Below, piece after piece: positions 1 through 37,556 of a stretch of DNA of 37,556 bases. Position 1 is the first letter of the stretch; each line of letters starts with the position of its first letter. The DNA comes from Actinomycetota bacterium (GTDB lineage Bacteria; Actinomycetota; Actinomycetes; Nanopelagicales; Nanopelagicaceae): the NCBI GenBank assembly GCA_010031635.1, contig RGZI01000008.1, positions 1-37,556 on the forward strand, in the 5' to 3' direction. Under the pieces are notes generated by a model. The model made no database searches, was not told the DNA's origin, and saw only the letters and a list, made by a program, of their open reading frames with translations. A program made the translations under genes and the position numbers.

Positions 1-1
1 G

Positions 2-1342
2 ATTTGTAAAGATCCCAAACTCACTAATGCTGGATTTAAAGTTTCCTTGGACGAAGTCACAGCACTTCTTGCTAGTGGCACTCTAAAAGGTTCTAACGTT
101 TTAGCGAAATTAACAGAAATATTAGATCCGAAATCTTCAGCCGCCACGATTAGTCAAAACGAAATCCGTTTTCGGGTTGCTGATCCAAATGGAGCATGGG
201 AATGGTTTTCAACAATTGAAACTTCTTTTCTTTGGACAACTGGTGTACCGGTGCCACCTGAACCAAAAGTAACACAAGGTTTTTACAATGAGTGGACATT
301 TCCAAAAGGTAAAAATGCTGATCCCATGAATAACGTGGCTCTTGTTGCAGAGTTTCAACCATATAAAGCAAAATGGTGCTGGGCAATTGATGTTTGTGAC
401 GATAGACGTGAAGAATTTTTATTAGGAATTTCTCCAACGCAAAATAAAAATCTATTGAAAGATAATGAGAATTTCTCTTACACGGTCACGATTCGCGCAC
501 CAAAAGCTTTCGAATTTGGTGAAGTAAGTGGGAGTGCCAAGAGAGTGATCGTGAAGTATGGCAAGGACCTCCAACCAGTCGGCGGCGTTGCAACTCGAGA
601 GATTATTGCTACTTTGTCACCGATGGCCACTGCAAGGGGTGGAACTCCGACTCAGATGGCAGAGAAGGCAGATTTCATTTCATATGGTGCAAATATTTGG
701 ATTTATGGTCAAAATAATGGAATTGTAGATGCACTAGGAGGTTGTGGAAAAATCGGAGGAGTGCAAGTTGTTTCAAATGCGATGCACTCACTCGATCCAA
801 CCTGGGACGAAATAGAGCAGGCGATAGTTGTGCGGTTATCAACTCCGCACTTACTGCCAGATGGTTCTGTAAATGTGGGGTACTTGGAAATTAGAATGCC
901 TCGCGCAGCAGCTCTCTGCATGTGGAAAGTTGACCTAGATGGCAACATAAAGGCAAGTATTGCAATTACCTACGTGGATGGTTCGGCCCCGACAGTTGCA
1001 ACAGTAAGTGGCCAGCGAATTGGCGATGATTACTTGATAGTGTCAACCGGTTTTCACTACTCGAGTCCAACATTACGAGTGAAACTTTCGCAAGATAATG
1101 CAGTTAAGCCTGTCGATAATGCAGTTAAGCCTGTCGATAATGCAGTTAAGCCTGTCGATAATGCGGTTAAACCTGCCGATAATGCAGCAAGCGCTCAGAG
1201 TGAAAGCAAAGATGAGAGTAAGGTGGCCGCTCCTGTAATCGCACCTAAAAAGATTAAGGTAATTAATTGCGTTAAAGGAAAATTGACACGGAAAATATCT
1301 GGAGTAAACCCTAAATGTCCGACCGGATTTAAGAAAAAATAA
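2..1342 (+). CDS. Secreted-type protein with Cys/Lys tail, 5' end outside window
   Basis: The reading frame is open from the first bases, so the gene is cut by the window edge; 446 codons are visible. The TTG at 47 is not a convincing start because in-frame coding continues upstream of it. I do not recognise a named domain. The protein is beta-rich in appearance and is a paralog of the minus-strand gene at 1812-3542: the two share a Cys-containing middle region, a conserved SSPTL-VKL stretch and a C-terminal tail of about 25 residues. The tail has the pattern C-x-KGK, then PxCPxGxKKK at the end. Before the tail lies a low-complexity linker of tandem DNAVKPV units. No LPXTG motif or membrane anchor follows the tail. 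A cell-surface or secreted role is inferred from the paralog, which has a signal peptide. Confidence 0.8.
   Translation: MCKDPKLTNAGFKVSLDEVTALLASGTLKGSNVLAKLTEILDPKSSAATISQNEIRFRVADPNGAWEWFSTIETSFLWTTGVPVPPEPKVTQGFYNEWTFPKGKNADPMNNVALVAEFQPYKAKWCWAIDVCDDRREEFLLGISPTQNKNLLKDNENFSYTVTIRAPKAFEFGEVSGSAKRVIVKYGKDLQPVGGVATREIIATLSPMATARGGTPTQMAEKADFISYGANIWIYGQNNGIVDALGGCGKIGGVQVVSNAMHSLDPTWDEIEQAIVVRLSTPHLLPDGSVNVGYLEIRMPRAAALCMWKVDLDGNIKASIAITYVDGSAPTVATVSGQRIGDDYLIVSTGFHYSSPTLRVKLSQDNAVKPVDNAVKPVDNAVKPVDNAVKPADNAASAQSESKDESKVAAPVIAPKKIKVINCVKGKLTRKISGVNPKCPTGFKKK
1094..1177 (+). repeat. 21-bp in-frame tandem repeat, four units
   Basis: Four head-to-tail 21-bp units, each starting GATAATGC. Units 1-3 (1094-1156) are identical; unit 4 (1157-1177) has three changes, and a partial fifth copy follows. 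Each unit encodes DNAVKPV or DNAVKPA. Identical nucleotides as well as residues indicate recent duplication and possible copy-number variation by slippage. Confidence 0.95.
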
Positions 1343-1368
1343 TCCACAATATTTTCTTTTCCACAACT

Positions 1369-1374
1369 TAAAAT
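1369..1374 (+). promoter_or_regulatory. Possible -10 box for the tRNA-like gene
   Basis: TAAAAT at 1369-1374 fits TANNNT and lies 46 nt before the tRNA-like sequence. There is no clear -35 at the usual distance, so support is weak. Confidence 0.25.
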
Positions 1375-1392
1375 CTAAATCAATTAGACAAC

Positions 1393-1427
1393 CAACCACA
1401 CGCGTATTTTGCACTTGCGTGTGGTTG
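1393..1427 (+). promoter_or_regulatory. Perfect 11-bp hairpin overlapping the tRNA 5' end
   Basis: CAACCACACGC at 1393-1403 is the exact reverse complement of GCGTGTGGTTG at 1417-1427, with a 13-nt loop. The right arm contains the whole 5' acceptor strand of the tRNA-like gene (1421-1427), so this hairpin would compete with tRNA folding. No T-run follows, so it is not a terminator. Confidence 0.7.
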
Positions 1428-1494
1428 TAGCTCAATGGATAGAGCGCCCTGTTGACTACACGGGAGGTTGTTGGTTCGAATCCTACCAGCCACA
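1421..1494 (+). tRNA. tRNA-like gene, isotype unresolved (possibly Val-GAC), anticodon arm irregular
   Basis: The acceptor stem pairs fully: 1421-1427 with 1487-1493, one G-U, and A1494 as discriminator. The D-stem is 1430-1433/1442-1445 and the T-loop TTCGAAT is 1475-1481. The D-arm resembles bacterial tRNA-Arg. The T-stem has one T-T mismatch. Between D-stem and T-stem there are 24 nt instead of the usual 23. Folding 1447-1451 with 1459-1463 gives one C-C mismatch and anticodon GAC (Val), but with U at position 37. Folding 1448-1452 with 1460-1464 gives five pairs including one G-U, but leaves G at position 33. Neither is canonical. CCA is not encoded. The stem can extend outwards to 1417/1497. 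A strong terminator follows, so it is probably transcribed, but it may be degenerate. Confidence 0.6.
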
Positions 1495-1500
1495 CGTACC

Positions 1501-1543
1501 AAATCTGGCTCCACAGTTCGTCGCGTGGAGCCAGATTTTTATT
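1501..1543 (+). terminator. Strong intrinsic terminator after the tRNA-like gene
   Basis: A perfect 14-bp stem pairs 1501-1514 with 1525-1538 around a 10-nt loop. It runs into a T-tract at 1536-1540 and a further T-rich stretch. It is by far the clearest intrinsic terminator in the window. Confidence 0.9.
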
Positions 1544-1599
1544 GGTCTTTTACATTAATTACGCAGAGTACTTAATACCTAATTTTACAACTCTAGGCG

Positions 1600-1605
1600 T
1601 ATTGT
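1600..1605 (+). promoter_or_regulatory. Leaderless-type -10 box for small ORF
   Basis: TATTGT ends 6 nt before the ATG at 1612 and there is no Shine-Dalgarno sequence. This spacing puts the transcription start at or near the A of the ATG. No good -35 is seen. Confidence 0.45.
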
Positions 1606-1611
1606 TTACTA

Positions 1612-1782
1612 ATGCGAGGTAATAAAATTGCGGCCGGAGTTGGCGCATTAACTGGATTTATCTTTACCCGACTGCCCTACATGGATGATGGCAACTTCTT
1701 GGTCACAAATGTCCTTGTTTTGATATCTGCATCGAGCACACTTGTTACATGGCTAGTTATTAAAAAAATTGTTAAGCGGTAA
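1612..1782 (+). CDS. Small putative membrane protein, 56 aa
   Basis: ATG at 1612 opens a 56-codon frame ending TAA at 1780-1782. The N-terminal third is Gly/Ala-rich. Residues about 31-51 form a hydrophobic segment (VTNVLVLISASSTLVTWLVI), followed by a basic end (KKIVKR), consistent with one membrane helix with a cytoplasmic positive tail. I recognise no family. Support comes from the TANNNT box 6 nt upstream, the same arrangement as at several certain genes here, and from its position in the otherwise empty gap between the tRNA terminator and the convergent secreted-protein gene. It could still be a chance ORF. Confidence 0.45.
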   Translation: MRGNKIAAGVGALTGFIFTRLPYMDDGNFLVTNVLVLISASSTLVTWLVIKKIVKR

Positions 1783-1811
1783 GAGGTTATATTCCGCAAG
1801 AGAATTTGAAT

Positions 1812-3542
1812 CTACTTCTTGCGAAATCCGCTCGGACATTTTGGATTTGCTCCGGTAATTTTCTTGCTGATCTTTCCTTTGGTACAGGTAATTGAAATCC
1901 ACTTTTTTGCAATTGCTGGTTTAACAGCAACTGCAACTTCTTCTATTGGCTTAGCTGCTTCTGGCTTCGTTTCAACTACAACTTCTTTAGGTTTTTCTTG
2001 CATTAACTTTACCTTGAGTGTTGGTGAGGAAAAAGTGAAATTTTTCGCACTTAGGTAAAACCAGCCATCCTTTTCAATCAACATTTCAGAGGCTATCTCT
2101 TGAGTAGCACCGTCGCTAGAAGTAATTGAAATTTCAGCTCGGATTGGTGCTTTACTAAAGCCATATATGCATCGCGCAACATCTGCGCGTAACGCTAAGT
2201 CATAACTTCCGCGTGCGACATCACCATTAGCTTCAAAATGTGGTGATGCAACTTTATAAATCAGTGATCCAGAATCTTGATCAAAAATTGGTGGACCAGA
2301 AGAGTAGGTAAGCGCATTTGTGGTCACCACGCCAGCTAATTCCCCTGTTCCATCCGAACATTTTTGAATAGCTGGCTGATTCCAAGAATTTAGAGCTTTA
2401 TACGACCAATAGCTCGCTGTTTTACTGGCTTTATCTCCAATCGCAGGAAGGAATGCATTCATCAATTCCATATTTGAACTGGATACGTTATCGCCAATAA
2501 TAATTCTGCCATCCCATATCGATCCATTATTTCCAAATGGTTTATCGACAAAAACAATTTTTCTTACCTCGTCTGGTATTTGTGAGTTTGGAACCGTGAA
2601 ATTTAGTGTTGAGATTTTTACTGGTTCGGCTTCAACAGATATTTCTACGCCATTTTTCCAGGGCTTTGTCGAGATGATCGGAAGCGCAATTCTTCCGTGA
2701 AACCAACCGCTCAACTTAGATCCAAGTTTGATATTCAAACCAAATCTGTAACCTTTTGGAAAGTCGCGAGTTACTTCACAGATTCCTGTATCAGTAACTG
2801 CGCAACGTTCTTCTGTTGGTGTACTACCCCCTCCAGATCCACCAAAACCTTTATACCCATCACGCTTGTCGTGAGCCTTAGTAGGTTTATAATTTCCCAA
2901 AACTTTTTGTACTGGAGTGATTGCTGCAGAGAGGTTTGCGTATTCAGCTTTTTTAGTTAGTAGGGAAATTCCAGCAGCTTTAACTACAATACTAACGTTC
3001 ATGACGGAAACAAAGTAATTATCTTCGCCTCCGCTATTTGTAACTCCTGGAATATTCCAGAGCGCGCCACTACCTCTTACTGCTGGCAGATCCATTGATG
3101 GGATTGGATCACGGTCGTGGGACCACTTAGCGGGTAACGAGGTTACATAATTACCGTCAGTTTTTTTACCCGAGCTATCAATTGCCCATACCTCCGAGAT
3201 GCACGCAATTGAAGGGTCTACAGCACAAACTGGAAGATGTTGAGTGATCTTGACAAATACCGCTTCGTCACAAATTTTGTCCGCCATACTAGAACAAACC
3301 AAACTTTTTGATTGATAAGGGTCATTTTTATCGTCACTAGGGTCATCCATCGTGATCGCCACATCCATACTCGCTGAGATGTCGATATTTTCTTCTATAA
3401 GCAGACCAAGGGCGGGAATGGTTGAGGGAAAAATTGCTCCGGCATTTGCAACATTTGTCGGCAAAATGGTTCCCATAAAAATTGCTGCAATAACCAGCAA
3501 TTTAAATACAATTCGTGAACCGCTATTTGCTGCAGATCTCAT
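1812..3542 (-). CDS. Secreted protein with C-terminal Cys/Lys tail, unknown function
   Basis: 576 aa from the ATG at 3542, which has GGAG six nt upstream; the longer GTG start at 3578 lacks comparable support. Residues 1-34 form a signal peptide: basic start, hydrophobic core about 11-27, and ANA before the likely cleavage site. The mature protein has several Cys residues, a Gly/Ser-rich linker in the middle, and a Pro/Val/Glu/Lys linker before a tail with C-x-KGK and PxCPxGxRKK. Its middle and C-terminal half align with the paralog at 2-1342, but it keeps a Val/Glu/Lys linker instead of DNAVKPV repeats. No catalytic motif is apparent. An extracytoplasmic, possibly envelope-associated role is inferred from the signal peptide and tail. 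The two paralogs are convergent with the tRNA-like gene between them. Confidence 0.85.
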   Translation of the reverse strand: MRSAANSGSRIVFKLLVIAAIFMGTILPTNVANAGAIFPSTIPALGLLIEENIDISASMDVAITMDDPSDDKNDPYQSKSLVCSSMADKICDEAVFVKITQHLPVCAVDPSIACISEVWAIDSSGKKTDGNYVTSLPAKWSHDRDPIPSMDLPAVRGSGALWNIPGVTNSGGEDNYFVSVMNVSIVVKAAGISLLTKKAEYANLSAAITPVQKVLGNYKPTKAHDKRDGYKGFGGSGGGSTPTEERCAVTDTGICEVTRDFPKGYRFGLNIKLGSKLSGWFHGRIALPIISTKPWKNGVEISVEAEPVKISTLNFTVPNSQIPDEVRKIVFVDKPFGNNGSIWDGRIIIGDNVSSSNMELMNAFLPAIGDKASKTASYWSYKALNSWNQPAIQKCSDGTGELAGVVTTNALTYSSGPPIFDQDSGSLIYKVASPHFEANGDVARGSYDLALRADVARCIYGFSKAPIRAEISITSSDGATQEIASEMLIEKDGWFYLSAKNFTFSSPTLKVKLMQEKPKEVVVETKPEAAKPIEEVAVAVKPAIAKKWISITCTKGKISKKITGANPKCPSGFRKK

Positions 3543-3656
3543 GAATTTCTCCGACCCTGCTGCGACTGGAATATCCACCTGTAACCACTATACAACTCAA
3601 TTAAGTTTCAGGCTGTGAAATATAATGAGATGAGAAACCCGTTCGAAGGCCATGTG

Positions 3657-4337
3657 TTATTCCTCTTCGTCCTCACGCAAAATTTCTTTAGCGCGACTGG
3701 CATAGATATCTACATACTCTTGACCGCTCATCTGGCCAATAGCTCGCATGATTTTGTCAGTGGCTTCACGCAAAGTAAATGGATCAGTTGGATCACCAGT
3801 GAAATGCATTGGTTCACCAAAATTAACTCCAACGCGAGCAATCTTCGGAATGATCTTTCCGGTTGGTTGAATTTTTTCAGTATTTTTCATCGCAACTGGA
3901 ATTACTGTAGCACCTGATTCAATTGCAAGGCGGGCGATACCGGTGCGACCGCGGTATAACTTTCCATCGGGTGATCTAGTTCCCTCTGGGTAAATACCGA
4001 TGCAATGACCGGCATTTAATAAACGAACTCCAGTAAAAACTGCGGCTTCACTTGCTCGTCCCCCAGATCGATCCACGGGGACTTGTCCTAAAGCGTGGAA
4101 AGTAATTTTTTTCAAAAATCCTTTAAATCCCGGTGCAGTGAAGTACTCCTGTTTAGCAAGAAAGGTAACTTTGCGAGAGACAACTAGTGGCATAAAAATT
4201 GAATCACTAAAAGATAAATGATTTGACGCAATTATTACTGCGCCGGTGTGTGGCACATGAGCCAGTCCGCTTACTTTGGGACGAAATAGCAAAGTAAGAA
4301 TGGGCATGAGGAATGCCTTTAATAAGCGGTATGCCAT
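3657..4337 (-). CDS. plsC: 1-acyl-sn-glycerol-3-phosphate acyltransferase (PlsC family)
   Basis: 226 aa, the usual size for the family. The acyltransferase motifs are present: NH-x4-D with His40 and Asp45, the acceptor-binding YPEGTRS around 116-122, and the VIPVAMKNTEK block near 145-155. The enzyme transfers an acyl group to lysophosphatidate to make phosphatidate, at the inner face of the membrane; the hydrophobic N-terminus (about 5-18) fits membrane association. It lies 9 nt behind the glucokinase gene and is the last gene of an SRPBCC-glucokinase-PlsC operon. M. tuberculosis has a PlsC-type gene (Rv2182c) in the equivalent neighbourhood. Exact acceptor specificity cannot be read from the sequence. 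Confidence 0.9.
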   Translation of the reverse strand: MAYRLLKAFLMPILTLLFRPKVSGLAHVPHTGAVIIASNHLSFSDSIFMPLVVSRKVTFLAKQEYFTAPGFKGFLKKITFHALGQVPVDRSGGRASEAAVFTGVRLLNAGHCIGIYPEGTRSPDGKLYRGRTGIARLAIESGATVIPVAMKNTEKIQPTGKIIPKIARVGVNFGEPMHFTGDPTDPFTLREATDKIMRAIGQMSGQEYVDIYASRAKEILREDEEE

Positions 4338-4346
4338 GGGTAAAGG

Positions 4347-5294
4347 TTACTGGCGAGCCAGATCAGCCACGCCCACCAATCCAGCGTCATTACCTAATTG
4401 AGCAGGCACGATACGTGGCAATGGGTGACCTGAAAAGGATGCAGCGCGCTCAAGAGCACCTCGCGCTGGCTCTAGTAAAAAGTCTCCGGCTTCAACTAAT
4501 CCCCCACTAATAATTATTAGGTCAGGATCAAATGCCACAACTATTGATGCAATACCTAATCCAAGCCATTCACCTGTAATCGTGAATGCCGACAGTGCTA
4601 AACGATCTCCATCTTTTGCTGCCGCTGTTAGATGCGCACCAGTTAAACCAGCAGCTGTTCCATCTCCACGTTTTAACAAATCAAAGGCGCGTTCTGGCGC
4701 AGCTGCAATTCCTTCACGTGCGTGACGTAAAAGTGCTGGACCTGCTGCGTATTGTTCGAAACATCCGCGAGCACCGCAACCACAAAGTTGTCCATCAATC
4801 ACCATGCGAATATGTCCAAGTTCTCCAGCGGTTCCGTAAGCGCCGCGATATAACTCGCCATTTAAAATAATTCCGCCACCAAGTCCAGTTCCAAGAATCA
4901 ACAGAATTGCATGAGTTGATCCTTTACCCGAACCAAATTTGTACTCACCCCATGCAGCAGCGTTTGCATCATTTTCAACAATTACATCAAGACCGAGTCG
5001 GTCTTTTAACTCTTTACCTAAATTAACGCCGGTCCATCCAGCAATATTTGGTGGAGCCAACATGGTCTTGCGATCTGCCGAAACAAATCCGGCGGCAGAT
5101 AAACCAACTTTGGAAATCGGTGATGGCGATTGCGCCATTAACTCTCGGACTAAATCTGCAACGCGATCGGTGAGTGCAGTGCCACCCTCTTTTGGAGTGT
5201 CTTTGCGAATCCGAGCAAGAATTTTTCCATCTTCATCAACTATTCCACCAAGTAATTTGGTACCGCCGACATCAATACCAATAGCAAGTGTCAT
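4347..5294 (-). CDS. glk: ROK-family glucokinase
   Basis: 315 aa. The N-terminal phosphate-binding motif GIDVGGTK is at residues 6-13, catalytic VENDAN at 106-111 with Asp109 as base, and the GTGLGGG phosphate loop near 135-141. The ROK zinc site is intact: His161 and the CGCGARGCFE segment with Cys171, Cys173 and Cys178. The enzyme phosphorylates glucose at C6 and feeds glycolysis. The start ATG (5294) shares its A with the TAA stop of the upstream SRPBCC gene, so translation is probably coupled. I saw no feature marking it as a polyphosphate glucokinase, so ATP is assumed as donor. Related ROK proteins include sugar epimerase-kinases and repressors, but there is no N-terminal DNA-binding domain here. 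Confidence 0.92.
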   Translation of the reverse strand: MTLAIGIDVGGTKLLGGIVDEDGKILARIRKDTPKEGGTALTDRVADLVRELMAQSPSPISKVGLSAAGFVSADRKTMLAPPNIAGWTGVNLGKELKDRLGLDVIVENDANAAAWGEYKFGSGKGSTHAILLILGTGLGGGIILNGELYRGAYGTAGELGHIRMVIDGQLCGCGARGCFEQYAAGPALLRHAREGIAAAPERAFDLLKRGDGTAAGLTGAHLTAAAKDGDRLALSAFTITGEWLGLGIASIVVAFDPDLIIISGGLVEAGDFLLEPARGALERAASFSGHPLPRIVPAQLGNDAGLVGVADLARQ

Positions 5295-5725
5295 TAGCCC
5301 TCTATGTGTGCTTTCAATTCCTTCAATACTTGATCAATAAAAGATTTCTCAGCTTTTTGGCGCATCATCGCCGGTACTGGCATATTCAATTCAACGGTTA
5401 GCGCATAAGTAAGAACGGTTTCATCGCCGTCTGCTTCTAATTTATAAAAACCATCCATGGCGGTTAATAAATCTGCATCACTTAAAGAAAAAGAAATCTG
5501 CGCTGGAGATGCGCTCCACTCGTAATCCAAGACAACGGTGTCCCGCAAAGGGCCAGAGTTGACTTTCATCTCCACTTTGGTCGCCCGTCCTTGCGCATCA
5601 CTTTCCACTACTTTTACGGCAGTAATTGCCGAAGACCAGGTTGGGTAATTGACCAAGTCGCTGATCACCGCATTTACATCTGCGAGTGGGGCTTCGATCG
5701 TGGCGGAGGCTTGGGTTTGGCTCAT
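5294..5725 (-). CDS. SRPBCC (START-like) family protein
   Basis: 143 aa matching the helix-grip SRPBCC/polyketide-cyclase fold: an ATIEAPLADV opening strand, the NYPTWS segment around 26-33, and a C-terminal amphipathic helix (MRQKAEKSFIDQVLKELK). The fold makes a pocket for hydrophobic ligands; the ligand is unknown. A homolog sits at the same place in M. tuberculosis (Rv2185c) between plsC and fadD15, so a role in lipid handling is a reasonable inference. It is the first gene of the minus-strand operon. TATCTT ends 6 nt before its ATG and there is no Shine-Dalgarno sequence, so the mRNA is probably leaderless. Confidence 0.85.
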   Translation of the reverse strand: MSQTQASATIEAPLADVNAVISDLVNYPTWSSAITAVKVVESDAQGRATKVEMKVNSGPLRDTVVLDYEWSASPAQISFSLSDADLLTAMDGFYKLEADGDETVLTYALTVELNMPVPAMMRQKAEKSFIDQVLKELKAHIEG

Positions 5726-5731
5726 AGGGCA

Positions 5732-5737
5732 AAGATA
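5732..5737 (-). promoter_or_regulatory. Leaderless-type -10 box for the SRPBCC-glk-plsC operon
   Basis: On the minus strand TATCTT ends 6 nt before the ATG at 5725. There is no Shine-Dalgarno sequence between box and start. Confidence 0.5.
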
Positions 5738-5818
5738 CCCTTCTCATAGCCATAACTCCTGCGCTAGCGTTTGGCCTGTATCCACCTTCGACAGACCAAA
5801 TATAGGAGCGGGTTTTCC

Positions 5819-7408
5819 ATGAATCAGATTCACGTCCCGGCCTTAGTTCCTGCCCCATCAAGTGGCAACTTAACTGACCTAGTGGCTGATCGTGCGCACT
5901 ACGAACCAGAGCGGGTAATGCTCTCTCGTCCTTTGGGTGAAGGATGGCAAGAAGTAAGTGCGCGCACCTTTGCCGCCGAAGTTCGCCAAGTTGCCAAAGG
6001 TTTAATTGCTCTTGGAATCAAGCCTGGTGATCGTGTTGGAATTTTGTCTTGGACCATCACTGAAGGCGCCCTAGCTACTTTGACTGCCGCAGGAACAAGC
6101 ATTGCCGATGATCAAGTAGAAGCACGTCGCAACGCATTAACCCCTGATGATTTGGCAACTTTGATTTACACATCCGGCACAACTGGAAAACCAAAAGGGG
6201 TAATCCTGACGCATGGGAACTTCATATCTGAATGTGGAAATGTCGTCGAAGGTGCCGCCGATTTATTTTTACGTAAAGATGGCTCAACTTTATTGTTCTT
6301 ACCTCTTGCACATGTCTTTGGTCGAATGATTGAAGTCGGCGCTGTAAGAGCTGGTTTACATCTTGCCCATTGCTCAGATCCAGTTGGAAAATTAACTGCT
6401 GATCTACAATCTTTCAAACCAAACTTTGTTTTGTCTGTACCAAGAATCTTTGAAAAGATTTATAACGGTGCAGAAGCAAAAGCAGAAGCCGCTGGAAAAG
6501 GAAAGATTTTCCGTACAGCCGCCTCAGTTGCAATCGCCTATAGCCAAGCAATGGAAGAAGGGCATATCTCCTCTGCATTGCGAATTAAGCACGCATTATT
6601 TGACCACTTAGTTTTTTCAAAGTTGCGCGCAGTCATGGGTGGCAATGTTGATGCAGCAATTTCAGGTGGTGCTCCCCTCGGTGAGCGTTTAGGCCATTTT
6701 TATCGTGGCGCCGGAGTGCGCGTGTTAGAAGGCTATGGATTAACTGAAACCACAGCAGGTGCGACTTTGAATTTAACCCAATCTTCAAAAGTCGGTTCTG
6801 TCGGTCGACCATTGCCAGGTACTACCGTAAAAATCGCCGAAGATGGCGAAGTCTTACTTAAAGGTCCAATTGTGATGCGTGGATATTGGCAAAATGAGGC
6901 CGCAAATAAAGAGGTCTTCACTGAAGATGGATTCTTTAAGTCAGGGGATCTTGGCAAATTAGATGACAATGGATTTTTATATATCGTCGGCCGCAAGAAA
7001 GAGTTGATCGTTACCTCAGGTGGAAAAAACGTCGCACCAGCCCCACTTGAAGATCGCCTTCGCGCACATCCGTTGGTTAGCCAATGTGTAGTTGTCGGTG
7101 ACAATAAACCATATATCGCGGCATTAATAACCGTAGATGCAGATGCCATCAAGGGCTGGGCTGCTGCAAATAATAAAGGTGGTGCAACAGTTGCTGATCT
7201 GGCAAATGACTCAGCATTGATCGCCGTGATCCAAACAGCGGTTGATGAAGCAAATAAATCTGTCAGTAAAGCTGAATCAATCCGTAAATTTAAAATTCTG
7301 CCAATTGATTTCACAATCGCTGGCGGTCAATTAACCGCAAAGATGTCAATCAAACGACATGTTGTGCAAAAAGAGTTTGCAAACGAAATTGAGAGCCTCT
7401 ACAACTGA
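5819..7408 (+). CDS. fadD15: Long-chain acyl-CoA synthetase (FadD15-like), internal gap
   Basis: 529 aa from the ATG at 5819, with AGGAG 10 nt upstream; the TTG at 5771 is less likely. It activates fatty acids to acyl-CoA through an acyl-adenylate. Visible motifs are the P-loop YTSGTTGKPKG (117-127), GYGLTET, SGDLGKLDD and GRKKELIVTSGGKN, and the C-terminal Lys region LTAKMSIKR. Compared with M. tuberculosis FadD15 (about 600 aa), roughly 70 residues are missing at Trp78-Thr79 (nt 6050-6055). There, GDRVGILS runs straight into the segment that normally follows the first alpha/beta part of the N-terminal domain. The frame stays open. The enzyme may be inactive, or the gap may be an assembly error. 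Its neighbours on both sides are lipid and envelope genes. Confidence 0.85.
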   Translation: MNQIHVPALVPAPSSGNLTDLVADRAHYEPERVMLSRPLGEGWQEVSARTFAAEVRQVAKGLIALGIKPGDRVGILSWTITEGALATLTAAGTSIADDQVEARRNALTPDDLATLIYTSGTTGKPKGVILTHGNFISECGNVVEGAADLFLRKDGSTLLFLPLAHVFGRMIEVGAVRAGLHLAHCSDPVGKLTADLQSFKPNFVLSVPRIFEKIYNGAEAKAEAAGKGKIFRTAASVAIAYSQAMEEGHISSALRIKHALFDHLVFSKLRAVMGGNVDAAISGGAPLGERLGHFYRGAGVRVLEGYGLTETTAGATLNLTQSSKVGSVGRPLPGTTVKIAEDGEVLLKGPIVMRGYWQNEAANKEVFTEDGFFKSGDLGKLDDNGFLYIVGRKKELIVTSGGKNVAPAPLEDRLRAHPLVSQCVVVGDNKPYIAALITVDADAIKGWAAANNKGGATVADLANDSALIAVIQTAVDEANKSVSKAESIRKFKILPIDFTIAGGQLTAKMSIKRHVVQKEFANEIESLYN

Positions 7409-8006
7409 GCGGTCCGAGCGGATACGTATCGCCCGTGACCTGCATGATGGTATTGCACAAGAGTTAGTTGCCCTCGGCTACTCACTTGATAAGACCCTGA
7501 CTGGCTCCACGGTAACTCCAGAAGTAAAAGCCCAATTACGTGAAGTTAGATCGCAATTAACTAACCTTACAAATGAGTTACGTGCCGAGATTTTCTTTTT
7601 GCGTAACTCGGGTACCCAAAACTTAGGTCAACTCTTGCAATCATTAGTGGGCCGTTTAGAGAAGCAACATGAAATTAAAATCTCCACCACAATTCCACTA
7701 GGGCTGACCCTTGATGAGGATCTTTCTTATCAGATTTACCGAATCATCCAAGAAGTACTGACTAATTCAATTAAACATGCAGATTCGACTCAGATTCAAA
7801 TGCAATTAAAAACTAGTGGCACTAAATTAGAACTGTTTATAACTGACCAAGTGGTTACAAATGAATACGACAAGGAAGCAAAAGATCCAAATACCTTTGG
7901 ATTGATCGGAATCCAAGAACGTAGTGACCAAATCAATGCGATCTGCGAATGGGTCCATAATCCAGATACCGGTTTGCGCTTTACCCTTTCAGTTAATTTG
8001 ATTTAA
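7359..8006 (+). CDS. Sensorless histidine kinase (HisKA_3/HATPase)
   Basis: About 200 aa in all. HisKA_3 begins almost at the N-terminus, with the phosphoacceptor His29 in ARDLHDG. The ATP-binding domain follows: N-box around Asn136 (QEVLTNSIKHA) and a G-box FGLIGIQER near 183-191. No membrane segment, PAS, GAF or other input domain precedes it. The start is uncertain: ATG 7359 lies 50 nt inside fadD, TTG 7377 and 7389 are alternatives, and no start exists after the fadD stop. Coupled translation with fadD is likely. It would be a cytoplasmic kinase phosphorylating the NarL-type regulator encoded 2 nt downstream. The stimulus is unknown; since it follows fadD, a lipid-linked signal is possible but speculative. 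Confidence 0.85.
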   Translation: MLCKKSLQTKLRASTTERSERIRIARDLHDGIAQELVALGYSLDKTLTGSTVTPEVKAQLREVRSQLTNLTNELRAEIFFLRNSGTQNLGQLLQSLVGRLEKQHEIKISTTIPLGLTLDEDLSYQIYRIIQEVLTNSIKHADSTQIQMQLKTSGTKLELFITDQVVTNEYDKEAKDPNTFGLIGIQERSDQINAICEWVHNPDTGLRFTLSVNLI

Positions 8007-8008
8007 AT

Positions 8009-8623
8009 ATGGTTCGCGCGCTGGTAGTCGATGACCATCCAGTAATACGCGAGGGTGTGATTAAGGCACTCACTGATGAAAAGATTGATGTTGTTGCCCA
8101 AGCTGGCTCCCGCGCCCAAGCAAGAGCCCAGATTGCTAGCTTTAATCCAGAGTTATTAATAATGGACCTGCACTTACCCGATGGTGATTGCTTAGATTTA
8201 ATTTTATGGGTGCGTGGTATCTCTAAAACCGTCGCCATTGTCGTATTTACCTTAGAGGATGATCCGAATTATTTATTAGCCGCAGCCAAAGCCGGGGCAA
8301 GTGGATATGTCAGCAAGAGTGCCCCCATAAGTGAGTTAGTGGAATCTGCGCGTCACGCCTTGGTATCACCCTTAGCATTTTCAGCCAGCCAATTATTAAG
8401 TGCAATTAATTTTGAAGCTAATAAGCCGGTGCTCTCACTTCGTGAACTTGAAGTGGTGGAAAGATTGGCACGTGGATGGAGCGCTAATCAAATCGCAGAG
8501 GATCTTTTCTTGAGTACAGCGACTATTAAGAGCCACATTGCATCCCTTTATCGAAAACTCGAATGCTCTAATAAGACTAGTGCAGTGACTAAAGCAAATT
8601 CACTGGGATTGATTAAAATCTAA
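8009..8623 (+). CDS. NarL/FixJ-type response regulator
   Basis: 204 aa. The receiver domain (about 1-117) has the acidic pair Asp8-Asp9, phosphoacceptor Asp53 (LIMDLHLPDG), Thr and Lys in VFTLEDD and YVSKSAP. The C-terminal LuxR-type HTH (about 139-204) has LSLRELEVVERLARGWSANQ and the recognition segment STATIKSHIASLYRKL. It binds DNA once phosphorylated, and its partner is the kinase gene ending 2 nt upstream. Its stop overlaps that of the convergent glycosyltransferase gene by 4 nt. Target genes cannot be read from this window. Confidence 0.93.
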   Translation: MVRALVVDDHPVIREGVIKALTDEKIDVVAQAGSRAQARAQIASFNPELLIMDLHLPDGDCLDLILWVRGISKTVAIVVFTLEDDPNYLLAAAKAGASGYVSKSAPISELVESARHALVSPLAFSASQLLSAINFEANKPVLSLRELEVVERLARGWSANQIAEDLFLSTATIKSHIASLYRKLECSNKTSAVTKANSLGLIKI

Positions 8624-9777
8624 TCTGAAATAATCTCTTCAAACCGCGCGCCGATGCCTTCCCAACTCCATAACTGCTCCATCCATACTCGCCCAGCGGT
8701 TCCCATTTGAGCACGAAGTTTTTCATCTGCTAATAGTTCAATAAGTGCAGCACTTACTTCAAGGTGGTCTCGCCCATTTACTAAAATCCCAGTTTTCCCA
8801 TCAAGCACTGCATCTGGAGCACCGCCTGATTTGCCGGCTATTACTGGCACGCCACATGCGCTCGCTTCTAAATAAACAATCCCTAAACCTTCGACCTCTA
8901 ATCCTCCGAAACGCGATCTACATGGGGCGGCAAAGATATCGCCGAGTCGGTAATAATCAGGTAAAAGTTCATGCGCAACTCGTCCGGTAAAAATTACCGA
9001 ATCTTGCACTTTTAGGTTCCGAACTAATTTTTCTAACCGCTTTTGATAATTTCCGGTCCCTACTAATAAAAGTTTACTTTTAGGAAAGTGCTTCAGGATT
9101 TCTGGCAGCGCTTTAATTAATTGATCACTGCCTTTACGCGGAACCAATCTGCCGATTGAAACAATTACCGGCGCTCCTTCGATCCCCCATTTTCTCTGCA
9201 ATTCAAGAGATTTGGCCGCAGGAGTAAACCGAGTTAAATCAACACCGGGTGGAAGATGCACTAATTTGCTGTGATCTTCTCTCAACAATGCGTTTACAAC
9301 TGCTCCCCGAGTGAACTCCCCGAGGTAAGTCATTTGATCTGCTTGTGCACCAATGCGTCGCAAAAGGGCCGAGAACAACGGCATCCGGGCCCACCAAACT
9401 TCATGACCGTGAGTTAGCGCAACAATATGTTTAGCTCCAGCTTTACGTAGAGATTTGGCCAACAAACCCAACGGCGCACTGGCTCCAAAAATTATATTTT
9501 CACATTTGTAGGCTGTGAATAGCTCAGTAGCTTTTTTTGCTAAGCGCGGAGTTGGCAGTAAAACTTTTGCAGTATCGCGAATTACCCTGATCCGATTTTC
9601 TTCCCACATCTGGTGATCAAATTTGATTACTTCATCTTCCGGACTCTGCCGTGAAGTTAAAACGACAAAGTTTCGTTGTAGATTTTTACTTGCTTGAGCA
9701 AGTAGTCCATGAATAAAGGTCTCAATTCCGCCCGAACGTGGTCCAAAATCGTTTGTCACAACAAGGGTGGTGATCAC
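8620..9777 (-). CDS. pimB: GT4 glycosyltransferase, PimB-like mannosyltransferase
   Basis: 385 aa from GTG 9777, one nt after the stop of the NlpC/P60 gene; a TTG at 9801 inside that gene is less likely. The GT-B fold shows the N-terminal GPRSGGIETF donor/acceptor loop, the LTHGHEVWWA segment typical of PimB-type enzymes, IVSIGRLVPRKG at the start of the C-terminal domain, and the nucleotide-sugar EX7E motif in EGLGIVYLEASACGVPV. In M. tuberculosis the equivalent gene beside fadD15 and an NlpC/P60 gene is pimB (Rv2188c), which transfers the second mannose of phosphatidylinositol mannosides from GDP-mannose at the inner membrane face. The symbol rests on motif and neighbourhood; the sugar and acceptor are not proven. 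Confidence 0.85.
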   Translation of the reverse strand: MITTLVVTNDFGPRSGGIETFIHGLLAQASKNLQRNFVVLTSRQSPEDEVIKFDHQMWEENRIRVIRDTAKVLLPTPRLAKKATELFTAYKCENIIFGASAPLGLLAKSLRKAGAKHIVALTHGHEVWWARMPLFSALLRRIGAQADQMTYLGEFTRGAVVNALLREDHSKLVHLPPGVDLTRFTPAAKSLELQRKWGIEGAPVIVSIGRLVPRKGSDQLIKALPEILKHFPKSKLLLVGTGNYQKRLEKLVRNLKVQDSVIFTGRVAHELLPDYYRLGDIFAAPCRSRFGGLEVEGLGIVYLEASACGVPVIAGKSGGAPDAVLDGKTGILVNGRDHLEVSAALIELLADEKLRAQMGTAGRVWMEQLWSWEGIGARFEEIISD

Positions 9778-9778
9778 G

Positions 9779-10780
9779 TTATAGCCGAACCGCTCCTGCA
9801 AATCTCATCTGATTAATAGGTGCAATCTTTACGCGAGATCCAGGTCGTGGTGCGTGAACCATTCTTCCGCCACCTAAATAAATACCCACATGGCTAATGG
9901 GACTTTTAAAAAATATTAAATCTCCCGGTTGCAGTTGTGAACGTGAGATTTTTCGCCCATATCTAAATTGCGCACGTGATGAATGCGGAATTGAAACTCC
10001 AGCAGATGCAAAAGCACGCATAGTCAAGCCAGAACAATCCCACGTTTGCATTCCGGCTGCACCAAAAACGTACCGATCACCGATTTGGGCAAGGGCATAT
10101 TTGATGGCTTTACCAGAGCGTCCACTAACACCTCTATACGATTTGGCCGCGCTCTTTGAACTTGCGTAATCATTTGCTTCAGCACGTTTTTGGGCCGCTA
10201 GTAATGCTTTACGTTCTGAGGCTTTAAGAGATTTAAGAATTATTTCTGCGTCGGCTAGATTTTTTTGGGCTGCTTGAGCTTGACGGACAAATTTTGCCTG
10301 CGTAGCACGTACTAATTGCACGCGATCTGTCACTACTAAAGTAGTTTGTTGTAATTTCTGAGATGCTGCTGAAAATCTGCGAAGTTCAACCGATTTTCTC
10401 CGAGTTAAAGAATCTAAATCTCCAGCGGATGCTAAATATGCTTTTGGGTCTGCAGCAAAAAGTAATTGGAGTGATGCGCTATACCCACCATTAATGTATT
10501 GATCAACCGCGATCGCACCTAAGCTTTTTTGAATCGCATTCAGCTCCCGCTTTTGCGAGGCTGCTTTTTTCTGAACTCCAGCTAACTCTTGATTTAATTG
10601 CGATAATTTAATCTTTGCTTCCTGGGCCCCTTCGGCGGCAGAGGCGGCAGCCTCTCGCAAATAGTTGACCTTGGCTTGGATCTGCAAGAGCCGAGAAGAA
10701 GGCGCTGCATTCGCTGGGACCGTCAGGCTGCCGAGTAATAGGGCAGTAGTGGCCAGATAGAGACCAGCCCGGGTAAACAT
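9779..10780 (-). CDS. Secreted NlpC/P60 peptidoglycan endopeptidase
   Basis: 333 aa. Residues 1-25 form a signal peptide ending ANA. Residues about 30-210 are Ala/Gln/Lys-rich and coiled-coil-like, the regulatory N-terminal domain common in RipA/RipC-type hydrolases. The C-terminal NlpC/P60 domain (about 222-333) carries catalytic Cys249 in WDCSGL, His297 in ISHVGIY and His309 in MVHAPRP. It would cleave peptide stems of peptidoglycan outside the membrane. The first gene of a two-gene operon with the PimB-like enzyme, as in the M. tuberculosis Rv2190c-Rv2188c area. TAACCT lies 7 nt before the ATG with no Shine-Dalgarno sequence. Confidence 0.92.
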   Translation of the reverse strand: MFTRAGLYLATTALLLGSLTVPANAAPSSRLLQIQAKVNYLREAAASAAEGAQEAKIKLSQLNQELAGVQKKAASQKRELNAIQKSLGAIAVDQYINGGYSASLQLLFAADPKAYLASAGDLDSLTRRKSVELRRFSAASQKLQQTTLVVTDRVQLVRATQAKFVRQAQAAQKNLADAEIILKSLKASERKALLAAQKRAEANDYASSKSAAKSYRGVSGRSGKAIKYALAQIGDRYVFGAAGMQTWDCSGLTMRAFASAGVSIPHSSRAQFRYGRKISRSQLQPGDLIFFKSPISHVGIYLGGGRMVHAPRPGSRVKIAPINQMRFAGAVRL

Positions 10781-10787
10781 GTTGACA

Positions 10788-10793
10788 AGGTTA
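10788..10793 (-). promoter_or_regulatory. Leaderless-type -10 box for the NlpC/P60 operon
   Basis: On the minus strand TAACCT ends 7 nt before the ATG at 10780, with no Shine-Dalgarno sequence. Confidence 0.5.
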
Positions 10794-10886
10794 ACCCGCG
10801 AAAGGGGGCTGGCTCAAACTCTAAATAGATTTGCGCTGGTGAGAGCAGTTTGGGTGGGCTGGGCGAGTGGAGTGGGTGTGGCAAGT

Positions 10887-10892
10887 TAGATT
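10887..10892 (+). promoter_or_regulatory. Leaderless-type -10 box for the RibD-like reductase
   Basis: TAGATT ends 7 nt before the GTG at 10900. This spacing is what favours GTG 10900 over the upstream GTGs at 10867 and 10876. Confidence 0.5.
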
Positions 10893-10899
10893 TGCCGGT

Positions 10900-11409
10900 G
10901 TGAGCGCGAAATTGATCCCCGGAGTAAATGGCTGCCTTTTGGTCGGGGCAAATCTGGCCACCACAATCGCCGGTCGCTCTCATCCATTGCGGGCGGGTGC
11001 CGAATCAGATCGAGAATTTTTCAGAACTTTACGGTCGCAAGCGGATCTGATCTTGGTCGGTGGCAGGACATTCACTGCAGAGCCGTACCGTCATACCCCA
11101 GTGCCGATCGCGATTTATGCAACTAATAAATTAGTTGATCTCAAATTAAATCCAATTGCACGAGTAGTCAGCGGAGATCTTGGCGATGTTATTGCAAAGT
11201 TGCAAAATGCTTTTGGTGGAAGTGCAAAGATTTTGTGTGAAGGTGGCCCTACATTGATCAGCACGCTTATTGCAGCAAATCTATTAGATCAACTTTTTCT
11301 ATCACGTTCCACGCTGGCCGGCGACAGTGATTTTTTCGATGTAAATATAACCAATGAGATGCTACTCGCAAGTAATTCTGCGGTACTTGCTCGCTACCTG
11401 AAGCATTAA
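10900..11409 (+). CDS. RibD C-terminal/dihydrofolate reductase-fold pyrimidine reductase
   Basis: 169 aa from GTG 10900. The RibD_C fold is shown by ATTIAGRSHPL near the N-terminus, LRSQADLILVGGRTFTAE (NADPH-binding strand and loop) and the C-terminal LCEGGPTLISTLIAANLLD. It should reduce a pteridine- or pyrimidine-type substrate with NADPH. The deaminase domain of true RibD is absent, so it is not a complete riboflavin enzyme. The position matches M. tuberculosis Rv2671, a RibD-like protein of the same fold, at the start of the same conserved block. The enzyme is short for the family; its N-terminus may be trimmed. Confidence 0.8.
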   Translation: MSAKLIPGVNGCLLVGANLATTIAGRSHPLRAGAESDREFFRTLRSQADLILVGGRTFTAEPYRHTPVPIAIYATNKLVDLKLNPIARVVSGDLGDVIAKLQNAFGGSAKILCEGGPTLISTLIAANLLDQLFLSRSTLAGDSDFFDVNITNEMLLASNSAVLARYLKH

Positions 11410-11455
11410 CACATTTAAAGAGGCGCGCCTTCCCTAAATTTCAAGGGGTTATCTT

Positions 11456-11461
11456 TACCCT
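11456..11461 (+). promoter_or_regulatory. Leaderless-type -10 box for DUF3000 gene
   Basis: TACCCT ends 6 nt before ATG 11468. It lies inside a short interrupted inverted repeat (AAGGG, then CCCTT), and a 10-bp palindrome AGGCGCGCCT occurs at 11421-11430. Confidence 0.45.
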
Positions 11462-11467
11462 TAGAGG

Positions 11468-12046
11468 ATGGTTAATGCAGTTGGAATCAATGATTTTCCA
11501 GCAGCAGCCGCGGCCTTGCGGAGTTTCACACCTCGCATTGAAATTGAAATTGAAGAAACTCCAGCACCTGCAAAGTTAGCAACTCATGCTTTGGCATTGT
11601 CTGCAGAATGTATTGTCGATGATGAAGAGTTGGCATCTGGAAGATTTGTTTTACTTTACGAACCAGAAGGACATGAGACTTGGGATGGAAATTTTAGATG
11701 TGTAACTTTTATTCGGGCCCAAATGGAGTTGCAGATGGGTGTAGATCCTCTTCTTCCTGAAGTTGGCTGGTCTTGGTTTGAGGATGCACTAACTGGACTT
11801 GAAGTGACTGCAACAAGTGGAACAGTTACGCAAGCAACAAGTGCATCTTTCGGTCAATTAGAGGAACGTGGCAATGACTCTGAGATTGAGATCCGCGCGT
11901 CATGGACAGCGATAATTTCTGCAAAAAATCCAAATGAAATTGCTGCGCATTTTGCAGCGTGGTGCGAATTGCTGGCGCAGTGCGCTGGCTTAGCACCGAT
12001 AACATTGGCTGATGGAGTCGCATCAATTGCCCGAAATCGTTCCTGA
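11468..12046 (+). CDS. DUF3000 family protein
   Basis: 192 aa matching the actinobacterial DUF3000 family over its full length: the FRCVTFIRAQME block near 78-89, GWSWFEDAL near 101-109 and a C-terminal helix with AAWCELLAQCAGL. Function is unknown. The gene is conserved directly upstream of RNase D in actinobacteria (Rv2680-Rv2681 in M. tuberculosis), which suggests a shared role in RNA metabolism, but only by association. Its last 35 nt overlap the RNase D gene in another frame, implying coupled translation. Its own mRNA looks leaderless. Confidence 0.88.
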   Translation: MVNAVGINDFPAAAAALRSFTPRIEIEIEETPAPAKLATHALALSAECIVDDEELASGRFVLLYEPEGHETWDGNFRCVTFIRAQMELQMGVDPLLPEVGWSWFEDALTGLEVTATSGTVTQATSASFGQLEERGNDSEIEIRASWTAIISAKNPNEIAAHFAAWCELLAQCAGLAPITLADGVASIARNRS

Positions 12047-13313
12047 AGAGTCTGTAGAACAATCAGAGGTAGTTGAGTTACCACTTCGTGATCAGCCCGT
12101 TGCAGGGATGTCTGAGTTAATTACCGATTTAACGGGGTTAAAAAATGCATGTGCTCAATTAGCAAAAGGTACCGGTCCGATAGCGATCGATGCTGAACGG
12201 GCTTCGGGTTACAAATATTCGCAACGCGCATATTTAATTCAGGTTCACCGTAAAGATGGTGGCTTGCATCTGATCGATCCGATTCCATTTAAATTAGAAG
12301 ATTTTGCGCCAATGAATGAGATATTACAAAGCTGCGAAACAATTATTCACGCGAGCACTCAAGATCTTCCTTGTCTGCGCGAGATTGGCTTAAACCCAAC
12401 CACATTATTTGATACCGAACTTGGTGCCCGAATTGCTGGAATGGCCAAAGTTGGTCTTGGTCCATTAACCGAAGAGTTGTTGGGCTTTCGTTTAGCAAAA
12501 GAACATTCAGCCGTTGATTGGTCAATCCGACCATTGCAACAAGATTGGTTAATTTACGCAGCCCTTGATGTTGATGTGCTTCTTGATTTAAGAGATGCGG
12601 TGGAAGCAAAATTAATTGAGAACAAGAAGTTAGCGTGGGTTAATGAAGAGTTTGCCGCCATATTGGCATCCCCTACTCCTACACCTAAAACTGATCGATG
12701 GAAAAAAACTTCAGGTATCCACAAAGTTAAGCGTCCGGATCAACTTGCAATTGTCCGCGAACTTTGGCGGGTTCGTGACGAGATTGGACGCGAGAAAGAT
12801 ATTGCGGGCGGGCGGATCTTAAGTGAATATGCGATTGTTGCTGCTGCGGCAACAGTGCCAAAAAATATTAATGAGTTAAAAGGAATCTCGGCATTCACTC
12901 GCCAGCCGCCAGAGTTGTTAAAAAAATGGTGGGATGCAATTGCAATCGCTAGCGCTAATCCAGAGTTGAAAATTAAAGGACCACCAAGTGATGCTCCCCC
13001 AACGCAGATGCGCGTTTGGCGAGAGCGCGAACCTGTGGCTTATGCTCGGCTAACGCATGCCAAAGCTAGGTTGAAAGAAGTCGCTGCAGCCAATTCGATT
13101 CCGGTTGAAAATATGGCCTCCCCTGATCTAGTCCGAAAATTGTGTTGGTACGCACCGTTGCCAGATTTAGCCCAGGTCGAAGCGGCGTTGGTCAAAGCTG
13201 GGGCTCGAAAGTGGCAAATTGACTTAATTGGGCCGACGCTGGCCGCAATCCAATCTGAGACGGAGCCAGTACTCATTCCAGCCGATGAGGGTGAGCCTGC
13301 TGTATCGGAGTGA
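12012..13313 (+). CDS. rnd: RNase D (3'-5' exoribonuclease, HRDC domain)
   Basis: 433 aa. The DEDDy exonuclease domain (about 35-210) has Asp60 and Glu62 in AIDAERASG, the HASTQDLPCL Asp, FDTELGARI, and the YAALD motif with its Tyr and Asp. The HRDC domain follows around 235-310 (ELWRVRDEIGREKDI...), and a further C-terminal helical part extends to the end, as in actinobacterial RNase D. It trims tRNA and other small RNA 3' ends in the cytoplasm. ATG 12012 lies inside the DUF3000 gene; a TTG at 12027 is an alternative. The N-terminal 30 residues are acidic and probably disordered. Confidence 0.92.
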   Translation: MESHQLPEIVPEESVEQSEVVELPLRDQPVAGMSELITDLTGLKNACAQLAKGTGPIAIDAERASGYKYSQRAYLIQVHRKDGGLHLIDPIPFKLEDFAPMNEILQSCETIIHASTQDLPCLREIGLNPTTLFDTELGARIAGMAKVGLGPLTEELLGFRLAKEHSAVDWSIRPLQQDWLIYAALDVDVLLDLRDAVEAKLIENKKLAWVNEEFAAILASPTPTPKTDRWKKTSGIHKVKRPDQLAIVRELWRVRDEIGREKDIAGGRILSEYAIVAAAATVPKNINELKGISAFTRQPPELLKKWWDAIAIASANPELKIKGPPSDAPPTQMRVWREREPVAYARLTHAKARLKEVAAANSIPVENMASPDLVRKLCWYAPLPDLAQVEAALVKAGARKWQIDLIGPTLAAIQSETEPVLIPADEGEPAVSE

Positions 13314-13327
13314 TGGAGGTAACTTTT

Positions 13328-13355
13328 ATTTACGCAACATAAAAGTTGCGTAAAT
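13328..13355. promoter_or_regulatory. Perfect 11-bp inverted repeat, likely operator of ftr1
   Basis: ATTTACGCAAC at 13328-13338 and GTTGCGTAAAT at 13345-13355 are exact reverse complements separated by 6 nt. The right arm contains the likely -35 hexamer. No T-run follows, so this is an operator rather than a terminator. The flanking AACTTTTA element occurs twice directly (13321-13328, 13370-13377) and once inverted (13340-13347). Confidence 0.75.
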
Positions 13356-13374
13356 ACCCCCTGCCCAGTAACTT
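13346..13374 (+). promoter_or_regulatory. Leaderless promoter of ftr1
   Basis: TTGCGT at 13346-13351, a 17-nt spacer, and TAACTT at 13369-13374, which ends 6 nt before ATG 13381. The -35 lies inside the right arm of the inverted repeat, so a bound repressor would block RNA polymerase. Confidence 0.65.
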
Positions 13375-13380
13375 TTAACT

Positions 13381-14211
13381 ATGTTGAGTAATTTCCTAAT
13401 CGGCTTACGTGAAGGTCTTGAAGCCGCATTAATTGTTGGCATCTTGGTGGCATGCATCATCAAGACAAATCAGCCGGGCAAACGAAAATTGCTCACCGCA
13501 ATTTGGATTGGTGTGACACTTGCGATCAGTGCCAGTTTCGCACTCGGTGGATTTTTATCATTTACCTCCGCCGAATTAACTCCTCGCGGTGAAGAGTTTT
13601 TTGCTGGAAGCACCTCTTTGCTAGCAGTAGTTTTGGTAACTTGGATGGTCTTCTGGATGAAACGCACCGCGCGATCATTGCGTGAAGAGTTGCATGGAAA
13701 AGTAGCTACCGCTTTATCTTCAGGTCCAATAACTCTTGCAGCAGCTGCGTTTTTTGCAGTTCTACGTGAAGGTTTAGAAACTTCACTTTTTGTTTATGCA
13801 AATTTCCGTTCCATTAATGGTGAAGGCGTCGGCGCTGGACCAGCAATTGGATTAACTGCTGGCTTGGCAGTTGCCGTATTTTTAGGTTGGGCCATTTATC
13901 GTCGGGCCATCACTTTAAATTTAGGAACATTTTTCAAAATTACTGGTGTTGCATTAATTGTGATTGCAGCTGGAGTTTTGTCCTACAGCGTCCATGAATT
14001 TCAAGAGTTGGGTTGGATTCCAGGCGCGGATCTATTTATTTGGGATACGACCTCATGGATGACCAAGGAGTCAATCCCCGGTTCGATCCTCGGTGGCACG
14101 ATTGGCTTTGATACCACCACCTCTTGGTGGCAGTTTGGCTTTTGGGGCCTCTACTTGTTCATCACGCTGCAGGCCTATCTTGCCCCCGCTCGCAAAACCG
14201 TCGCTGTTTAA
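13381..14211 (+). CDS. efeU: FTR1/EfeU-family iron permease
   Basis: 276 aa with about seven hydrophobic helices. The two REGLE iron-binding motifs of the family are intact: LREGLEAALI near residues 9-18 and LREGLETSLF near 125-134. The protein moves iron across the cytoplasmic membrane. No efeO or efeB partner is present on either side, so an oxidase/peroxidase partner must lie elsewhere or be absent. The perfect inverted repeat over its promoter suggests dedicated control, plausibly by iron, but the regulator is not in the window. The gene interrupts the DUF3000-RNase D-Dxs order seen in M. tuberculosis. Confidence 0.9.
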   Translation: MLSNFLIGLREGLEAALIVGILVACIIKTNQPGKRKLLTAIWIGVTLAISASFALGGFLSFTSAELTPRGEEFFAGSTSLLAVVLVTWMVFWMKRTARSLREELHGKVATALSSGPITLAAAAFFAVLREGLETSLFVYANFRSINGEGVGAGPAIGLTAGLAVAVFLGWAIYRRAITLNLGTFFKITGVALIVIAAGVLSYSVHEFQELGWIPGADLFIWDTTSWMTKESIPGSILGGTIGFDTTTSWWQFGFWGLYLFITLQAYLAPARKTVAV

Positions 14212-14299
14212 CCTAACCAGAACTTCCAGTTTAATTTACTGGCTAGTAACATCTTCCTCAACCGCTTTTGAATTTAGGCGCTAGAGAAAAGGCAAGCAA

Positions 14300-15529
14300 A
14301 TGGCTGCTTCAAGTAAATCAATAAGTGATGTCTATTTAATTGATGCAGTTCGCACTCCATTTGGAAAAGCTGGCTCCATGTATGCCGGCACTCGCGCTGA
14401 TGACATCATGGTCCGTTGCATCCGCGGATTGTTAGAGCGCAACCCAAGTATTGATAGCGCAACAATTGATGAAGTTGCAATTGCAGCTGCTTCACAAACA
14501 GGTGATCAAGGAATGAACATTGGTCGCAGCGCTGCATTGTTAGCCGGTATTCCAAAAACAGTTCCTGGATATTCAATTGATCGTTGGTGTGCAGGTGCAA
14601 TGACATCAATGACCACACTTGCTGGCGGAATTGCAATGGGCAGTTATGACTTAGCACTTGCCGGTGGAGTCGAACATATGGGCAACCACCCAATGGGTGA
14701 ATTGATGGATCCAAACCCAAGATACATCGCGGAAAAACTTGTAGATCAAGATGCACTTGCAATGGGTGCAACCGCAGAGCGTTTACATGACATGCTCCCC
14801 CACTTAACACGGGAACGTGCCGACAAATATGCATTAAATAGTCAAATTAAAACTGCAAAAGCTTATGAGGCTGGGGAAATTCAAAGAGATTTAATTCCAG
14901 TTGCAATCCGCAGCGAAGAACTTGGATGGGGTGTTGCAACTGTTGATGAACCACCACGTCCTGGAACAACACTAGAAGCACTTGCTGGATTAAAAACTCC
15001 ATTTCGTCCCGCAGGCCGGGTTACTCCTGGAAACGCCGCAGGATTAAATGATGGTGCAACCGCAGCATTACTTGCTAGTGGAAAGCGCACTGAAGAATTA
15101 GGACTAAAACCAAAAGCTAGATTAGTAACTTTTGCTTTCGCTGGCGTAGAGCCAGAGATCATGGGATACGGACCAGTTCCAGCAACTGTTAAAGCGCTTG
15201 CAAAAGCCGGATTAACAATTGATGAGATTGGTGCATTTGAAGTCAATGAAGCTTTTGCGATTCAAGTTTTAGCATTTCTAGATTACTTTGCAATTGCAGA
15301 TGATGACCCCCGAGTTAACCCTTACGGTGGGGCAATCGCCGTTGGACATCCCCTTGCATCTTCTGGAATTCGGTTAGCGCTAAATCTTGCGCGCACCTTT
15401 GAAGAACATCCTGAAATTCGTTACGGCTTAACCACGATGTGCATTGGTCTTGGAATGGGTGGAACGGTGATTTGGGAAAATCCAAATTGGAATTTTGGCA
15501 AGCAAGATAATGCTAAAGGTGGAAAGTAA
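14300..15529 (+). CDS. fadA: Acetyl-CoA acyltransferase (thiolase, FadA)
   Basis: 409 aa, family length. Nucleophile Cys97 lies in DRWCAGAMTSM; the C-terminal VNEAFA, GGAIAVGHPLASSG (catalytic His) and TTMCIGLGMGG (second Cys) motifs are present. It performs the last step of fatty-acid beta-oxidation, splitting 3-ketoacyl-CoA with CoA. An AAAAGG Shine-Dalgarno sequence lies about 8 nt before ATG 14300. Its TAA overlaps the ATG of fadB by one base, so the two are translationally coupled subunits of the oxidation complex. Confidence 0.94.
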   Translation: MAASSKSISDVYLIDAVRTPFGKAGSMYAGTRADDIMVRCIRGLLERNPSIDSATIDEVAIAAASQTGDQGMNIGRSAALLAGIPKTVPGYSIDRWCAGAMTSMTTLAGGIAMGSYDLALAGGVEHMGNHPMGELMDPNPRYIAEKLVDQDALAMGATAERLHDMLPHLTRERADKYALNSQIKTAKAYEAGEIQRDLIPVAIRSEELGWGVATVDEPPRPGTTLEALAGLKTPFRPAGRVTPGNAAGLNDGATAALLASGKRTEELGLKPKARLVTFAFAGVEPEIMGYGPVPATVKALAKAGLTIDEIGAFEVNEAFAIQVLAFLDYFAIADDDPRVNPYGGAIAVGHPLASSGIRLALNLARTFEEHPEIRYGLTTMCIGLGMGGTVIWENPNWNFGKQDNAKGGK

Positions 15530-17637
15530 TGAGTACGCCAAGTTCAAGCGCACAAGCACCAGAAGAGGTGGTAACAAACGCACTCGTTCGCGAAGTGGAT
15601 TTAACGCCATTTGGTTTCAAAGGAAAGATGGCTTTAATCACTTTAGATAATGGATATGACCACAACCGGCCAAACACCATTGGTGTCAAAGGTTTGCAAT
15701 CCCTTAACGCAGCGATTGATGCAGCGATTGCAACTAACGCAGATGCGATTGGAATAACTGGGAAACCTTTTATCTTTGCCGCAGGTGCTGATTTAAGTGG
15801 TGTAGCTGGGGTTGCAGACCGCAAACTTGCACATGCTTTTACCAAATTAGGACATGATGTCTTTCGTCGTTTTGGTGAATGCGGTAAACCTACTTTTGCT
15901 TTTATTAATGGATTAGCACTCGGTGGCGGACTTGAAATTGGATTGCACTGTCAATATCGAACACTTGCAACTACTGCCATGGTCGGCTTACCTGAAGTAT
16001 TTCTTGGTTTAGTTCCAGGTTGGGGCGGGGCAACTTTGTTGCCCAAATTAATTGGCCCTGAGTTAGCAACTCGAGTAATTATGGTCAACGCCCTAAATAA
16101 CAATACGATGCTTAAATCTCCGGAAGCTTTAGAAATTGGAGTGGTGGATGCAGTTTTTGAACCAGCAGATTTCCTCGAGCAATCAATAACTTTTGCCAGC
16201 CATATTTTAAGTGGTGCCAAGAAAATCACTCGTGCGGATCACACGAAAGTTGATGCATCTTGGGAAAACGCTGCCAAGATCGGCGCTGCTGCAGCTGTTA
16301 AAAAGTTTGGTCGTGCCGATATCGCATCTCCTAAAGCCGCTTTGCGATTAATTGCTGATGCGCGTACCGCTACCCGTGATTCAGGTTTTGCCGCAGAGGA
16401 TGAAGCGCTAACTGAATTAGTAATGAATGACCCTCTACGTGCTTCTTTGTACGCTTTTAATTTAATTCAAAAAGGTAAAAAGAAGATTGAAGGTGCTCCA
16501 AAACCTGCGCTTGGACGTAAAGTCACCCGTGCTGGTGTTGTGGGTGCTGGATTGATGGCCTCGCAACTAGCGCTTCTAATCATGCGTAACTTGAAGGTGC
16601 CAGTTGCTATTACTGATCTTGATCAAGAGCGGGTTGATAAGGGAATTGCCTGGATCAACAATGAGATTGATACTTTGGTTTCAAAAAAGCGGGTCCGTCC
16701 AGATGAGGCCGCACGGTTGAAATCTTTGCTTTCCGGATCTGTTGATAAAACCATATTTGCAAAATGTGATTTTATTATTGAAGCGGTCTTTGAAGAGTTA
16801 TCGATCAAGCAAAAACTCTTTAAAGAACTAGAGCAAATTGTTACGCCGGAGTGTATTTTGGCGACTAATACCTCTTCACTTTCAGTTACCAAGATGTCTG
16901 AAGGTCTTAAAAATCCAGAACGGGTTATTGGTTTCCACTTCTTTAATCCAGTCGCCGTAATGCCATTACTCGAGATTGCCCGGACTGAAAAAACAGATGA
17001 TGCAACTACCGCTACTGCGGTATCTGTTGGCAAGGATTTGAAAAAGACGATGGTGATCGTCAAAGATGCCCCAGCATTTGTGGTCAACCGATTGTTAATG
17101 CGTTTTATGGGCGAGATTACTGATTCACTAGATGAAGGAACTCCTTCAGAGATTGCCGATAGTGCGATGGATCCGCTTGGCTTGCCAATGACCTCATTTG
17201 AATTACTTGGGTTAGTTGGACCAGGTGTTGCATTGCATGTTGGTCAATCATTAAACGGTTCTCTTGGTGAGCGTTATCGCATCAGCCCAACAATTGAACG
17301 TTTAGTGAAATCTGGTGTAAAAACTTTCTATATCAAAGATGAAAAAGGTAATCAGAAAATTAATCCAGATGCAGCAGCATGTTTGCAACCAGGTGATAAA
17401 CCAGCAACTGCCGAAGAGGTTAGGTTGCGGGTGCTAAATGCTTTGGCAAGTGAAGCTCGAATGATGCTTGATGAAGGGGTTATTGCCACTGCCGCTGAAA
17501 TTGATTTATGTATGATTTTAGGAACCGGTTGGCCATTACACCTTGGCGGAATCTTGCCTTACTTGGATCGTGAAGGAATTAGCGAGGCTGTGACTGGTCA
17601 GCGTTTCCATCAACGTGGCGTTGCATCTCTTCCATAA
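15529..17637 (+). CDS. fadB: Fatty-acid oxidation complex alpha subunit (FadB)
   Basis: 702 aa. The N-terminal crotonase domain (about 1-215) has AGADLSGV and the oxyanion-hole segment [11 protein letters not shown]. The NAD-binding 3-hydroxyacyl-CoA dehydrogenase domain begins near 330 ([13 protein letters not shown]) and has catalytic His in GFHFFNPV near 465. The C-terminal domain contains [10 protein letters not shown]. It hydrates enoyl-CoA and oxidises 3-hydroxyacyl-CoA with NAD+, passing product to FadA. The last 59 nt overlap the convergent dxs gene on the other strand. Confidence 0.94.
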
Positions 17638-19519
17638 GCCCAAGTTCGCCAGTACTGCGCAACTCAACAAGTGATCGGGCAATTCTTTGTGCGGTAATTC
17701 CTAGATCACTCAGAATTTCACCACGTTTTGCATGTTCAATAAAGGTAAGTGGAACGCCAATTGAATGAACTGGAGTATTTAATCCGGCATCACGGAACAT
17801 CTCGGCAACGGTGCTACCAATGCCAGAGTGACGGATTCCATCTTCAACCACAACTACTGCGCTATATCTTTGCGCCATCGTGAGCAGGGCCGCTGGTAAA
17901 GGCTTAACCCAACGTGGATCTACAACTGTTACTCCAACACCTTCACGGTATGCCTGAGCTGCGGCTTCAACGCAGAGTGCCGCCAATGCACCAACGCTAA
18001 CAATTAAAAGATCCGCACTTTCACCACGGTACAAAACATCGATCCCATCGCGCCGTTCAAATGCTGGCAAGTCCGCTCCTACAGCTCCCTTTGGAAAGCG
18101 GATCAAAGTTGGGCGATCATTGATATTCACTGCTTCATTTAATAATTCGCGAAGTTGAGTTCCATCACGCGGTGCACCAATTTCTAGCGTTGGAACTATT
18201 CCAGCAACTGCTAAATCCCAAATTCCATGATGAGACGGTCCATCATCACCGGTTACTCCAGAACGATCTAAAACAAAGGTGACTCCTGCACCATGTAGCG
18301 CAACATCTAAGAGCAGTTGATCAAAGGCGCGATTTAAAAATGTTGAGTAAATCGCAACCACTGGGTGCAAACCGGCAAATGCCATTCCTGCCGCACTTGC
18401 GGTGGCGTGCTGCTCGGCGATACCAACATCAATTGTACGGGATGGAAACTCTGCTTGGAATTTATCCAGGCCAGTTGGTCCGAGCATCGCTGCGGTTAGT
18501 GCCACGATATCTTCGCGTTTGCGAGCAATCTCAATTAATTCACTTGAGAATACTGAAGTCCAACTTGTTGAAGAGGGATTTACTGGTTCACCAGTTTCGG
18601 GATCGATAACCCCAACTGAGTGGAATTTATCCGCTTCATTTTGTTCAGCAGGTGTATGGCCGCGACCTTTTTCAGTAATGGCATGCACAATAACTGGAGC
18701 ACCAAATTGTTTTGCTTGTTCAAGTGCGCGCTCAAGGGCTGAAATATCATGGCCATCTACTGGCCCTAAATATTTAATTCCTAAATCTTCAAACATTCCT
18801 TGTGGAGCGATGATGTCTTTAATCCCCTTTTTCATGCCATGCAAAGTCTCAAAAATTGGCCCACCTACAACTGGGGTCTTCTCTAAAACGTTCTTGCCCC
18901 AATCCAAAAATTTCTCATAACCTTGTGTCGTTCGCAACGTACTCAAGTAATTTGAAATTCCACCAATAGTTGGACTGTAAGAACGTTCATTGTCATTAAC
19001 TACAATTACAAGTGAACGCTTTTCAGCTGCGGCAATATTGTTTAACGCCTCCCAAGACATTCCACCAGTGAGGGCACCATCACCAACAACCACAACAACA
19101 CTTCGATCTGTGGCTCCCTGCAACGAGAATGCGCGCGAGATTCCATCTCCCCATGAAAGAGCAGCCGAAGCATGTGAATTTTCAATTACATCATGCACAC
19201 TCTCAGCCCGATTTGGATAACCGGATAATCCACCACGTTGACGAAGTTTTTCAAAGCCATCTGCACGTCCAGTTAAAATTTTATGTACATAAGATTGATG
19301 TCCGGTATCAAACAAAATTACATCTTTAGGAGATTCAAAGATTCGGTGAATCGCGATACTTAACTCAACAACACCAAGATTTGGGCCCAGATGGCCGCCG
19401 GTCTTACTTACCGATTTAATTAAAAAGGTGCGGATCTCATGAGAGAGTTGATCCAATTGCTCGTGGCTTAAGCTTTGTAAATCTGCAGGGCTATTTATGG
19501 AGTTCAGTAACTCACTCAT
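17579..19519 (-). CDS. dxs: 1-deoxy-D-xylulose-5-phosphate synthase
   Basis: 646 aa from ATG 19519 (MSELLNS...), preceded by a G-rich Shine-Dalgarno run; the frame is open further upstream but those codons do not resemble Dxs. TPP-binding [16 protein letters not shown] near 150-165, the [15 protein letters not shown] acid-base segment and the [15 protein letters not shown] substrate loop are intact. It condenses pyruvate and glyceraldehyde 3-phosphate, the first step of the MEP isoprenoid pathway. The last 19 or so codons overlap fadB in antisense and look like a lineage-specific extension past the usual end. It lies 43 nt behind acnA on the same strand. Confidence 0.95.
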
Positions 19520-19562
19520 ATCGCCCCCCGGAAAAGATAATGTGCTTATTCTACTTGCTGGG

Positions 19563-22229
19563 TTACTTTCCGCTCGGCAGAAGAGATCTGAGCACGTACT
19601 GCATGATGCCGCCATGACGGTAGTAATCGGCTTCACCTGGGGTATCAATTCGCACCCGCGCGCGGAAGGATTTATCCCCGTAAGAAACAGTCACCTCTCG
19701 AGGTGTGCTTCCCGAATTGAGTTCCTCAATACCGGTAATCGAAAAGAGTTCATCACCAGATAAGTTTAATGATTGCGCACTTTGACCTTCAAGATATTGA
19801 AGTGGCAGCACTCCCATGCCAATCAAATTTGAACGATGGATCCGTTCATAAGATTGCGCAATTACCGCTTTCACACCAAGAAGTGCTGTTCCTTTTGCAG
19901 CCCAGTCACGAGATGATCCTGAGCCATACTCTTTACCAGCAAGAATCACTAGTGGTACGCCACTGCTTTGATACTGCATTGATGCATCATAAATTGTGGC
20001 TTGCTCGCCACCACTCAAGTAATTCCGAGTGAAACCACCTTCAACACCATCTAGTAATTCATTTTTCAATCGAATATTTGCGAAAGTTCCCCGAATCATT
20101 ACTTCGTGATTTCCACGTCGTGATCCATATGAATTGAAATCTTTGCGATCAACGCCATGCTCGGCCAAATATTTACCGGCAGGAGAATCTGCTTTAATAT
20201 TTCCGGCAGGTGAGATGTGATCTGTTGTTACTGAGTCTCCTAGTTTTGCTAATACGCGGGCATTCTTAATGTCTTTAACTGGAACCGGATTTCGCGGCAT
20301 TCCTTCAAAGTAAGGAGGTTTGCGGACATAAGTTGAATCAGCATCCCATGCAAAAGTTTTTCCAATGGGGGTATCAAGTGCTTTCCAACGATGATCGCCA
20401 TCAAAAACTCCAGCGTAATCTTTAGTAAACATTGCTGAGGTAATTGATGATTCCACAACGGCAGCGATCTCTTGAGCTGATGGCCAAATATCTCGTAAGA
20501 AAATTGGTGCACCATTGGCATCATTGCCAAGTGAATCTTTCTCAAAATCATGATTCATGGTTCCTGCAAGTGCGTATGCAACAACAAGAGGAGGTGAGGC
20601 TAAGTAGTTCATCTTTACATCGGGACTAATCCGGCCTTCAAAGTTTCGATTACCTGACAACACAGCCGCAACTGCTAAATCCTGCTCATTAACGGCTTTG
20701 CTAATTTCTACTGGGAGTGGTCCTGAGTTTCCAATGCAGGTGACGCATCCATAACCAACCAAGTTAAACCCAAGTTTTTCCATGTATGGCATTAACCCGG
20801 CGCGCTCGTAGTAATCCATGACAACTTTTGAACCTGGAGCAAGAGTTGTTTTCACCCAAGGTTTTGAAGTTAATCCTTTTTCAACTGCTTTTTTGGCTAG
20901 TAGTGCTGCACCAAGCATTACAGATGGATTAGAAGTGTTTGTGCAGGATGTAATTGATGCGATAACTACATCGCCATTTTTAATTGTGGTGGCTTTCCCA
21001 TTTACTCCCACTGCAATTGGAGCTTTCCCAGTTTTTTCGGTGAAGTATGTCGGAAGTACCTTGGCAAACTCGGTTTTTGAATCAGTGAGTGAGATTCGAT
21101 CTTGCGGACGTTTTGGACCAGCGATGGATGGAACAACGGTTCCTAAATCAAGTTCGACAACTTCAGAGAAACGTGGTTCAACTGAAGGGTCATGCCACAG
21201 ACCTTGCAACTTCGCATAAGTTGAAATCAATTCGACTTGGCTTTCACTGCGACCCGTTAATCGCATGTAGCGCAAGGTCTCTTCATCAATTGGGAAGATC
21301 GCACATGTTGATCCGTACTCAGGACTCATATTTCCAATAGTGGCCCGATTTGCCATTGGAATTTCCGCGACACCTGGACCGTAAAACTCGACAAACTTTC
21401 CGACAACTCCATGTTTGCGCAATATCTGGGTAATTGTTAGTGCCAAATCTGTTGCAGTTGTTCCGGTTGGCAATTTTCCAGTTAACTTAAATCCGACAAC
21501 TCTTGGAATCAACATTGATACTGGCTGGCCAAGCAAAGCCGCTTCGGCTTCAATTCCGCCAACTCCCCAACCAAGCACACCTAAACCATTAACCATGGTG
21601 GTGTGTGAATCAGTACCAACAACGGTATCTGGATAGGCCCGCAATACTCCAGAAACATTTCTGGTCATAACTACCCTTGCTAAAAATTCAATATTTACTT
21701 GGTGGACAATTCCAGTGCCAGGTGGCACAACTTTGAATTCATCAAAAGCACCTTGCCCCCAACGCAAGAAACGGTAACGCTCGCGATTACGCTCATATTC
21801 AACATCGGTATTTTGTTCAAAAGAGGTATTAGTTCCAAAAAAATCTGCAATCACTGAATGATCAATAACTAACTCAGCTGGTGCGAGTGGATTTACTTTT
21901 GATGGGTCTCCCCCAAGTTCTACAATCGCCTCACGCATAGTCGCTAAATCAACGACACAAGGGACGCCGGTAAAATCTTGCATTATTACTCGAGCGGGAG
22001 TGAATTGAATTTCAGTTTCAACATCTGCGGTTGGATTCCACGCAGCAAGTGCTTTGATCTGTTCAGCGGTGATATTTGCACCATCTTCATGGCGCAAAAG
22101 ATTCTCAAGCAAGATTTTTAAGCTAAACGGCAGATTGTTAGCACCGGCAACTCGAGTGATGTCAAAGATTTCATAATCAGTTGCATTTACCTTTAATACG
22201 CTCTTGCTATTTAATGAATCTTTGCTCAT
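19563..22229 (-). CDS. acnA: Aconitate hydratase A
   Basis: 888 aa, close to E. coli AcnA. The three [4Fe-4S] cysteines are seen in [10 protein letters not shown] and [32 protein letters not shown] near the N-terminus and the swivel-domain [14 protein letters not shown] are intact. It isomerises citrate and isocitrate through cis-aconitate in the TCA cycle. GGAAGG lies 7 nt before ATG 22229. An 18-bp perfect palindrome lies 17 nt upstream of the start and overlaps the stop of the preceding methyltransferase gene, suggesting specific control of acnA even though the genes are only 27 nt apart. Confidence 0.96.
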
Positions 22230-22246
22230 TTCGCGCCTTCCAAATC

Positions 22247-22264
22247 TATCTTGATATCAAGATA
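22247..22264. promoter_or_regulatory. 18-bp perfect palindrome upstream of acnA, likely operator
   Basis: TATCTTGATATCAAGATA reads identically on both strands. It lies between the methyltransferase stop (22257-22259, inside the palindrome) and the acnA Shine-Dalgarno sequence. A TAGATT box on the minus strand (22243-22248) overlaps its edge and could be the acnA -10. Symmetry and length fit a MarR- or TetR-type dimer site. Confidence 0.75.
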
Positions 22265-23171
22265 TTACCGGAATATAGGTAGCAATGCACTCGACGTGAG
22301 CGGTCATCGGAAAGGCATCAAAAGCTGCAATAGAGCTTAATTTGTACCCGACATCAGCAAGGTAGGCGGTATCTCGAGCCAAAGAGGCTGGATCGCAAGA
22401 GACATAACAGATTGCTCGCGGAGCTAATTTAGCCATCTGTATCACCACGTCATTGCCAGCGCCGGCGCGCGGCGGGTCAAGCACAATCAAATCTACTTTG
22501 TTTAAACGCGGTAAATATTTTGCGACATCACCCTGATGAATCGTTACTGCGCCAGTATTTGCAAAATTAACTTTCGCATCCTTAATTGCACTCGCTCCGG
22601 TTTCAATTAATTGGACAGTGCACCCACGGGCAGCAAGTGGTTTTGCAAACAAGCCAACTCCACCATACAAATCAAGAGCGATATCACCAGCCTTTGGGTC
22701 CAGTTCAGAAAGAACACGAGCAATAAAAACTTCAGGGGCTTTTTTATTTCCTTGCCAAAAACTGTCGATACTTACTTGGTACTCAAATTTCTCCCCATTA
22801 ACTTCCACAACTTCACTTTGCAGCATTGGACCTTCAGCAACTCGAACTATTTCGTTTTTCTCAAGTACAACTGATCTATCCCCCGTGGAAGAAGTTAGTA
22901 CTTCTACACGATCTTGTGATGCCCATCTTTGTTTGGTAACTTCTGGAAGATCTAATGCGGGTGCGGCGATTAAACAATCATCAATTGCATAAAGCTCATG
23001 TGATCTTGCTCCAAGAAAACCAACTTCGCCATCTTTCCCGACGTGCATTGAGATTCTGGTCCGATATCCAAGACCATCTTCAACTCCATCAATCGATAAT
23101 GCTTGCACCTCTACATCCAGATCCATCTTCGCTAAGCGCGCAAACTGCTCTTTAATAATTCCTTTTGCCAA
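22257..23171 (-). CDS. TrmA/RumA-type RNA uracil-5-methyltransferase, lacking TRAM domain
   Basis: 304 aa from TTG 23171, the only in-frame start below an upstream stop. The SAM-binding DLYGGVGLFA (167-176), LDPPRAGAG (231-239), catalytic Cys259 in YVSCDP and general-base Glu294 in AHVECIATY are all present, so the methyltransferase core is complete. Usual family members are 100 or more residues longer, with an N-terminal TRAM domain and a four-Cys Fe-S cluster; both are missing here. The leaderless-looking ATG at 23190 is out of frame and stops after 12 codons, so a small indel near the start is possible. The target (tRNA or rRNA uridine) cannot be told. M. tuberculosis Rv2689c is the positional counterpart. 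Confidence 0.85.
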   Translation of the reverse strand: MAKGIIKEQFARLAKMDLDVEVQALSIDGVEDGLGYRTRISMHVGKDGEVGFLGARSHELYAIDDCLIAAPALDLPEVTKQRWASQDRVEVLTSSTGDRSVVLEKNEIVRVAEGPMLQSEVVEVNGEKFEYQVSIDSFWQGNKKAPEVFIARVLSELDPKAGDIALDLYGGVGLFAKPLAARGCTVQLIETGASAIKDAKVNFANTGAVTIHQGDVAKYLPRLNKVDLIVLDPPRAGAGNDVVIQMAKLAPRAICYVSCDPASLARDTAYLADVGYKLSSIAAFDAFPMTAHVECIATYIPVIS

Positions 23172-23196
23172 CTCTGCCCGTTGCGCTCATAACGCG

Positions 23197-23202
23197 AGGG
23201 TA
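23197..23202 (-). promoter_or_regulatory. Leaderless-type -10 box pointing to ATG 23190
   Basis: On the minus strand TACCCT ends 6 nt before ATG 23190. That ATG opens only 12 codons and is not in frame with the methyltransferase, whose TTG start lies 19 nt further on. Confidence 0.45.
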
Positions 23203-23209
23203 TCGGGTG

Positions 23210-23215
23210 TAGGTT
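23210..23215 (+). promoter_or_regulatory. Leaderless-type -10 box for ceoB
   Basis: TAGGTT ends 7 nt before ATG 23223, with no Shine-Dalgarno sequence. Confidence 0.5.
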
Positions 23216-23222
23216 TGCCCTT

Positions 23223-23885
23223 ATGCACGTCGTCGTCATGGGGTGCGGTCGCGTCGGAACGCTGATCGCGCAGCGGTTAGAAGCAGCTGGTCATAGCGTG
23301 GCGATAATTGATCAAAATCGGGAATCATTCCGTAGGCTCGGTGCAAATTTTGATGGCACTACAGTCACAGGTGTTGGCTTTGATCGCGACACATTACTTG
23401 AGGCAGGAATAGATCGTGCAGAGGCTTTTGCAGCGGTAAGCAATGGCGATAACTCAAATATTTTGGCCGCTCGTGTTGCCCGCGAAACTTTTGGGGTGAA
23501 AAATGTCGTTGCCCGAATTTATGATCCAGGTAGAGCAGAAATTTATCAGCGGTTGGGAATTCCAACTGTAGCGACAGTTGTTTGGACCGCCGATCAGATT
23601 TTGCGCCGCTTGCTGCCTGATGGTTCACTTTCAGAATGGCAAGATGCGACTGGCTCAATCAAATTACTTGAGGTTCATCTGCACGAAGGCTGGTTTGGTC
23701 AACCCGCAGCAAAAATCGAGGAAGCAACTGGTGCGCGTTTAGCATTTATCACTCGGTTAGGAAAAGGCGTACTTCCTAATGAACATACAGTTTTGCAAGA
23801 AGGAGATCTAGTCCACTTATTAGTAATGGAAGATCAACGTGAAAATGTTGAATTAACACTGGCGCAATCTCCTGGGGGTAAATAA
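23223..23885 (+). CDS. ceoB: TrkA-family potassium uptake regulator, CeoB type
   Basis: 220 aa. The N-terminal RCK domain has the Rossmann motif GCGRVGTLIA (8-17) and an acidic strand end at IIDQN, indicating NAD(H) binding. The RCK_C/TrkA_C domain covers about 140-215. Such proteins sit on the cytoplasmic face of Trk/Ktr-type potassium channels and gate them in response to nucleotides. It is followed directly by a second TrkA-like gene with no gap, as in M. tuberculosis ceoB-ceoC (Rv2691-Rv2692). No channel gene is present in the window. Confidence 0.9.
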   Translation: MHVVVMGCGRVGTLIAQRLEAAGHSVAIIDQNRESFRRLGANFDGTTVTGVGFDRDTLLEAGIDRAEAFAAVSNGDNSNILAARVARETFGVKNVVARIYDPGRAEIYQRLGIPTVATVVWTADQILRRLLPDGSLSEWQDATGSIKLLEVHLHEGWFGQPAAKIEEATGARLAFITRLGKGVLPNEHTVLQEGDLVHLLVMEDQRENVELTLAQSPGGK

Positions 23886-24548
23886 ATGAGAGTTGCAATT
23901 GCTGGCGCCGGAAATGTTGGTCGAGCCATTGCGCGCGAACTTTTAAGTAATGGACATAGTTTGTTGTTGATTGATAAAGATCCCATGGCCATGAAAATGG
24001 AATCAGTACAGGATGCTGATTGGTTGATGGCTGATGCTTGCGAGATTGCATCTTTAGATAATGCAAAATTAAATGAGTGTGCAGTATTTGTTGCCGCTAC
24101 CGGTGATGACAAAGTTAATTTAGTAGCATCGTTTTTAGCAAAAACTGAATATGGCGTTCCTCGTGTTGTGGCTCGAGTTAATCACCCAAAAAATGAATGG
24201 ATGTTTGATTCCTCATGGGGTGTAGATGTTTCAGTCTCTACTCCGCGGATGCTTTCAGCATTAGTTGAAGAAGCGGTAACAGTTGGTGATTTGGTGCGGC
24301 TATTTTCTTTGCGTGCGGGTGAGGCAAACCTGGTAGAGATTACATTGCCAGCTAATAGTCCCTGCGTTGGTAAAAGAGTTGCTGATATCGAACTGCCAGA
24401 AGATTCCGCACTTTCCGCAATATTGCGTGATGGCCGAGTTTTAACTCCTAAGCCGGCAGATGCTTTTGCCGCAGGTGATGAGTTGATTATCATCGCCGCA
24501 GCATCGGCTGAGCCTTTATTGCAACAATGTTTTGCACCTGAGCATTAA
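23886..24548 (+). CDS. ceoC: TrkA-family potassium uptake regulator, CeoC type
   Basis: 220 aa, the same length as its neighbour and starting right after its stop. GAGNVGRAIA (7-16) is the nucleotide-binding loop with LIDKDP at the strand end; the C-terminal domain from about 140 has the TrkA_C pattern (LPANSPCVGKRVADIELP). It probably pairs with CeoB as a heteromeric RCK ring on a potassium transporter. It ends 6 nt from the convergent DUF3159 gene. Confidence 0.9.
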   Translation: MRVAIAGAGNVGRAIARELLSNGHSLLLIDKDPMAMKMESVQDADWLMADACEIASLDNAKLNECAVFVAATGDDKVNLVASFLAKTEYGVPRVVARVNHPKNEWMFDSSWGVDVSVSTPRMLSALVEEAVTVGDLVRLFSLRAGEANLVEITLPANSPCVGKRVADIELPEDSALSAILRDGRVLTPKPADAFAAGDELIIIAAASAEPLLQQCFAPEH

Positions 24549-24554
24549 TTTAAA

Positions 24555-25172
24555 TTAAATAACTTCGGTTTCTGTTTTAGCTTTAGGTACATTTCTAATA
24601 ATTAACCAACTGCCCCACGCTGCTGCAATAAATAGTGGGTAACCCATAACAATTCTGGCGATACCTAGAAGATCGACATTCCCAGCACGATAAAGCGGAT
24701 ATTGAACCGCTAGGCGTCCAAAAAATAACCCAACCCAAAGCCAGCCAGCTTTTATGTAGGCAGCGCGGCGGATTGGATCTTTGCGCCAAGCCAAGTTCTC
24801 ACCCAAAATTGGTCCCAACATTAATCCCAGAATTGGCAACTTAATTAGATTCAAAAACAGATACAAAGTTCCATAAACCACATTGATGATCAACCCTGGT
24901 AAATAAAAATTTTCAGCTTTACCACTTTTGGTTGCAAAGAAGGCACAAATTGCCACTCCAAACAAACCAGATAGGGCATGTTGAATTGTGTCTTTTTTAA
25001 TTAATCTCGCTAATGCTAATCCCGCTGAAAGAATTAGCGCATAGGTAACAGATGGTCTAATCTCTTTTGTCACATAAAATGAAACCATAAAAACTAGTGC
25101 TGGAAGGCCAGAGTCAATTAAACCTCTTGTGCCACCTAGTGCGTTTACAACTTTTTCTTTATCGTCGCTCAT
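24555..25172 (-). CDS. DUF3159 integral membrane protein
   Basis: 205 aa with about six hydrophobic segments. It matches DUF3159: the [16 protein letters not shown] opening and a conserved [20 protein letters not shown] loop near 130-150. Function is unknown. It is found next to ceoBC and dut in actinobacteria (M. tuberculosis Rv2693c). Its ATG overlaps the dut stop (ATGA), so it is the last gene of the PaaI-dut-DUF3159 operon. The OB-fold and DUF3710 genes that separate it from dut in M. tuberculosis are absent. Confidence 0.88.
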
Positions 25173-25606
25173 GCTTTTCCAGTCGACCCAAAACCACCAA
25201 CACCGCGATCGGTTCCTGGCAAATGAGTAACTTCAACAAAATCCGGATGCTCTACTTTTTGAATAATTAACTGTGCAATTCGATCACCACGTTTAATCTC
25301 AATGGCTTTTGTTAAATCATGATTGATTGCGATTACCTGAATTTCACCCCGATATGAGGCATCAATAGTTCCGGGGGTATTTACCAATGACATTCCTTGC
25401 TTGATCGCCATGCCAGAACGTGGATGAACAAATGCCGCGTAACCAGGTGGTAATGCGATTGCAATTCCAGTTGGAATTAAGGCCCGCTCCCCCGCAGCCA
25501 AAGTAATGTCGATCCGCGAATATAAATCAGCACCGGCATCACCTGGTTTTGCATAACCGGGCAATGGTAGATCTGGATCCAATCGAGTGATTAATAAATC
25601 TTTCAT
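25169..25606 (-). CDS. dut: Deoxyuridine 5'-triphosphate nucleotidohydrolase
   Basis: 145 aa with all five dUTPase motifs in order: [38 protein letters not shown] and the C-terminal [11 protein letters not shown] arm. The trimeric enzyme hydrolyses dUTP to dUMP and pyrophosphate, keeping uracil out of DNA and supplying thymidylate synthesis. Start and stop both overlap neighbours by 4 nt (ATGA), so translation is coupled on both sides. Confidence 0.97.
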
Positions 25607-26187
25607 GGATTAATCTCGAAATCTGGATCCACAAAGGCTAATAATTCCGGATGTGCGCGCACATGCTTTAAATACTCCTCAGGAGCATTTTCTAGGAAAT
25701 GCGACATCGGCACCACCACAAATAATGCTGCAGCTCTAACGGCAAGTGGGCCATCTGGAGTATTCAACCTTCCTTCTGCATGGGTGTAAACCTTACGACC
25801 TACCTGTCCGGAGATTTTCGCGGTGATATGCAAAGTACTACCCATCGGAACTGGTTTAAGAAAATCCGTTTCTAAGCGCGCAGTGACAGCAGGAGAGCGA
25901 ATTAACCACATTAACTTTCCTAACGCTTCATCAAATGCCAGTGAAAGTAATCCACCGTGGGCTAATCCCGGTGCGCCCTGATGATCGTGAGTGACTGTAA
26001 ATTCTGCGGTTAAATTTGCACCTTCACCTGCATGTGCTACCAAATGCAATCCGGTTGGATGTAAGTCGCCACAACCGAAACAATGGCCAAAATGGGATGG
26101 GATTTTGGTACCAATCGGTGGCGCTTTTGGATGACGTGGTGGAATCGATGCTCCATCAGGTGGTGTGGTGCTTGCAACACGACTCAT
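25603..26187 (-). CDS. PaaI-type hotdog-fold thioesterase
   Basis: 194 aa. The hotdog domain (about 50-165) has a CFGCGD opening, the [18 protein letters not shown] helix-turn segment and [15 protein letters not shown]. Such enzymes hydrolyse acyl- or aryl-CoA thioesters; the substrate is unknown. A Pro-rich N-terminal stretch of about 30 residues precedes the fold. First gene of the PaaI-dut-DUF3159 operon; TATCCT lies 7 nt before its ATG with no Shine-Dalgarno sequence. It has no counterpart beside dut in M. tuberculosis. Confidence 0.88.
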
Positions 26188-26194
26188 AAGTAAC

Positions 26195-26200
26195 AGGATA
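26195..26200 (-). promoter_or_regulatory. Leaderless-type -10 box for the PaaI-dut operon
   Basis: On the minus strand TATCCT ends 7 nt before ATG 26187. Confidence 0.5.
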
Positions 26201-26212
26201 CCGCTAACCGAG

Positions 26213-26218
26213 TACCGT
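26213..26218 (+). promoter_or_regulatory. Leaderless-type -10 box for DUF3093 gene
   Basis: TACCGT ends 7 nt before ATG 26226; the GTG at 26217 overlaps this box and is therefore unlikely as start. Confidence 0.5.
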
Positions 26219-26225
26219 GATCTCT

Positions 26226-26696
26226 ATGGCGCCCACTCCAAATAATAATCTCAGTAATAGCGTCACCTTTCGTGAGGTCATTTACCCTTCGTTGGCTCCA
26301 ATTTCATTTGCTTTTTTCCTACTTTCAGTCATTGGTGTGATCTTCGCATCAGCATATGGATCCGCCTGGGGTTGGTTTGTAACTTTGCTGCTAACAATTT
26401 TAATCTCTTCTGGTATTTATCGCAGCCGATTAATTATTGAAGTTAAAGATGGAAAATTATTTGTAGCTGGTGCCAAAATCGAAAAAGATTTTATTGGTCA
26501 AGTCACTGCCCTAGATCCTGCCGGAATGAAGTTGTTACGCGGGCGCGATGCGAACGCAATTGCATTCACCGCAATTAGATTTTGGATCAAGAGTGGAGTT
26601 AAGGTTGAAGTAAAGGATGCAAATGATCCGGTGCCTTACTGGTTAATTTCTAGTAAGCACACCGAAAACCTTGTTAGCGCTATTAATAAACTTTAA
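26226..26696 (+). CDS. DUF3093 membrane protein
   Basis: 156 aa. Two closely spaced hydrophobic segments (about 26-66) are followed by a soluble domain with IEVKDGKLFVAGAKIE and the RGRDANAIAFTAIRFWIKSGVKVEV stretch (quoted in part as RGRD...SGVKVEV), characteristic of DUF3093. Function is unknown. It faces the DUF4193 gene, and the two stops overlap on TTAA (26693-26696), the same pair and orientation as Rv2698/Rv2699c in M. tuberculosis. Confidence 0.88.
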   Translation: MAPTPNNNLSNSVTFREVIYPSLAPISFAFFLLSVIGVIFASAYGSAWGWFVTLLLTILISSGIYRSRLIIEVKDGKLFVAGAKIEKDFIGQVTALDPAGMKLLRGRDANAIAFTAIRFWIKSGVKVEVKDANDPVPYWLISSKHTENLVSAINKL

Positions 26697-26989
26697 GCGC
26701 ACTCACGACATACAGAGGTTGGGCCGTCGCCTTTTGCTAATTGCGAACGGTGATGAACCAAGAAACATCTTGAGCAGGTAAATTCATCCGTTTGCCGAGG
26801 CAAAACTCGAACTGTTAACTCTTCGCCGGAAAGATCAGCGCCGGGAAGTTCTAGATTTTCAGCAGCTTCTGCTTCATCAATATCAACCTGTCCAGATTTT
26901 TTATCAACCTGACGGGCTTTTAACTCTTCAAGTGATTCTTCATGTAACTCTTCATCAACTTTTCGGGGCGTGTCGTAATCTGTTGCCAT
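26693..26989 (-). CDS. DUF4193 zinc-ribbon protein
   Basis: 98 aa. The N-terminal two thirds is highly acidic and probably disordered (EELHEESLEELKAR and following). The C-terminus has a CxxC...CxxC zinc ribbon: FTCSRCFLVHH and VCRECA. This is the actinobacterial DUF4193 architecture. A nucleic-acid or RNA-polymerase-binding role would be a guess. GGAGGG lies just upstream of ATG 26989, one of the stronger Shine-Dalgarno sequences in the window. Confidence 0.9.
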   Translation of the reverse strand: MATDYDTPRKVDEELHEESLEELKARQVDKKSGQVDIDEAEAAENLELPGADLSGEELTVRVLPRQTDEFTCSRCFLVHHRSQLAKGDGPTSVCRECA

Positions 26990-27086
26990 TTCGCCCTCCC
27001 TCTCATCTCAATCATTTTTCACGAATTTTTCGCTGCTTGCTCTAGTAGTAAACAACGGTGCGAGCCGAATTATGCCTCTCAACTTC

Positions 27087-27131
27087 AAAAAGGCTGGCAT
27101 CCGGTGTGCGTGTCCACCCCTGCGCAACCGG
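27087..27131 (-). terminator. Weak candidate terminator after the desaturase gene
   Basis: A hairpin with a 9-bp stem and one bulge pairs 27101-27110 with 27123-27131 (12-nt loop). On the minus strand a run of five T follows at 27091-27087, but nine nt beyond the stem. It lies just past the desaturase stop. The distance makes it weak. Confidence 0.3.
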
Positions 27132-27138
27132 GCCAAAT

Positions 27139-28104
27139 TTAAGAAAGGCGGGTAATTTGCAATCCACGGGCAGCTTGACGCTCAAAATGCACCTCTCGCT
27201 TATCTTTAAACCGCTCTGCCTCGATCTTGGTCTGATCTAAAAAGGCGGCCAACTTGTCGCGATTAGCCTCACCAGCGGCTGAAAGGCCAATCAGATCCAT
27301 TACGCCCCATGCCCGTAATACCGGCTGAACTACCTCTTCTAAATGAAGATCCAGGTCGTAAATTCCGGCGAGCGCAATCTGGACTGATTTGCGACCAAAT
27401 CCGGGGATTCCATAACCAGGCATTGCGAAATTAACCACTACATCAGAGATCGCTTCAACAACTGCATCGGGTTCTAACTCAATAGCTGCGCCAATTAAAT
27501 TACGATAAAAAAGCATATGTAAATTCTCATCCATTGCCACACGGGTCAACATTGATTCGCAAATTGGATCATCCGAGATCCGTCCGGTATTTCGATGCGA
27601 GATGCGGGTTGCCAACTCTTGAAAGGTTACGTAAGTAACGGTGTGCAACATGTCATCTTCATATGGGGTTTGATAACCAACGCTCATATGCGCCATCCGC
27701 AGATCTTCTAATTCGATTGGATCTACGCCACGAGTTGCCATTAAGTAATCCCGTAACACAATTCCATGTCTGGCTTCTTCAGCGGTCCAGCGATGAATCC
27801 AATTTCCCCAAGCGCCATCTTGACCCATCGAGAGAGTGATCTCAGTGTGATAACTCGGCAGATTATCTTCAGTCAATAAATTTAAAACTAATGAGTTTTG
27901 CGCAACATCAGTCAACCGTGAATCTTTGGCTTCCCAAGCATCACCATTTAATGGGCCAGCAAAGGTACGCCCCTCACTCCATGGCACATACTCATGTGGG
28001 TACCAATTTTTTTGGATCGTTAAGTGGCGGTCTAACTCTTTGGCAACAACTGGCTCGAGGTCGCGGATTAAGCGAGATTGAATCTTTGGGTCATAGCTGG
28101 CCAT
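27139..28104 (-). CDS. Acyl-ACP desaturase (fatty acid desaturase type 2)
   Basis: 321 aa from ATG 28104, with GGAG six nt upstream; TTG 28116 is less likely. A diiron helical-bundle protein: the two ExxH motifs are EEARHG near 109-114 and DENLHM near 190-195, with Glu residues in TEDNLP and TFQELATR as further ligands. It would insert a double bond in acyl-ACP using oxygen and ferredoxin, as plant stearoyl-ACP desaturase and mycobacterial DesA do. It is divergent from the M81/MlrC gene, with a shared inverted repeat in between. It has no counterpart at this place in M. tuberculosis. Confidence 0.92.
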   Translation of the reverse strand: MASYDPKIQSRLIRDLEPVVAKELDRHLTIQKNWYPHEYVPWSEGRTFAGPLNGDAWEAKDSRLTDVAQNSLVLNLLTEDNLPSYHTEITLSMGQDGAWGNWIHRWTAEEARHGIVLRDYLMATRGVDPIELEDLRMAHMSVGYQTPYEDDMLHTVTYVTFQELATRISHRNTGRISDDPICESMLTRVAMDENLHMLFYRNLIGAAIELEPDAVVEAISDVVVNFAMPGYGIPGFGRKSVQIALAGIYDLDLHLEEVVQPVLRAWGVMDLIGLSAAGEANRDKLAAFLDQTKIEAERFKDKREVHFERQAARGLQITRLS

Positions 28105-28129
28105 CACACGCTCCAATCGAGATCAAATG

Positions 28130-28166
28130 TTGGTTACGGGAAGGAAGGTTACGCTACCGTAACCAA
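28130..28166. promoter_or_regulatory. Nested inverted repeats between desaturase and M81 genes, likely operator
   Basis: TTGGTTACGG at 28130-28139 and CCGTAACCAA at 28157-28166 are exact reverse complements 17 nt apart. Inside, GGTTACG at 28147-28153 pairs with CGTAACC at 28158-28164 across 4 nt. The half-site GGTTACG thus occurs twice directly and once inverted, fitting a TetR- or GntR-type dimer site with an extra half-site. Confidence 0.7.
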
Positions 28167-28177
28167 GCCCGCACTCC

Positions 28178-28183
28178 TAGACT
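28178..28183 (+). promoter_or_regulatory. Leaderless-type -10 box for the M81 gene
   Basis: TAGACT ends 7 nt before ATG 28191, and the nested inverted repeat lies just upstream where the -35 region would be. Confidence 0.5.
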
Positions 28184-28190
28184 CGCGGAC

Positions 28191-29681
28191 ATGAAGAGAA
28201 TCCTGATCGCTGAATGTGGCCAAGAGATCGCCTCCTTTAACCCAGTTCCCAGCGAATTGGACAGTTTCCGGCTTTCAACACCGGCTGAGCTGCTTCCAGA
28301 GCATGAACACCTAAAAACTGAGATTGGCGGGGCCCTAAATATTTTCAGGGCGCGCAAAGATATTGAGTTAGTCGGGGGATTCGGCGCTCGCTCCATCACT
28401 TCAGGGGGGACAACCTCGGCGGCGGCGTGGAAATTCATTTCAGAAAGTTTTCTGGACTCATTAAAGGCTGCCGGAAAAGTGGATGGCGTTTACTTTTCAT
28501 TGCACGGTGCCATGGGAGCAGTTGGTCAATTGGATCCAGAAGGATACCTATTAGTAGAAGCCCGAAAAATATTAGGTGAGGAAGTGCCTATTGTTTCTTC
28601 ATTTGATTTGCACGGCGTAATCACCGATCCAGTTTTGAAGAGTTCAAATGCGATAACTGTTTTCCATACCTATCCTCATATAGATTTATTCGAAACAGGT
28701 CAACGCTCGGCCAGATTGTTGTTAAAAATTATGGAAGAAGGAGCAAGGCCGGTAACTGTACGCGCTCGGATCCCGGCTTTAGTTCGTGGTGATGAATTAA
28801 AAACAAAAACTGGTTTGTTTGGAAAATGCATGGATGAAGCGATTGCTTTGGAAAATTCTTCTAAAGGCCTTTCGGGGGCAATTTTTATTGGCAACCCCTT
28901 TACTGATGTTCCAGATCTTTCATCAAATGTAATTATCTGCACTAATAATGATGAGAAATTGGCAGTAGATACCGCAACTAAAATCGCAGCAGATTTCTGG
29001 AAGGTTCGCGAGCAATTGCAAGCACATTTGACTTCAGTGCCTGATGCAGTTGCAAAAGCATGTGCGGCTAAAAGTGGAACCACGATTTTGGTTGATGCCG
29101 CCGATGCCACAAGTTCTGGTGCATGTGGCGATAGCAACGTGGTGCTTGCTGAATTAATCAAGCAAGGTTATGCCGGAACAGTATTGGCTCCACTAACCGA
29201 TCCTGCTGCAGTTGCTGCTGCTTTTAAAGCCGGAGTTGGCAATACAGTAACTACAAATATTGGTGGTGCACTTGATCCCCGGTACACCCCATTTGAAGTA
29301 ACTGGAAAAGTTCATCTATTAAGTGATGGAGAATTTAATAGCGAAGTAGAAGGCGAGCCATGGCACGCTGGAAATTGTGCGGTTCTAAAAGTAAAAAATA
29401 TCACCCTAGTTTTGATGAGTAAGCCAGTTAGTTTGCATAACCGCTCGCTTTTCTATTCTCACGGACAAAATCCAGAGAAATTTGATTTGGTAATTGTGAA
29501 ATCACCGCATTGCCAAGATCACATGTACTTAAATTGGGCAACTACATATATAAATGTTGACGCTCCTGGAAGTACTAGTGCCAACCTTCCATCTCTAGGT
29601 CACACCATTTGTCGCCGGCCAGTATTCCCACTTGATGCAAATGTTGAGTATGTGCCTGAGATAACTGTTTATCGCCGTTAA
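28191..29681 (+). CDS. M81-family metallopeptidase (MlrC-like)
   Basis: 496 aa from ATG 28191 (MKRILIAEC...); upstream in-frame codons belong to the antisense of the desaturase gene. The family pattern is clear: GQEIASFNP at 10-18, SLHGAMG near 101-107, SFDLHGVITD with putative zinc Asp/His, and FHTYPHIDLFETG. MlrC, the founder, cleaves linearised microcystin in sphingomonads, but most family members have unknown substrates, so a microcystin role should not be assumed. No mlrA, mlrB or mlrD gene is present. Its stop overlaps that of suhB on TTAA (29678-29681). Confidence 0.9.
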   Translation: MKRILIAECGQEIASFNPVPSELDSFRLSTPAELLPEHEHLKTEIGGALNIFRARKDIELVGGFGARSITSGGTTSAAAWKFISESFLDSLKAAGKVDGVYFSLHGAMGAVGQLDPEGYLLVEARKILGEEVPIVSSFDLHGVITDPVLKSSNAITVFHTYPHIDLFETGQRSARLLLKIMEEGARPVTVRARIPALVRGDELKTKTGLFGKCMDEAIALENSSKGLSGAIFIGNPFTDVPDLSSNVIICTNNDEKLAVDTATKIAADFWKVREQLQAHLTSVPDAVAKACAAKSGTTILVDAADATSSGACGDSNVVLAELIKQGYAGTVLAPLTDPAAVAAAFKAGVGNTVTTNIGGALDPRYTPFEVTGKVHLLSDGEFNSEVEGEPWHAGNCAVLKVKNITLVLMSKPVSLHNRSLFYSHGQNPEKFDLVIVKSPHCQDHMYLNWATTYINVDAPGSTSANLPSLGHTICRRPVFPLDANVEYVPEITVYRR

Positions 29682-30457
29682 TTTAAAAGCTTAAGCAGAT
29701 TTGCATGAAGATATGGTCCGGCAGCGATAGTAAAACTTTCATCAGCTGAGTCGCCGCTTAAATTACTTAATGTTGCACCGGCTTCAGTTGCGATTAATCC
29801 CCCGGCTGCTAAATCCCACGGCTTTAAACCAATCTCAAAAAATCCATCAACCGCACCTTGTGCCACAAAACATAAATCAACCGCCGCTGCGCCAAATCTT
29901 CTGATGTCACGAACTTCTGGAATTAATTTTGCAAATTTTGCACCTTGTTCGCGCCGGGTTTCACTTGAATAAGAAAATCCAGTTGCAAGTAGCGCATGTG
30001 ATAATTCAATTGGATTATTAACTTTAATTTTTTGTGGTTGGCCGTTATTGATCGCAACAAATGCGCCACCACCACGCGTTGCACTCCAAATTGTTCCGCC
30101 GGCAAATGCTGGTACATAGACAACACCAGCAACAGATTGACCGTCAATTTGCGCACCGATGCTGACATTCCAACCAGGTAATCCATAAAGATAATTAACA
30201 GTTCCATCAATCGGATCGATCACCCAAGTAACTCCAGATTTGCTTGCAACGTCAGCTCCTTCTTCGCCAAGCAATCCATCTGCTGGTCGAAGTTTGGCCA
30301 GCATTGAAGTAATCAAAGCCTCACTTGCCAGGTCCATCTGGGTTACGACATCAACCTCACTTGATTTGGTACTCACTTCAAGGTCGGCCGGACGATCGAG
30401 CAGCAACGCCCCAGCAGCCAAAGCCACTTTTTCTGCAATCTGCACAAGTTCGGACAA
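29678..30457 (-). CDS. suhB: Inositol-1-monophosphatase family protein (SuhB)
   Basis: About 259 aa. The lithium-sensitive phosphatase metal sites are intact: GEEGAD, WVIDPIDGTVNYLYG and the C-terminal PWDLAAGGLIATEAG. It would hydrolyse inositol 1-phosphate, supplying inositol for phosphatidylinositol lipids, which fits the PimB-like gene in this window. The start is uncertain: TTG 30457 gives MSELVQIAEK, a natural family N-terminus, with a poor -10 (TATCCG) 7 nt upstream; GTG 30496 and GTG 30445 are alternatives. The 5' end meets sepH head-to-head, with almost no or negative spacing. M. tuberculosis suhB (Rv2701c) is the positional counterpart. Confidence 0.9.
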   Translation of the reverse strand: MSELVQIAEKVALAAGALLLDRPADLEVSTKSSEVDVVTQMDLASEALITSMLAKLRPADGLLGEEGADVASKSGVTWVIDPIDGTVNYLYGLPGWNVSIGAQIDGQSVAGVVYVPAFAGGTIWSATRGGGAFVAINNGQPQKIKVNNPIELSHALLATGFSYSSETRREQGAKFAKLIPEVRDIRRFGAAAVDLCFVAQGAVDGFFEIGLKPWDLAAGGLIATEAGATLSNLSGDSADESFTIAAGPYLHANLLKLLN

Positions 30458-30461
30458 AGAG

Positions 30462-31229
30462 CTGCGGATACTTTCCGAAGATGATGGGTGGATCACCCTC
30501 GCTGACGATGGTGGAAATCATTATCGTGCTCGCAAACGGGAAAGTTCTTTACATCAACCACATCTAACTGCCGTTATAACAGATTCGCCCCTAAGTATTA
30601 AAGAGATTCAAGCCAGACTCCGTGGCGGCGAAACAGCGCAAGAGTTAGCCGCAACAACTGGAACTCCAATTGAAAAAATTGAGCGATTTGCTGGACCAAT
30701 TATTCATGAGCGCAATCACATCATTTCGCGGGCACTAGATACTGAGATCAAACGCAGTAGAAGTGGCGGAGTACTTGGTGATGTAGTTGTTGAACGCCTT
30801 GGAGCACGTGGAGTAGAAGCAACCAATCTTGATTGGAGCGCATACCGCCGCGAAGATGGAGTTTGGACAATTAATCTTTCTTACCCAACTCGTGATGGAC
30901 ATGCCAGCGCACAGTGGGTTTTAGATTTAACGCGTGGGACTTTAGCTGCTGAAGATGATGGTGCTCGCTGGATTTCCGGCGATGATCGTGCGCCAGCCGA
31001 AAAAGTAAAAGCCCAACTTCCGGCTGATTTTGGAAGTGATCGTGCAGATTTTCAAACTCGCCCAGCACGTGAGGTGCTTGAGAGCCGTGAGATTCGTGAC
31101 GCTCCACGACTTTCAGTTATTCGCGAAGATGTTGAACCTAACTCTGAAGCAAGTGCAGATGGCGTAACTGGTCGTGCAAAAGTTCCGACTTGGGATGAGA
31201 TTATGTTTGGAAAAAAGAGCGACGATTAA
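30462..31229 (+). CDS. sepH: SepH-type cell-division protein (DUF3071)
   Basis: About 255 aa. Homology to actinobacterial SepH begins at KELRILSEDDG (from about 30456) and continues through PLSIKEIQARLRGGET, the helix-turn-helix segment and ERFAGPIIHER to the end of the DUF3071 domain, with the C-terminal VPTWDEIMFG signature. SepH binds and bundles FtsZ in Streptomyces. The start codon is a problem: no ATG, GTG or TTG is found in frame between TTG 30366, deep in antisense of suhB, and the middle of the domain. I give CTG 30462 as a placeholder; a non-canonical start or the upstream TTG are the options. The stop overlaps the next convergent gene on TTAA. Confidence 0.85.
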   Translation: MRILSEDDGWITLADDGGNHYRARKRESSLHQPHLTAVITDSPLSIKEIQARLRGGETAQELAATTGTPIEKIERFAGPIIHERNHIISRALDTEIKRSRSGGVLGDVVVERLGARGVEATNLDWSAYRREDGVWTINLSYPTRDGHASAQWVLDLTRGTLAAEDDGARWISGDDRAPAEKVKAQLPADFGSDRADFQTRPAREVLESREIRDAPRLSVIREDVEPNSEASADGVTGRAKVPTWDEIMFGKKSDD

Positions 31230-32308
31230 GTTAAGTGACTCAAAAAAGGAATTAACCGTTCTTCATCGCTAAGTGCTCCATGATGACCAACCATGGCAGA
31301 TTCTTGAACAGCGCGTGCTGGCTCGATCAGAGTTACATCTGAATTAGCAATCAAAATTAAATCACCCATCCGGTCTAGCGCTTGTGCTGAAGTCGCTGCT
31401 CCAAATAATTGCGTATCAACTGCTTCTTGCTTGCTCATCACTTTTGCTAAATCGCCAAGTGCATCTTTCCATCTCGCCGGAGCATCTTGTATTGCATGCT
31501 GATGTAAATAAATATGTCTGGCCCGAGGTTCTCCCCCAAGTAAGGCCACTTCATCACTTAAATGATTCAAAATAACCGGTTGTTCGCTATTTACCATTCC
31601 ATGATCGGCGGTAACCCACAATCTGGTTCCAGCTGGCAGATCTGAAATTAATTGCCCAACAAAATGATCAATTGCTGAAAGTGCGGTAATCCATGAATCA
31701 GATCCAACTCCATCTTTATGGCCGGCTACATCTACCTCATTTGAATATAGATAGACAAATGCCGGGGCAACTTTCAAAGCATTTTGTAACTCATAACGCA
31801 TTGCATCAAAATTATTAGCACCTCTAAAGGTGGCACCCCGTAAAACTGCTTCAGTAAAACCACTACCTTCATAACGTGAGGCAGAAATATTTGAAACATT
31901 TATACCGGCTTGCATCGCACGTTCAAAAAGAGTGGGAATTGGTTGCCAAGTACGTGCATCAACTCGAGCATCCCATTTAAGCGCGTTTAATAATCGATTA
32001 TCACTATAAGGAATTCGCACTGTGTAACCCAGCATTCCGTGCTCTCCTGGAAGTGATCCCAAACCAATGGAGGAAATACTTGTTGCTGTCGTGGCTGGAA
32101 ATGAAGTTTGCATTTGATGCGATGAATTCATGGAACTCAAATTTGGGGCGAAGTCGCGATATTTTTCTAAGGCTAATAAACCCAATCCGTCGATTAAGTA
32201 AAGAATTTCGCGAGCACCATCAGATTTCGCAAGACCCAATGAGTTTTCAGTATTAAGACCCAATGTATTAAAGATCGAGGGGGTGATCTGCCACAAAGAT
32301 TTATTCAT
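31226..32308 (-). CDS. Alkaline-phosphatase-superfamily phosphodiesterase (NPP-like)
   Basis: 360 aa from ATG 32308; GTG 32317 is displaced because TAAAGT at 32316-32321 sits exactly 7 nt upstream of the ATG. Two-metal sites of the nucleotide pyrophosphatase/phosphodiesterase family are visible: LIDGLG near the N-terminus, the nucleophile Thr in SFPATTATS, VDVAGHKDG, TADHGM and VGHHGAL. No signal peptide is seen, so it is probably cytoplasmic. Substrate unknown. Genes of this type lie near sepH and parC in other actinobacteria. Confidence 0.88.
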   Translation of the reverse strand: MNKSLWQITPSIFNTLGLNTENSLGLAKSDGAREILYLIDGLGLLALEKYRDFAPNLSSMNSSHQMQTSFPATTATSISSIGLGSLPGEHGMLGYTVRIPYSDNRLLNALKWDARVDARTWQPIPTLFERAMQAGINVSNISASRYEGSGFTEAVLRGATFRGANNFDAMRYELQNALKVAPAFVYLYSNEVDVAGHKDGVGSDSWITALSAIDHFVGQLISDLPAGTRLWVTADHGMVNSEQPVILNHLSDEVALLGGEPRARHIYLHQHAIQDAPARWKDALGDLAKVMSKQEAVDTQLFGAATSAQALDRMGDLILIANSDVTLIEPARAVQESAMVGHHGALSDEERLIPFLSHLT

Positions 32309-32315
32309 TAGATTC

Positions 32316-32321
32316 ACTTTA
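32316..32321 (-). promoter_or_regulatory. Leaderless-type -10 box for the NPP-like gene
   Basis: On the minus strand TAAAGT ends 7 nt before ATG 32308; this decides the start over GTG 32317. Confidence 0.5.
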
Positions 32322-32396
32322 CAACAATCGATAAGAATTCCCTTCTTGCGCGTGGCAAGCGCGTAAAAGCCAGGTATTCAAGAGAGAATTGTCTTC

Positions 32397-33920
32397 ATGC
32401 CTCCTGCAAAAACCAAGAGCTCTAGAGCCAGTAAACCCAGACAACCAACCCTTCCACCAGGGCCAGGCAAGATCGTTGATATTGATGTTTTTAGTGAGAT
32501 GTCAGAATCATTTTTGGAGTACGCCTACTCAGTTATCTATGCGCGTGCCCTTCCTGATGCCCGCGACGGTTTAAAACCTGTACATCGCCGCATCTTGCAC
32601 CAGATGTCTGAGATGGGACTACGGCCAGATCGTGGACATGTGAAGAGCGCTCGTGTTGTTGGCGAAGTAATGGGAAAGCTGCACCCACACGGAGATACCG
32701 CAATTTATGATGCATTAGTTCGCATGGCACAACCATTTTCAATGCGCTTAACAATGATTGATGGTCACGGAAATTTTGGATCACTTGATGCCGGTCCTGC
32801 TGCGATGCGTTACACCGAAGCTCGTCTTGGTGCAGCAGCGATGGCGATGGTTGGCGAAAGTGATGAAGATACTGTTGATTTTTCGGGCAACTATGACGGC
32901 CAAATACAAGAGCCACGAGTATTGCCTTCTGCATTGCCAAACTTATTAATAAATGGCGCAACTGGAATTGCTGTTGGTATGGCCACCAATATGGCCCCTC
33001 ACAATGTCGGTGAAATGGTTGCGGCGACATGTGCATTAATTGAAAACCCAAATGCAACTTTGAAATCTTTGATGAAGTTAGCGCCGGGTCCTGATTTTCC
33101 AACCGGTGGCCAGATAGTTGAGCAAGAAGGAATCTTAGAAGCGTATGAAACTGGACGGGGCTCTTTCAAAATTAGAGCAACTGTCACCATGGAAAAAGTT
33201 AGTGCCCGCCGCCAAGGAATTGTTGTTACTGAATTGCCATACAACACCGGGCCGGAAAAAGTAGTTGAGAAGATCGCTGATTTAGTAAAAGCGAAGAAGA
33301 TTCAAGGCATCTCAGACATTATTGATCTATCTGATGGCCAACATGGAACCCGGATCGTCATCGAAGCTAAAACTGGATATGACACCCAAGATATCTTGAA
33401 TGATCTTTACCGATTGACCCCAATGGAAGAAACTTTTTCGATAAATGCTGTTGCCCTAGTAAATGGTCAACCAAAAACCTTGTCCTTAAAGGAGTTATTA
33501 CAGGTTTATATTGATCATCGAATCAGCGTGGTAACCCGTAGATCAAAGTACCGCCGCTTAAAAGCCACCGACAGATTACATATTGTTGAAGGCTTACTGC
33601 GGGCGATCATCGATATCGACAAAATCATCAAGTTGATTCGTGAAAGTGATGATGCGGATGCTGCAAGAAAGAAGTTGATCGCTACTTACAAATTATCTGA
33701 GATCCAAGCAAATTTTATTTTAGATATGCCACTACGCCGCCTCACTAAATTTTCACGGATTGAACTCGAGGGCGAAGAGAAAGATTTGAAGGGCATTATT
33801 TCCGCATTAAACAAGTTACTTAAAGATCCAGAAGCAGTTCGTACTGCAGTCGCTGATGAATTAAAAGCCCAGGCAAAGATCTTTGCAACTCCACGGAAAA
33901 CGAGATTAGGCGTTAAGTAG
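32397..33920 (+). CDS. parC: DNA topoisomerase IV subunit A, lacking the C-terminal domain
   Basis: 507 aa. The breakage-reunion core is complete: [17 protein letters not shown] (quinolone-determining region) near 97-113, catalytic Tyr139 in RYTEARL, and the coiled-coil and tail up to ATPRKT near the end. ParC and GyrA proteins usually have about 300 more residues folding as a beta-pinwheel that wraps DNA; here the protein stops right after the core. The stop lies inside the convergent MFS gene, so no room remains for the missing domain. With ParE it should cut and pass duplex DNA to decatenate chromosomes. A basic, Pro-rich N-terminal stretch of about 25 residues precedes the core. Confidence 0.93.
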
Positions 33921-35156
33921 GCGAGCCCGTCCGACCGCTTTAAAAAGTAGAAAAGCAACTGGCAAAGTTACTAATGCGCACAGCCATCCGTAACTTGAAA
34001 AAGCAATAATCAAACCAGCAATCGCTCCGCCAAGTGCGCCACCGCCATTCATCAATAAATCAGATAGACCTTGCGAGGCGGCTTTCCCCTCCAACGGAAC
34101 AGATTCAGCCAATAGCGTGGAACCAGCAATCATGGTCATCGACCATCCCAAACCGAGTAAAAATAATCCAATTCCTAATTGAAATACAGCATCTGCATAT
34201 GCCAGACCAGAAACGAGCGCTGCTAAAAGTAAAATCAGTGCACCTAAAATTATGGTTTTTTCGCGGCCAATTCGGTCTGTTAATTTTCCAATCAATGGTG
34301 AAAAGGCATACATACCAAGTACGTGCACACTGATTACTAAGCCAATCAGACGCAGCGCAACATCAACATGTCCCATATGAACTGGAGTCATCACCATAAT
34401 TGTCACCATTGCGATATGACCGATCACAACAGAAGTTAAACCAAGCAACGCCTTAGGTTCTGATCTAACAATTTTAAAAGCGGCTCGAGTTTTAACTGCC
34501 TTTTGCGTGACATTAATATCGGCTTCGGTGCGAGCCAAAAGGTATGGATCAGGTTTCAAAAAGATCAAGATTAATGTTGCTGCGAAAGTCAAAGTAAAGA
34601 TCGAAACTATGTACGAACCAACAAGCCTCGGAAATCCAAGTGATTGCGCCAATGTTCCAGCGGGTTCCATCAAATTCGGTCCTAAGACTGAGCCAACTGT
34701 TGATGCCCAAACTACCAAGGAGAGATCTCTGGCCCGATTTTCATCAGTTGCTAAATCAATTGCGCCGAATCTGGCTTGATATCCAGCCGCAGATGCGCCA
34801 CCAATCATCGAGGCGCCAATCAAAATCATAAAAAATAAATCATTTACTCCACCGATCAAGGCGCAAGTTGCCCCTAAGCCACCAACAAAATATCCAGTAC
34901 TTAACGCTCTGCGTCTGCCACCAAGTGCGGTCCATTTGGCTAGTGGCAACGCTAAAAGCGCTGCGCCGACAACTGTTGCAGTTTGCACTAAACCCGCAAG
35001 CGCATCTGAGCCAGTAATTTGAACAACAAGCAGCGAGCCCGCTGCAAAAGTACCGGAGACACCCAATCCAGAAAGAGTTTGTGCACCTGAGAGGATCCGT
35101 AAACTTTTCTTTTGAATTACTGCAATCTCTTCTTGCCCTAAGTGATTGCTACTCAT
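33906..35156 (-). CDS. Major facilitator superfamily transporter
   Basis: 416 aa with 12 predicted membrane segments in two halves and a central cytoplasmic loop around 205-235. The second-half motif [17 protein letters not shown] is the MFS loop between helices 8 and 9, and a related [10 protein letters not shown] loop occurs in the first half. Substrate unknown; drug or metabolite efflux is typical of this layout. Its ATG lies 2 nt after the parE stop, so the two are co-transcribed. Its last 15 nt overlap parC in antisense. Confidence 0.9.
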
Positions 35157-35158
35157 TC

Positions 35159-37282
35159 TTAAACGTCAATACGTTCTAGGTCAATCTGATTAGTGCCAAT
35201 AAAATCTCTGCGCGGAGCAACTTCATTTCCCATTAACAACTCAAAGATCTCTTCAGCTTTTGCGGCATCTTTGATCGTGATTCGACGAAGGGTGCGTTTA
35301 GTTGGATCCATTGTAGTTTCCCGCAATTGATCAGCATCCATTTCACCTAATCCTTTATACCGTTGGATGGGTTCGCGCCAGCGTTTTCCATCTTTTTCTA
35401 AACTCTTTAAATGTTTTCGCATCTCATCATCTGAGTAGGTGTACTGGAAATCTCCGCGCTTGGCGCCAACCATCTCGATTCGGTGCAGTGGCGGAACTGC
35501 TGCGAATACCCGACCATCATCAATGAGTGGGCGCATATAACGAAATAGCAAAGTTAGTAATAAGCAGCGAATATGCGCACCATCGACATCAGCATCAGAC
35601 ATCAAAATAACTCGGCCGTATCTTGCTTGATCTAAATCAAATGATCTACCGGAACCGGCTCCAATTACTTGAATGATTGATGCGCATTCAGAGTTATCAA
35701 GCATCGCTGATAGCGAGGCTTTTTGGACATTTAAAATCTTGCCGCGGATTGGTAGCAAAGCTTGGAACTCAGAGTTACGTGCTGATTTTGCGGTACCAAG
35801 TGCTGAGTCACCCTCAACGATAAATAGTTCAGTATGTTCAACCTCATCTGAACGACAATCTGAGAGTTTTGCTGGAAGTGAAGATGATTCAAGCGCATTT
35901 TTGCGGCGTTGCACATCTTTATGTGCCCGTACTGAAACTCGAGTTTTTGCGGCGCCAGCAACTTTTTCTAAAATCAAACGTGACTGAACTTTGCTGCCGC
36001 GGGCCGCGAAGTAACGAGTTAACTCTTTCGAAATAACCGCAGCCACAATTTTGGTGGCGGCAGCAGTTCCTAAAATCTCTTTAGTCTGCCCTTCAAATTG
36101 TGGTTCAGACATTCGTACTGTCACGACAGAAGTAAGACCTTCGAGCACATCATCTTTGATTACATCTGGATCACTTGCTTTAGTAATTCGGGAAGATTTC
36201 AAAGTTTCATTAAATACTTTTGTAATTGAACGCTCAAAGCCAGCCATGTGCGTGCCACCTTTAGGAGTAGCTATCACATTTACAAAGGAACGGTTTGTCG
36301 AGTCGTAACCTTCGCCCCAACGCAACGCAATGTCAACCTCCATGTCACGTTCGACTTCAGTCGGCACTAAATGCCCGGCGCCATCTAATACCGGAACAGT
36401 TTCAACATAATGTCCCCCACCCTTAATGCGAATCACATCGTTAACTGCCTTATCAGGCATCAAGTAAGTGCAGTACTCAGAAATTCCACCAGTGAAATGA
36501 AACTTCTCAGTGGTTTGCACAAGCGTGCGATGATCATGAACCGTAATTGTTAATCCAGGAACTAAAAATGCAGTTTGCCGGGCCCGGGCATGAATATCGG
36601 TGATGTCGTAATCGGCTTCCTTTAAAAAGATTTGTGGGTCTGACCAATATTTAATGCGGGTACCAGTTCCTTTTTTCGGAGCTTTCCCACCTTTGCGTAA
36701 GCCAGATTTTTTACTGAACTTTGCATCTGGTTTTGCGCTATCAAAATTTCCAGGTGCTCCACGTTGGAATGAAATCAAGTGCAACGATCCCCCGCGCGAA
36801 ACTTCAACATCCATTCGAATCGCAAGTGCATTTACAACTGATGCTCCAACTCCATGCAAACCACCAGATGCACCATAAGATCCGCCACCAAATTTTCCAC
36901 CGGCGTGCAAACGGGTCATGACAACTTCAACCCCACTTAATCCGGTCTTTGGCTCGGTATCTACCGGGATGCCGCGGCCATCATCACGGACCTCAATTGA
37001 GCCATCTGTGTCCAAAGTAACTTCCACATTGTGGCAATGTCCAGCCAGCGCCTCATCTACACAGTTATCGATAATCTCCCACAGGCAGTGCATCAAGCCG
37101 CGGGAATCGGTGGAACCGATATACATTCCGGGACGCTTACGGACCGCATCTAGCCCTTCTAGGACCGCTAAGGATTTTGCGTCATAGATGTTGTGATCTG
37201 CTGCTTTACCAGATTTACCACTCTTAGCCGGCTGGCTAGCCCTTTTAGCGCGCGTAGTGGGGGCTTTAACGGCTGGACTCAT
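35159..37282 (-). CDS. parE: DNA topoisomerase IV subunit B
   Basis: 707 aa. GHKL ATPase motifs EIIDNCVDEALAG, DDGRGIPVD and GGLHGVGASVVNALA lie in the first 150 residues. The TOPRIM domain has FIVEGDSALGTAKSAR and LMSDADVDGAHIRCLLL, and the end has RYKGLGEMDADQLRETTMD. EGDSALG, rather than the EGDSAGG of GyrB, points to ParE. It drives ATP-dependent strand passage with ParC. Lys/Ala-rich first 30 residues look disordered. TACCCT lies 8 nt before the ATG, at the edge of the leaderless pattern. Confidence 0.95.
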   Translation of the reverse strand: MSPAVKAPTTRAKRASQPAKSGKSGKAADHNIYDAKSLAVLEGLDAVRKRPGMYIGSTDSRGLMHCLWEIIDNCVDEALAGHCHNVEVTLDTDGSIEVRDDGRGIPVDTEPKTGLSGVEVVMTRLHAGGKFGGGSYGASGGLHGVGASVVNALAIRMDVEVSRGGSLHLISFQRGAPGNFDSAKPDAKFSKKSGLRKGGKAPKKGTGTRIKYWSDPQIFLKEADYDITDIHARARQTAFLVPGLTITVHDHRTLVQTTEKFHFTGGISEYCTYLMPDKAVNDVIRIKGGGHYVETVPVLDGAGHLVPTEVERDMEVDIALRWGEGYDSTNRSFVNVIATPKGGTHMAGFERSITKVFNETLKSSRITKASDPDVIKDDVLEGLTSVVTVRMSEPQFEGQTKEILGTAAATKIVAAVISKELTRYFAARGSKVQSRLILEKVAGAAKTRVSVRAHKDVQRRKNALESSSLPAKLSDCRSDEVEHTELFIVEGDSALGTAKSARNSEFQALLPIRGKILNVQKASLSAMLDNSECASIIQVIGAGSGRSFDLDQARYGRVILMSDADVDGAHIRCLLLTLLFRYMRPLIDDGRVFAAVPPLHRIEMVGAKRGDFQYTYSDDEMRKHLKSLEKDGKRWREPIQRYKGLGEMDADQLRETTMDPTKRTLRRITIKDAAKAEEIFELLMGNEVAPRRDFIGTNQIDLERIDV

Positions 37283-37336
37283 GATTAATAAGGGTACTTG
37301 GTGGAGGTGCTAAATCTTCGCAGGTGAGCCCTTAAC

Positions 37337-37364
37337 TTGAAATGATCTATATCTCTTCTAAATT
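37337..37364 (+). promoter_or_regulatory. Candidate promoter for the DUF7455 gene
   Basis: TTGAAA at 37337-37342, a 16-nt spacer, and TAAATT at 37359-37364. It is about 100 nt before the start codon, so this gene would have a real 5' leader, unlike many here. A GTTCC/GGAAC inverted repeat follows at 37423-37439. Confidence 0.4.
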
Positions 37365-37466
37365 TTCGACACGAAATTCACAGCATTTTAACCTGCGGGG
37401 AATAACTTCAGTGTGTAATGATGTTCCATTAGTAGGAACCAACTAGGGCAGATTGAAGGGATGGCG

Positions 37467-37556
37467 ATGAACAAAATGAATACTTTGGAACACACACCGC
37501 TAACCGCACAAGATCGTTGCGATCGTTGTGGCGCCCAGGCATATGTTCGTGCCGTA
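37467..37556 (+). CDS. DUF7455 zinc-ribbon protein, 3' end outside window
   Basis: 30 codons are visible. The sequence has the actinobacterial DUF7455 signature: LTAQDRCDRCGAQAYVRAV, with the CxxC half of a small zinc ribbon. ATG 37467 has GAAGGG six nt upstream; ATG 37461 and ATG 37476 are alternatives in the same frame. The gene is usually found near sigA and parE in actinobacteria, in line with the order here. Function is unknown. The second half of the metal site lies beyond the window. Confidence 0.85.
   Translation, partial: MNKMNTLEHTPLTAQDRCDRCGAQAYVRAV

Follow-up and report, generated by a model that had tools for sequence, protein, structure and literature searches.

The window analysed here, the whole stretch of 37,556 nucleotides, carries the gene acnA on the minus strand (19563–22229). 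The encoded aconitate hydratase AcnA is 888 amino acids long, matches PF00330 and PF00694, and lies above the cut-offs of TIGR01341 and NF006757, consistent with its identification as the AcnA equivalog. Upstream of acnA and running in the same direction is an open reading frame for an RNA (uracil-5) methyltransferase of RlmD/TrmA type (22257–23171, minus strand), which is above the cut-off for PF05958 and below that for TIGR00479. A trans-aconitate methyltransferase (Tam) was considered for this gene and ruled out: the PF05958 match identifies it as a 23S rRNA/tRNA uracil-5 methyltransferase, and the neighbour of acnA is therefore not Tam. An RNA methyltransferase gene is found upstream of acnA in all 30 loci from the host family, whether or not the genome also encodes the MarR-family regulator TamR, which is described below.

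Between the two genes lies TATCTTGATATCAAGATA, a perfect 18-bp palindrome (22247–22264), which we describe below as the operator of acnA, and which is predicted to be the site of a TamR dimer. The stop codon of the methyltransferase (TGA, 22257–22259) is inside the palindrome, and the acnA start codon (ATG, at 22229 on the minus strand) begins 17 bp beyond its edge, preceded by the candidate ribosome-binding site GGAAGG (22236–22241, minus strand). The original prediction had placed a perfect palindrome between the methyltransferase and acnA and over the methyltransferase stop, and both its coordinates and its sequence are confirmed. No other perfect palindrome in the window is as long, the runners-up reaching 14 bp. 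When the whole window was shuffled with dinucleotide composition preserved, palindromes of at least 18 bp occurred at a mean of 0.21 per shuffled window and were present in 35 of 200 shuffles, so that one such palindrome anywhere within 37.5 kb is not remarkable. For a given 27-bp gap the same procedure gives an expectation of about 1.5e-4, in agreement with the earlier claim that chance was an unlikely origin in so short a gap.

The assembly of the host (G000) comprises 1.64 Mb in 224 contigs and is 85% complete. Throughout this assembly there is only one other match within three mismatches of TATCTTGATATCAAGATA, namely TCTCTTGATATCAAGATA at G000:C159:37773–37790, which differs from it at one position. 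Expressed as the pattern CTTGANNTCAAG, the site occurs twice in the 1.64 Mb, before acnA, where it matches the 16-position operator at 16/16, and before mdh, where it matches at 15/16. TCTCTTGATATCAAGATA is located 12 bp ahead of the mdh start codon, and mdh is then followed by icd (locus L002); both genomic sites therefore precede genes of the TCA cycle. The original prediction had associated the palindrome with this cycle, proposed a search for a second copy near other genes of the cycle, and regarded the lack of one as evidence against the idea; the copy before mdh–icd bears out the association. The genes folD and icd flank mdh in 26 of 30 mdh loci, in TamR-bearing and TamR-lacking genomes alike; two of the four exceptions have no icd and two have no folD within the available sequence, some of them being cut by contig ends. 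We note that a small DUF3017-like gene, just under the Pfam cut-off, is found between folD and mdh (L002:1522–1761, minus strand), and that its stop codon overlaps the candidate −10 element of mdh.

Candidate regulators in the genome were taken from the matches to PF12802. One of these is a MarR protein of 165 amino acids, encoded on a different contig from acnA (L005:1336–1833, minus strand; G000:C113:34100–34600). The solved chains most similar to it, 8ylf and 8ylh, are MarR proteins of like length. It is 57–59% identical to the MarR regulators encoded divergently to tam in G041, G043, G044, G052, and G054, and shares invariant residues with the tam-divergent regulators over its full length. 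In these relatives, which belong to other families of the class, the TamR gene is divergent to a gene scoring as trans-aconitate 2-methyltransferase (NF010703, above the cut-off for L019), and a TATCTTGANNTCAAGATA-type site is found in the tam–tamR spacer. A profile of the tam-divergent TamR proteins was used to find 80 named loci of Streptomyces/Kitasatospora type. All 80 have a divergent tam, and in each of them the tam–tamR spacer holds a site matching at 12/16 or better, no more than 200 bp from tamR. Comparison with TamR sites had been suggested at the outset, and genomic sequence from all 80 loci places the palindrome in the same class. On the basis of the tam-divergent relatives, their spacer sites, and the Streptomyces loci, we conclude that the protein is a TamR orthologue and assign the palindrome to the TamR class of operators.

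In the genus of the window, tamR has as its neighbours a tetR gene, glmU, and a gene of the enolase superfamily; it is directly behind the tetR gene and adjoins glmU. The tetR gene (L005:1840–2484, minus strand; G000:C113) has FasR as its best NCBIfam match, below the cut-off. A TetR gene is also found before tamR in some other genera, and adjoins tam–tamR in the class relative G055.

We then compared the occurrence of the site with that of TamR in 60 family and class genomes, using a protein search to identify TamR and scoring the best-matching site ahead of acnA and of mdh. Of the genomes with TamR, 27/27 have a site of at least 13/16 upstream of acnA, compared with 1/27 of those without it; the match is at least 14/16 in all 27 of the former, and the sole match among the latter (G016) is 13/16. 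Upstream of mdh, a site of at least 13/16 occurs in all 22 TamR-bearing genomes, and in none of 23 TamR-lacking genomes, where the best match is at most 11/16. Fisher tests give 3e-14 for acnA and 2e-13 for mdh, for genomes that share ancestry and are not independent. On the AcnA tree, eight changes in TamR presence are needed, and the acnA site goes along with them; two to three changes are needed within the 37 family genomes drawn first. Well-supported branches supply 4 independent pairs; the acnA site follows TamR in about 3.9 of them and changes in the opposite direction in none, a number of pairs with which a sign test by itself cannot reach significance. The original prediction had named a lack of conservation upstream of acnA among the results that would refute it; instead, every TamR-bearing relative tested has the site. 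Among the class relatives, G054 has a second aconitase-family gene (G054:C1:7163366), which has no upstream operator, whereas its main acnA has one.

A wider set of 151 family genomes gave a similar result: at least two sites with no more than one mismatch are found in 43 of the 45 genomes with TamR and in three of the 106 without. Two of these three, G152 and G164, are 84–86% complete and belong to a genus with TamR; both have perfect acnA sites and no detected TamR. The sites without a detected TamR in G016, G152, and G164 are most simply explained as assembly gaps or remnants. The third exception, G161, is due to an unrelated repeated sequence: two copies of the palindrome-like GCTCTTGAACTCAAGAGA lie away from acnA on a single contig of this TamR-lacking genome (G161:C17:3059–3076 and 13132–13149), and the sequence is possibly a repeat or the site of another regulator.

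Within the host family, all 14 TamR-bearing genomes that were scanned contain exactly two sites with up to one mismatch, at acnA and mdh, and all six TamR-lacking genomes scanned contain none. A search at E ≤ 1e-15 found no tam in any of 37 family genomes. The tamR gene of the family is not divergent to tam and adjoins glmU, with or without a tetR gene, and there is no operator above background near tamR in the family genomes, the best matches within about 1.5 kb being 11–12/16. G037, from another family, is intermediate: it has no tam, yet a 12/16 site still precedes tamR. Given the absence of tam and of a site near tamR, the regulon of this family, as read from the genome sequences, has apparently shrunk to acnA plus mdh–icd. 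We suggest as the order of events that tam was lost and tamR came to lie in a new neighbourhood, and that the autoregulatory site was then lost, with acnA and mdh–icd retained; tamR could still be autoregulated through other sequences.

Further TamR targets were also sought at sites with two mismatches, of which there are four in G000. Sites of this class occur in control sequences and in TamR-lacking genomes as well, and they are therefore not credited as targets. A loose 14-bp scan allowing two mismatches proved too noisy for defining a regulon. The TamR-bearing genome G095 has two extra operator-like sequences, CATCTTGATATCAAGATA, at G095:C1:810774–810791 and 811860–811877, about 1.1 kb apart and not at acnA, which may represent an additional target or a duplication.

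It is conceivable, though improbable, that the palindrome is bound by a different regulator of similar recognition, such as another MarR protein, PecS-like or not, or the product of the tetR gene before tamR, with TamR being lost together with it as part of one module. The position of that FasR-like gene in the genus of the window fits such a reading, as does the very similar palindrome TATCTTTATATTAAGATA that is recognised by PecS in Vibrio vulnificus (PMC6391409). However, no TetR gene is found beside tamR in several TamR-bearing genera that keep the site (G007, G019, G022, G030, and G033), and no second MarR protein of PecS-like type was found among the PF12802 matches of the genome, the remainder of which resemble LexA, IclR, Crp, and a Suf-type regulator on inspection of their sequences. 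The recurrence of the site in the tam–tamR spacer of distant relatives, which is the usual position for autoregulation by a MarR protein, also argues for TamR.

We regard it as highly improbable that the palindrome acts instead as an RNA or DNA hairpin (an attenuator, terminator, or processing site), as might be suggested by its location between two co-directional genes, where it overlaps the stop codon of the upstream one. Without a spacer, a self-complementary 18-mer makes a poor hairpin, a scan at the palindrome identified no terminator-like site, and variants that preserve the structure while changing the sequence are not seen in relatives. Moreover, it is the sequence itself, beyond the structure alone, that recurs before mdh and in the tam–tamR spacers, and the site vanishes along with TamR while the gene order is unchanged. 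A functionless chance palindrome, of the kind held by a minority of the shuffled windows, is already refuted by the comparative data, namely the conservation of the exact sequence across genera, the further copy before an operon of related function, and the near-perfect coupling of site to TamR. The palindrome is thus very probably a TamR-type operator, as judged by sequence comparison. The original prediction had guessed at a site for TamR, and this guess is supported by the conservation, the copy at mdh–icd, the sites in the tam–tamR spacers, and the TamR orthologue in the genome.

The candidate −10 element of acnA (22259–22267, minus strand) is either TAATAT (22267–22262) or TATCTT (22264–22259). 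It overlaps the half of the operator farther from acnA, and transcription would start inside the operator. Among family members with TamR, the promoter-side edge of the operator coincides with the end of a TANNNT element in 13/17 acnA loci and 16/17 mdh loci, compared with about 5% for control placements; the other four acnA loci lack the element there. A consensus scan identified no sigma-70 promoter at the palindrome, which counts against this placement. In TamR-lacking genomes TANNNT is found exactly 6 nt before the acnA start codon in 11/19, other spacings averaging 0.4 hits, and from this spacing acnA appears to be transcribed leaderless in many of these relatives. The element at the leaderless spacing resembles TAGGAT or TAAGAT (for example in L084, L086, L092, L095, and L130). 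For mdh, most genomes, with or without TamR, have a TANNNT where the preceding reading frame ends or close by. The leaderless spacing would place +1 inside the operator at both acnA and mdh.

The candidate −10 element is also consistent with what remains of the operator once the regulator has gone. TATCTTGA is retained in relatives that have lost TamR, and decayed acnA operators with an intact left half are found in five TamR-lacking genomes of one genus, in which the presence of TamR varies. These are TATCTTGACGCTCAAGAA (G089, G125, and G167), in which one inserted base separates the half-sites, and the otherwise damaged TATCTTGAGCGCTGGTCA (G074) and TATCTTGACCCT, which is directly before the ATG (G149). 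Retention of the left half with decay of the right is expected if the left half doubles as a −10 region. This suggests that −10 and +1 of the promoters both lie under the operator, a placement that makes steric repression likely. We therefore consider it most likely that a TamR dimer over −10/+1 represses transcription sterically and that citrate or trans-aconitate relieves the block.

The binding and repression that we infer would proceed as follows. A TamR dimer on TATCTTGATATCAAGATA would cover −10/+1 of the acnA promoter and block transcription, and the same protein at the site before mdh would repress mdh–icd. If the protein behaves like TamR of Streptomyces, it would be freed by citrate or trans-aconitate, which accumulate on damage to the iron–sulphur cluster of aconitase or when flux is stalled, so that aconitase, malate dehydrogenase, and isocitrate dehydrogenase would rise together. 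We have a high degree of confidence in the core of this reading, in which a MarR repressor of TamR type has the palindrome as its operator and controls acnA and mdh–icd, within a system reduced by the loss of tam and of the operator at tamR. We also favour, with more reserve, a broader reading: that the TamR system of this small-genome family has been pared down to a TCA switch of two operons, with tam and the autoregulatory site gone and one operator class lying over the promoter start; that the acnA operator decays to its promoter half after loss of tamR; and that, without Tam, citrate or trans-aconitate may be a steady signal of flux rather than an alarm for oxidative damage.

A search of the available literature found no earlier account of the operator motif in the host lineage. 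Streamlined aquatic actinobacteria keep few regulators, and if the proposal is true, one of those retained here is a repressor dedicated to the TCA cycle, with two operons as its targets, which would constitute a concrete and testable circuit. It would also provide a pattern for the shrinkage of a regulon, in which the partner gene and the feedback go first, the core metabolic targets persist longest, and operator remnants outlast the regulator. A single operator consensus would then predict TamR targets across the class.

In Streptomyces, mdh and idh are also targets of TamR, and the regulon includes aceB. Corynebacterium has an aconitase repressor of TetR type, AcnR, which acts at the aconitase promoter and differs from TamR in both protein family and operator. 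The system most similar to that of the host is the TamR regulon of Streptomyces coelicolor, which has an orthologous MarR protein and an aconitase target (Huang & Grove 2013; Huang et al. 2015; via PMC5487221). Streptomyces TamR acts as a repressor of aconitase, and citrate and trans-aconitate release it (PMC5487221). The palindrome class is common to both, judged on the tam–tamR spacer sequences of named Streptomyces. In contrast to Streptomyces, the host family lacks tam, a divergent arrangement of tamR with tam, and an operator near tamR; the Streptomyces regulon takes in tamR and tam, whereas that of the host family appears limited to acnA and mdh–icd. The urate-responsive MarR subfamily of PecS, MftR, and HucR resembles TamR in consisting of MarR proteins that act on 18-bp palindromes, and the V. 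vulnificus PecS palindrome is near-identical to the host operator in the outer half-sites (PMC6391409). No pecM-type neighbour is found at the tamR locus in the genus of the window. PecS, by comparison, is encoded divergently to pecM and has urate or xanthine as its ligands, whereas TamR responds to citrate and related compounds, and not to urate (PMC6391409).
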